This document shows, in pieces, positions 1 to 64,000 of a stretch of 64,000 nucleotides of DNA (its first letter is position 1; the number at the start of each line of letters is the position of its first letter). The position numbers were made by a program, and so were the translations under genes. Location: NCBI GenBank assembly GCA_033002965.1, contig JAURVB010012358.1:124001-188000 (forward strand). Direction: 5' to 3'. The DNA is from Piper betle (Eukaryota > Streptophyta > Magnoliopsida > Piperales > Piperaceae). The notes below the pieces were generated by a model that did no database searches, was not told the origin of the DNA, and saw nothing but the letters and a program-made list of their open reading frames with translations.

Positions 1-1530
1 CAAAGGCGGTGGCACAATGGTGGTGGAGCGTGGTGGGCTGGTGAGGCGGCATGGTGGTAGAGTTGGGCGGGGCGGCACGGTGCAGCAGGGCTAGCAGGGT
101 GGTGCGGCAAGGGTGGCATGCTTCCAACGTGGCCATTAATGGTCCGTGTGAACTTGCCATCATTTACAGCCCATGTGGGAATGACACCTTTTTTCTTGAA
201 TTTTTTATTAAAATATTCAGTAACAAATTGGTGGCATTCATAAAAATAATGCCACCAACGTTTCAGTGACTTTTCGGTGGGAAATTATTTTTGTCACTAT
301 ATTTCATGACAAAATGGAGGCAAATTTGTCATGGAGTATTTCAAATGCACAATTTTGGTGACAAAAGTCTCATTTTCCACTAATGTCATAAAAAGTAAAT
401 TTGAACTTGATCAAGTTATCAAAAGGCATGACACGGTTTGGCAGCTCGGCTCATGACTTACTGAATCAAATGCAAACCAACTTTAAACATTTAGAAGTTT
501 TCAAGCTGCCCAATCTCGACTCATAAATGTATAACTTCATAGCAAATTAGTTTTTAGCTAACAACTTGTTTGAAAATAAGAAAAACATGAAGAGAGTGAT
601 ACTTGACTTGGCTCAACTCATTTCAAACCCAATAAAAACACATTTTCTTGCACTGCCTTGCACACGAGCTAAATTTGATAGTACTGTTGAAGTCCAGCCG
701 AGTTAAGAGTTTGGCGTTACTTTGTGCACTAGAGGAGATTGTTAGAAATGATTATTTAATTTCTATTTATCAACTAAAGGTTACACCTCTCTTAAAGGTA
801 ATAACCTTCTTTCTGATAAAAAGTTGTAAGCCAAAAGTTATTACAATTAGGTTATATCTCCTCACTCTCTATGAAAATGTATGTTTGGTTAGCAGGGAGG
901 ATATGAATTCGTTTATTTAAATGAGATTAACTCTGATGATCTGATTTAACCTTAATAATTGGATAATTTCATTGTGTGATTTTTATCTAGGATTGATAAT
1001 TGAAGGGGTCAGCTCATGAACATTTGGGTTTCGACTCGACTAGAAGCTCAACATTTAAATGCTAGAGGTCGAACTTGAAATCTAAGAGTGGAATTTGAGC
1101 AAAGAAGTGTTCGACTTGACTTGATTTAACTCGATTGTAACTCTAACTCTACTTATTGCTTGGCTCAAACTCAACCAAATGGTATAATATATGTTCGGGT
1201 GCAAATTAGCCCGCGATCTTGTATCGCTTTGAGTTGGTTTAGATAAGTGAGTTTAGTGAGACCAAAGGCGCCCTTGCCGCGGAAAGAAACTGTGAGAGTA
1301 AAAAATAAATAAAAATAAAATGACGTAAGTGAGGAAAAACTCAGGAAATTTTACGTGGTTTTTAGAGTTCAACTCAAATCCCTAAGTTAATCCACGGTGG
1401 TTTAATAACAACTAATCCACTTTTCCTTGATTTTTATACTTTACACGAAATAGTGAATTTTTTACCACAATTAATTTGATTTTCCTTTGATAGCTTTGAC
1501 TCCAATGCCTCACTTCATCCCTTTTTGGTC
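1..1530. other. Gene-free stretch, unclassified repeat-like DNA
   Basis: No coding sequence is supported. The first 130 bases are GC-rich. From about 200 to 400 the sequence repeats short words such as GTGAC, TTGTCA and GACAAA in both orientations, a pattern often seen near the ends of plant DNA transposons, but no terminal inverted repeat or target duplication is visible. From about 420 onward it is AT-rich and shows no family I recognise. The short open frames here have no recognisable domain. Confidence 0.4.
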
Positions 1531-2450
1531 TTCAAATCTTTAAAATGACCTTGCCATTACGTTCGGGTTGTCCAAAAATGGTGTGTTAGCAAGTTTTGTC
1601 TTGATCCAAGGCGGGATGGCCTTCAAATTATTCTTGGAGTGATAATGGATTGAACTAGACTGCTTTGGAATGGTTCTGTAACTCCCTGATTTTGGTTCAC
1701 TTAAGAACCTATCTATGTCGCTCACAACTTGGGGTGAAGTCGTCACCTCAAAACTAGTCTGTCATTGGCTACCTGCACTGTAAGCCCTAAATAGTATCAC
1801 AAAGTGACCTCATATACTCGGGACAAAAATTTAAACCTATGGCTCAAGGTAAGAACTTAATCATGTTGGCGTAACACAAAGAAATCACTCTTTCCCTGAA
1901 GGAAGCTCCCTCATTGAACCCACAATCTAAGCCAAAGGCTCTAATACAAGTTGAACTCCTCTCGCTAGCTAGGGTTGCACTGCATGTCTAACCATTTGCT
2001 AATCATTTGATCTATATACCCTGGCATAACCCATATGTATGTTGTCATGCTGATTGAACAATCTGATTACTGTGGTCATCCCATCTAGAAGTCATATTGT
2101 CATGTTCTCTGACTTTGTCCATATGCATCCCTATAAGATTGTCACTAACACTGCTTGAAAATACTATCTTGCAATACACCTTTTACTTAAGGATGTTAGG
2201 TCAAGGCAATAGTATGCAAGATGGCTGGTGAAGTTGATTCGATGTCGTCACTTCAAGACAACCTTAGTACTCCTAACTCTCTTTTGTCCTAGTGATGCTA
2301 CTGTAGTTGTACCATGTTTTCAATCTCTGGCTCTATTTGTCTCCGAATGTTGTGACATGTGGTCTCTGTATAATGTTAAGAGCATCCTCAAGTAATTGTC
2401 CTCCTATAGGGTGAGGTAACTGCTTAGCCATTGCTTTCACAATAACTGTA
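1531..2450. other. Gene-free stretch, probably decayed element interior
   Basis: I see no domain or conserved motif on either strand. The 68-codon frame on the minus strand at 1540-1746 resembles no family I know. Its position, left of a minus-strand LTR with a primer-binding-site remnant at 3854-3865, fits the decayed interior of an LTR retrotransposon. That is inference from position only. Confidence 0.3.
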
Positions 2451-2635
2451 TGTTCAGATGACAATAGTGCATCACGGACCGTGGTTGTGCTACTCAGACG
2501 ATAGTTGTGCAACTTAGACAACGATTGTACACTTCGGTCGGTGATTGTGCACCTTGGACGATGGTTGTGCAACTCAAATGGTAGTTGTGCACCTCGGACG
2601 ACGGTTGTGCAACTTGATAGGCGACAGTGCTATCT
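2451..2635. repeat. 20-bp minisatellite, about nine units
   Basis: Units built on GGACGATGGTTGTGCAACTC recur at a strict 20-base spacing. The GTTGTGC core, or a one- or two-base variant, ends at 2470, 2490, 2510, 2530, 2550, 2570, 2590, 2610 and 2630. Units differ from each other by several bases, so the array is not recent. The 79-codon minus-strand frame crossing it reads the repeat in shifting frames, as expected for a 20-base period, and is not a gene. Confidence 0.9.
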
Positions 2636-2644
2636 AGGTGTTGA

Positions 2645-3248
2645 GGCCTAATCCTAATCATGTATGTTGGGCTGGACTAGGGATGTTGGCTAAGGCTGCC
2701 AGTCACAGGCTAGAGAAAGACGTGTGCTAAGGCTAGCAATGGACTGAGTGTAGGAATTTCGGGGATGAAATTTCCTAAGGTGGGTGGGTTGTGAGATCCC
2801 TCAACTTAGTCTCACTTTGAATACCTACTAGGATAAGATCTTATTTATAAGTGGGAATGGACTATAGATCTTTAACTTGGTTAACCACTTTTAAATAAAT
2901 GACTTAACCCATTAGTTTGCGCTATGGGCCAGGTCAGTACAAATGGTATCAGAGCAACTTGGTTCTATATTAGATGGTGACTGGAGTATGGACGTTGGCT
3001 AAGGCTGCCAATCACGGACCAAATCAGAATGTTATGAGGCTAGCAATAGGCCAAGCGTAGGAATTTTGGAGATAATATTTCCTAAGGTGGGTGGATTATG
3101 AGATCCCTTAACTTAGTCCCACATCTAATACCTATTGGGATAAAATCTTGTTTATAAGTGGGAATAGACTATAAATCTTTAAGTTGGTTAACCACTTTTA
3201 AAGAGATGACTTAGCCCATTAGGTTGCACTTTGGGCTGGGTCGTTACA
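2645..3248 (+). mobile_element. TRIM retrotransposon, tandem form (interior-LTR-interior-LTR)
   Basis: This is a terminal-repeat retrotransposon in miniature. Two 152-bp terminal repeats (2790-2941 and 3097-3248) start TGTGAGATCCC or TATGAGATCCC and end near TTACA. The first is followed two bases later by TGGTATCAGAGC, the primer binding site for initiator tRNA-Met. Each repeat is preceded by a purine-rich tract, AAGGTGGGTGG. A second interior segment (about 2645-2789) lies left of the first repeat, so the unit is interior-LTR-interior-LTR and the outer left LTR is missing. There is no coding capacity; mobility must come from another element's proteins. I found no target duplication around the tandem unit. 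Confidence 0.88.
2944..2955 (+). promoter_or_regulatory. Primer binding site of TRIM (tRNA-Met type)
   Basis: The 12 bases TGGTATCAGAGC, two bases after the left LTR, are complementary to the 3' end of plant initiator tRNA-Met. They fix the element as plus-strand. Confidence 0.9.
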
Positions 3249-3868
3249 GTTATAGTCTCCATCTACAAGGATTTGTTTGAGGGTCAAAGTTCTCTAAGGT
3301 ATAGCTCAAACTAAATTTGATGGATCTGGCCAAGGCATTCAGTGGCCTATGCTCATGTGTCACGTAAAGTAACTTAGTCTCCATACTTCAAACCCCCTAC
3401 AAGTGTCATCTTTGATTACTCCATCTCACAATGTACACCATGTCCCAAGGAAGGACTAATGTGGTGACATGCGAAAGGATGGATAAGTATTGTAATGTCC
3501 ATGGTGGTCAAGGTAATCCCGGTCAAAATCAGACTAATCCTCAGCTAACTGAATATGTGGACACTCTTAAAGCATCCAAATATTTGGCACAATAAAAGGG
3601 AAGGACAAGTCTCAAAGCTTATCATAACATGCCTGTGAGATCCATGCTGACATATACTGAAATCAGGATCTCATATCCATCTGATAACTTCTCTATAACT
3701 AATAATACAGAACCATACACTGCTCAAGTCTGACTGAGCAAAAATCTAAAATCAAGAGAAAATACCAAAGGAAATACCTATTACTTTAGTTAAGGACAGC
3801 TCTACACACTTGGCTTAAGACAAAAGTCATCCATCTCAATCGACCAAGACATGGCTCTAATATCAAAC
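3249..3868 (-). other. 5' interior of a minus-strand LTR element, with tRNA-Met primer binding site remnant
   Basis: Bases 3854-3865 read GCTCTAATATCA, two changes from the reverse complement of the tRNA-Met primer binding site. They lie three bases left of an LTR boundary at 3869 (TATAAAACCCC). The LTR to the right is therefore the 5' LTR of a minus-strand element whose interior runs leftward. No gag or pol motif could be recognised in 3249-3850. Confidence 0.55.
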
Positions 3869-5880
3869 TATAAAACCCCAATTTTGGTTCACCTAAGAAT
3901 CAAATAAAAAATGTTATGATCGAGTTGAATCATGTTTAAAGCTGCTAATCTATAAGACTTGATTAATAATATAGGTCGAAATAACCCACTTGGCGTCTTG
4001 AGAATGGAAAACATTACTAAATAAGTGTTAAAACACATCAAATATAAATAAAAGTATGAAAGAAAATAATTTTGCTGAGCTCAAGACTGTGTAGTATTTA
4101 TCTGTCCTCCCACCAAAGCCAACTCAAGATCACAAGACCTACATATATAATATAAAAAATATCAGTAACGAGTGTTACTAGTCCAAAAATAACTAAATAA
4201 TCAAACTAGCACATGAGTGATGACTCTCATGTTAAATAAAATCAATCATATATTCTTGTGCATCAGAATCACTCATTAGGGCACTAATCAAGAGTCGTAA
4301 GCCTTGGCTTGAACAATGTCTCATTCTGACTTTTCTTATGCCTTGGCATTTTCATACTATCCATTGTTCGCGAAATCAATTATACTAAAGCCCTCTATAT
4401 CCTCCATATAACTTCCAGCCCTGAGCACTTAGGCCGATTACTATCAGGCACTCGCCTTTAGTACCCTTGTAAACCACATGTTGAGACATGAGTTGTACTA
4501 AACAATACCCGTAAACCTCCATATTTCTTTAGGTGTGAGGAAACTCAAAACGTGGAGTTGTCAGGATCCCTCGGGAATGAAACAGCCAGCTGACTAATCC
4601 AGAGCTGGTCATAACTGGCACGTGCACCCGCTCATAGTACGTGCGAGTCAATTTTACTATCTCTCATCTCACTGAAAACTCGATAAAATTATATATAGGC
4701 CTAGGAAGGGATTTATATAATAGGCCCGAAAGCAACATGTAGTGGATCTTCATTCAAAAACAACCCGAGGGATTTCATTCTTAAGTGTTACTAATCCAGA
4801 AAGTAGAATACATTTAGATGGCTCATGTTAAGTAGGGGTCTGATAAAACAACCACTTAACATGTCCTACGACCTAAAAATCAAATCCACAATAGACTATA
4901 GCGAAAAATATGAGAAGAGTCATAGTGGAAATGTGGTCCAAGCTCCAAGCGTGATGTCTCATCTACGGCGAGCTCGGACTCCAAAACCTATATTGGAATC
5001 CACTACTAAATAAAATACTGACATCTCTATATGATGCATGCTCATGGTGCGTGCTCAATTCATCAATACATCCTAATAAAAAAAATGTTAAATAAACCTA
5101 TAACTAAACATCCAGCACTCAAATCGAGATATAATATAGAAAATGACAAACAAACAAATAATAAATAAATAAATAAATAAACTCATGAATAGATAGATCA
5201 ATAATAAACGCCTAGAAATAAATAATACTCTAATCATAAAATAATAATATCATTATACAATATAAATACATGGCTAAACACGAGTAATTATCACACATAC
5301 TCCTATTAGTAAACATATTAATAAATAAATAAATAAATTCATAATCATTCGATAAATAAATAAATGTATAAATATTATTTAATAATAATTAATCATGAAT
5401 AATACTATCATCACAGCTTTCTAATACTGTAAAATCCGTGATTCGAGTCAGAGTTTTATAGTTTAACCCGATTAGTTCGATCGTTATTTTCAGTTCAGGT
5501 AAATTTGAAAACACGTGTACCGATTCGATACTAGTCTTGTGTTATGAACTATGAGTCATGTATGTCCAAGTATATGATGATAATGTCAGTAAGATAAGAG
5601 TAGAATGAGTTATCAAAATATATAAGAGTATGCCAGATTTTTCTTTATTTATTTTAATTAGATCGTAGAATTATTTTAGGCCGAATAATGCATTAGGACG
5701 TGTTACGAACAGTTTGGGTGGGTTATTAGCTATAGAGCATGTCATTGTAATATTGTGTGTATTATATTTTATAAGATTTTTCCCTGTTTTTCTAGATTTT
5801 TTATAATTATTACGAGTTAGTCTTATTTTCCTAGATTTAGAGTCGAGCGAAGTTTTAATTACAAGCCAACCATTTGTTTT

Positions 5881-6060
5881 TCTCACTGACCATTCATTTT
5901 TCTCACTGACCATTTGTTTTTTTCACTGACTATTCCTTTTTCTCACTGACCATTTGTTTTTCTCACCGACCATTTATTTTTCTTAATGATCATTCGTATT
6001 TCTCACTAACCATTCGTTTTTCTCACCGACCATTCGTTTTTCTCCCCGACTAATAGTTTT
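5881..6060. repeat. 20-bp minisatellite inside family-B LTR, nine units
   Basis: Units resembling TCTCACTGACCATTCGTTTT begin at 5881, 5901, 5921, 5941, 5961, 5981, 6001, 6021 and 6041, an exact 20-base period. The paralogous LTR starting at 9212 has only about four looser units at 9625-9695, so the array has expanded or contracted between LTR copies. Confidence 0.92.
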
Positions 6061-6724
6061 CTTCCACCCTGGCATCTATTTATTCCAAACCTCCAACATT
6101 GTCACCATCTAGCCACCACCATCCTCCTCACCCAACTTCCTTTTTCTCTTTCTCCCTTCCCTCTTCCCCACGATCCTCACTCGAGCCGGCCACAACCTTG
6201 TCGTCGTTGCCACATGACTAACGATTAGGTATATAAATTTATTCAATTTGATTTGATTGTTTTATGATTTTGGTGTGAATGTAAATAGGTGTTGATTTAA
6301 ATTTAAATGCTTGTTAACAGATGATAATAATGAATTAGACTTTGAATTTAAATGCTTGTAAGTAGACGTTGTCTTGTATGGATTGATGAGGAGTGTAGCA
6401 TTCATGCATTATACTGAGTGTTAGTATTTAGTCTTGATGTGTAGGTACCAAGTAGAAGCTCGCCGCCTAGGTGCAAGGACACGATTGGAGCTACCAGGTC
6501 TGTTAGGACTCATTTTCTATTTTATGCTCTACTCTATTGTGCATTGTTTTCTTACTTGCAGGACGAGTTAAGTGGCATTTTATCGAATCCCACTTAACCC
6601 AGGTCATTTAATTGATCGATCTTCCAGATTAATAACCCTCGAGGATGATATCCCTCGACTATATTTTCAAAAATAGGATCCATCACAAGTTGACTTTGGG
6701 CCTATTATATAAATCCCTTCTCAT

Positions 6725-6737
6725 ACCTATATATAGT
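6725..6737 (+). promoter_or_regulatory. Conserved TATA box of the LTR promoter
   Basis: The motif CCTATATATAG sits in the best conserved block of the LTR. The same block, with the same motif, recurs in other family-A and family-B LTRs here (plus strand near 10471; minus strand near 38740, 45963 and 4693). Conservation across copies supports it as the core promoter; transcription itself is not shown. Confidence 0.6.
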
Positions 6738-7971
6738 TTTATCGAGTTTTCAGTGAGATGAGAGATGGGTAAACCGACTCGTACATACCATGAGCGGGCT
6801 ATTCCGATCCCGAAGGATTCTAACAACTCCCGTTTTGAGAACCTCACACCCGGAGAAACATGGAGGTTTACGGGTACTATTTAGTACAGCGCATGTCCAG
6901 ACTTGTGGTTCAAAGGGTACTAAAGGTGCCTGTTTGAGAGTACTCAGTCTTTGTGCTCAAGGCCAAGAGAATTATAAAGGTAAGAAGAGGGCTTAGGATA
7001 TACTAGTAGGCCCAAGGGACTAGAAAATGAAATGAGAAAATGCCGGGAGAGGCATCAGCAGTAGCAGAGCTGTCGGTTCTATAACACAATAGCTCCTCAA
7101 TAGGTGCCCTTAAGAGAGTTCTCTAGAAGTATATGAATGTTTTCTTTTATATGAGAGTTTGCACTCATAGCAAGTTTGATATTAGTTATATTTAGACCAG
7201 TAGCACTCGTTATTGACGTGTTTTTATAATATATGTAGGTGAAGATCATGAGTAGGATGAGCCAGCCTGGATTGAGGAGCAGTGATGTCTCTTACATACA
7301 CACATGTCAGATAATAGCATGTTTAATATTTGAGGATGACATAATGAAATAGAATATATGATGATGTGGTATGATATGATGTATGTTAGAGTAGAAAAAT
7401 TGGTAATGATGACATGTTAATTAATATGTTTAGACATTGAATAAGTACATCAAGTACGTTAAGGCCCAAAATTAATGAGAAATGTGAATAGAAGGCTTAG
7501 ATGGGTTAAGACTCAGTTAAGTAAGATGAAGGTAAATCAGCAGTTGAGTCAAAACTCACACATAAATAAATTATACAGTTGAATGAATTTATTGTGTGAA
7601 TGTTTTATTAGTTATTTATATACGTATACATGTTGATTTGACAGGGTGACTCTTAATTGCACTTTTAGGGAAAACTCTACCCATTTTATTTTACATATTT
7701 TATCAATTTTATCGTAGGTACTTTGGTGTGTAAAATTGGTTGTCATGTCATATATATAGTAGCACGTTAGGTTTATTTTTGTACATTAATCTATGCATAG
7801 CAATTGACATCTTCCATCTCGAGACACCGAAAGTAGTTCCACATGTGTTGGGTTTATGTTAGCTGACCCAATTGGGACAAGTGATATTCTGGTTCAATTC
7901 CCAAGCGTGAACCGGATTTGGGGTATTACAAATACATAATATATAATTAAATACAAATAAATAACGTAACG

Positions 7972-7976
<5 letters not shown>

Positions 7977-8008
<32 letters not shown>

Positions 8009-8035
8009 GCACACACACACATACATACATATACA
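7977..8035. repeat. (TA)n then (CA)n microsatellite
   Basis: About 30 bases of alternating TA are followed by alternating CA and CATA units. Confidence 0.95.
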
Positions 8036-8890
8036 ATTTAGTAAACATAAATAAGACTAATATTAATAGGTAAATATATTATTAAAAATAAAAAATAATC
8101 ATGTAAACATTCATCATATACGAAAAACATATAAATAAAAGTAAATAAATAATAATGAATAACTAAATAGATAAATAAATAATTAAATATAAATAAATAA
8201 AAATGCTTGTAACATCAAAATATGTTAAATAGAGTGAATATTTATCTAAACTAATATAGGGTATCTCGAATTATCGGGAATGGTAAAAAAATAGACGAAA
8301 ACAGGCTGAAAATGAGCTGAACTAAGTCAACTCAATTGAACTAAGCCAAGTCACGCCAAGTCAACTTGGTTCGGGTAAAATAAACAAGTGGACAATTGAA
8401 CTAAGTCAATTGAACTAACGTGGGCTAGTGGACGTGAATGCGGGCATGAGGATGCAAACACAGGCAATAGTGCCCGTCACCAGAAAACACTAACAATGGT
8501 GAGGTTGGGGTCACCACCAGTTTAGATCGATGGCCTAGGCGACGAGGAACATGGTAGTGGTGGCGATCGGCAAAGTTCAACCACCGACTGGTTGGAAATC
8601 AGTCGGAATGCGAAGGAATTGCCGATGATGGTGACTAGTATGGGATGATAACTGACCGTGAGGCAATGATGGTGGTGCTAGTTCGGTGGTTGGGGACAGG
8701 CAATAGACTCGCCAAAGGCGAGCCGAAGTGGCGGTGACGCTAAGGGCGGAAATCATCTAAAATCGTGTGAAAATTTCTGAAAAATAATTGGGTGAAGCTA
8801 GAACTGAAGTGGACGACTTTGATCTTACCACATGGCACTGTTTGAACATCTAACAACTTGTGGACCTAGTGCGGCCCAGTTATAGGTATA

Positions 8891-8894
<4 letters not shown>

Positions 8895-8951
<57 letters not shown>
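8895..8951. repeat. (TA)n microsatellite
   Basis: An uninterrupted TA dinucleotide run of nearly 60 bases lies inside a family-A LTR. The related LTR copies have TA runs at the matching place (37410-37446, 47690-47710). Confidence 0.95.
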
Positions 8952-8953
<2 letters not shown>

Positions 8954-9211
8954 AAAGCTTGGCTCAAGACTGTATAAAGTCAAAACTGACTTGAGTCCTC
9001 AAAGTGGCTCTATATGCATGAATGGAGGCAAAAAGGCTAAATAAACCTCAAAACCCTAAACTCAATTAAGTAAAAATTTACAACTCAAATCAAGCTGGGC
9101 CCACAAGGGCAATTTGGTATTTTAAAATCCTTTAGATGCATGTAAATGAGATTCTCTGAAAATCCCAAACAGATACTAAATGCGGCAATCGCCTAGATCT
9201 AGGACTAAAGC

Positions 9212-11310
9212 TGTAAAACCCGTAATTCAAGGCAAGGTTTTATAGTCTAAACCGGTCGGTTCGACTGTTATTTTCAGTCGGGTCAATTTCAAAACATGCG
9301 TACCGAGCCAAGGCTGATCTTTTGTTATAAACCATGGGAGTCATGTGTGCCCAAGTATATGATGATAATGTCAATAAGACAACAGTAGAACGAGTTATCA
9401 GAATACATGAGAGTACCCCAAAATTTTCTTAATTTATTTTAATTAAATCGTAGAATTAATTTTAGGCCGAATAATATATTAGGACGTGTTACATATAATT
9501 TGGGTGGGTTATTAGTTATAGAGCATGTCATTGATGTATATTATATTTTATGGGATTTTTATTACCAATTAGTATTATTTTTGACTCGTGTCGGAGTAGA
9601 GCCAAGTTTTAATTACGAGATGACCATTCGTTTTTTAGATGACCATTCATTTTTCTAAATGAACATTCATTTTTCTTAGATGAGCATTCATTTTCTCACA
9701 GTGACTTCTATATATTCCATACTTGTGTCATTCAACCACCATTATCCTTCTTACTCAACTTCCTTCTTCTTTTTCTTCCTTCCCTCTTCCCCACATTCCT
9801 TACTCGAGCCAGCCAGAACCTTATCATTGTCGACGTGTGACTGACGATTAGGTATGACTTTTTAATTATTTAAATTGATATTTATTAGCACAACATGCTA
9901 GGAATGATTAACTGTTGTGATAAATGTATAGTTGTGAATGATGTGATAATTGGCATGATTTGATTAATAGTTAGTGATCTAATTAAATAAATTAAATTTG
10001 AGCATGCTAATTGACTGCAATGTAATTTAGAAAAATGTAATAAAATTGGGATGAATAGGATGAGATATTTTTACATTGATAATTGTTTGGTTGTTATTAG
10101 ATGATGATTACATTGTATGTGTGATATTCATGATAGATGCATCATTCAATTAGTGAGTTTTAGCTTTTAGATTTGATGTGTAGGTACGGAGTAGGAGCTT
10201 GTTGCCTAGGCGTGTGGACATGATTGGAGCTTCTATTAGGTATGTTTAAGGCTCGCCCCTGATTTATTGTTCTATTCTATCGTGATTTAATTTTTACAAA
10301 TTGTAGGACAAGTTAAGTGGCATTTTATTGGATCCCACTTAACCTGGGTCATTTAATTAATCGATCTTCTAGATTAATAACCCTCGAGGATGAGATCTCT
10401 CGAGTATGTTTTCGAAAACAAGATCCACCACAAGTTACCTTCGGGCCTATTATATAAATCCCTTCCCAGGCCTATATATAGTTTTATCGGGTTTTCAGTG
10501 AGACGAGAGATGGGAAATTCGACAACCGTGCTACGTGAGCAGGCACGTGCTTATCAAAGCGGGCTATTCCAATCCTAAGGGATCCTGACAATTCCCATCT
10601 TGAGTTCTTCACACCCAAAGAAACGTGGAGGTTTATGGGTATTGTTTAGTATAGTGCATGTTCAGACTTGTGGTTCAAAAGGTACTAAAGGCGACTGCCT
10701 AAGAGTACTCGGTCTTTGTGCTCAAGGCCAGGAGAATTATGGAGGTAAGGAGAGGGTTTAGGATATATTAGTAGTCTCAAAAGGACCAGCAAATGAAATG
10801 AGAAAATCAGCAGTAGCAGAATAGTCAGTTCAGGATGCTACCCGGTCTGCAGCCCAGTAGCTCCTCAGTAAGTGCCCTTTAGAGAGTTCATGAGAAGTAT
10901 ATGAATGTTTTCTTTTATATGAGAGTTTGTTGTCATAGCCAGTTTGATATTAGTTATTTTCTGGACTAGTAACACTCATTACTAATGGTTTTCTATTATT
11001 TATGTAGGTGAGAATCTCAAGGATTGAGCGCTGTTAGGACTATAGAAGAGTAGTAAAGTCGTTGCACACATGAACCTACCTCATGTAATGAATGAAAATA
11101 ATGAATTCTAAGCTATGTGAATGATGAGTTTGTTTTAGATTATTCTGTGACATGCTATGAACATTTAGCCTATGGAACAAAACTAGAATGAAAGTGAAAT
11201 AAAAATGTCATGTTTTGGAATTATATCGATATAAATATTTATTATTGTCATGGATAGGTTGGTCCTATTGCACTTTTAGGCAAGATTCGGTCCATTTTAT
11301 TTTATTTTAT
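9212..11310 (+). mobile_element. Family-B LTR, 3' truncated
   Basis: It starts TGTAAAACCCG and follows the 5428-7930 LTR block by block: the CCAAGTATATGATGATAATG block, a short run of the 20-bp repeat, GTTAAGTGGCATTTTAT, CCTATATATAG, and GTTTAGTATAGTGCATG. Similarity fades just after the GCACTTTTAGG block near 11270. The expected TTACA end and a primer binding site are missing, so the junction to the gag-pol remnant on the right is a deletion or a join between unrelated elements. Confidence 0.8.
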
Positions 11311-11459
11311 TTTTAAAAAAATATTATTTATCTTCGAACCAGCTTTCACGATTATTCTACTTTGTGCACAATAGCATATCGTGGCATGCACATAGGGCCG
11401 CGTTAGAACCCAAGCATCCCATTCACGCATTATATACTTGCGCCACCACATTATGCTGG

Positions 11460-12257
11460 AGATATTTGCCTCAGGTAGCTTTTCATTAGAGAAGGAGAGG
11501 GTTGTCTAGTTTGTATTGAGATTGCACATCAATTTGCAAGCGGTTGTGGTGACATTCTCATGTGTGACTTTTGTAGAGGCCATCATGCCCATGACTAGGC
11601 ACCATCAGGCCAAGGGCACCACACCCTTTGGCAAAAAGGGAAAGAAGAACAAGGAAAATGATCAGTAGGGCCCAAAGTTACATAGACAGAGGACAGGTGG
11701 TGGAGTTAGAGTGAATGCAACTGAAGGGTAGTATGTGCACAGGTTACCGCAATGAATGCAGACCTTCTAGGGATAGCGAGATGATTTCTAGAAGCACCCT
11801 ATATGTCTAAAGTTAGAGACGCCATCAGGGCACTTGCTGGAGAGCCACCAGCACATGCTTTTCATGTGGTGACATGGGGCACTGTGCTGTTAGTGCCTGA
11901 GGCATCCTGTTACCAGTACCAGCCCCAGCAGAAATAGCAACAGTAAAGAGGATTGCCTGCACCGCCATGGCCACAGCTTCTTGTCCCACAACCAGCCCAG
12001 CCTCAGGGGCAGCGGGGAGAGGTGAGTAGCAGCAGCGGGCACAAGGATCACAACTAGGCCACTAGGGCCAGAGAGGCTAACAGGGCTAGAGGGGTCAAGG
12101 TTAGGGTTAGCAGAGGCAGGCTGGCCTAGCTACCGGAAAAGAAGGTTCAGCTTAGATTGAAGAGGAATGTGAGGATTGAATCTCTAGGGCCGAGGTAGAG
12201 ACAGGAGGAGGATGTATGATATCCTATTAGTGGGCTCAGAGATTGATGAGACAGGGG
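11460..12257 (+). pseudogene. Ty3/gypsy Gag remnant with degenerate zinc knuckle
   Basis: Around 11856-11897 one frame reads CFSCGDMGH and then four residues before an alanine. This matches the Cys-X2-Cys-X4-His-X4-Cys knuckle of retroviral Gag with the last cysteine changed. Gln/Pro- and Arg/Gly-rich segments follow, as is usual after the knuckle in plant gypsy Gag. Stops interrupt every frame. The TRIM at 12263 separates it from pol. The N-terminal Gag part was not recognised, and no protease motif was seen. Confidence 0.55.
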
Positions 12258-12262
12258 TTGTG

Positions 12263-12725
12263 TGTAACAACCCAAACCCAAAGTGTAACATAATGGGCTA
12301 AGTCATCTCTTGAATAGTGGTTAACCAAATTAACGATCTATAGTTCATTCCTACTTATAAATAGAATCTTATCCCAGTAAGTATTAGATGTGAGACTAAG
12401 TTAAAGGATCTCACAATCCACCCACCTTAGGAAATTTCATCCTCGAAATTCCTACATTTGGCCCGCTACTAGCCTCAACACAAGTCCTTCTCTAGCTCGT
12501 GACCAGTAGCTTTAGCTAACGTCTCTAGTCTAGCCTACTATCTAACACTGAACCAAGTTGCTCTGATACCATTTATAACAACTCAGCCCAAAGTGCAACC
12601 CTAATGGGCTAAGTAATATCTTTGAAAGTGGTTTACCAGTTAAAGATCTATAGTCCATTCCTAGTTATAAACAGGATCTTATCCTAGTAGGTACTAAATG
12701 TGGGACCAAGTTGAGGGATCTCACA
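12263..12725 (-). mobile_element. TRIM retrotransposon, complete, TSD TTGTG
   Basis: Two LTRs (12263-12415, 153 bp; 12574-12725, 152 bp) flank a 158-bp interior. On the minus strand the primer binding site TGGTATCAGAGC lies at 12560-12571 (plus-strand reading GCTCTGATACCA) and the purine tract AAGGTGGGTGG at about 12417-12428. The element is bounded by a perfect TTGTG duplication at 12258-12262 and 12726-12730. It inserted into a Ty3/gypsy element between its gag remnant and pol. Confidence 0.95.
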
Positions 12726-12730
12726 TTGTG

Positions 12731-15631
12731 AACTCTTCCTTGCCACTATTGTTGCTACACCAATTCAATTAGCACCAAAGTTGGCATGGATTTTAGTGGT
12801 CAATGAGTTCGTATATGTCTTCCCAAAAGAGGTGCCTAAACTTCCACCTGCCAGAGAGGTGGAGTTCGCTATTGATTTGGTACCTGGTTTGTACCTATCT
12901 CTTGGGCAACGTATCAGATGGCACCGCTTGAGCTCAAGGAACTCAAGACTCAGTTGCAGGAGCTATTGGAGCACGGCTTCATCAAACCGAGTGTCTCACC
13001 TTGGGGTACTCTGGTCTTTTTCCTTAGGAAGAAGGATGCGCAACATGAGGTTGTGCATCTACTAACTAGGTTACGGTGAAGAACCGTTATCCCCTCCCGC
13101 GGAGAAATGATTTGTTTGATCAGCTTGGAGGAGATGGTGTATATTCAAACATTGATCTTCGATTAAGCAACCATTAGTAGAGGATACGAAGATGTATCGA
13201 AGATAGCCTTTGGGACTCAGTATGGGCACTACAAGTTCTTAGTCATACCTCTGGTTGACTAACGCACTGTAGCATGGATCGTTCATAAATCGGGTGCTCC
13301 AGCCATATTTGGACTAGTTCGCGATTGTATTTGTAGACGATATCCTAATTTACTCAAGGTCCAGAAAGGAGCATGAGACACACTTGAGGATTGCTTTGCA
13401 AACCCTCTGGGAGCACCACTGCATGAAAAGCTCTCCAAGTGTGAGTTTTGGCTGTCTAAGGTAGTCTTTATGGGACATGTAGTATCAGTGAGCTGAAATT
13501 GCACAAATCTAGCCAAAGTTGAGGCAGTATTGAGATGGGAACGATCTACTACCGCCACAGAGATACGAAGTTTTCTAGGTTTTGTTGGTTATTATCGAAG
13601 GTTCATAGAGAGTTTCTCTTCTCTGGTAGCCCCACTTATATGGTTGACTAGGAAGGAGGAGTGCTTCGTGTGGACTGATGCATGTGAGCAAAGTTTCCAA
13701 ACTATGAAGGAGAAACTTACAACCACATTAGTGTTGAGTTTACTAGACAACAATGATGATTTTGGAGTAAGTGGGATGCCTCTTATGTAGGGTTCAGTTG
13801 TGTGTTGATGCAAAGTGGTAGAGTGATAGCCTATGCTTCCCAACAACTGAAAGTGCATGAGCAGAACTGCCCCGCACACAACTTAGACCTAGCAGCATCG
13901 TATTTGCACTACATATATGGAGGCAGTGTTTGTATGAAGTATCCTTTGAGATCCCTACTGATCATAAGAGCTTGAAGTACATCTTCACGCAAAAGGATCT
14001 AAACAGCAGACAATGCAGGTGGTTGGAGTTCCTAGCGGATTATGACATTGATACTACCTACCATCTGGGTAAGGCAAATGTGGTTGTAAATGCCTTCAAC
14101 AGAAGGCCAATACTATGTGGAGCTAGATTAGTAGCTACGTCGCACAGTATGAGGACAAGAGAGAGGATTTAGGCAACCGACACTTTGTGGCAGCGTTAGT
14201 AAGGCTGACGATTAGTTCAACTTTGATAGACTATATTAGATAGGCACAAGCAGTTGATCAGTTGTCAGAGCAATGATTCCTTCAGGGACTCATTTCAGGT
14301 AGGTTAGAGTGGCAGACGGTTTGTACTAGATGAGAGGATGGTTACATGTGCCAGATGTTGCAGAGTTTTTTGGATTACGTGAGGACATTCTTCATGAGCC
14401 CATCACTTGACATTCATGGTGCACCTGGGCTCTGTGAAAATGAATCACGATGTTGTGACAATCTTATTGGAGGCCAGGACTAAAGAAGGACATCTTCGAC
14501 ACTGTGTCATAATGTCTTGTCTATCAGCAGGGCAAGATCAAGTACTAGAGACCAGGCGATTTGTTGCAATCATTACCACTACCAAAGTGGAAGTAGGATT
14601 GCATCATGTGCAATTTTATCACACATTTGCCCGTATCCAGGTGACAGATGGATGCAATATGGGTTGTCATCGATAGGTTGACAAAATTGGTGCACTTTGT
14701 ACCAATTCTAATGATCTATCACGTGTCCACGTTGGTCAGATTATACCAGGACCAGATTCTCAGACACCACGAAGTTCCTAGGTAGATTGTATCAAATAGG
14801 AACCCGAGATTTACCTCGTCCTTCTGGAGATCTTTCCAGTGAGAGCTTGGGACATAGACCAGGTTCAGTACAGCTTATCATCTACAAATTGACTTCAATC
14901 GTGTGTGCTGAACTTTGGTTGATCATGGGAGGAGCACCTTCCCTTGGTGGAGTTTGCATATAACGACAGCTACCAAGCCAGCGTAGAGATGTCATCCTTC
15001 GAGGCATCGTATGGCAAGCCCTACAGACCACCGTTGTACTGGCTAGAGGGTGGTGAGCCATTGATAGTAGGCCCAGAGTTGCTTCAGGACTAGTAGAGGA
15101 TAGTTGAGTTGATTAGGCAGAGGCTTCTGGCAGCTCAGGTTAGACAGAGGGCTTATGCATATCAGAAGTGTTGGGACGTCAATTTCACCCATGAGGATCG
15201 CGTTTTCATAAAAGCCTCACCGCCTAAAGGAGGCGTGCATTTTTGGGGCAAGGCAAATTGAGTCCAAGGTATTTTGACCATTCAAGGTGTTGAGACGTGT
15301 TGGAGAGGTTGCATACAAGCTTGCACTCCCGCCCAATCTATCAACAGTGAGCCCTATGTTCCACGTATCTACGCTAAAGAAGCACATGCTTGACGGATCA
15401 CACTAACTTTAGTATGAGAAGCTCGACGTCCGACCTGACCTGTCCCACGAGGAGAAGTCTACACAAATTCTCAATCTGTCTGTGAAGACTCTCTGGAGGA
15501 AAGAAGTGCCTTTGGTGAAGGTTTTTTGGTCACAACAGGGTGTTGAGGAGGCTACTTGGGAGCATGAGGATGAGATGCAACAATGTTTCCCCATACTCTT
15601 CCCTACGAAAGACTATGACTCGAGGTATTAG
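12731..15631 (+). pseudogene. Ty3/gypsy (chromovirus-like) pol: RT, RNase H, integrase, decayed
   Basis: Domain order is reverse transcriptase, RNase H, integrase, as in Ty3/gypsy. RT starts with the [15 protein letters not shown] block near 12850; its catalytic FVDDILIY motif is at 13330-13353. The end of RT (RSFLGFVGYYRRFIE) is at 13564-13608. RNase H shows TDHKSLKYIFTQKDLNSRQ (from about 13954). Integrase shows VIDRLTK (about 14664) and LPLVEFAYNDSYQAS (about 14940). The C-terminal block VEEATWEHEDEM ends at the stop at 15629-15631; it matches the region that carries a chromodomain in Tekay/Del-type chromoviruses. Many frameshifts and stops show it is inactive. Confidence 0.93.
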
Positions 15632-15731
15632 CACCCTTCTGTGTTTTTGGTTGAATGTTATTGTATGTTGTATGTTATATGTTGTGGAGTGTTTCTGCAT
15701 ATGTAACCCCTTAGGAAATTCCGGGATAGAA

Positions 15732-15751
15732 TTTTTATAAGTGGGGCAAGT
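15732..15751 (+). promoter_or_regulatory. Polypurine tract before 3' LTR
   Basis: A purine-rich run, TAAGTGGGGCAAG, lies directly before the TGTAAAACC start at 15752, as expected for plus-strand priming at the left edge of a 3' LTR. Confidence 0.6.
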
Positions 15752-16106
15752 TGTAAAACCTGGGCCGTCCACCTAAGGGTTTTACTGTTGGATCAATTGT
15801 TACTTGAATCAGGTAAGTAGGGTCTGCCTTTCTTACTATGGTTTGTGTATGATATGGTATATGTTTGTTCAGCCTTAGCCTCCTTCAGTGCTCTGTATAC
15901 TTGTTTGGATACTACATCCCCAGCTTTTTCATGTTTAGTTCAGCCGAGTTGTATATACTTAGATGTTAAGAATGTGTCCCTCGTGTGTCTTTTGTGTGTG
16001 TTTGATAATCCTATCGGACTGTCCTAACCCCCTTTGGGACCTGCAGTGCAATTCCCAAGGTTGGCCCAATCACTTTAGGGTAAAAACCTAACATTTCTTT
16101 GGTAAC

Positions 16107-16222
16107 CAACTCATACCTCTTTAGCTAACCGAACTCATACCTCTTTAGCTAACCTAACTCATACCACTTTATCTAATCCAACTCATACCTCTTTATCTAA
16201 TCCAACACATACCCCTTTAGGT
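16107..16222. repeat. 24-bp tandem repeat, left arm
   Basis: Five units of about AACTCATACCTCTTTAGCTA occur, with TCATACC-type cores at 16111, 16135, 16159, 16183 and 16207. Mirror copies lie at about 18560-18700 in the right arm. Confidence 0.88.
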
Positions 16223-17868
16223 ATGACACCCAGACAATTGACATCACCAAGACAACCACCCCTTTTTTATATAAAACTCATCTCTTCCCTTACCTTTTCA
16301 CCATTTCTCCTTCCCTCCTCATCTCCAACAACCTTCTTCTCCTTTCCTTGACCTTCTTCTTCTTTCTTGGATCTCCAGGCACCCTTCTCCACCTTTCTAG
16401 CCCCCTAGGGTGGTAGGCTTTAAGGTTGGATGCCTCAAAAGACCTCCTCTTGGTCATCCCTCGATAGTCTCAGGTTTGTGTTGCCTCTATTGGTCATTGT
16501 TTGATTTATATTGCTTGAATTTTTTGTTCCTTTCTTTTTATGACATTTTTGATATGTAGATATGCCTGTTAGAAGCATTTTGAGTACTCATTTATCTCAT
16601 TTGGCCATGTAAATAAATAGATATTCTTTTTATAATGCATATAGGTCACTGATCTGTACTATTTTGGTATAAAACTCACATCTTGGCATTTTGATGTTAA
16701 AATTTTTATGATTCTTATTTTGTTGCACTCATAACATGTATATATACAACTTTTTTGTTGAGTGTTTTACTTGCGATGCCCTAGAATTTATATGTATGTA
16801 AAATGTGAGGAAACGTGACAACTTTCACCGTCATAGTGACATAAGCGCCAATTTCTCCAATTTTGATGCATTTTATTTGTGGTGATGTTAGGAGTTCATG
16901 GTAAAATTTTAAACCTAATATAACTACTAAATAATCACGAACATCATCCCTAAATACGCCTTATGTTTGTTGTGTTGTTCATGACTTTGAGCATGATTTA
17001 TGATTATGTTATATGTAAGCCACTAATTTTAAGCTAATAAAATATGGAAAAAACATATTATGTTTCATAAGTGTCTACTTGAAAGATATAAATTTTGTGA
17101 ATGGGTGAAAAATCATGTAAGTATGTTTTGGAGGTGTTTACCCAAACAGTGTAAAGATGCAGGTTTAGTTTTTTCACTCCAGTTATAAATTACCTTAAAA
17201 TAGATTAATGGTGTTAGATTTGAGTAAAATTTGCTCCACACTTTAATCTATGTCTCAATAGCACTGTGACTCTGTCCGGGTAAAATAGATTAATGGTGTA
17301 AAAAAACTAGGGTTTTCACCCTACATCTTCACCCTGTCCGGGTAAACACCTTCAAAACAAACATAGATGACTTTTTTGCCCTTCAAAAAATTTATATATT
17401 TGAATCAGACACTTAGTGGAGTATCATATATTTTTACCAGATTTTATTAGCTTAAAATTGGTGGCTTAACATATAACACAATCACATATCATGTTCACAG
17501 TCACAACAACACAACAAACATAAGGGCATACTTAGAGGTTACGTTCATGATCATTTAGTGGTTATATTAGGCTTAAAATTTACTCTAAACTCATAACATC
17601 ACCATGAATAAGATGGCATATTGTTTATCAACATATCCTACAAGGTCATAGAGTAAAAATTGGAGAAAAGGGCGCGTACGTCACTGTAACAATGAAAGTT
17701 GCCACCCTCATACATACAAATTCTAGGGCATGGTCAGTTAAAACACCCAACAAAAAAGTTGTATATATACATGTTATGAGTGCAAAAAAATAAGAATCGT
17801 GCAAATGAAACATCATAGTGCCAAGATATGATTTTTATATTGAAACAATTTGGATCAGTGACCTACAT

Positions 17869-18404
17869 CTATTGTAAAAAGTATATCTATTTATTTACAT
17901 GGTCAAATAAGATAAGTGAGTACTCAAAATTCTCCTAATAGGTAGATCTACATGTTAAAATTTTCATAAAAATAAAAGCACAAAAAAAGTACAAGCAATA
18001 TACATCAATGAACAAGCAATAGAGGCAGCATAAACCTGAAACTAACAAGGGAAGACCAAGGGGAAGTCTTTTGAGACATACAACCTTAAGGCCTACCAGC
18101 TTAGGAAACTAGAAAGTTGGAGAAGGGTGTCTAGATCTATTGTAAAAAGTATATCTATTTATTTACATGGTCAAATAAGATAAGTGAGTACTCAAAATTC
18201 TCCTAATAGGTAGATCTACATGTTAAAATTTTCATAAAAATAAAAGCACAATAAAAGTACAAGCAATATACATCAATGAACAAGCAATAGAGGCAGCATA
18301 AACCTGAAACTAACAAGGGAAGACCAAGGGGAGGTCTTTTGAGACATACAACCTTAAGGCCTACCAGCTTAGGAAACTAGAAAGTTGGAGAAGGGTGTCT
18401 AGAG
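17869..18404. repeat. 268-bp tandem duplication in right LTR arm
   Basis: Two adjacent copies run from about 17869 and 18137, offset by exactly 268 bases. They are nearly identical by eye (for example AAAAAAAG against ATAAAAG, and GGGGAAG against GGGGAGG). The left arm has one copy, so the duplication arose after the two arms existed and is fairly young. Confidence 0.93.
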
Positions 18405-19230
18405 CTCCAAGCAGGAAGAAGAAGGCTAGGGATAGGAGAATAAGGTCATTGGAGGAGAGGAGGGAAGGAGAAATGGTGAAAATGGGAGGGAAAAGATGAG
18501 TTTTATAAGAAATAAAAGGGTGGTTGGCTTGATGACCTCATATGTATGGTGTCATACCTAAAGAGGCATGAGTTGAATTAGATAAAGAGGTATAAGTTGG
18601 ATTAGATAAAGAGGTATGAGTTTGAGTTAGCTAAATAGGTATTGGTTGGGATAGCTGAAAAGGTATGGGTCAGGTTAGCTAAAGAGGTATAGGTTGTGTT
18701 AGATCAAAACCTAAAAAACTTAAAGTTTTAACCCTAAAGGGATCGGGTCAACCTTAGGAATTGCACTACAGGTTCTAAAGGAGGCTTAGGATAGTCCAAG
18801 GTTATTTAACATATGCAACATAAAAGCCACGTGAGGGATGCATTCCTAGCTTCTAATTCTATACTACTAAACTAGACCAAACATGGAAAAGTCAGGCGTG
18901 TACCATCCAAACGGGTATACCAAGCACCGAAGAAAGGTTGGGTAGACATACAGCATACCATACAAAAGAAGGGTCGGACCTTACAAACCCAATTCGGGTA
19001 ACAACCGACCTGGCAGTAACACCCCCAGGCTAATGGCTAGGTTTTACACCCACTCTGACCAATGGCGGCCATATCCGGCTACTAGCCAGTCTCTTGCCGA
19101 GACAAGTGGCGTTTTTTTTTTTTTAAAAAAATGATTTAATCTGGTCCATTCTAGTAATTGGACAGCCCAAATTAATTTTTCTTCTCTCGGGGACTGGCTA
19201 TCCAATATATATATATAGTAGAAAAACATT

Positions 19231-19384
19231 CATTTGTGACCGCTTTATCGGTCACAAAAATGTGTCTGCATTGCAACGAGTTTGCAATATTTGCGACCTC
19301 TCATTTGCAACTACTTATGCAGTTGCAAATTTCCAACCTTATTGCAATGGGTTTGCAACCGTCAAAAATTTTCCAACCGTATTG
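19231..19384. other. Left part of a split older element rich in TTGCAA motifs
   Basis: A perfect hairpin (TTTGTGACCG at 19233-19242, six-base loop, CGGTCACAAA at 19249-19258) is followed by many TTGCAA, GCAAC and GCGACC words. The same word usage resumes right of the inserted LTR element (24095-24800). Clustered short motifs with hairpins suggest the subterminal region of a DNA transposon. No terminal inverted repeat or target duplication could be fixed. Confidence 0.45.
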
Positions 19385-20337
19385 TGTTGGGAAATATACA
19401 CTCCAGCGAAAAACAAGCCAGAAAATATTTCCCCTACTCGATGAAATGAATAGGAGACACCCAAGATAAAAATGGATGGAAACTTTCCTCCCAATTTAGA
19501 GAAAAGAAAACCAACCTACTCGATCAACTTTGATTAAGAAATCTCTTACAATCAAGTATCGAAATAAAATTTGAGAAAACTCTCCTAACCTAAATCAGAT
19601 CAATAACAAGATCTGAAAGATACAATTCTTGAGAAATTGAGAAAAATATCATACACCTCAAATGAAAAATGGATCAATCTCACACCCTGGATTACGACCC
19701 CACTTCAACTTGAGATGATGAAAAACTTCTCCAAACTCTCCCCTTGTGAGTGAAACCACTCCCCGTTATATGTGGAAAAACTCCACCTAATACATGTAGA
19801 AAATTCTACCAAAGTGTGAAAAACTTCACCCCAATAAAAGTAGAAACTCTACCCAAATGTGGAAAACTCCACCCAAAAGAGTAACACTACTCCCAATTAC
19901 AATCCACAGACAAAGGTAGAGAAAGAAAAGAAATTAACCACTGTTGATCTTGTTGAAGAACCCGAAGTCATATCTTCACCTCACAACAAACAATTTCACT
20001 TTCTTCTCCCACATGCACTACCAATAGTGACCCTGTCTAGATCTGTAATCCCTCAAGTCTCCCCTAAAGGAGAACACTCCATGGAACTTCCCCAAAGGGA
20101 AAGCACACCGAACACATACCTCTAATCACATATTTATAGACTAGAGATATGAATACCACTTGGAAATGAAGAGCCAACTCCAAACACTACTTCTTGAGCA
20201 TTGGAATCCTCACTAATGAGTCTCTTCACGTATTCCACAAATTCTCATCGAATTCGTCGTACCTCTTGGTTTATCTTCATGTCTTCACGACTTTCAATGT
20301 GACTGAACGCTTTCTCATGGGAGGGAATATCTCAACA
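19385..20337 (-). repeat. 3' LTR of the gene-capturing element
   Basis: On the plus strand it starts TGTTGGGAAATATAC and ends ATCTCAACA; on the minus strand this is TGTTGAGAT...CCCAACA. A degenerate run of roughly 22-base units (AACTCCACC, ATTCTACC, CTTCACC) lies at about 19745-19885. The 88-codon frame at 19859-20125 is repeated in the other LTR and is not a gene. Confidence 0.95.
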
Positions 20338-20352
20338 ATTCTCCCCTTCCCG
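20338..20352 (-). promoter_or_regulatory. Polypurine tract of the gene-capturing element
   Basis: The minus strand reads GGGAAGGGGAGAAT directly against the 3' LTR, the expected plus-strand primer. Confidence 0.8.
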
Positions 20353-20589
20353 AGCATGAGAAACACCTTGGAAAAATTTCCACACATGTGCATCCTTGCT
20401 TCCATCAATCACAACACAACCCATCGATAACCAAGGCGCATACAAGCATACTCAAGTCAGCTCGATTACGGGTCTTTGACCCACCTGCCTGAAAATGCTA
20501 CACCTCATTAGCATCAATCGGCCTTACCACTTTCTTGAATGTGACTCGTCATGCCTCTTCGACACAATTCCCTTTATGGATTTTCTCAA

Positions 20590-21030
20590 TTAGCAACTGT
20601 CTACCCTCTGGCTCGAACAGTGCACCCACCTGGGAGAAAACCCAAAACTGAGGTTGGAATACGCACCATAGGAACAATTCATCAAACATTGCTCCGCACA
20701 CTCTCCCGTACTCACATTCAGCTTGGAGATGGGAAGATCCAACAACTTGATCAGCCCCAAGCTCCTGAACTTGTCCCCCTCACCGCATTCGGCATCGCTA
20801 CACTTCGCCATCCTAGTCAGCTGGGTGCCAAGCAAGCACTTGCACTCAGACAGCCCATTACAACCGCAGTGAGAGAAGAAGTGATAGGGGATCCGAGGTC
20901 TGTTCCACACCAGGTCCCAAACCACCGTCACTGGTAGCCATGTCCGTTGCTCCAGTATGCCGGACCTGTTGAGCTGGAACCTTCATATCAAGGAAGAGTT
21001 GGAGACCGATATGGTGAGCACCATCATTGT
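20590..21030 (-). pseudogene. Captured fragment of an S-domain (G-type lectin) receptor-like kinase
   Basis: The minus-strand frame shows, in order, part of the S-locus glycoprotein domain (LNRSGILEQRTW and VWDLVWNRP, about 20900-21000), an EGF-like stretch (CGCNGLSECKC), and a PAN/apple-type domain (FRSLGLIKLLDLPISKLN, then CAEQCLMNCSYGAYSN, near 20660-20760). This order is that of the extracellular part of plant G-type lectin S-receptor-like Ser/Thr kinases. The lectin, transmembrane and kinase parts are absent. At least one in-frame stop lies near 21010. It is on the same strand as the retrotransposon, so it could be part of its transcript. Confidence 0.85.
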
Positions 21031-21229
21031 CGACCATACCACTTGTCGACTACCACATGAGGAGGGAAATATTTTAACGCATCTCCCCTAACGACTCATG
21101 TGCAATGTTCTCTATCTCCCCTGATTAGGACTTCTAGCACATCTCCCATACTCGTATAAAAGAAACACTTATGCTAGCATAGCCTAAAGGTCATCTCGAC
21201 AACATATACGAGTAGGTCTCGATCATGAT

Positions 21230-21500
21230 CATGGAGTACATCGCCCCCGTTGAGTGCATCATCCTCAACGTCCTCTACGCGACCATCGACTTCACCATCT
21301 GCAAGTCAATCCGGATGTCATAGGAGGTCGACCGCTCCCACGACCAAACACTCTCCATCAAAGAAGACAAGAGCAAGACGGGACTCCATCACCTGAGTCG
21401 CCGACATCAAGACAGCGAGCTCCGTCCCTGTGGTGATGCTCAACAAGCCATTGTTCAGCTACACCTTCGCAGATCTCCCCTCGGCAACCTCCCTCTTCAA
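21230..21500. other. Unidentified, coding-like stretch inside the element
   Basis: Base composition rises here. A plus-strand frame (MEYIAPVECIILNVLYATID, about 21233-21292) and its continuation in another frame look protein-like. I do not recognise the family, and the frame is broken by a stop near 21320. It could be a third captured fragment. Confidence 0.3.
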
Positions 21501-21509
21501 TCGAGAAGC

Positions 21510-21860
21510 TCACTCTTGCCGAAGGCCACACTTGACAAGGCGGACATGCACTTGCCGGCCATTTGTCAAGCTAGAAGAAGTAGCTATCCCAGTGAGAACA
21601 ATAGCAAAAGTGAAATGATCAGGTCTCACACCTGCATACACCATCCTGCACCAAAAGCTCCAAACTTTGGAGTAGGAAAACTGTAAATACCCGGCAATCA
21701 CAGCATTCCGTGACACCGTATCCCTCACTGAGCATTTGCAGAAGAACACCTCTGCATCGGAAACCTTCCTATATCTGATCAAAGCTGTGAGGAACGCGTT
21801 CATCAGAAACACGTTCGACTCGAACCCGAGCTTCACGACCAGCACAAGCACCTGGTACGC
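21510..21860 (-). pseudogene. Captured fragment of a pentatricopeptide repeat (PPR) gene
   Basis: About 115 codons stay open on the minus strand and read as successive PPR motifs of the plant PLS type: VVKLGFESNVFLMNAFLTAL, VSDAEVFFCKCSVRDTVSRN, AVIAGYLQ, RMVYAGVRPDHFTFAIVLTG, and NGRQVHVRLVKCG. PPR proteins bind organelle RNA for editing or processing. Consensus positions have changed (for example SRNAVIAGY where SWNAMIAGY is usual), so it has probably been free of selection. It ends at a stop at 21510-21512 and is fused upstream, in frame, to the GC-rich block. Most PPR genes lack introns, so an exon-only fragment does not itself prove capture through RNA. Confidence 0.9.
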
Positions 21861-21879
21861 ACCGCTCGCATCCTCCGAC

Positions 21880-23050
21880 CATCGCAGCCCTGCCGGCTGT
21901 TGTTTCCGGCTGGTTTCCGCAGCCGCGCTGGCTGCGGCACAAACACCTTGGCCGCCAACAGCAACTAAGACGAGTTGGTTTGCCACCTTAGCACCGCCGA
22001 CTTTGGCCTGCCAGCAGCAGCAACATAACTGGGCCGCCGTCGCGGACCCGCATGTCTGCCCATCGCGGCCTTGCTTGGCTGCCCGTCGCGACTCTGCTTG
22101 ATCGCTGTCGCGTTTGCAGCAGCAGACCACCGGCTGCTGGCTCCCCTTGGCCGCCGTAGCGCCGGCCGATCACTGGACGTCGGTCTGCAGCAACAGGATC
22201 TCCGACCGCCCAGTTGCGCTTGCAAATCGCCTAGCCGCCCGTCGCGGCTACGCCTGGCCACCATCGCGGGCTGGTCCGCTTGAACGCGGCCCCCCAGCCA
22301 CCCTGGCCACAGGCGCCTGCACCGCCTCCTTCGCCGGTCGCGACCCCGGCCTAGCGGCCTCCCTGCCGCCCGGCCTCGCTGGTCGCCGGCCACCCGCCTG
22401 TCGCGGACTGGGCTGCTTCCAGGTGGCCCCCGGGCTTCTCCGCCGGCCGCCCCTCAGGCTTTTGGCAGCCAGCCAACGGCTCCTCTCTTAGCCGCCGGCC
22501 CCAGATCTTGGCCAATGGCTGCAGGCTGCAGCTCCAGCTCTTGCTGGTCACTGACTGCTAGCACCAGATCCAGAAACAAATGGGCCGCCATCACGGCTCC
22601 TCTCTGGCCTCCGGTCGAGTGCAAGGTTTGCCGCCAGCTGTGGCCCGCCGGCAGTGGGTTGCCAGCCTCTCACTGTCGGCTGCGGCTGCGCTGCGCCGCC
22701 GGTTCCACCTCTCGGCTATCGGCTCCGGCTCCGCTCTCAGTCGCTGACCGCCACTCCTTCGTGCATTTGTCGCTGCAAACACTGGAACACAGCTACCGCT
22801 TGACCGCTGCGACTCCGACTGGTCGCCCGCCGCGGCTCCTCTGCTGGCTGCCGCTGTCTCGGGCTCCAGTTGCGGATCTAAATTGGGCCGCATGTCACAG
22901 CCCAGACGGCTGCGGGATTGGGCCGCCTGGTCGCGGCCCTCAGCCTCCATGGCTGCAGGAGCGCATGGGCTGCCATCGCAGCCCCCGGGTTCTCGGCCGG
23001 ATGCTAGCTGCAGCCAGCTTGCTGCAGGTCACCGCTTCACCGACCACCAT
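21880..23050 (-). repeat. GC-rich degenerate repeat block in the 5' interior
   Basis: This 1.2-kb block is strongly GC-rich against AT-rich surroundings. It repeats words such as GGCCGCC, TCGCGGC, GGCTGC and GTCGCGAC without a fixed period. Long overlapping frames on both strands are a by-product of the base composition; no domain is visible in their Arg/Ala/Gly/Pro-rich translations. It lies between the primer binding site and the captured fragments. Confidence 0.75.
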
Positions 23051-23120
23051 AACATGAACCTCCACAGGTCATGAAACCACAGCTCCACAAACCAAAGCAT
23101 GATCCAAAATATGAACCAAA

Positions 23121-23132
23121 GCTCTGATACCA
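23121..23132 (-). promoter_or_regulatory. Primer binding site of the gene-capturing element (tRNA-Met type)
   Basis: The plus strand reads GCTCTGATACCA; the minus strand is an exact TGGTATCAGAGC, two bases inside the 5' LTR. Confidence 0.95.
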
Positions 23133-23134
23133 CT

Positions 23135-24094
23135 TGTTGGGAAATATACACTCCAACGAAAAACAAGCCAGAAAATATTTCCCCTACTCGATGAAATGAA
23201 TAGGAGACACCCAAGATAAAAATGGATGGAAACTTTCCTCCCAATTTAGAGAAAAGAAAACCAACCTACTCGATCAACTTTGATTAAGAAATCTCTTACA
23301 ATCAAGTATCAGAAAATGAGAAAACTTTTGAGAAAACTCTCCTAACCTAAATCAGATCAATAACAAGATCTGAAAGATACAATTCTTGAGAAATTGAGAA
23401 AAATATCATACACCTCAAATGAAAAATGGATCAATCTCACACCCTGGATTACGACCCTACTTCAACTTGAGATGATGAAAAACTTCTCCAAACTCTCCCC
23501 TTGTGAGTGAAACCACTCCCCGTTATATGTGGAAAAACTCCACCCAATACATGTAGAAAATTCTACCAAAGTGTGAAAAACTTCACCCCAATAAAAGTAG
23601 AAACTCTACCCAAATGTGGAAAACTCCACCCAAAAGAGTAACACTACTCCCAATTACAATCCACAGACAAAGGTAGAGAAAGAAAAGAAATTAACCACTG
23701 TTGATCTTGTCGAAGAACCCGAAGTCATATCTTCACCTCACAACAAACAATTTCACTTTCTTCTCCCACATGCACTACCAATAGTGACCCTGTCTAGATC
23801 TGTAATCCCTCAAGTCTCCCCTAAAGGAGAACACTCCATGGAACTTCCCCAAAGGGAAAGCACACCGAACACATACCTCTAATCACATATTTATAGACTA
23901 GAGATATGAATACCACTTGGAAATGAAGAGCCAACTCCAAACACTACTTCTTGAGCATTGGAATCCTCACTAATGAGTCTCTTCACGTATTCCACAAATT
24001 CTCATCGAATTCGTCGTACCTCTTGGTTTATCTTCATGTCTTCACGACTTTCAATGTGACTGAACGCTTTCTCATGGGAGGGAATATCTCAACA
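23135..24094 (-). repeat. 5' LTR of the gene-capturing element
   Basis: It is near-identical to the 19385-20337 LTR. The main difference is a short indel cluster near 23310-23330. Confidence 0.95.
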
Positions 24095-25060
24095 TATTGC
24101 AACTGATTGTGTCCGTTGCATTATAAATTATAATATTAGTGACCAATTTACGTTTGGCAGCCCATCTTTTGCAACCGGTAAGTAGCACTTGGCAGGTTGT
24201 AGTAGAGATGATGATCATGGGTGACGTCTTTTGTAAATAGAAATCTTAGACTTGTTGGGTATTATGGTTACTTTTGTGGATCAGCTATAGCGTCTATAAT
24301 GTTGGGAGATGAATCGAGATATTTCACTGCTTAACGAAATCTTCAAACTTTGTACTGGTCATATTGGTTTCTTTGTGTCGTTAAGAATCCGATGCGTATG
24401 TTATCACTCTTAAAATCTTAAGCTTTGCTGCTGTCAGTTTTGGTTTGTGTCTGCATCAAATATATGCTGGAGTGTCCCATTTCATAGAAACTGCTATTGT
24501 TGATTATTCTCTGCAATAAGATGTTAATTGAAAGCACAGCTCCAATCTGTTTCATTATATCGATATCTCAATTTTTTCAATTGAGTTGGTGGTTGAAATT
24601 TTTATTTTTTTAAATTTTGCAGCCTCCTTGCAACAGAAATGCGATTGTGATTATTTTTTTATTTTGTTTTAAATTTGTAACTGCCTTGCAACGGAAAAGC
24701 GGTTGCAAATAATATTTTTAATTTTTTTGCATATTTGTAACCACTTTAAAATCAAAACACGATTGCAAAAATTGCAACCGCTGGCTGGGGTGGGGGCAGC
24801 TACTGGCGAGGGTGCAGCGGCGGCGAATAGACCGCGGGGGCTGGCGGGGGCGGCTGCCGATTGCTGTGGCCAGGGGCTAGAAGAGGAGGTGGGGAATAAG
24901 GAGAGCCGTTGGATCAAGATCCAATGGCTCTCCTTTGTAATGTGCTGCAAAAGCATGCAACGCATTACAATATTTTGGTATATATATATATATGCGTGTG
25001 TAGAGAAAGAGAGAAAGAGAGAAAGAGATACGTTGTATATGTTAGAGGTTATAATATACA
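24095..25060. other. Right part of the split older TTGCAA-rich element
   Basis: TTGCAAC, GCAACC and GCGGTTGCAA words recur, especially at 24620-24785, matching 19260-19380. A GC-rich patch (24781-24890) is followed by a 15-bp-arm hairpin (24901-24915 and 24918-24932, two-base loop, one mismatch), GAGAGCCGTTGGATC against its complement. The class is uncertain; a Mutator- or CACTA-like DNA transposon would fit the clustered subterminal motifs. Confidence 0.4.
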
Positions 25061-25206
25061 TCAATTATTTTTATGTGATTGTAATTCATAGGCCTCATAA
25101 AAAATGTCCCTTGTGAGGTCACATGATTATTATACACACTAAAGTGGGTTAGCTTATTTGTTGTATTGTCTTTCCAATCAGTCACTTTCTCTTGATGTAT
25201 CATTAT

Positions 25207-25560
25207 ATACATTCCTTTGCTTACAGGTAAAAGATGAACGCATGCATGATTGTTTCCTTCGTTCCCGTCCAAATTATTTGCCTACCTTCTATTCTCTTTT
25301 GCCGACTCGCCCAAGGCCAACTGGTTTGTTCAATGAAATTTGTCTTCAATGTTGCCGTGATGAATCATCAAGAAGTTTGCAGCTTGTATACGACATTATA
25401 AAACTAAATGTTAGCGAGGTTGATTTCTAATTGCTTCTAGCTATTTGCGATTTCTCAAAGAAACCATTTGTTGATCCGACATTGACGTACATAGCTAATT
25501 TAATACATGCAATGCTTGACGGGTTTGATGGGAAAGGTCTTGTGGAATGGGGGAGAGGTT
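25207..25560 (+). pseudogene. Exon-like protein-coding fragment, family not recognised
   Basis: After a pyrimidine-rich tract and TTACAG (a splice-acceptor-like sequence at about 25222-25227), one frame reads MHDCFLRSRPNYLPTFYSLL and GLFNEICLQCCRDESSRSLQ, then stops at 25428-25430. A protein-like frame continues with AICDFSKKPFVDPTLTYIAN near 25440-25500. The residue mix (Cys, Trp and His placement, amphipathic helices) looks like real protein rather than a chance frame. I cannot name the family. It may be a decayed host exon or a fragment carried by the DNA element on its left. Confidence 0.4.
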
Positions 25561-25991
25561 AGGGTTTAAATCATAGTTTAAGAATTCTATTTTCATTCCA
25601 AGAACTCCCCATTTGACTTCACCAATTATTATAGTTGCATGGCCTTTCAAGTCTAACTTGTGAATAGTTGTATATTTATCAAATTCCACAATTAACTTAG
25701 CTTGACATTTCAAGTTGTATTAATTATAGAAGTTGTTCATATAATCATATTATTAGCAAAATCAGCATATTAAGGTATTTCAATTACATATTTGTCGATT
25801 TCATGAAGTTTTAAGAACTAATTATTTACCATTTTGTACTTCGATTATATGTCTTATTGAAAAAATTAATATAAATGACTTCGAATAAGTGGAAGACCAA
25901 ATCCACTTTATAACTACCAAACATGTTGAGATTAGGTTTTGAGTTTATCAACTATGGTTATTCATCTCAATGATGGGGTTAGAAGAATGTG
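25561..25991. other. Gene-free stretch
   Basis: AT-rich sequence without recognisable motif, repeat or reading frame of interest. Confidence 0.5.
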
Positions 25992-26384
25992 TGTGTTAAT
26001 CCATTAATACAAGTGCAAATTAATAGGCTCAGGCCATCTCTTCAAAATTATTAACACAAGTTAAAGATTTATAACCATATCTCCTCTAATATGTTGGATA
26101 CTACCGATAAATATTGAATGTAAAACTAATTTAAATATCTTACAATGTACCCACCTTTAAGAAAGTTAGCCTTTAATTTTTTTTGTTTACCATCTAATAA
26201 AGAACAAAGTTAGTTTTGATTTCATTTGTAATCACTCAGTTCATATGCAAATTAGTCATGAGTTTAAGTCATCTCTTTAAAATGTTTTATTCAAGTTAAA
26301 AATTTATAAACGCGTCTTCTTTGGTATACCTAATCATCTTACCCTAATAAATATTAAATGTTATACTAATTGAGGGATCTTACA
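25992..26384 (-). mobile_element. Old, diverged TRIM retrotransposon, TSD ATGTG
   Basis: Two heavily mutated TRIM LTRs (about 25992-26144 and 26227-26384) keep the block order of the younger copies: GGCCATCTCTTCAAAAT, CAAGTTAAAGAT, AATATTGAATGTAAAACTAA and ATCTTACA. A worn purine tract (plus-strand ACCCACCTTTAAG) follows the left LTR, and the interior is only 82 bp. A perfect ATGTG duplication (25987-25991 and 26385-26389) confirms the borders. Confidence 0.8.
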
Positions 26385-26389
26385 ATGTG

Positions 26390-27944
26390 AATGATTTGCC
26401 CCATCCTTGTTTTTCCAAAATGAAAAGAAAAGAAAATGAACAGTACTGTACTGTGATAATTAAAAAAGTAAACCAGATTATGGTTGAAGAAAACTAAAAT
26501 GAAACCTACACTACCCACTAATTTGTTTGTTTTATGGGGAGCAGTACACTACTACCTACTTGTTAATTTTGGACTCCAAGGTCCTATACATCCATACTTG
26601 GCCTTATCTTCTTTCTGATTCAATCTTGCAATTGAGAACAGTTTGATGTTGAAGGAACCATTGCAAACGCAACCTCCGTGGCTTGACTTGGACAAGGCTC
26701 ATGGCCAACTTGCAACAAAGCCGTACACTAAACAACTTGGAGCTCCCACTGACCAAATTACTAGGAAGGACTGCCTTCGTATTCAAACATGCACTGTAGA
26801 CTATGCTAACATACCAGCCACTAGTATTCATTTTTCAAAAAAATTGTGTTTTCATAATTATCAAGTGGATGGACTCTTTTGCTTGTCTCCATTATGAAAA
26901 CAAAATAAAATATCAGATATAAACGCGCTCGTTGAATGTTCTTAGTTGATTGTTAAAAATAAAGAGTCAAAGATTGCTAAATCACCATAAAAACTTGGAA
27001 AGAAAAACTTGAAAATATTGACGGGACAGAATATTTTGGTGGTGGCAAAGTCAAAAAATGCTAAATTCAAAATAAAATTTCCACACTGTATGCACTCAAT
27101 ATGAGTATACAACACACCAAGGAATTTATTATCAAGGAATTTAAGAGTGCATGTAATAAATTCCTTCTTATCTCTGATAGATGGCAGATTCGAATGTTGC
27201 ATTGCCTTCCCTTCCTCCATTTTCTTTCTTACTTTTTTTTTTTTTTTGAACTCCAACATTGAAGTCTTCCCACAAACGGAAAAGAAATATAACACACCGG
27301 TTGAGATCCTTAAGGGTCCCATTTGCTTGTCATAAAAACATTGTAAATGAAAAAATTCATAAAAAATAGAAATGCAATAAAATGAAAGGACATGAAATTT
27401 TAAAGATTTCTCTACATGTTTAGATATTAAGAAAATAAGATGAAAATGAAATACTTATTTCCTATATGTGTATCCCAAAATTTCACTTAATTTCTTTTAT
27501 TTTTTACAAAATAATCTTATTTTGTAAAATTTTTATATAGTATTACTTTGATCAAAAATAAAATTTCTTTTGGTTAAATTGTTGGATATCCAAACATAGA
27601 GAAATTTTTTATCTTCAAATTTTACATTTCTTTCATATTTCATATCATACAATTTCAAGACTAGCAACAAAAGTCAACAAGCTATGTAAAAAACCGTAAT
27701 TTCTCTCTTTCAAAGTAGAGGTATCATGTAGGGAGTTTTATTTATATATAGATATACAAATAAAAATAAAATCACTCTCATAATGATCATCCCTAAAATT
27801 ATCCTTACTCTATTCAAAAAACTTCTTCTTCTTTCATTTCATCCTGGACTGGACAGGTTGTACTATAAGAATCTCATTCAAAATTATTTGACCTTTTTTT
27901 TTAGCCAAAAATTATTTCGTCTTTGTAGCAACATTATATAGGAC
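26390..27944. other. Gene-free AT-rich stretch, target of the copia insertion
   Basis: The open frame at 26643-26897 has no domain I recognise. A poly-T run lies at 27231-27247. The part from about 27310 to 27690 is rich in AAATTTC/GAAATTT words in both orientations, like many MITEs, but no terminal repeats could be fixed. Confidence 0.4.
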
Positions 27945-27949
27945 CTACT

Positions 27950-28413
27950 TGTTGGATTTATATACATGTATGTATATATTGATAATTTTTTATTGTGTGT
28001 TTTCATTAAATATTAACCTTATTTAACATTGATTGAATAAAGTTAAAGTTATTGGGGTTTAAGGTATTTAATATGAGTATGGGTTACAATATGTGTAGAC
28101 ACGTAAGCACTTATTTTTAATTTTTGATGGGCTGATTTAGAGTTAAGAGAAGACTTAATGTCATAATTATGTCTATATAAACAGTCATTGTCCTCAAGTT
28201 GGATGATTGGTTTCTTCTTTGTCAACTTATCACCGGTAAGGAATAAAGGTCGTACATAACAACTTGGAAAAACCAGATCCATGAGATCATAATACATATT
28301 GCATGGATTTCTTCATATAAATTAAGGTATGTTTCCGCATCTAGTTTTATTTCTCTTGATTATTTAACATGAAGAACGATCTTAGGATATTTATCAAGTC
28401 AAGCTTTCTAACA
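27950..28413 (+). repeat. 5' LTR of the copia element
   Basis: 464 bp. It shares with the 3' LTR the blocks ATATACATGTAT, GGTTACAATATGTGTAGA and TTTAACATGAAGAA, with many point differences, so the element is old. Confidence 0.9.
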
Positions 28414-29249
28414 AGCAGTATCTAACTTCTTTATGTTGGATCATTGAGAACTAAAGTTTTAGATTGTGGCATCTGTGAAACTAGATCACTATGGTCATAT
28501 GGTTTTGTTTTGCGCTTTAGGCTTTTGTCTAAGCGTATGAGGAGGCTATGCCATGATGAAGGGAACCGAGAATTCGATGGTCATAGCATTTAGTTGTTGA
28601 AGATTGATTTGTTCTTGAGTTGCTTGAGTTGCTCTATTACTGTTATATCCAAAATTTTGGACATTATGGGGTTGTCTCAAATGAACTAAATTCTTTACTT
28701 TTGGATCAGTGAATTCAAAATAATGGTTGTATAACCTTTCTAGTTGTCTAATATTTTGAAATATATTGATTGAAACAACATCCTACCAAGAAGGCACTCT
28801 TGTGCATAGATCGTTTATTTTTAAACATCAAGACTGTGGGTATGTAATTCATGCGGATATTACCCGGCCCAAAGAAATGTATCAATATTTGGCATAATCA
28901 TACACACCTATGGTAATAAATATATAACAATTATTTGGTATATCTACGTGAACAATTAGTCAGCCCAAAGGAAGGCATATTGTTTGACATGACTTATTGT
29001 CATTATTTAATTATTGCATTGAGGTACCACTTATACATTAATTTTGTTGTCCAAATACTTAATATTAATGTTGTGCTATTATCTAGTCATGGGCTCTCCC
29101 ATTATTTAAATTAGTGATCATGTTTGTTTTGTTTTAATATTTTTGCTTCTCATATCTGCCAACATTAACTTAGTTCTTATACTAAATGAGATTAATTCTA
29201 AGGTTTTCAGTAATATAGATCTAAACATTGCACTAAGGATTGAACAAAC

Positions 29250-29625
29250 TACAACTCTTATATATTAAAGTTCCTTTTAAGAAAAATAGGACTTTGAGAA
29301 GTAGAAAGTTCAAATTACATGTTTTATGATCATATGAAACATAGGATTCCAGAAACCATTAGGGGTGCCATGTCTAAAAGGTTATTATTCTCAAAGAGTG
29401 TCTTAAGAAAATTAAACATTTGGTTAAAAATGATGAGGCTGAAACAAGTACAATTTTATCGAATTTGATTTCAATAAAGTATAAAGTTCAAGGCAATAAG
29501 GTATAAGGTTGTACATGATTAAGATGCCTCATCTTTCTTCAAAATTAAGGGAACTAAGTTTAGAATTGTCTCTTACAACTTGCTTGTGCATTAAGGTTAG
29601 TGTTCTCTTTTGGCATAATTAAGTG
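29250..29625 (+). pseudogene. Ty1/copia Gag remnant
   Basis: Frames near 29340-29620 keep the pattern of copia Gag (UBN2-type): IPETIRGAM, KTSTILSNLISIKYKVQGN-like and LRELSLELS-like blocks. They are interrupted by stops and frameshifts and end abruptly at the solo-LTR insertion. Confidence 0.7.
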
Positions 29626-31047
29626 TGTAACACCTTGATTCTAGTTCACCTAAGAACTAGATCAAACTATTACAATCAAGTCAAGTCATGTTTAAATCAA
29701 TTAATCTGGAAGACTTGAACAAAAAATGGATCGAAACAACCTTCTTGGCATCTCGAGAAAAGAATACACATCATGATACATTAAGTAAATACATGAGCAC
29801 GCATTAAACATAGGCAAAAGAACAAAAGAAAACAGCAGTACACTGAGCTCAAGTATGTGTAGTATTTATCTGTCCTTCCACCAAAACCAACCCAAGACAT
29901 AGGAACACAAGTCCTACATACATAATAAGAAAAACGTTAGCAAAGGGTGTCACTGGTCCGAAAAATAACTAGTACAAACTGGCAAGGGGAATCTAATATT
30001 CCACGAGAAAGAAAAACCATATATAATCTTCATGAAAACACTCAAAGGGCATCTATTGAGAAGCCATCAAGCTGCAGACTCGATAGCATCCCAAACTAAA
30101 CTAGTGTTGTGCCACTCTCGGCAATAATTAGTCCTACTCATGGAAAAAATCACACATCCAAAGCCCCTTCATACCTCCATATAACTCCTATCCCAAAGCA
30201 CAAGGGTTGAGTACTCTCAATCAGTCGCCTCAGTACCCTGTGATACCACAAGTCTAGATATGTGTTGTACACTACAGTACCTATCCACTCCACACCTTTC
30301 CAAGTGTGAGGAAGCTCAAAATGTTGAGATGTCAAGATCCCTCAGGAATGGAACAACCCTCTCACTAATTTGGAGTCCACTGTGACTTGCGTACAGGCCT
30401 GTTCACAGTATATGCAAGGCCAAATTCACCAACTCTCATCTCACTAAAAACTCCATAAAAACTAAATATAGGGCTAAGAAGAAAATTATATAAGTAGGCC
30501 CGAAGGCAACATGAGGTGGAGCTAAGTTCAAAAACAACACGAGGTATCTCATCCTCAAGGGTTATTAATCATGGAAGTAAAATACATCTAAATAGCCCAT
30601 GGTTGGATAAAATAGCCACTTAATAAGTCCAATGATCTGTAAGTCAAATCCGCAATAGATTAAAGCGATAAATCTGAGAAGAGTCCTAACAGGCTTGTGG
30701 TACAAGTTCAAATCCACAATAGATTAAAGCAATAAATCTACAACAAGCTCGGACTCTGGAACTTACATCAAAACCCATTACTAAGCAAAAGACTAACAAC
30801 TCTATATGATGCATGGTCAGGGTGTGTATTCACATCAACAATAACAACAAACGAATCAAAATTAAACACATGGCATGCAAGTCGAGACATAATAAGGAAA
30901 AATAACTAATAAATAAATAAAATCATGGATAAATAAATAAATAATAAATACACTAGAATAAATAATACACTAGTCATAAAATAATAGCTTAAATATAATT
31001 ATATAAGTATGCAGCTAGACATGAGTAAATAATAGCAAATATAGGAG

Positions 31048-31050
<3 letters not shown>

Positions 31051-31080
<30 letters not shown>
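31051..31080. repeat. (TA)n microsatellite
   Basis: Thirty bases of alternating AT, followed by AATA tetranucleotide runs to about 31130. Confidence 0.95.
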
Positions 31081-31084
<4 letters not shown>

Positions 31085-32614
31085 AATAAATAAATAATAA
31101 TTTGATAAATAAATAAATAGTTAATATTAATTAATCATGAATAGTAATAGTGTAGTTATCAGATACATGAATATATAATTAAACACAAATAAATAATAGC
31201 ATACATACGAACAAACAAATAAATAAATAAAATTTGATAAACATGAATAAGATTAATATTCATAAGTAAATATATGATCAATAATAATAAATAATTATAT
31301 AAATATGCATCATAATCTGTAAATAAATAAATAACAACAAATAAAGAATAATGAATAAATAAATAAATAAAATATTCATAACATCAAAATATGCTAAATA
31401 ATGTGAATATGTATCTAAATTAATGTATGGAGTCTCGAATTATTGAAAAGAAATAGATGAAAATGAGCTTAAATAAGTTATCGAGTCAACTGGACTGAAC
31501 AAGATCGAGTCGAATGCGTTGAACCAAACCAAGTCGGGCCAAGTTGACTTGGTTTAGGTTAACTAATATTGTGGACTGGGTTGGCTTGGCAAACATGATC
31601 ATGGACACGGGCAGAGAGACACGGGAGTGGGTAGGCGGACACGTCTGGACACAAACACGACTAATCAGGCAAACGGGCACCAAACGGATGACAGAGCGCG
31701 TCAGCAAAAAGCGCCAATGACAGCACGGTTGGCCGCCAGACAGGATCAATGGCCCAGGCAACTGGGAACATGGTGGTGGTGGCGACCAATGATGTCCAGC
31801 TGTTGGCTAGCCGGAAAACAACTAGAACGTGACGAAAATTGCCGCTGGGGTAGGTGAAGTATCCGGCGATGATTCTGGTGGCAATGATCGAAGAGGCTAG
31901 TCTCAAAATGTCCGTCATCGAGTGGGGAGCATGTCTGGGGTGATGATCAATGGTCTCTAACCGACAACTAATCGAAAAAAGGTCGGAAAGGGACGAAAAT
32001 GCCGCCATAAAGTTTGAGTCTGTGGCAGCGATTGTGGCCACTACGAAGGTTAGGGCCAATCTCAAATTGAAGATCTTGGCAAGGGTAATCGATCTGAGTG
32101 GTTGGTCTCATAGGAGGTGGATCGCTAGTGCCAAAAAATGCCCTAAAAGATGCCAGTGGCGGTGGAAATCAACAACCAAATTGGCATTGCCGGCGACGAC
32201 TGTGGGGGTGCCGGTAGTGGTGAGAGGTATAGATCGATAGCTGACCACGAGGCAGTCATTGTGGTGTCAATCCAATGGTCTAAGGAGGGTGGAGACCCAC
32301 TTGGGCAATGCCAATAGTTAAAATCCTCTAAAAAAGTGGGGAAATATAACATCCCAATTTTTCGGTCTAGTGGCAAACTGAAGTATAATGTTAAAAATTC
32401 ATAAATTTAATAATTTAACTATTATCGTTCAAGCTTCACTGAAACAGATTTCAAAAGCATAAGCCAGAACCACTAAACGGCCAACTAGAATCATACATAC
32501 ATACATAATCATGCATACTATACATACATAATCATACATATTGTGCTAGAACACACAATGGCACCACGTACAGCCTAAACAACTCAACGGAGCATACAAC
32601 ATGTCATAAATTTA

Positions 32615-32765
32615 TACATGTACCAGAATATAGTCGACGGTAACTTACCCATATCATATATAAGCATATACATGTACCAGAATCAAGTCAATGGTAAGAT
32701 GCCCGTGTCATATATAAATATATACATGTACCAGAATCTAGTCGTTGGTAATATGCTCGTTCTAG
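32615..32765. repeat. 51-bp tandem repeat, three units, in family-D LTR
   Basis: Units containing ATACATGTACCAGAAT recur about every 51 bases. The right LTR of the same element has two units (about 36755-36850). Confidence 0.8.
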
Positions 32766-32908
32766 TAGGATCACACAGAGAAGTATACATACGCATACAT
32801 ATAAATTTTGGTGTATAGGCCAGCACGGTAACCCATGACAACTAAATGAAACTAGAAGTCTAGTAAGACAAAGAAGCGCACACATGCATACATATAAGTG
32901 TTGGTGCA

Positions 32909-35796
32909 TGTAAAACCCAGCTTTGAGTTAGGGTCTTACCCGCTTGTAGTTTGCCTAGTTTGGGCTAGTCTCAAGTCGGTTCAAGCGAGCTCGAGCTAGA
33001 CCAGTTTTCAAGCCATGAGTATGGGACCCGGATAGCCTTATGAGCATGTCATGGTGGCCGAGTTGTACTACATGCAGATGCTAGCTTCAGTTAAGCTACA
33101 ATAGCGCATGAGTTATCAGTGTATACATGAGGTATACATATATATTTATGAGTTAGCCAGGGTTTTAGACCTAGATCTAGGTCATTGTAGTATTTAATAT
33201 CCGTTTGGGATTTTTAGGGTATCTCATTTGCATGCATCATAGGGATTTTGAATCACAGGATTGTGACTCTGTGGGCCCAGCTTGATTGAATCTAGGTTTT
33301 CACCCCAATTGAGTTGAGGGTTCAAAGTCCATTTAGCCTTTTTGCCTCTATTCAAGCCTATAGAGTCACTTTTATGACTCGAGTCAGTTCTAATTTTGGA
33401 CAATCTAGATCTAACCTTTCTGTTTATATGTATATTGCATCATATACCCATAGTTGGGTCCCACTAGGTGACGAGTTGTCAGACATGCAGATCGTGTAGC
33501 GTGGCAAGATCTGACCATCTATATAAGCCCTAGTTTTCTCCCATTGATTTTTCAGAATTTTCCATTGATTTTTGGAGTTTTCCACCCTTACTACCGCCAC
33601 TATTTTTTGGCTCCGACGAGCCACCTCCAGCTGATCCAACTATCCTGATAGGTTCATCTCATTGAAGAAGACATTTTGAGACCATCCACGAGCACTGCCG
33701 TGGCCGGGATCACCACCAGCGAAGCTGCCACACCTGTGGCAATTCTGCCCTCTTTTCGAGCGGGCAAACTCTGTCACCATAATCCTTGTTGCCATGGCTA
33801 TCGATCCTGACTGGCGGTGAGCCTAGTCTAGCCGCCGTCAACATTTTCTGGCGACATGCGCCACCCGCCCTATCAGAACCAGTTATCTGCTTCGCGTCGC
33901 ATGCCCGCACTCACGTCCACCTAACCGTCACCCATTTGTATATGTGGTCATGCCCAAGCTCGTGGCTGCGTCTAGCTACCGGCCCAGCACTCATGTTTGA
34001 CTCAACTGAGTCAACTCAGCTTGACTAGGTTTACTTAGTTCGGTTCAATTCAGCTCATTTTTAGCCGTTTTTCGACCGTTTTTTATAATTCGAGAACTCC
34101 TACATTAGTTTAGATGCATATTCACAATACGTAGGATATTTTGATGTTATGAGTGTTTTTATTTATTTATTTATTTATTATTGTTCATTTATTTTATTTA
34201 TTTGTTTATCATATATGATGAATGTTTACATGATTATTTGTTATTTTAATGTTTTTATTTACTTATTAATATTAGTCTTATTTATGTTTACTAAATTGTA
34301 TATGTTTATGTATTTATTTACTTGTTTGTTGCATGTATGTTATTATTTATATATATTTAATTATGTATTCCATTTTGGATAACTATGATATTATTATTAT
34401 TCGTGATTTATTAACATTAAATAATATTTTATTTATTTATGTACATATCAACTGATTATGTATTTATTTATTTAATTAATTATATGTTTACTAACAAGAG
34501 CATATAAGATATTTACTCGTGTTTAATGGTGTATTTATATTGTATAATGATATTATTATTTTATGATTAGAGTATTATTTATTTTTAGATATTTATTATT
34601 TATCTATTTATTCATGAGTATATTTATCTACGTATTTATTATTTTTTTATTTGTTATTTTCTATATTATATCTAGATTTTTGTGGTGATGTTTATTTGTA
34701 TGTTTATATAGTATTATATTCTTTATTAGGATGTATTTATGATGTGAGTACACACCATGAGCAAGCATTATATAAAGATGTCAGTATTTTACGTAGAAAT
34801 GAGGTTTCGTTTCGATGTAGGTTTCGGAGTTCGAGCTCACCATAGATGTGTCGATACGCTTGGAGCTTGGACCACGGGTTCGTAGGACTCTCCCTTTCTT
34901 TGATCTTTGCTTGACTCTCTGCATGTCAAGTTTAACCATATTTTAGGCGTAGGACATCATCGGCAGTGTTTTATCGGATACCTCCGATGTCGGGTCATTT
35001 AGCCGTATTTTCTACACATGTTTAATAAAACTTCAAGGTGGAGACCCATGATGGTTTTCAAAGGATAAGGTCCAGAAACTGAGTATTAAATTGTCTCCCA
35101 AGCCTATATGTATAAATATGAGGGTTTGCAGCTTTTACGACTAAGAGTGTGCACATGTTTAATATGTATAAACTACATTAGTCCTCCTTCAAACCCTGAG
35201 GTAGTGCGGAGTACGAGGGTACTATGTAACGCATCATATTTCTGAAATTTGTGGCACTACCTTAACTATTCCTTTTGCCACTCGATTATCGCGGCAAGTG
35301 TAATATGGATGATGTGAGGATGTAATTGTTGTATGTATGAACATGAATATTAGTCATGCATGCACGTCGGCACTTGTTTAAGTATTCTTGCTTACCGCTT
35401 AGTGTGAGGCAATTTTAAAGTTTCCCAAGTTTATGTGAGTAATAGAGTACCTATTTGCCAGCTTGTACTAATTATTTTTTAGACCAGAAATAGTCGTTTC
35501 TGACATTTTTCATATTATATATGTAGGTTTTGCTTTCCTCGGCCAGCTTTGGTAGGAGGACATATAAACACTACACACACTCGACCTCGGTCCAGTTATT
35601 TTCTTTCTTACTTTTGTTTATATTTGATGTGTTTTGACATACATATAATGATGTCTTCCATTCTCATGAAGCCAAGTGGATTATTTCGATTTATTTTATC
35701 GATCGAATCTTAACAATTAACAACTTTAGACATGACTCGACTCGATCAAAACATTTCTAATTAGATTCTTAGGTGAACCAAAATTGGAGTGTTACA
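32909..35796 (+). mobile_element. Solo LTR, family A, TSD GTGCA/GTTCA
   Basis: It starts TGTAAAACCCAGC and ends GGAGTGTTACA, 2888 bp. Flanks are GTGCA (32904-32908) and GTTCA (35797-35801), one mismatch. The right LTR of the host element gives the empty site: GTTGGTGCATGGGTCAATATG near 36894-36914 is continuous. This confirms both borders. Confidence 0.93.
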
Positions 35797-37409
35797 GTTC
35801 ATGGGCCAACATGGTATCTCATGACTACTCAATCAAACTAGAAATCTAGTAACAATTTAATATAAAAAATGTACACTTCAAAGTATGGTTGACGTGTGGG
35901 TATGTCGACGTGCAACCAACTTCAATATCAAATTTCGACAAACTTCAGAAGCAACAACAATGTTGAAAAACGCAACAAAGGTGGTTGTTTCACACAAGTT
36001 CCACACCTTATGGGTTGAAAAAGATTTGCTTATATAAACATAATTTGGTGTGTGAAAATGAAAAAAATAAGAAATGAAAGGTCATAATAAATTAGTCATA
36101 AATACATACAAATTCTATAATAACAAAATATAAAAAGACAATAATAAAGCTTATTGGAAACAATTCATAAATATTATTAAATTTAATTAATTTAATAAGA
36201 TTTAAGATTCATTTCGGGATAAAATAACTTAATTATTTTCTTGTTTTACAATATCCCAAACTTGAGAATTTTCATCCTCAAAAATATATTAAAATCATAA
36301 TGAGAAATTTTGCTTAATCGTCAATTATATTGGATCATACGCTGGTAGGTATTGGATTTGAAACTAACATAAATTTTGAGAGGGATACTATACTCCACCC
36401 ACCTTAAAGAAATTTCGTCTTCGAAATTCATTTCTATGACTCTTAATATACCACTATTAATCCAATATAGAACCGGGTTCACTCTAATACCACTTGTAAC
36501 ATCCCAATTTTTCGATCTAGTGGAAGACCGAAGTGCAATGTTAAAAATTTGTAAATTTAATAATTTAACTACTATGGTACAAACTTTACAAAAACATATT
36601 TCAAAAACATAAACCAAAACCACACCAGCCAACTAAAATCACACATATATACATAATCATACATAATGTGCCAGAACACACTATGCCAGAACACACAATG
36701 AAACCACATGCAGCCCGCACAACTTAACGAGTATACAGCGTGTCATAAATATATACATGTACATGAATCTTATCGATGATAACATGTCATATCATACATA
36801 AACATAAACATGTACCAAAATCTACTCGATGGTAACATGCCCATTCTAGTAGGATCATACAGAGAAGCACACAAACGCATATATATAATAAGTGTTGGTG
36901 CATGGGTCAATATGATAACTCATGACCACTAAATCAAACTAAAAATGTAGTAATAATTTAATATTAAAAAATATGCACTTCAAAGTATGATTGACGTACG
37001 AATATGTCGATGTGTAACCAACTTAAATAGTAAATTTAGATAAATTTCAGAACCAACAACTATGTTGAAAAACTCAACAAAGGTGGTTGTTTCACACAAG
37101 TTCTACCCTTTCTGGGTTGATAAGGATATGTTTATATAGACATAGTTTGGTATGTGAAAACGAAAACTATAAGAAATGAAAGGTCATAATAAATTAGTCA
37201 TAAATACATACATATTCTATAATAATGAAATACTAAAAGACAATAAATAAAGCTTATTAAAAACAATCCATAAATATTATTAAATTAAATTAATTTAATA
37301 ATATTTAAGATTTATCTCACAATTAAAAAAAGTAACTAGGTGAAAGTTAGGGTTGATGTGGCTAAACCAGATCTAGCCACGTGCCACGATCTATATATAT
37401 TAATCTGAT

Positions 37410-37410
<1 letters not shown>

Positions 37411-37446
<36 letters not shown>
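37411..37446. repeat. (TA)n microsatellite
   Basis: An alternating TA run at the place where the related family-A LTRs also carry TA runs. Confidence 0.95.
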
Positions 37447-37449
<3 letters not shown>

Positions 37450-38737
37450 CTAAAAGTGACTCTATGGACGGGAATCTAAGCAAGAAAGCTAAATGGGCCT
37501 CGAACCCTGAACTCAAACAGACGAATATCTTAGACTCAAATCAACCTAAGCCCACTAGGGCAATCCAACAGTCCAAAAGCTTTAAGATGCATGTAAATGA
37601 GATACCCTGAAATGTAACACTCCAAAAAGGCCACTCGTGAACCAAACCGGCAAGTTACAGGCCCTGGTTAGGTCAACTAACCTGAACCTAACTCGTGCGG
37701 ATCCAATCTCGGCGTCTTAAGATGAAGATCCAACTTGTTATATGTATGTATGAATGCATAAAACCCTAATAGGATACTACATCGATGACATACAACCAAT
37801 TTTCACACCAACACAATTACAATCAAAATTAGTAAAAATTCTAAAACGAAAGGGACAGAATTTCCCCTAAAAATGCAATTAGGGGCCACCCTGTCAAAAT
37901 CATATATTCAAACATATATACACATAGCAACACTAGCATTCACACAGACTTCTAATCTACTATATTCATCATTCTCTGAACTTTGGGTCCTAACCCATCA
38001 CACTTTTGCTGCGCTACTCTGATCATTTCATTTCATGTCATTGTCATGCCTCAAATATTTAATCATAACATGTTTATAAAATAACATCATAAACAAAACA
38101 TTAAACATTAAATCACCCAATGAGTGTGTGCAGAAGACCTTATTGCTCCTTCGTCCTAGCCGGCACATCCATCTCGTGCTTATCACCTACATATATATAG
38201 GAAAAACGTCAGTAACAAGCGTTACTGGTCCGAAAAGAAAATAACTATAACAAACTGGCTATGAGAGCAAACTCTCATATGAAAGAAAACAACATATACT
38301 CCACGTGAACACTCTGAAGGGCACTACTGAGGAGCCACTGGGCTGCAGACCCGGTAGCATCCCGAACTTACTAATCTGCTGCTGGTACTGTGCCGCTCTC
38401 GGCACTTCTTTGTCAGTACTTCTTGTGAAACTTTATCCTAAGCCCTCTCCTTACCTCCATATTTCTCCTGGCCTTGAGCACGAAGGCCGAGTACTCTCAG
38501 GCAGTCGCCTTTAGTACCCTTTGAACCACAAGTCCGGACATGCGCTATACTAAACAGTACCCGTAAACCTCCACGTTCTCCGGGTGTGAGGAACTCAAAC
38601 GCGGAGTTGTCAGGATCCCTCGGGAATGGAACAGTCCGCTGGCACTAATCCAGAGCCCGCTTTGACTATCACGGCATCCTCTGCATGGTACGTGCAGTCG
38701 ATTTCTCCATCTCTCGTCTCACAGAAACGCGAAAACT

Positions 38738-38752
38738 ATATATATATAGGCT
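38738..38752 (-). promoter_or_regulatory. Conserved TATA region of family-B LTR
   Basis: A TATATATATAGG tract in the conserved block, equivalent to 6725-6737 on the opposite strand. Confidence 0.5.
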
Positions 38753-40510
38753 TGGGTAGTGAGTTATATAATAGGCCCGAAGGCAACTTTTGGTGGATCT
38801 TGTTTTCGAAATCACTAGCTCTCGAGGGGTTATTAATCCAGAAAATGTTCGGTTAAATGGCCCGAGTTAAGTGGGATCCGATAAAACGCCACTTAACCCG
38901 TCCTGCAGACAATAAATCAAACATACAATAGAAAAGATCATAAAAATCAGAGAGAAGTCCTAACGGACCTGGTAGAAGCTCCAAGCGTGTCATCGCGCCT
39001 AGGCGGCGAGCTCCTACTCCGTACCTACACATCAAAACTAAATACTAACGCCTGCTAACTAAATGATGCATCAAACTCAATAAACATCACACAATTCAAT
39101 CATCAACCATAACAAGCAACAATTATAAATATGAAAGTAATTCCAACTTATCCTATTAATATCAATCTAATTATACTTCCTAAGTTACGTTGTACTCGAT
39201 TATCATGCTCAAATTTACTTTAGTTCATCAGATCACTTAACTATCATTCCCTGTTAATCACATCCTGCACATCTTTACTTCATTCATAATCTGGCATTCA
39301 TCCTGACAACTAGTTAATTCTAGCATGCTATGCTAACAATCATAAGCAATTTTAAATAACTCAATCAGAGGTAATTATACCTCACGTAGTCGGCAATCGG
39401 CGATGGCTAGGGTTCCGTTGCATGTCTCGGAGCTCAAATTCGGTGCTCATCGGCATCCGAAGCTCGAACGGGCTCGACTGGGTGAGCCCCGCGGAAGATC
39501 CGAGTGAATTCCGGCGAATTCCAGAAATTCCAGTTTTCCGGCGGGTTCCGGTGGTTTTCCGGCAGCTTCCGGCGGTTTTCCAGCGAGAGTTGCCGGAGGT
39601 GATTCCTGGCCGGATAGTGGTCGTGTTGGGTACCATTGGAACCGGCTCGGCAAGCCCGACTCATCTATGACATCGGCGTGGCCAATGGAGGCTGCGGCTC
39701 ACCGAAAAAGGCTAAGATGGAGCAGTGGCGATGGGTCACTAGATTCGGCCGGCCAGGGCGGCGATGGCCTCCGCTCCAATCGGGAAAGGCGGCTGAGGGG
39801 TCGAGGGTGCTCGAGGCGACTGCTGGATCACGGCGGCGAAGGTGCCCGGTGCCGCGATTGGCAACGGAAGAACGACGCAAGGACTCAATCACCACTTTAT
39901 AACACGCAATGCCTTCCCCCTATACTAAAAGTTTCATCCCTGTTAGAATTTAGAACGATTTCAAAATACTAGGGTGCTAGGACTCAAGCAGCAAGATATA
40001 TTTTCAATAAAAAGGCCAAGGCTAAAATAAGGGTAATCAAACAAATATGTATAATAAAGGCCATGAAATTGTGTACAAAGGATAATTTATATTACGTAGG
40101 CTTGAAGAAAGGCCCAGACTCATCAAAAAGAAATGCCTATATCATTTTCTATCAATATGGCAAACCAAATATTTCACCTTGAAAGTCGCTAGGGCAAATT
40201 CTAACAGTTATGACCATCATGTACAATCCTTATTGCAAAACATTCATTGAAATCATCTAAACCAAAGGATTGTGAAAATATTATAAGGTAGAGAACCAAC
40301 TCTCAAATGCAATCTTTTACTCAGTTCATCAATCATATCAATTAATCAAGTTGTCCCAAGAAAGGTAAGACTAATTCACATGTATCTATCATTGAACCAA
40401 GAGACTAAAATACTATTTCATAATAAAATTTTTATACTAAACTACACTATATATATGTATATCTAAATCTAAACATGAGTCAAGCATGAACAATATGCAT
40501 AAAATTAAGG

Positions 40511-40526
40511 CATCACCTCCAAACTT
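40511..40526 (-). promoter_or_regulatory. Polypurine tract of the Athila/Tat derivative
   Basis: The minus strand reads AAGTTTGGAGGTGATG just after a GAGGACAATGTTTA block, the usual arrangement at the 3' end of Athila/Tat elements. Confidence 0.65.
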
Positions 40527-40661
40527 AAACTAAACATTGTCCTCAAAAATAATAAAAAATAAAAAAAGTGAAAGAGAACTCCCTCATATCAATTAGTCGA
40601 TGGATGATTATCATGAATAACTGAATTTGGACTTGACCCATGCTTTATTGACTTTAAATGA

Positions 40662-41891
40662 TCAATCTCCTTGTTCAGTCTTAATTTCAATTGCACCATA
40701 TGGAAAAAACTTCTGTCCAGGAGAAAATGACCAACAACCACACCAGATGCCATGTTTGTCTACTATCGTCCAAGCAATAGCTGACTTGTGATCTTTTAGT
40801 ATTTTAATCGGCTTCTCTTTCTGCAATATAGTTAGCTCTGAAGATATAATAATAGGAAGAGTGTCATCAAGCCCTAAGAAAATATACCTGAGATGTTTTG
40901 GAAGTTGCTTTAGCTCCAAAATAGGTGGTACTTCAATTGATGGCAGCAATTTGTGGAATGGTAGATCTGAGGTTTCCATAACTTTGAATCGTTGAGGCAA
41001 AATTGGTTGTGAATCTAATAATTTAACCATCTCATCCACATCAATATCTTCTTCACAAAGAGAATTTATGGATTTATGTAATGAGTTACTAAACTGGTCC
41101 CCTTTGCATCCGAGTAAGCTAACCAATGTATTGAGTTCATTTTCGTTATTTGGTTTTTCATCTTTTTCTTTAACTTCATTAAGCTGAACTGGTTCTTGTA
41201 AAGTAATACCACTCTGGGTTGTTATAGCTTTGCAATGCTCTTGACCATCATTCCTTGGTTGTTCTGTTTGGCTATGAAGTACACCCTTGGGTCGCTCACT
41301 TGGTTCCTTGTTTAATTGCACCATAACTTGTTGCATAAACTGTTGTTGTTGTTGTTGCTGATTCTGCATAAATTGTTGCATAGTTTGTTGCATGTTTTGT
41401 TGCATGGAATTGAACATTTGGACCAAATCTAGTTGTTGTTGTTGCTGAAAAGAAAGTGAAGGGGATTGATAATGCTGTGATGGTGGTGGTGGATTATTGG
41501 GGACAACAACCGATTGTGAAGAATTATTCCATGAAAAATTGGGGTTATTGCACCATCCCGCATGGTAGGTGTTGGAATAGGGATTGTTGTTCCAAATAAA
41601 GTTGCCTACGTAATTAACTTGATCTGTTGCACATTGACCTGTAAAATGTCCTTGTCCACACCATTCACACCTTGGTTCTACAGCCTTAACCTGTCTCTGT
41701 ATATTAAGAATTTGAACTTCATTAGTTAAAACACTGACCTGAGCAGATAAAGCAGTAAGTGCATCTAATTCTAAAACTCTGGTAGTCCTCCATGAATGCA
41801 TGGCTTCTTCCTCTATGGCTTCTTGTGCTCTTCTTCCAGCAGCACACAAGTTTCTCAAAGTCCTTTCAATCTTTGAATCACAAGAAGACAA
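40662..41891 (-). CDS. Chimeric Gag-RT-integrase frame of Athila/Tat type, 409 aa
   Basis: The longest open frame in the window. Residues 1-70 match the end of the Gag core (SWRTTRVLELDALTALSAQV). Residues 75-87 (CEWCGQGHFTGQC) are a Cys-X2-Cys-X3-His-X4-Cys knuckle. About 110-200 is Asn/Gln-rich with poly-Gln. About 310-375 matches the start of Athila/Tat RT (LPKHLRYIFLGLDDTLPIII, then AIAWTIVDKHGI). The last 20 or so residues (KFFPYGAIEIKTEQGD) match the end of integrase. Protease, the catalytic part of RT, RNase H and the integrase core are missing, so two deletions have joined the pieces without breaking the frame. The N-terminal Gag is also missing. It is not expected to be enzymatically active; the RNA-binding knuckle is intact. 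Confidence 0.8.
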   Translation of the reverse strand: MSSCDSKIERTLRNLCAAGRRAQEAIEEEAMHSWRTTRVLELDALTALSAQVSVLTNEVQILNIQRQVKAVEPRCEWCGQGHFTGQCATDQVNYVGNFIWNNNPYSNTYHAGWCNNPNFSWNNSSQSVVVPNNPPPPSQHYQSPSLSFQQQQQLDLVQMFNSMQQNMQQTMQQFMQNQQQQQQQFMQQVMVQLNKEPSERPKGVLHSQTEQPRNDGQEHCKAITTQSGITLQEPVQLNEVKEKDEKPNNENELNTLVSLLGCKGDQFSNSLHKSINSLCEEDIDVDEMVKLLDSQPILPQRFKVMETSDLPFHKLLPSIEVPPILELKQLPKHLRYIFLGLDDTLPIIISSELTILQKEKPIKILKDHKSAIAWTIVDKHGIWCGCWSFSPGQKFFPYGAIEIKTEQGD

Positions 41892-42052
41892 GGGTGACCG
41901 TACTAATAAACAAATGATAATAAATAATAGAAGGAAGAAGACAATGATATAGTTTATTTTTTCTTTTTTTAAATATAATCAGACACTTAAATCTAAAAAG
42001 AAAAGAAAAACACTCAAAATTCTAATCCTAAATTAATTAAGAAAATTTCATC

Positions 42053-42070
42053 TCCCCGGCAACGACGCCA
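42053..42070 (-). promoter_or_regulatory. Primer binding site, tRNA-Asp type (Athila/Tat)
   Basis: The minus strand reads TGGCGTCGTTGCCGGGGA, one base from the Athila/Tat consensus complementary to the 3' end of tRNA-Asp. Confidence 0.85.
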
Positions 42071-44035
42071 AAAACTTATTAGACTATTTTCAATGACGTG
42101 CAAGTATACACGGTCGAAACAAGTAATATAATGATAAATCGAGTATCGTCCCACAGGGAGATGAATTTCCTATAATTAATTAAAGAAAATAAAATGAGGA
42201 ACAAAACAAAAATAACTAACTTAACTAAATCTAAGTAATAACTTTAAATTAAAAACGAAGTCAAAATTATAAAACTCGTTCTAGAGTCGAATTTCCCTTA
42301 ACATGAATTTAATCTTCATCAAATCTTACTCTCATCTTTTATTCCCTCAGATTGTCGATTTAGGATAATTATATGACATGGTGGCTCCCGCTCCTTCATG
42401 CTTCTATTATTTTGCCTTAATTTCTACCTCCCGGTGATAATTGATTAATCAACAAAATAACGCATTAAGAATTGCCTTACAACCGCATACGGTGTTGTGT
42501 ATCTTCCGACCACAACGACAAACAAGTCAAAAGACTCGTCGTATGATGAACTACCAAAGACTAATCTAATTAATTTCTCCCGAAATCTAATTAAACCTCA
42601 TGATCTAAGAAATAGGTGATCAATCTATTCTTAGCATTAAGAATATGATAATTCAAACAATACGATTGAATAAAAGAGTAAAAGCTTGAAATAAATTCAA
42701 TTAAATCATGTTAAGTTTCATTCTTCTCTAGAACGAAATAAAAGACTACTCCATAATAAAAATAGAAAACATTATAAAGAAGAAACTAATTTTTATTATA
42801 AAAGAGAAAGAAATTACAAAAACTAAAACTACTTCTTCTACTACACTCTGAAGCCAAGAGATGAGATATGATCAACAACAAATGACCACCCCTTTATATA
42901 GAAGTGGAGATACAAGAATTCGAAGAGGGTGTTCATAAATCGACGTAATCTAATTAATTATAATGTCCCTTCAAGTTTCCAACTGTTCGACTCCATTGAA
43001 CACCATGAATTGTAACCATTGGGTAGGGCCAAGTGTTATAACCAATTAAATCCAAAGCTTAATTTATTCATCTTTTTCTGCATTGAAACACCAAAATTAA
43101 GTATAAATAATAAAATATTAATTAGCTAAAAAATTTTATTAAAATATTACTTAATTAATAATATTTATACCCGGGAAGTACAAAATCATATTAAAAATAT
43201 TGGGAAATATTATATATTTTAAACACTTAACACTGGGCGGCGTCGATCAGCGGCCAGGCGGCGTCGGCCGTGGCAGCGGTGGCGCGCGAACAGGGGCGGC
43301 GCAGCGGTTAGGGTTTGGGCATGGGGGAGAAAAGGTCGGGGTGGAGAAGAAATGGTTGGGTGGCAAACTTGTAATTAAGACTTGACTCGTCTCTGGCTCG
43401 AGTCAAGTATAATAACTAAGTTATATTAAATCCTAAAAAATTCATAAAAATCGGGAAAAATCCCGTAAAATCAAACAACACCAAAAAAATCATAATGATA
43501 TGCTCTAGAACTATCAACCCACCCAAAATGCCCACAACGCATCCCAATGCGGTAAACGGCCTAAAACTAATTCTACGATCCATTATATATCATAATAAAA
43601 AAATGAACTGCATACTCTTATATATTCTGATAACTCATTCTGTTCTGCTGTGTTCATGACATTATCATCATATACTTGGGTACGCATGACCCTCATAGCT
43701 CATACACGCGACTGGCGTCGGCTCAATACACGTGTTCTGAAACTGACTCGAATCGTGGGTTTTACATGAAAAGTGCAAATGGATACTAAACACTACAACT
43801 AGCCTTGATTTAACCCAACCCTCAAGTATACGTTGATAACTCATACTCTATTGTAGCATAACTCAAGCTATCATCAAGATATCATGCATATCAGCCTCTA
43901 TAACATGCTCATACGATTATTTGCACCTCATACTCATGGTGTGAAAGTTGAACTAACTCGAATCGACTCGAGACAAGCCCAAATCAGGTAAAGCAATGAG
44001 CAAGTAAAACCCTAACCCAAAGGTGGGGTTTTACA

Positions 44036-45094
44036 ATGTGAATATAAAGTCAGGTTAATGATCTCTTAGTGAGGTCATTTCTTTAGAGTGTATGAGGAGT
44101 AATTTTGAAGTAAAAATTAAGAATCAAAAGTACTCAGTTGGCAAATTCCTAATAGGACAAATTTAAATTAAAAAATAGGACAAAGAAGCTCTTATGAAAA
44201 AATTACTTTCAAAAATATCCCAAGGACTTTGAGAAGATTGAGTTTGAGGAAGAAATAAAGCTAGACTTTGTCTTTTAATAGGTATCTATTTGTTAGTAAC
44301 AATGATCAGGTTGAGGCTCTAATTCCTGACATTTTTCAAAGGTAATCTTAAAAGGCAATGTCAAATATTTTTCTCGTGAAGAACAAACTAATAATCTTAA
44401 TAATAAATGTCATTAAGACGATCTACTAAAGAGACGAAGATGATTTATTCAACTTTCATCAAGATATATAAAGTTCTAATTATTGAAAGTAGATGGATAG
44501 CATAAATAAAGTCATTAAGTATTTGACATTTGGGATCTTCCTAAAGGTCCGAAACCTATTGGTTGCAAATGAATTTATAAAACCAATTGGGATTTGAAGG
44601 GTAATGTGGCAAGATTCAAAGTATAAGGCTCTTTTTGAGAAGAAACTATTGATTATAATGAGAATTACTCTATTGTGTAATTGAAAGACTCTTTCACAAT
44701 AATCATGACATTATTGTTATATTTTGACATTGAGTTATATTAGGTGGATGTAAAAATATTGTTTCTAGTGACAACATTGATGAAATAATTTATGGTGCAG
44801 CCAATTAACTTTGTGTCCAAAGATGCAAAGAATATGATTTGCAAATTAAGAAACATCCATCTATGGGCTTAAGTGACTTTTTTATCAAGGGTATACTGAT
44901 TTCATCAAATTTTTATCTCGTACAGTTTTGAGATAAATGTAATTAAGGGAGATTCCTATTCCTAAATGAGACAAATTTAATCTCAATCAAGGCCTCAATG
45001 GGTTGTCTCATGTATGTTCAAGTTTGTCCGTATTAGGTTATTGTGTACATTTATTGAGATATTATGCAAATATTTAAGTAATTCAGATTAGATC
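44036..45094 (+). pseudogene. Ty1/copia reverse transcriptase remnant
   Basis: From about 44517 the frames show DIWDLPKGPKPIGCK, IYKTNWDLKGNVARFK, IDYNENYSIV, KDSFTIIMTL and VQPINFVSKDAKNMICKL, the N-terminal half of copia RT in the right order. Near 44945-45090 come worn parts of the stretch between RT and RNase H. The catalytic YVDD is not recognisable. Stops and frameshifts are frequent. The solo LTR at 45095 interrupts it. Confidence 0.85.
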
Positions 45095-45472
45095 TGTGAC
45101 ACTCTGATTCAGGTTCACCTAAGAACCAACTCAAAATTGTTACGATCGAGTCGAGTCATGTTTAAATCAATTAATCTGTAAGACTCAAACGATAAAATTT
45201 ATCAAAACAACCCTCTTGGCGTCTCAAGAATGGAAGAAATTACTAAACATACATAAAAATGCTTTAGGTACTGATAAAAGTACAAAGTAAAATAATGACG
45301 CACTGAGTACAAGTGTGTGTAACATCTACCTGTTCTTCCACTAAAGCCGACCCAATACAAGAACACAAGATCTACGTATATAATATGAAAACGTCAATAA
45401 CGAATTTCAATGGTCCACAGAATAATTAATACAAACTAGCAAGTGGAATTTGTTATTCCACAAGGAAGGAAA

Positions 45473-45474
<2 letters not shown>

Positions 45475-45528
<54 letters not shown>
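45475..45528. repeat. (TA)n microsatellite
   Basis: About 54 bases of alternating AT, followed by TTATTTAT units. Confidence 0.95.
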
Positions 45529-45530
<2 letters not shown>

Positions 45531-47687
45531 TATTTATTTATTTATTATTATTCTTTATGTGAACTCTCAAAGGGCATTTACAGAGGACCCATCAAGCTGC
45601 AAACTCGATAGCATCCAAAATTGTATTTGTGTTATGTCACTCTCGGCAATAACTGGTCCCACTCTCGGGAAAAGACATATAACCTAAGCCCTCTCCAAAC
45701 TTCCATATAACACCTGGCTAAAAGCACTATGACCGAGTACTTTCAAGCAATTACCTTCAGTACCCTTTGATACCATAAGTCTAAAGTTGTGTACCCGTTT
45801 ACCCCACACCTCTCCGCGTGTGAAGAAGCTCAATCAAGATCTCTCGGGAATGTAACAACCCACTTAGTAATCTAGAGCCCGTTGCGATCTGCATATACGC
45901 CTGCTCACGGTATACGTGAGATCAAATACACCAACTCTCGACTCAATGAAAACTCGCTAAAAACTATATATAGGGATGGGAAGAAATTCATATAAGTAGG
46001 CCCGAAGACAATGTGAGGTAGTGCTAAGTTCAAAAATAACTTGAGGGATCTCATCCTCGAGGGTGATTAATCACGGAAGTAAATGCATCTAAATGGCCTG
46101 TGTTAAGTAGGACTCAATAAAACAACCACTTAATACATCTTGCAATCTGGAAACCAAATCCACAATAGACTATAACGATAAAACTAAGAAGTGTCTTAAC
46201 AGACCTATGGTCCAAGCTCCAAGTGCATCGGCATACCTACAGCGAGCTCGGAATCCAAAACCTACATTGGAACCCGCTACAAAGTAAAAGACTAATTCTA
46301 TATGATACATAATCATGGTGTGTGCTCACATCAACAATAACATCAACTCAAACAATCAACAATGCAAAAGAAATGAATGAACAAGTTTTGGCACACAAAA
46401 CGAGGCACATACAAGTAATTAAATTGAATAATAAACAAAATGAGTCAAATAAATAAAAAGTACAATATGAAAATAATAGCGGGCATGTAATATCAAGAAA
46501 ATAATAAATAACAAATAACAATAAAAATATAAATAACACTAACAAAATATACGACTAAACGCATGTAATTAACACATACATAAGTAAGCCATAAATAAAT
46601 AAATAATTAATTAATTACATAAATAATCACACAAATAATTAAATAAGTTAATAAATTATTAATAAAATTAATCATATGTAACAATACTATAAACATCAAA
46701 TATATAAATATATGACTAAATACGAATAAATAATTAACATGAGTGTGAAAATAAATAATAATTAATTAATTAGGATAAACATGAACAAGAATAAACATGA
46801 ACAAGAATAATATTAATGCGGATGTGGGCTGGCGAATGGGATTGCTGGCATGCAGACAAGCAAACAGGACTTAGGCTGCAAATAGGATCGCGGGGAGGGT
46901 AAACGGGTACCTGAAAAAGCCAATGGGGGCTCAGCAGGGCTGCCGCCAATCATGATCAATAGAGAACATTGAGGTGGAGATGATGCCGGTGGTGATCGAT
47001 GGAGCTCGTCATCACTTGGCCTGCAAACGACCGAAAAATTACCAGAAAGCAACATAAATCGTCATCGGGTAGGTGGAGTCTCCGATGACGATTCCAGTTG
47101 TGACACTCAGTAGGGTTGGTTTGAAAATGTCAACTGTAGACTGAGGAAGGTGTCTGAAGTGGAGCTTGACTATATCTAGTGGGACCATGTCCGATGGGCG
47201 ATTAGATGGAAAATGGTCGGAAAGAGGGGAAATCACCACAGGGGGTGGCGACGTTTGCGGCCACGATGAGGGTCAGGAGTGGTGTCAAAATGGAATCGAT
47301 ATAGGTGGTTAGTCTTGCCGAAGGAGGATCACCAGCACTGGAAAAAGGCTCGAAAGGCGGTCATGGCCATGGAAAGAGATTGAAAAGTGTCATCACCAAT
47401 GGCAACTGCGGGTGCATCGGAGCAGGCTGAGGGTCTCAGTCGATAGCCTACAGCAAGGCCATCATGATCGTAATGGCCTGGTGTCTGGAGGAGGGCCAAA
47501 GACTCGCCGCCAGCAAGCCGAAGTGTTGGCAATGCTAGGGGTGAAACTCCTCCAAAAAATGGGGGAAATACCAAGAAAATGAGAGGACCAATGCTAGGGC
47601 AGATGTGGACAGTCTAGATCTTGCCACATGGCACGATCTACATTCCCGATAACTCATCAACCTAGTGGGGTCCATGTAGGGTATGTA

Positions 47688-47689
<2 letters not shown>

Positions 47690-47720
<31 letters not shown>

Positions 47721-47737
47721 CACACACACACATATAT
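47690..47737. repeat. (TA)n then (CA)n microsatellite
   Basis: An alternating TA run continuing into an alternating CA run. Confidence 0.95.
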
Positions 47738-48249
47738 ACAGAACGAAAGCTCCGATCGAGACCATCAAAAGGTGAAATTGGCTCAAGGCCTAACAGTCAC
47801 TGTATGGACAAAAATCGAGGTAAGAAAGTTAAATGGGACTCAAAACCCTGAACTCGATTGAACAAAGATCTGAGACTCAAATTAAGTTGGCTCACAGGGG
47901 AAATATAATAGTCTGAAATCCCTATGATGCATGTACATGTGGTACCATTAAAATCCTAAACAAATACTAAATGCTGCAATGACCTAGATCTAGCCCCAAA
48001 ACCCTGAGCTAACATAAGTAAAAATTTGTATACCTTGTGTATATGTTGATAACTCATGCTTTGTTGTACCATAACTAAAGCTATCATCTGTTTATTGGGC
48101 ATACTCAGCCTCCATAACATACTCATAAGGCCATCTGGGCTCCATACCCATGGCTGAAAGGTGGTCTGGCTCGATCCAACTCAAGACAAGCTTGAACCAA
48201 GCAAAGCAACAAGCAGGTAAAACCGTAACTTGAAGTTGCGGGTTTTACA

Positions 48250-49218
48250 AGATCACTAAAGAACCGCCAAAAAGGTTATTCGGTAATTTTTAGAGTACAA
48301 CACATTTCATATTCACTTATCGAAAGTCAATTAAGTTTGAGATCATTAGGTATTTTAACTCCAATTTGTTAGATGTCAATATAGTTATTATCTACTTTAA
48401 TCTTAAAACTATATGTTTATTATAGGAACTATACATGAAGGGTGCAAAGTAGACACTCTTAGCTTCTTACAACAAAGCACATGAGTTTATAGTAGGTTAT
48501 AAATCATCTAATAATGAAATATGATTGTGAAATTTTGTCACTAGGCTCCAAATAAGGATAAAATTGACAGACCACTAAAGTTATTTTGTCACAATAACTC
48601 AGCATTCGTATATTCTATTTAGAGTTCAAAGTGGTTAGGTGTTTATAATGCATGATGGCACAAACTCCAAATTTGCAAATTCAGTTAAGAGACAACTATC
48701 ACCCAAGGTCTTTCATGAGCATGTTGCTTATGTAGGTGTTTTTATGTCATTTTATGATATATTGGTTTGGAGGGAGTTTGCATGCATTTCAATTTTAGAC
48801 ACATCATCAATATAAAGTTTTTTTCTGCAGAAATAAAGTATTTGATTTAAGGTTTCATCTCTAACTAATTTTGGCGTGATCTCAATCAAGTTGGACCACT
48901 TGGAAATAGGCATGTGGAGACTAAATTGCATGTAATTTCTATGCTATACTCCTGTACTTTGATCTATGCCATTTGATTATACTTATATATTTGACAATAG
49001 ATGTGTTTAGCTATGACAAATATAGCGAAAATTGTCATGATCCTATATTGGTATGACTGATAGGCGAGATTGTTTTGGAAATGCTCTAACAATGACAAGG
49101 AAGGTTTTGAGCTCATAAAGTTACATTGCAATTTACAATTATATCATGTATATATAGTCCAAGTGGGAGATTGTTTGTTTTTGGACTTCAATACATGTAT
49201 ATAACCCAAGTGAGAGAT
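48250..49218 (+). pseudogene. Ty1/copia RNase H remnant and 3' region
   Basis: Worn frames show NFVTRLQI-like, DRPLKLFCHNNSA-like (about 48570-48605) and SPKVFHEHVAYVGV-like (about 48700-48745) blocks, the order at the end of copia pol. Purine tracts AAGTGGGAGATTG (about 49160) and AAGTGAGAGATTG (about 49208) occur twice before the 3' LTR, suggesting a small duplication there. Confidence 0.85.
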
Positions 49219-49674
49219 TGTTGGATATTGGATTAATATACATGTATATATTGATAATTGTTTTTGGTATATTGTCATTAAAGATTAAACCCATTTAAAA
49301 TTGGTCTAATAAACTTTAAATTTATTGTGGTTTAGAGTATTTAATATGAGAGTATGTGTTACAATATGTGTAGAAACCTAAGCACTTACTTCTAATGTAT
49401 GATGGGCTAAATCAGAGTTAAGGGAAGACTTAATGTTTCAGCTAGGTCTATATAAAGAGGTGGATGAACGGTTTCTTTTCTAGCATCCCATCACCAATAA
49501 GGAGTGAAGGTCATACATGACAACTTGGAAGAACAAGATCCATGAGATCAGAATACAGATTGTATGGATTTCTTCATAAAAATTAAGGTATGCTTCCGGG
49601 TCCAATTTTATTTCTGTTGATAATTTAACATGAAGAAAGATCTTGGGATAATTATCAAGTCAAGTTTTCTAAAA
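49219..49674 (+). repeat. 3' LTR of the copia element
   Basis: 456 bp, beginning TGTTGGATATTGG. It is followed by the CTACT duplication. Confidence 0.9.
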
Positions 49675-49871
49675 CTACTCCCTTATTGTCATGGAAGATT
49701 TGAACTTTACTTCTTTAGGATCATATGATATACAATAATTGGAATAGTTGTGACAACAATCCGACTCAAGCTAATAGCTGAGTCGAGCTGAGATATTTGC
49801 CACATTAGACTTATCTTGCTTGGTGCCACGAACCCAAGCCAAGCTTCCTTGAGCTTCACTACAAACAAATT

Positions 49872-52800
49872 TGCAACACCCCAAATATGGCTCACTCACA
49901 AACCGAACCGGAATGTTATGGGTCACTCAATTAAATCGGTCAACTTGAACCTAACTCGAATGGATCTACTCTCGACATCTTAAGATGAAAGATAAATTTC
50001 GTCATGCATATATGGAATGCTCAAAACCTAACTTGATTCTACGTGGATGTCATGGTAAATGATCGCAGTCAAAATCATTTCAAAACAACAATATATAAAC
50101 ATATATCACCACACCATACAAAATTCTTCATTTCATGTCATATCATAGTTTTCGCAGTAATAACATCAAAGACATAAATTGGGGTCTAGACCCCTCTGTT
50201 CATCATATCTATCATAGTCATTTATCAATTTCACAAGCATTACTATCATTTTATCAAGAAACATCATATTATAATATGATGCATCATAAACAAAACACAA
50301 CAATCTAAACATATAGCACCGGGTTGTGTGTTCACATAGCAACCACAGCTCCTCTGTCTAGGCTGGCACATCAAATTTCTACTCTTTACATACAAATGTA
50401 TTAAAATATGTCAGTAATGAGTGTTATCAGTCCAAAAATAACTATAGCAAGCGAACAAATGAGAGGTAACTCTCATTCTGAACAAAATATTTTTATATCT
50501 TCTGCTAAACACTGTGAAGGGAATCTGTTGGGAAGCCATCGAGCTGCAGACCCAATAGCATCCTAAGTTGTATACCCTAAGCCCTCTCATGTCTTCCATA
50601 TATCTCCTAGCCTTAAGTACACAGGTTGAGTACTTTCAGGCAATTGCCTTATAACGACCCCGCCCAAAGTGTAATATAATGGGTCTAAGTCATTTTTTTA
50701 AATGGTTAACCCAAGTTAAAGATCTATAGTCCATTCTCGCTTATAAATAGGATCTTCTCCCAGTAGCTATTAGATGTGGGATTAAGTTGAAGGATCTCAC
50801 AATCCACCCACCTTAAAAATTTTCGTCCCCGAAATTCCTACACTTGGCCTGTTGCTAACCCCAGCCCACGGCCTTCTTTGGCTCGTGACGGTAGCCTAGC
50901 CAATGTCCATAATTCAGCCCACTATCAACACATAACCAGGTTGCTCTGATACCACCTGTAACAACCCAGCCCAAAGTACAACATAATGGGCCTAAGTCAT
51001 TTCTTTAAAATGGTTAACCCAAGTTAAATATCTATAGTCCATTCTCACTTATTCTCCCAGTAGGTATTAGATATGGGATTAAGTTGAGGGATTCACATGC
51101 CTTTCGTACCCTTTGAACTACATATTTGAACGTACGTTATACTAAACAGTGCCCGTACACCTCCACATTTCTCCGAGTATGAGCAAACTCAAAACGCAAA
51201 CTTGTAAGGATCTCTCGAAAATGGAACAACCCTCTCACTAATCCAGAGTCCACTATGACTAGTACATGCACATGCTCATGGTAAATGCAAGTTGGTTTTA
51301 CTATCTCTTGTCTCACTGAGAATTAGATAAAATTATATATGGGTATGGGAAAAGATTTAATATTATAGGCCCGAAGGCAACTTGCAGTGGATCTTGTTTT
51401 TGAAATCAGACTCAAGGTATCTCATCCTCAAAGGTTAATAATCTGGAAAATTATTAGCTAAATGACTCGAGTTAAGTAGGATCCAATAAAACATCACTTA
51501 ACCCATTCTGCGGATAATAAATCAAATCACAACAGAAGAAGTGATAAATTAGGGACGAGTCCTAAATAGACCTGGTAAAACCTCCAAGCGAATCCATGCA
51601 CCTAGGTGGTCAGTTCATACTTCGTACCTACACATTACAACTAAATACTAATGCCCATGCTAATTGTATGATGCATATATGAAAGGGATGTATGTGAGTT
51701 ATCACATGATCATAAATACAATAAATACTAACATCACTATCAACAAATGAATTAAAGGAACATATTAACAATCTAAGACCATCTTATCACTACTTTTAAT
51801 TAGGTGACTACTTCACAATTTTCCAAACCTATCATTATCTCATATCAATTCTCATTTTGAATTAACTTTCTAATCAAGTACATAATTAACGTACTCAATT
51901 ATAAAATTAATACATACTTCACAATTCCAAATATTATCTATAACATATTTAATTTCATAATCAAATAACTCTTAATTATCATTAACCCTTATCAATTCTT
52001 AACTACATAAAGAAATTCATTAATTAACACATAATTATCCCAAAATTTTAAAATTAACATATTAACATAAATATGAAAAATTCATAAGATTATGAATGAC
52101 AAAATAAATTAAAAATCTAAACTTTAAGAAGTGATAAGTGTCTCACAATGATTCGAATTGGAATCATAGATGACAACAACGGCGGCCGCAGGTACAGATG
52201 GTGTTGAGGATTGGCAGTTGTGGTTGGAAATCGGCCGATAAGGGAAGGAATATGAGGCTAGGTGGGGTCTAGGTGGTCTGGCAGGGGTGACTAGCCGGAA
52301 TCAGTTGAAATTTGAGTCGGAGGCGGTGGTGTTACCAACAGCCAAAGTCAAGAGAGGGAGAAAGGGCAACTGGTAGAAGAGAGGGAAAGGGAAGAAGGAA
52401 GGTCAGCTATGAGGATTGGATGGACAGCGGTGACTAGCGGCGGTGCTCCACGAAACAAGGGAGGAAAGGGTAACGGCAGTTAGAGGAAGTGGAAAGGAAG
52501 GGGGAAAGGGAAGGAGGAGGTTCGCCACCCGTGTCACGATAGCCGGTGGCGTGTCTTTGGGGATGAGGTGGTGGAACAGGGGGTGTGGTGGTCGATCGTG
52601 GGGGAGAAAAGCGGGGAAGGGCGAGTTGTCGGGTTAGCGGTGAAAGAGGGGAAAAAGCAAGTGCAAGGGCAATTTGGTAATAAAAATTTAACTCGATCCG
52701 GACTAGAGTTAATAATAATAAATAAACTCCAAAAAATATAAAATAAAATGTAATAATTTACTATAAAATAAAATAATCAAGTCCTGACTCGAATAACATG

Positions 52801-53108
52801 TTCTAAGCCTACTAAACCGCTCAAAATAATAGATAGCGTCTTAACACAATAAACGACCTGAATGTAATTTCCACAATCCACTAAAAATAATAAAAAATTG
52901 GGTGGACACTCGTATACTTTAATAACTCATTCTGTCGTTGTATTACTAACACTATCATTATACACTTGAGTGCACATGACTCTCACGGCTCATAACATAT
53001 GGTCAACATCGGCTCAGCACGCGTGTTATGAAACTAATTTAACTGAAAATAACGCATGAACCGAATAGTTCCAACTATGATACCGTTACTTAGGTCATCG
53101 GTTTTATA
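49872..53108 (-). mobile_element. Family-B LTR, probably solo, with nested TRIM
   Basis: On the plus strand it starts TGCAACACCCC and ends GGTTTTATA, mutated forms of TGTAACACT and GGTTTTACA. Without the TRIM it is about 2.8 kb. Block order matches 37613-43766, including CTTTCAGGCAATTGCC-type, GGCCCGAAGGCAACTT and CTAACACTATCATTATACAC-type sequences. Flanks AAATT and GAAGT do not form a clean duplication, so either it is old or a border is rearranged. The GC-rich frames near 52150-52640 are compositional. Confidence 0.78.
50650..51097 (-). mobile_element. TRIM retrotransposon, complete, TSD TGCCT
   Basis: LTRs at 50650-50801 (152 bp) and 50957-51097 (141 bp, one small deletion) flank a 155-bp interior. 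The minus-strand primer binding site is at 50943-50954 (plus strand GCTCTGATACCA). A perfect TGCCT duplication lies at 50645-50649 and 51098-51102. Joining the flanks restores the host LTR block seen at 38496-38530. Confidence 0.95.
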
Positions 53109-54142
53109 GAAGTGGATTTTCTTCACAATTCAAAAATATATTAGTGGTACTTTTCTCCACATCAATTATTACAGTAGAAAAAAGCTTACATTTATGTTTA
53201 TATTTGAAATTTTTAAAGGTAAGTATAGACATATTAATTTTCAAACTTTTTTCCATGCTAAAAAATATAGAGAAACTTTTCTCTACCCTACTTTTCTCCA
53301 TGTTTTAAGATTAATAATGAACATGTTTTAGGGCGGCAAAATTAGAAAATTAATACATGTCACGTTTAAATATTTCTAAATATGGGGGGGAAATTTATAG
53401 TTTTTTCTTCAAGGTTAAAAATGAAGTGGAGAATATGTGAAGAAAATGCAGAGAAATGTCTTTTTTTATAGTGCCTATATCGCTCACTCTAGTGTAAAAT
53501 CTCAAAAATTCCACTGTAAAAACTAGAAATTGTAACTTTGTTGGCGTTGTTGCAATATTATTAATTAGCACGTGCTTCGCAATAGTCATAAGGTCTACAA
53601 TTAGTTTGAAGGAGAGGAAAAATACTATTTCAGCTCACTCAACTTTGATATCCCCAAGTCTCCGGCAATTGAATTTATATGATTTTACTATGCATGAAAT
53701 GAATATGAATTCTTTTGGGGAATAATTTCTATTTTTTTCTATAGTTAGAGTTTGAAAACTCTTCTTTCACTTTAAAAATTCTTTTACTCGACTTGATTTT
53801 ATAGCTTACCGAGTCAAACTCTATAAATATATGACTCTATAATGATTGATTTAGTAATTGATTCCCTCGTGTCATAAAAGTTATCAAAATGTGTTATTTT
53901 GTTTTTACATTAACTAAATCAATATTTTAATGTAAATCATTTATTAGTAATTTGAAATATTAAAAAGTAATATATATTAATTTTATAAGTTTTTATTCAC
54001 ATAATTAAAATTTTGATATAAATAATTTTAAGTTAACTTGGAGGCCACTCTAAATTGATTTTATTCTATGACATGCAAGATAAGTTTAAATTTTGAATTT
54101 TTAAACTATATTTTCAACCATGTTATTTTAATAATTTGATGA

Positions 54143-54182
<40 letters not shown>

Positions 54183-57100
54183 TTTATAAATAATGTAATT
54201 GTTTTATTTATATTTCAGGAGCCGCTGGTGAGCCGAGCCCAAGCCCAAGCTTTGGAGCCTGAGCTAACTCAGCTGGTTGTCAGGCCCACTCAGATTATTT
54301 TTCTAGCATTTCAAAATAAGGAATGGGACCAAAACTGTCCTTCAAGATGAGAATTATGCAGGTGGGAATTAACGTAATTAACGATCATAAATTTTACAAA
54401 TTGGTTAAGTGATTCCCTGATTAAAGACATCATTAGCTGTGAAATTAATGAATTTTAAAATATATAAATAATTTTTTGGTATTAAATGGGCACTATTCAA
54501 TTAATTTATAATATCTCAATATATCTAAATGTTAGCTAGTATATGTGACAAAATTAAATTTATTCATGGGCCTTGGAAAATGGGCTTTCACTAGCACACT
54601 ATATGGACCCAAAGGGTTTGGACGGTCCAACACGTCGTTCCTGTTTCTATCCCATAAATTGGGAGGGGTCGACCAACTCAAGTTTGAGTGGCGGTTTTAG
54701 CACAAAAAATCCTTCCCTTTCAAGAGACCTTAAATTACAAGGTTAGTTATGTATTTATCGGGCAAAGTGTTTTTTTTTAACGTGTGATTACATAGAGTGA
54801 TCGTACATTACTATATGATGGGTTAATTTTGAGATTGACCTAACAATTCGGTTCTCTATTAATTAGTACCTCTCGTCTTGGGTTCGGAATTGTTAAATCG
54901 GATCCGATCAAATTTACGTATCAATTCAAGCAAAATATGTGCATAGTGTTTCAGTAATTTGAACGGATTCACGTCCTATAAAAACCCAGATCGACCTCGA
55001 CCCAATGACATAACTACACGTATCAAATGACCAAATAATAATGTGAGAATTAAAAAAAATACCAAGCAAGGGCGTTTGTAACAGCCAAATACCGCTTCTT
55101 CACCAGACTCGATAGTGCTGAGTCGCAACGGGCTACTAACTTAATGGATTAATCAATACGTATGAATTAATTTGGCCTCGTGCCGAGAGCAGGACAAATG
55201 GTGCTCATTTTCAAGGTCACGTAAAAGGCAAAAAACGAAAAACAAAGTTCACAAAACCCTAATACCAACCATGGTGCGTCCACTTTGAGTCTTTGACAAA
55301 AGAAAGAAGACACGTATGTTAGTCTACGTACTATGTGTATATATGGCATCTCTCCGGTAGTCTCCCATCGTGGTTTATTTTTCAACGTGGGCTACACTCG
55401 TCATAATTGTGCAGCCAAGAGAGGAGGCTCGCATGTTCTTCCAAATTAAGAGTTGTGCGTAAAAAGATGGAATTATGAGACCCCTGACTTTCACGGCAGG
55501 TCATCGATGTTAGGCCGGTGGGGCCGATACGCACGACACACAGACATCTTCTTATTAAATCTCACGCCTAGTAGTTCAGCCCTACAACGACCAATAGTGT
55601 GTGGATTGGTAATGTGGCTCCTTTTGTGGGGTACATATCCCCCGGGCCGACTTGGACCTGCACAGAAACGGTATCCAATAACCGGACTTGGAGTTCCTGG
55701 TGGAGACGTCTCCGCCGTAAATGATATCGATCATCTACGGTGGGGCCCATCTGCGCTGCATCGGATGAAGCCTTCGTCCCTGGTCAATGTACTTATATAT
55801 GGCTTGTCTTTTTCTGTTTAGGTTATGTTTCGTTGACATTGAAAAAAATAAAATATGTAAAATTTTCTTAAGGGTTTAATAAGCATGAAAGAAATGAAAA
55901 AAATTCATAACAAGATTTTCTCTTTTTATTAGAGATGAAATTTTGTTAAGATTACAACGTAGTGTGAAGTTTTACTTACACCTTATCAAAAAATACTCTA
56001 AAATTAGATATTATTTTAGTAGAAGATAAATGCTTTTAACATAAGTTACTAATATAATTTTCATCGTTTTTCTATTTTTTGGTGCTAATGATCACAAACA
56101 ACATTTTATAATATCTATATCTCTGGTTGAGCATAAGTAAATGATCGCAAAGCTAGACATTCACTATTTCTTAATTAGATCCCTCGTACCCGGTAACAAC
56201 TTGCTATCAGTCGAGTATTGTCTTGCCTGATACCTCCCGTTGCCTTGCTTCTTGCTTGCCACTTTAACATAGCGTTTTGTTCTCTTTGCCACTTGCGTGT
56301 GGTTTTTTCACTTGCCACATGGGAGTGGTGGTTGAGTTTGTTAACTACATGCAGTCTTTTGATTTCTTTACCATCTACGTGCGGCATTTTTTTCCCTTCG
56401 CCACTTCAAAATCTTTATAAAGCTTTAAATAGTGATTTTCAATGCAAATCTTTCCTTTTTAGTAACTTGTGGTCACGGATCAGATCACCCTAAACTCAAA
56501 TTTAATCCGATTATTTATTAATATATAATTTATTTGAATACTCACAAACCATATCATTTTTTCCAAACCTCAAACCACATCATAACTGATCTGAAAGGGC
56601 ATATGCCGATGAGATTTGTGGATATTGGATATATATATATATATATATATAAACTCATGTCTAAGCACACGCTACCTTATTCATTTATTCTTATAAATAT
56701 GGAAATTTTTGGGATAAGGACTTTACTGATATAATGTTGCAAAATTGTTTGGGGTAATATTATGTTGTCCATTTATATTAGAAGTGATTGTTGGAGCTTC
56801 TATAGCATCTTTAAGCCTGTCTTCGTGAGTAACTCAAATAAAATTTTAGGCCCAAAAACTTTTAGACCCTAAATCCCAAACATCAAAACGTATGTTTCAG
56901 ATTAAAACAAGGGCAAGACAAAGGAAAAGGTCAATTAGCCATAGGGATCCTTATTAGGTCAGGCACCCAAGTACCCGCAAAATCCGACGTGACGAATTCT
57001 CGTAGTAAAGTTTTGGATAATTAATAATAAGATTTGGTTTGACATAAATGGATATTTGGTTATAAATAATTGGGCTTCATGATAAATAGAGTGATGAGTA

Positions 57101-58247
57101 CCAAGCATCTGATGCCGGATTCTTATATTATAATTTTTATTATGAAGATTAATTCCTCATTAATTTTTAAAATTAATATTTATTAATAAAATTATCAAAT
57201 ATCATATTATTATTTTTAAAATATTTTTCCACTTAGCTTCACCTTTTAGAATATTTATTATGATTATATATTTTAAATATTTTTTTCTAAGAGTCTAATT
57301 TGAATAGCTATATCAGTGTCCGTTTGATAAATGATCGAGTTTGGTTTTACCTTAATAGGAAATAGTTGGGTTTAGTATTAGAAGCAGAAAGTTTACTGAT
57401 AAATGGTAATTATAGTTTATAAATTTTAACTTAATAATGGGTTTGGTTTAGACAATATTCGATCAAATAATAGGTACCCATAATTAGTTAAGATCTCAAC
57501 TTCAAATATTGACCTCGTAGAAAAGTAAAAAGAAAGTGATTATGAGGAGTAAGATTGGAGACAATTATTTTATATGCCGACTACTGAAGCAGTCCATTGA
57601 CTCCGAGGAAAGCCGGATAAGAAAAAGCTAGGTGACATATACTCCAGTAAATAAGTAGATAAAAATCAAATGTCTTTGTATAAAAGTAAAAACAAGTGAT
57701 CAAGAGGAGTAAGATCGGAGCAAATAATAAGGCTTTTGAAGAATGTACATTAGTTACCCACCAACTCTTTATAAGCTCAAGTTTAGAAAATCGTTAGTGA
57801 ATATGGCAAGTCGAGGTTGAATACAAGTAAAACTTACGATAATATTAAAACATCAATGGCTTGGACCACACTCGTCCTAAGGCTGTCTCAGTACCACACT
57901 TGGCCTATGGCTAAGTGCAAATTGCAAATGCGTTAAGCAACATCCTTCCATATTACTTGCAATATCCCAAAGTCCCAATCCCAAGAAGAATGAGAATGAG
58001 AACTTGTTAGTAGTAAGAAATGATCAGGATTTGCCCAGCATATCTTAGTAGCTAATCACCCGCATTGCTTGATTTGAACTCAACTAATTAACTAGTGAAA
58101 TACCCATTGAATTCATTGTATTACCTTGCTTAAACTCTGCCCAATGAGTGACACTTAGTTTCATGCGTTCTTTAATTTTGACTTTGTTACAAATCTATCT
58201 TTTATATGGATTTATGGTGTTTCAATTTTAATCCAACATGGTTTCGG
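53109..58247. other. Five kilobases with no recognised gene
   Basis: Mostly AT-rich and without any transposon domain I can name. A (TA)n run is at 54149-54172 and another at 56628-56651. The part 55080-55830 has more balanced composition, a TATA-like GTATATATGGC near 55335 and several GGTGGGGCC words. That would fit an old promoter or a low-copy intergenic stretch, but no coding sequence follows. The open frames here (up to 122 codons at 55453-55821) overlap on opposite strands and show no domain. Confidence 0.35.
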
Positions 58248-58260
58248 TGGTATCAGAACC
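58248..58260 (+). promoter_or_regulatory. Primer-binding-site-like motif (tRNA-Met type)
   Basis: TGGTATCAGAACC follows a possible LTR end (CCAACA at 58232-58237) after a short gap. The start of such an LTR could not be located. It probably marks a remnant of another LTR element. Confidence 0.45.
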
Positions 58261-59029
58261 GTCACATGTCTCTACTCATCACCTTTGAATAATATCGAAG
58301 AAAGAGTTACTTGGTCTTTAGAGCAGGGTACGAGGGCAACGAGGCTGAAAATGATGGAATGCCACAAACCTATTGTACAAGGTCGTGATAGGACGTTGGT
58401 GTTTCGATCTTAGCCTTACAATATCGGGATTGAGATTAGATAGTGATTTCATATCTGAAATTGGCTAGTCATTTTATGATGGAGCAATAACAAACTTCTA
58501 ATTATGTTTGATTCTTTAGCTTTTTGTTTGGTGTGTGTTCAGGCTAGAATTTAGGAACTCGGGAAGATGCATGATAGTGAATTTTCAACTGTTTTAGTTG
58601 GGGTGGAGTTCTTTCTTAGTTAATCTCTTTTCTTGCTTGTAATGAAAATTTTTTTCTTATGGCGTTACGAATGTGCAACAACATTTCACAAAATCCAAAC
58701 CACTGCAAGCCTGCAACGATAGTCTACATCAAATAAATTTCTTGTGCAATTTGTATCCATGTAAGTGTAATTATTGCTTTTCCTCAACGTACTTCATCAA
58801 ATTTCATATTTTGCTTCTTGGCATCTAAGACCTGATTCGTTTGCATTTAGCAGTGCTTGGTGGGAGAAATGAGATATTTAGCCCATAAACAATTATGCTT
58901 GGCTTTCAGGTGTCATGCTAGCAAAAAATGTAACAAGGAACATGAGATGAGAGTCCATCTTTGTCTTAAAAAGAATTCACGTACACTACATTACCTAGAA
59001 AACAAAGTCACCACCCATATGAGAAGATT
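58261..59029. other. Gene-free stretch, possible leader of an LTR remnant
   Basis: No domain or repeat could be named. Its place directly after the primer-binding-site-like motif suggests the untranslated leader of an old element. Confidence 0.3.
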
Positions 59030-59165
59030 CTGTTGGAAATATAATAAGTTTAGATGAAGTTTGGAAGTTGCACACCTTCTTCATAAGGTAGAACTTGATA
59101 ATAATCTAAAACACTACGAGAGACAGAGATCAACTCAATTAGTACTAAAACAACCCAGAGGTACA
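59030..59165 (+). repeat. Inverted copy of a copia interior segment
   Basis: Blocks such as AAGTTGCACACCTTCTTC and AACTTGATAATAATC match the reverse complement of about 62690-62830 (GAAGAAGGTGTGCAATTTCC). The adjoining LTR sequence at 59166-59324 matches 62836-62985 in direct orientation. Confidence 0.7.
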
Positions 59166-59324
59166 TTATGGAAGACATTTTCTTCAAAATAATAGTGTCA
59201 CCCTCTAGAAGAAGGTTTCTCTTTCTCGAAAAGGTAAACCGCTTTGATGATTCGACGAGTTCTTCTCCTTACGCAATTGTAGTAACAAGGGAAGCACCAC
59301 CTTATATCTCTGAAGCCATGAACT

Positions 59325-60141
59325 TAGGTTATTTTATTTCGGGTTTTGTAAATCTTAGAATGAATTTTAAATATTATTTAATTAAATTAATTTTTGGGAA
59401 TTAATATCATAAATTATCAATTATAACATTTAGCGTATTGATACAATGGTATTTATATATGGTTTTAAATAAATTTTATTTATTGAATTTTAGGATCAAG
59501 AGTTAGGAGTGCAATTTAACACTCATTCGCATTAATTTAATAGTCAGTTTTTGACTTTTCGTAATCATACAAATGGTTGGTATTTAATATAGTTATACTT
59601 GATTACGTTCTTTCCTATAAAATTTAATGTAGTGACTTCTTAAATTTCATACATATTCTTTTATATAAAGGAAAATTCTATTGATATTAAATAAAATATC
59701 TTCTTGATAGTTTGTGAGCACACATGGTTCACAAAGGGAAGACTTTAAAAAAATTTTATTCATATTAGGATCACGTGTCATAGTTGCGAGTGCCTTAGCG
59801 TTCTTGTAATTATATGACTTAGCGTTTTTATCACTAACGTGGAATTGCCTTTGCACGTATGAATATTATGAAAGGATGGGTAAATTCGGGACAGCTCGAG
59901 GACTCTGTTATTAAACCATTATTTTTGTCTGTTCTATGTTGTTATACTTTTAAGTTATTTGCATGGCAATGGGATTTCAGTTGGGTTCATGGGGTTTAGA
60001 TTATTCCGAGTATTTGTTATATTAAATTTTATGTCATGGGTTCATTTCAAATCTTGAAAATTAATAGAAAATTAATTTATGAGACACTTAATTTCATATA
60101 TTAACACTTAGCTCACAGCTCAGAACGGGTGGGTCGTTACA
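59325..60141 (+). mobile_element. Possible solo LTR related to family D
   Basis: It begins near TTATTTTATTTCGGG, resembling TTATTTTATCCCGAAAT on the complement near 36215, and ends GGTCGTTACA. It interrupts a copia LTR that is continuous at 62975-63000. The start is not exact and no clear target duplication was found. Confidence 0.45.
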
Positions 60142-60199
60142 TACTACTTGCAGAATCAAAACCAAATCTCAACAAGAAAACCAAGAAAGATTGCACTAG

Positions 60200-60695
60200 T
60201 GTGAGATCTCTCAACTTAGTCCCACATCTAATACCTACTGGGAGGAGATCATGTTTATAAGTGAGAATGGACTATAGATCTTTAACTTAGGTTAACCATT
60301 TAAAAGAAATGACTTATGCCCATTACGTTGCAATTTGGCCAGGTCGTTACAAATGGTATCAGAACAACTTAGTTCCGTGTTAGTGTTAGTGTTAGATGGT
60401 AGGTTGGACTAGGGACGTTGGCTAGGTTGCCGGTCATAGGCTAGAAAGGTCGTGGGCTGGGGCTAGCAATGGGTTGGACTAGGGACGTTGGCTAGGCTGC
60501 CGGTCACGGGCCAAAAAGGTTGTGGGTTGGGGCTAGCAACGGACCAATTATAGGCATTTCGAGGAAGAAATTTCCACCTACTAGGAGAAGATCCTATTTA
60601 TAAGTGAGAATGAACTATATATCTTTAACTTGGGTTAACCATTTTAAAGAAATGAGTTAGGCCAATTACGTTACACTTTGGGCCGGGTCGTTACA
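60200..60695 (+). mobile_element. TRIM retrotransposon with interior duplication, TSD ACTAG
   Basis: The left LTR is 60200-60351 (152 bp); the right is about 60587-60695, its first 40 or so bases deleted along with the purine tract. The primer site TGGTATCAGAAC is at 60354. The interior has a 70-bp tandem duplication (60402-60471 and 60472-60541, GGTTGGACTAGGGACGTTGG). A perfect ACTAG duplication lies at 60195-60199 and 60696-60700. The empty site GCACTAGTGCTAGG is preserved in the other LTR near 63040. Confidence 0.95.
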
Positions 60696-60937
60696 ACTAG
60701 TGCTAGGTTAACATGAGAAAGATTAGATTTTTCTTTTTTTCTTAATGTTTGTATGCATCCCAATACTTCTATTTATAGAGGAGATATTAAAAAAGCCATA
60801 AAAACATGAATAAAAACTCTCTACGAAACATGGTTAAAAGGGATTTAAGAGTAAAAAACTGACCAAATAAAAAATGATTCGACAAAGAATAGACACAATT
60901 AAATTATGACCAGTTTTTAAAACTCAAAACTCCAACA

Positions 60938-61696
60938 ATCCCGACCAATTTTATGAACCTAAAATATACACAGGCTTGATGTAATTCCCTTTCAAAGATA
61001 GGTATCTTATCGATTTGAACATAGTTGGTTAAGCATCATCCTGACAAGTAGATGTGAACTAAGTCTTGAACATCTTAGCTTGAAGCCGAGACTTTGACAT
61101 ATCCAACAAAGAATTACACTAGAGTCATAAGGTGGCTTGGTCAAGGTGGTGCTATTATAACCATTCGCCTAAATCTATTTTCATAAGTGTTATCATCCAA
61201 GAGATAAGTCATACTCCATCAACAATCGACCTTGTTGTAAACACTAATATAGGTAAGAGTTTCTAAGCGTAATCTACAAGGGAAAATGTTGTCATACAGG
61301 CCTCAACTTTTATTAAGACATTGTTAGTCTCTTCTTATAGTTATGAAAACTTTACATCATAGGAAGGGGGTTTTATATTTTGTTAAGTGCCCGGTCATTC
61401 ACTCATTAGATTGGTTTTACCCATTGAATTTGCTTATGGGATTTCCACGCTCCTAGATTGGATTGCCACTAACAAAGAACAATTATATTGGCTTTAACCT
61501 CATACCCCTCGATGCATCTAGGATTTGACACCTCGACAATCCTTTGGTTTGGTGAGCTAACCAACTATATTATCTACAGGTTTCACATGGTGCACTATTA
61601 TTATGTTTATTAAATTCAACTTTTCTCATGTTTTATACATCAATTTAATATGTTTGGAGTTTTTGTTGTTGTCTAGAGTCTAATATCCGACTAGCA
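60938..61696 (-). other. 3' interior of minus-strand copia
   Basis: A purine tract on the minus strand (AATTGGTCGGGAT) adjoins the LTR at 60938. The rest should hold RT and RNase H, but I could not recognise them; the part near 60938-61690 looks deleted or badly decayed. Confidence 0.5.
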
Positions 61697-62680
61697 TCAC
61701 TGTATCCTTCTAACACAATAGAAAACTTGACACAAAAGATACATCAACACAGCCCAAAGCTTGGTCAAAGTAAATGAATCATCCTTAATAAGAATGGTGT
61801 ATACATCATTGCCAAAGTTCTCCTCATTTTTGGGTCTCTTACTCCTTCTCAAAGAAATTTTATTGTTAAAATCTTTAGAAGCCTTTACAAAAGGAGTACA
61901 TGAGGATTTTATGACTACACTTTCTTCCTTGAAAGGGAACATGTTCTCATAGAATACTCATAGACTGTTGCATCACAAAAATCCTTAATAATATTAGGGG
62001 AAAAGATATTTATATTAAATTTCACCACTAGAAACCTATACACATGACTATTAAAAGCATATCCAATAAACACACCATCAAATGTTCTAGATCCTAACTT
62101 ATCCACTTTTATGTTAAAATTATTTATTTTTGTTAAAAAAAGCCTCATAGCTTTAGAAATTTTAGATTTAGAATCCTTCCTTTCCATAACTCTAATGGTA
62201 TTTTATCATTATTTTTGAAAGGAACTCTATTGAGAATAGTACAAGTTGTAAGTAAGGCATCACCCCATAAATTCTTAGGCAAACCTGAGGAGCTCAATCA
62301 TGTCAATGAATGTTCTATTTTTCTTCTCCACTATGCCATTAGATTGAGGGGAGTAAGAAGTTGTGGTCTCATGAATTATTCCATTTTCTTCATAAAATGT
62401 ACCAAATTCACTTGAACAATATTTACCTCCCCTATCACTCCTATGCCTATTAATGTTACAACTAATTTGATTCTCCACTTCAGCCTTATAAATAAGAAAT
62501 TTAGAAAAAGCTTCACTCTTATTTGTCTTCAAGTAAACATAGCAAAACTGAGAAAAGTCATCTATAAATGTAACAACCCCACGGGTTATTACACCATCCA
62601 TTTCGCAAACATCAAAATATATTAACTCTAATAAAGATAGAACTTTGGTTTACTTGTTTGAATGGTTTACATGGAACCAT
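61697..62680 (-). pseudogene. Ty1/copia integrase remnant
   Basis: The minus-strand frame at 62275-62601 shows the integrase core: VTFIDDFSQFCYVYL, KAEVENQI, RSDRGGKYCSSEFGTF and YSPQSNGIVEKKNRT, containing the catalytic Asp, Asp and the Glu region (SNGIVEKKN). The frame at 61915-62187 gives GSRTFDGVFIGYAFNSHVYR, the integrase C-terminal block. The frame at 61697-61942 gives MFPFKEES and LRRSKRPK, the linker before RT. Frame breaks between them make it inactive. Confidence 0.92.
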
Positions 62681-62835
62681 GATTGTACACAAACTTCACA
62701 TTAAGATGCTAATTGACTTGATCTTTGTCTCTCTTAGTGTTTCATATTATCATCAAGTTCTACCTTGTGAAGAAGGTGTGCAATTTCCAAACTTCTTCTA
62801 AACTTATTATATTTTTAATAATTTCAAAACAATAT

Positions 62836-63285
62836 TATCACCCTCTACAATAAGGTTTTTCCTTCTTGAAAAGTAAATTGTTTCGGTGATTCAATAATTG
62901 AAAAGTAAATTGTTTCAACGATTCAATAAGTTAATCCCCTGATTGTAGCAATAAGGGAGGCACTACCTTATGTCTCTCAAGCTAAGAACAAACTACTTTC
63001 AGAATCAAAACCAAATTTCAACAAAAAAACAAGAAAGGTTGCACTAGTGCTAGGTTAAGATAAGAAAGTTTACATTTTTCTTTCTCTTCTTGTTGTTTGT
63101 ATTTATCCCAACACTCTTATTTACAGAGGAGTTATTGAGAAAGCCATAAAAATACGAATAAAAACTCTTTACGAAACTTGGTTAAAGATAGTATTTGTTG
63201 GAGTTATGAGTTTTAAAAACTGGTTATAATTTAGTTGTCTTTTCTTTATTGAGTCGTGTATTATTCGGTTGGTTTTTAAATATAT
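62836..63285 (-). repeat. 5' LTR of minus-strand copia, with terminal inversion
   Basis: Sequence 62836-63195 matches the left LTR in direct orientation (for example ATTTCAACAAAAAAACAAG and AGCCATAAAAATACG). From 63197 it reads TGTTGGAGTTATGAG, which is the reverse complement of the outer end of the left LTR (60840-60937). About 90 bases at the LTR terminus are therefore inverted. Gag is missing between this LTR and the integrase. Confidence 0.7.
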
Positions 63286-64000
63286 TATCATACCACTGGT
63301 TGTACTTGATATATTGTGTAGTGTATTTAAATTTGGTACAATTTAAGCCTTTATATTATTTTAATTTATATCCGATTGTTAATATAAAATTTTCACGTAG
63401 CCCAGTTTTTGGTTGAAAATTTTTGTATTTTAATTGGTATTTAATAAAATATTGATGGCAAAATATTTTTTAAAATTTAATAAAATTTCTTATTTATAAT
63501 TTTAAAATATTGTTCAACTTGCTCTAAATGGTTGAACCAAATATGGTTTATACCACCTAAAAATTTGGCACGGTTATCCACAGTTTAAAACCATGGCATT
63601 ACCATTAAGATATTCCATGTAAATGCAAGATTCATGTGCACATCTTCTTCATTTGGTACAGGAACATTTTGTTGTTATATTATGAATGTCTGTGAGAAAT
63701 AAACGCATATTTACTGCTCTGAATTCTGATACTATCACGCTTATTTTGGTACCCGATTATAGCAGAGGAAAATCAGAGCAGCATTTCATGCTTTGTCGTC
63801 GTTGTGAGCACCGAGCATCATTACTTGCTCTGCTCTTTAAGAAAGGCCTGCAGCTTGTAACTATTATCGAACCTTTTCCGGCCGAAAAAGTGCCAAACGA
63901 CATATCCAATATCTAAAGCATTGAACAGTTACCAATGCGTCTCGTCCTTTGCCAATCACCGGGCCCTTTAATTTGTTTGTAGCAGTCAATGACCCCAACT
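63286..64000. other. Gene-free stretch at the window edge
   Basis: No transposon motif was recognised. The 76-codon plus-strand frame at 63686-63916 (containing CRRCEHRASLLALLFKKG) has a protein-like look but no family I can name. It could be a partial host exon or a chance frame. Confidence 0.3.

Follow-up and report, generated by a model that had tools for sequence, protein, structure and literature searches.

What kind of element occupies positions 19385-24094 of the 64,000-nucleotide stretch of Piper betle DNA analysed here (the window), and how did pieces of unrelated host genes come to lie inside it? The sequence is an intact, non-autonomous LTR retrotransposon, read on the minus strand because both its primer binding site (PBS) and its polypurine tract (PPT) lie there. 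As the original prediction had it, the parts of a complete LTR retrotransposon are all present, namely two TG...CA LTRs, a target-site duplication (TSD), a PBS and a PPT:

19380..19384, no strand: left target-site duplication, TATTG
19385..20337, minus: 3' LTR, TG...CA, 953 nt, with TATAAATA at about 20138-20131
19748..19892, minus: seven 5-bp hairpins in tandem within the LTR, with a second copy of the array in the other LTR at 23505-23649
20338..20598, minus: 3' region ahead of the PPT, partly common to the older branch described below, in pieces
20340..20347, minus: polypurine tract AGGGGAGA, with a 9-bp inverted repeat on either side (20363-20355 / 20319-20311)
23121..23132, minus: primer binding site TGGTATCAGAGC
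23135..24094, minus: 5' LTR, TG...CA, 960 nt
24095..24099, no strand: right target-site duplication, TATTG

The LTR pair shows 949/960 identities by BLAST, the differences being four clean transitions and one scrambled or indel patch, and TGGTATCAGAGC presumably matches the 3' end of initiator tRNA-Met. The predicted absence of retroviral protein motifs held up, in that Pfam gave no gag or pol domain in interior ORFs of at least 60 aa (ORF 21397-21618 being scanned only partly). There were weak interior matches to Peptidase_C58 (0.28) and FAXC_N (0.011; below cut-off, in the leader), and nothing informative came from Rfam (E up to 1), NCBIfam, viral and prokaryote contigs (one LTR pattern searched) or a plasmid collection. 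In the minimum-energy fold of the hairpin-array RNA, several arms pair over long range and not all seven hairpins form (z -2.3); the array may have a role in RNA pairing or packaging that favours the joining of elements.

The inverted repeat around the PPT/3' LTR junction and the 5-bp TSD are as in Ty1/copia elements. Such a repeat is described for nearly all Sireviruses and for many but not all other copia elements (PMC2829016). A related locus, L065, encodes a copia gag (Retrotran_gag_2, 7.8e-16) and matches both an LTR end (88%, 66 nt) and the leader of the older branch (91%, 183 columns); no pol-bearing relative was seen among the relatives found. The same source gives as Sirevirus traits the PPT octamer AGGGGGAG and LTRs with CGG-CCG repeats, the latter in some members of the genus (PMC2829016). 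Here the PPT is AGGGGAGA (the AT/TG site does follow) and the repeats in the LTR have the form GTGGA...TCCAC, which places the element outside Sirevirus by these traits.

Between the LTRs lie pieces of three host genes and a GC-rich leader:

20599..21024, minus: captured piece of a G-type lectin receptor kinase (S-domain, EGF and PAN parts), in sense orientation; contains one stop and, when aligned to P0014, 20 gap residues
21189..21359, plus: captured G-domain fragment of a dynamin-related GTPase, antisense to the element; in-frame stops, 87% nucleotide identity with the host gene at C7368
21513..21878, minus: captured PPR fragment, sense; stop-free, corresponding to the central part of a protein some 600 aa long, with tblastn matches ending at 21525-21513
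21879..23060, minus: GC-rich leader; identity between copies 93-97% (L041-L047), the cargo being less variable

The two sense fragments had been predicted, and the third, antisense piece had been overlooked. The PPR piece matches PPR_2 in Pfam (2.7e-9); within 21881-21513 it is 45-64% identical to the relatives P0003-P0013 and P0015-P0024, and for most of P0025-P0028 the best-matching pieces reach 23-35%. For the S-domain piece, Pfam gave PAN_2 (2.6e-5) and S_locus_glycop (8.5e-4, below its cut-off), and the identity to P0014 is 65% over 162 aa at 21024-20599. The donor search suggested by the original prediction was partly successful: homologues of the S-domain and dynamin pieces were located in the host genome, and those of the PPR piece, with long open frames, in databases. 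When the PPR and S-domain relatives were searched against the window (E 1e-3), their matches were confined to the element interior, and the reading in which the cargo is an uninterrupted host locus surrounding an insertion, which had been named as grounds for rejecting the prediction, is thereby ruled out. As proteins, the fragments most likely have no function. A relative in public data, P0001, has a protein that fuses the start of the leader/PPR part to the end of the S-domain at the place where the window has two GGTGCGTA sites, and we infer that sequence was deleted there. P0002 may be either a donor pseudogene or a further copy.

A search of the 527-Mb host genome, in which a first look gave 1473 candidate LTR pairs of this type, showed that the fragments travel with the element. 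Of 30 LTR loci, 24, located on 18 contigs and counting the window copy, have a window-type interior adjoining the LTR, and the other six have no interior; the window's order of cargo recurs, as far as the regions reach, in 13 of 20 regions examined. Among nine two-LTR copies, two (L041 and L043) have no matching TSD. L046 has 11 differences between its LTRs, yet its cargo equals that of L060; L027 is a tandem with one LTR between two interiors, and in L012 the LTR gives way to 74 nt of PBS-region sequence. This is a gene-transducing LTR element, with host-gene pieces inside its LTRs that are copied along with it. Since the fragments are decayed and common to sister copies, their capture predates the present insertion.

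Sister copies were thus found to carry the same fragments, and an older branch carries others. Its ten copies examined (6 of the 20 regions and 4/4 from a further set) have the S-domain half and the LTR type in common with the window's family, and their upstream cargo consists of two other pieces, pectate lyase in antisense and BAHD acyltransferase in sense orientation, both identified in L052 by PDB and Pfam searches (in L053 the BAHD match in Pfam is below cut-off, 0.014). The upstream cargoes of the two branches show no tblastx similarity at 1e-3. Each branch has one antisense piece, dynamin in the window's family and pectate lyase in the older branch, and neither is expected from simple copying of mRNA in the sense direction.

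The older branch also preserves the evidence for how the S-domain piece was acquired. There the piece spans an exon junction, and the 254-nt GT-AG intron of the closest host gene is absent in 9 of 10 copies: the host locus L055 reads GAATTGG/GTACGC...CTCCAG/ATCC (slashes mark the junctions), against GAATTGGATCC in the element. The intron-free junction was found by string in seven copies and by BLAST in L053 and L057, and L061 stops short of it. The exact loss of a GT-AG intron implies capture through spliced RNA and rules out capture of this piece as genomic DNA, and it answers the proposal that exon junctions without introns would support such capture. The answer covers the S-domain piece as carried by the older branch; in the window's family the junction is deleted. 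L055, the best host S-domain locus, itself carries frame breaks. The PPR and dynamin pieces cannot separate RNA from DNA capture, because the PPR homologues and the dynamin genes that were located each consist of a long open frame.

A further feature, likewise overlooked before, separates the S-domain half from the upstream cargo:

21054..21102, minus: second, buried PPT/LTR-start junction, with PPT AGGGGAGA at 21089-21082 and an inverted repeat at 21102-21095 / 21061-21054

In 2000 shuffles the inverted repeat was reached in 49, the LTR-start score in 4 and both in 0, in a test designed after the site had been seen. At the same place the older branch has GATGTGTTAA or GATGTGTTAAT, with the LTR-start TG, in 7 of 10 copies by manual count; by script, the repeat flanking the buried PPT is complete (8 bp) in 2 of 10 and 7 bp long in one. 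AGGGGAGA occurs again at 21122 and 21481, and a PBS-like 11-mer beside the junction is a weak signal (22 of 1000 shuffles) that may be S-domain sequence. A second PPT/LTR-start junction between the halves makes the element look like a fusion. An initial reading of the buried PPT, that a PPR/dynamin element had joined an S-domain element there, had to be revised: the junction also occurs in the older branch, where it lies between BAHD and S-domain, and the fusion is therefore older than the PPR/dynamin cargo.

Our preferred reading, to which we assign a probability of roughly 85%, is a non-autonomous lineage of Ty1/copia type that acquires pieces of host mRNA during reverse transcription and transmits them. 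The proteins of a copia relative would act in trans, and the reverse transcriptase would switch between co-packaged RNAs. Two element RNAs would have been fused in this way, with loss of most of the middle LTR, and a later jump may have replaced the pectate-lyase/BAHD cargo with the GC-rich leader and the PPR and dynamin cargo; the composite would then have amplified, one copy inserting here recently. We suggest more tentatively, as a possibility somewhat short of even odds, that the element is a modular gene-collecting chassis in which LTRs, PBS and S-domain half stay constant and RNA recombination swaps the cargo between PBS and buried PPT as a block, so that the set of host genes moved would differ from one branch to the next.

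Other routes to such a structure appear less probable. The fusion could have arisen by unequal recombination of neighbouring integrated copies, with no jumps of reverse transcriptase, which we consider unlikely. LTR-sharing tandems can form through recombination of neighbours, and such arrangements are extant in L027 and L012. However, the missing intron requires an RNA step, and the perfect TSD and near-identical outer LTRs, which are used as criteria of one integration in a description of complex elements (PMC1950507), are a sign of a single event here, one that dates the last move only. Capture at the DNA level, in which a Helitron or Pack-MULE that had already gathered gene pieces landed in an LTR element and was incorporated, seems quite improbable. 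The mixed orientation of the pieces and the GC-rich leader would suit it. Helitrons and Pack-MULEs do carry several gene pieces. Yet a search of the interior for inverted repeats of at least 20 nt gave a single 23-nt pair at 74%, and the S-domain intron is missing exactly at GT-AG in nine of ten older copies, whereas Pack-MULEs are described as carrying exons and introns (PMC4717578).

Least credible of all is a decayed copia element that lost gag-pol, with incidental gene similarities and a buried PPT that is an extra, Sirevirus-like one. Sireviruses are reported to have several PPT copies near the 3' LTR (PMC2829016), and the further copies of AGGGGAGA would fit this. But the similarity of the cargo to host-type genes is far above chance and already contradicts such an origin. 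In addition, the PPTs that Sireviruses have further upstream are reported to be without inverted repeat and TG attachment site (PMC2829016); the buried PPT, in contrast, is accompanied by the repeat in the window's family and by the TG in most copies of the older branch.

The predicted Bs1-like gene-transducing family is right as to kind, sister copies carrying the same fragments, with the amendments that the pieces number three, one of them antisense, that they are older than the insertion and that the element is fusion-like. Bs1 is a low-copy element. Bs1 of maize holds parts of three host genes, all of them incomplete (PMC13317346), a likeness by description; the present family differs in having a second branch whose related LTRs enclose other cargo, an antisense piece per branch, the buried junction and dozens of copies. 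Soybean gene-carrying TRIMs (GmaRetroS15) resemble it in exons-only capture, pieces of three genes, 5-bp TSDs and multiple copies (mostly at least two), but are 1,172-1,449 bp long (PMC4717578), compared with 4.7 kb, a 953-nt LTR and a sister branch with exchanged cargo here. Complex Angela, Squiq and Opie elements, ascribed to template switching, likewise join two element genomes in one TSD-flanked insertion (PMC1950507); their middle LTR is present, whereas here about 30 nt of LTR start are left. Grande, RIRE2 and Retand share an antisense coding-like stretch inside a plant LTR element, for which the review in question gives no identified source, calling the origin of most antisense ORFs unknown (PMC7264820); in the present lineage such stretches derive from dynamin-related and pectate-lyase genes.

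Gene-carrying LTR elements are thus already known from maize Bs1 and soybean TRIMs, and what is new is the exchange of cargo on a shared chassis, together with the fusion scar. The lineage also provides antisense cargo whose host sources can be named. One genome holds a series of steps, from spliced-RNA capture through fusion and block exchange of cargo to amplification, by which the way LTR elements gather several unrelated genes becomes testable. If the modular chassis is real, Bs1-like multi-gene captures would come from the joining of elements with one capture each, and their general scar would be a buried junction of PPT and LTR start.

A complete LTR retrotransposon insertion occupies 19385-24094. 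As originally predicted, its LTRs are near-identical (949/960 identities in the pair alignment, with four transitions as the differences outside one scrambled patch), both ends are bordered by TATTG, and a primer binding site and a polypurine tract (PPT) are present. Since these last two both lie on the minus strand, the element is read right to left, its order being a GC-rich leader, a PPR piece, a dynamin-related piece, a short non-coding stretch and an S-domain/PAN piece. The absence of retroviral protein motifs also held: the interior ORFs that were scanned yielded neither a gag nor a pol domain.

Features of the element
Adjoining the right LTR, minus strand: primer binding site TGGTATCAGAGC
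21878-21513, sense: PPR piece
21189-21359, plus strand, antisense to the element: dynamin-related piece
21102-21054: second PPT, 8-bp inverted repeat and LTR-start-like stretch (the buried junction)
21024-20599, sense: S-domain/PAN receptor-kinase piece
Adjoining the left LTR, minus strand: polypurine tract AGGGGAGA
19748-19892 and 23505-23649: seven tandem 5-bp hairpins per LTR

The original prediction of two sense host-gene fragments was right about the PPR and S-domain pieces but wrong in its tally, as the antisense dynamin-related piece is a third. The PPR piece aligns with the middle of angiosperm PPR proteins (Magnolia sinica 63%, Phoenix 59%), and in the PPR tree it joined P0002, perhaps a donor pseudogene or another copy, with full support, separate from the named species and so without placing the host lineage; the protein matches themselves suggest a plant host. 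The S-domain piece shares 65% over 162 aa with the receptor-kinase record P0014; the alignment contains one stop and 20 gap residues. The dynamin piece scored weakly in Pfam (0.0044, under the cut-off) and in the PDB search (DRP1A, 0.013), but the GC3 of its frame is 0.90. Five of its 66 matches in the host genome are stop-free open frames of 486-638 codons at 66-70% identity, the remainder being mostly element copies with the same TAG. One of these five loci, L066, is 87% identical to the piece over 171 nt, and Pfam identifies it as a dynamin (Dynamin_M 2.5e-56, Dynamin_N 2.1e-21); DRP4 is a putative name.

Sister copies were found in the 527-Mb host genome. The LTR search gave 1473 candidates, and the 40 matches scored, the window's two included, are 98-100% identical. 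Loci were cut for 30 of these 40, and the window's interior lies beside the LTR in 24, on 18 contigs, with no interior in six. Among 20 regions fetched, 13 have the window's order as far as reached, six belong to a related branch with other fragments and one is a host gene region. Incomplete among the 13 are L059, which ends at the contig end, L049, whose PPR piece is short of its first 120 nt, and L050, whose 5' LTR is short. The dynamin stretch gave 74 candidates, and each of the 40 scored is at least 97% identical. The window's family has moved recently: the cargo of copy L041 is identical to the window's over 1541 nt, nine further copies differ at 1 to 43 cargo sites, the LTR pairs of L041 and L042 have zero substitutions, and perfect target-site duplications occur in seven of nine copies tested, window included. 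Copies L046 and L060 have identical cargo over 1541 nt, yet 11 sites distinguish the two LTRs of L046, perhaps reflecting LTR recombination. Locus L018 has no interior, and its two oppositely oriented LTRs are separated by about 300 nt.

Ten copies of the related, older branch were compared (L052-L054, L056-L058 and L061-L064). All ten have the buried-junction stretch and an S-domain piece; LTR matches of 80-90% occur in nine (the fetched part of L056 has none). The 3' region is present in eight (absent from L056 and L061). Similarity over aligned pieces is 76-91%, lower than the 93-100% seen for most members of the window's family. The upstream cargo is different and, as scored in L052, consists of a pectate-lyase piece in antisense (best match Jun a 1, 4.9e-26) and a BAHD acyltransferase piece in sense (PF02458 9.4e-7; PDB 1.6e-13). 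The BAHD stretch is kept in parts in nine of the ten copies and is lost from L061, where the pectate-lyase stretch is reduced to 58 nt; in this copy the upstream cargo is almost gone and the leader is joined to the buried junction. When the upstream cargoes of the two branches were compared, tblastx had no match at 1e-3; the top blastn match was 39 nt (E 0.009), to locus L065. The pectate-lyase stretch gave 311 candidates, and the 40 scored contain 42 matches; several of these are only partial, so further branches may exist.

The older branch also bears on how the S-domain piece was acquired. At host locus L055, which has frame breaks, the S-domain exon ends GAATTGG/GTACGC and, after a 254-nt intron (counted by hand), the next exon starts CTCCAG/ATCCATTGCG. 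Exon junctions without introns, proposed as support for capture through RNA, were found for this piece in nine of the ten older copies: string search located GAATTGGATCC uninterrupted in L052, L054, L056, L058, L062, L063 and L064, BLAST gave the intron-free junction in L053 and L057, and L061 stops short of it. In the window's family this part is deleted. P0014, an independent record, runs by eye into apparently the same intron start as L055; at ten other receptor-kinase loci the intron was not confirmed and the second exon was not found.

Among five interior PPT-core sites, only 21102-21054 has both the repeat and the LTR-start likeness. In 2000 shuffled interiors, a test designed after the site had been seen, the repeat was reached in 49, the LTR-start score in 4 and both in 0. 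The 8-bp repeat is present in 11 of the 13 fetched copies of the window's family (7 bp in the other two); script scores in the older branch give 8 bp in two of ten, 7 bp in one and less or none in seven. Seven of the ten older copies read GATGTGTTAA(T) here, including the TG needed by an LTR start, which is lost in the window's family. Extra upstream PPTs occur in Sireviruses, described in PMC2829016 without such an inverted repeat. We read the buried junction as the probable seam of two fused element genomes: the two would have fused and lost the middle LTR, leaving the PPT/LTR-start seam. Locus L027 has an LTR between two interiors, an arrangement that could precede such a loss, and template-switching fusion is known in cereals, according to PMC1950507. 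The related locus L065 (C5082:17700-21200) has an LTR-end match of 88% over 66 nt; the stretch after this end matches the older-branch leader (91% over 183 columns). It has a copia gag (7.8e-16), with no pol recognised in its 3.5 kb; judged by this gag and the PPT inverted repeat, a copia-type class is favoured.

In the LTR hairpin arrays, all 35 of 35 arm pairs are Watson-Crick, with changed pairs between units; re-dealt arms reached 35 pairs in 7 of 10,000 trials, and 300 LTR shuffles never gave more than five such hairpins within 175 nt. In twelve LTR stretches drawn from the two branches, 383 of 401 cells are paired when G-U is counted, versus 30-74% when slid. The array is largely retained in the older branch. 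Any function is only putative, because fewer than seven hairpins form in the minimum-energy RNA fold and slippage-type palindrome correction could also yield the pairs.

Around the insertion, the flanks (19226-19384 and 24095-24800) have repeated TTGCAAC motifs, possibly subterminal repeats of a DNA transposon. At 40662-41978, a 438-aa ORF resembles a retroelement gag, without a clear Pfam family; it presumably has a zinc-knuckle-like motif.

Gene capture by LTR elements is common, with 672 cases in rice and 1343 in sorghum and PPR among the domains listed (PMC3726574). Pieces of three genes within one element, as here, are likewise described for Bs1 (PMC13317346) and GmaRetroS15 (PMC4717578). 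A limited literature search found no published case in which a common LTR chassis carries exchanged cargo. The element is ordinary in kind; what is unusual is how completely the steps are preserved.
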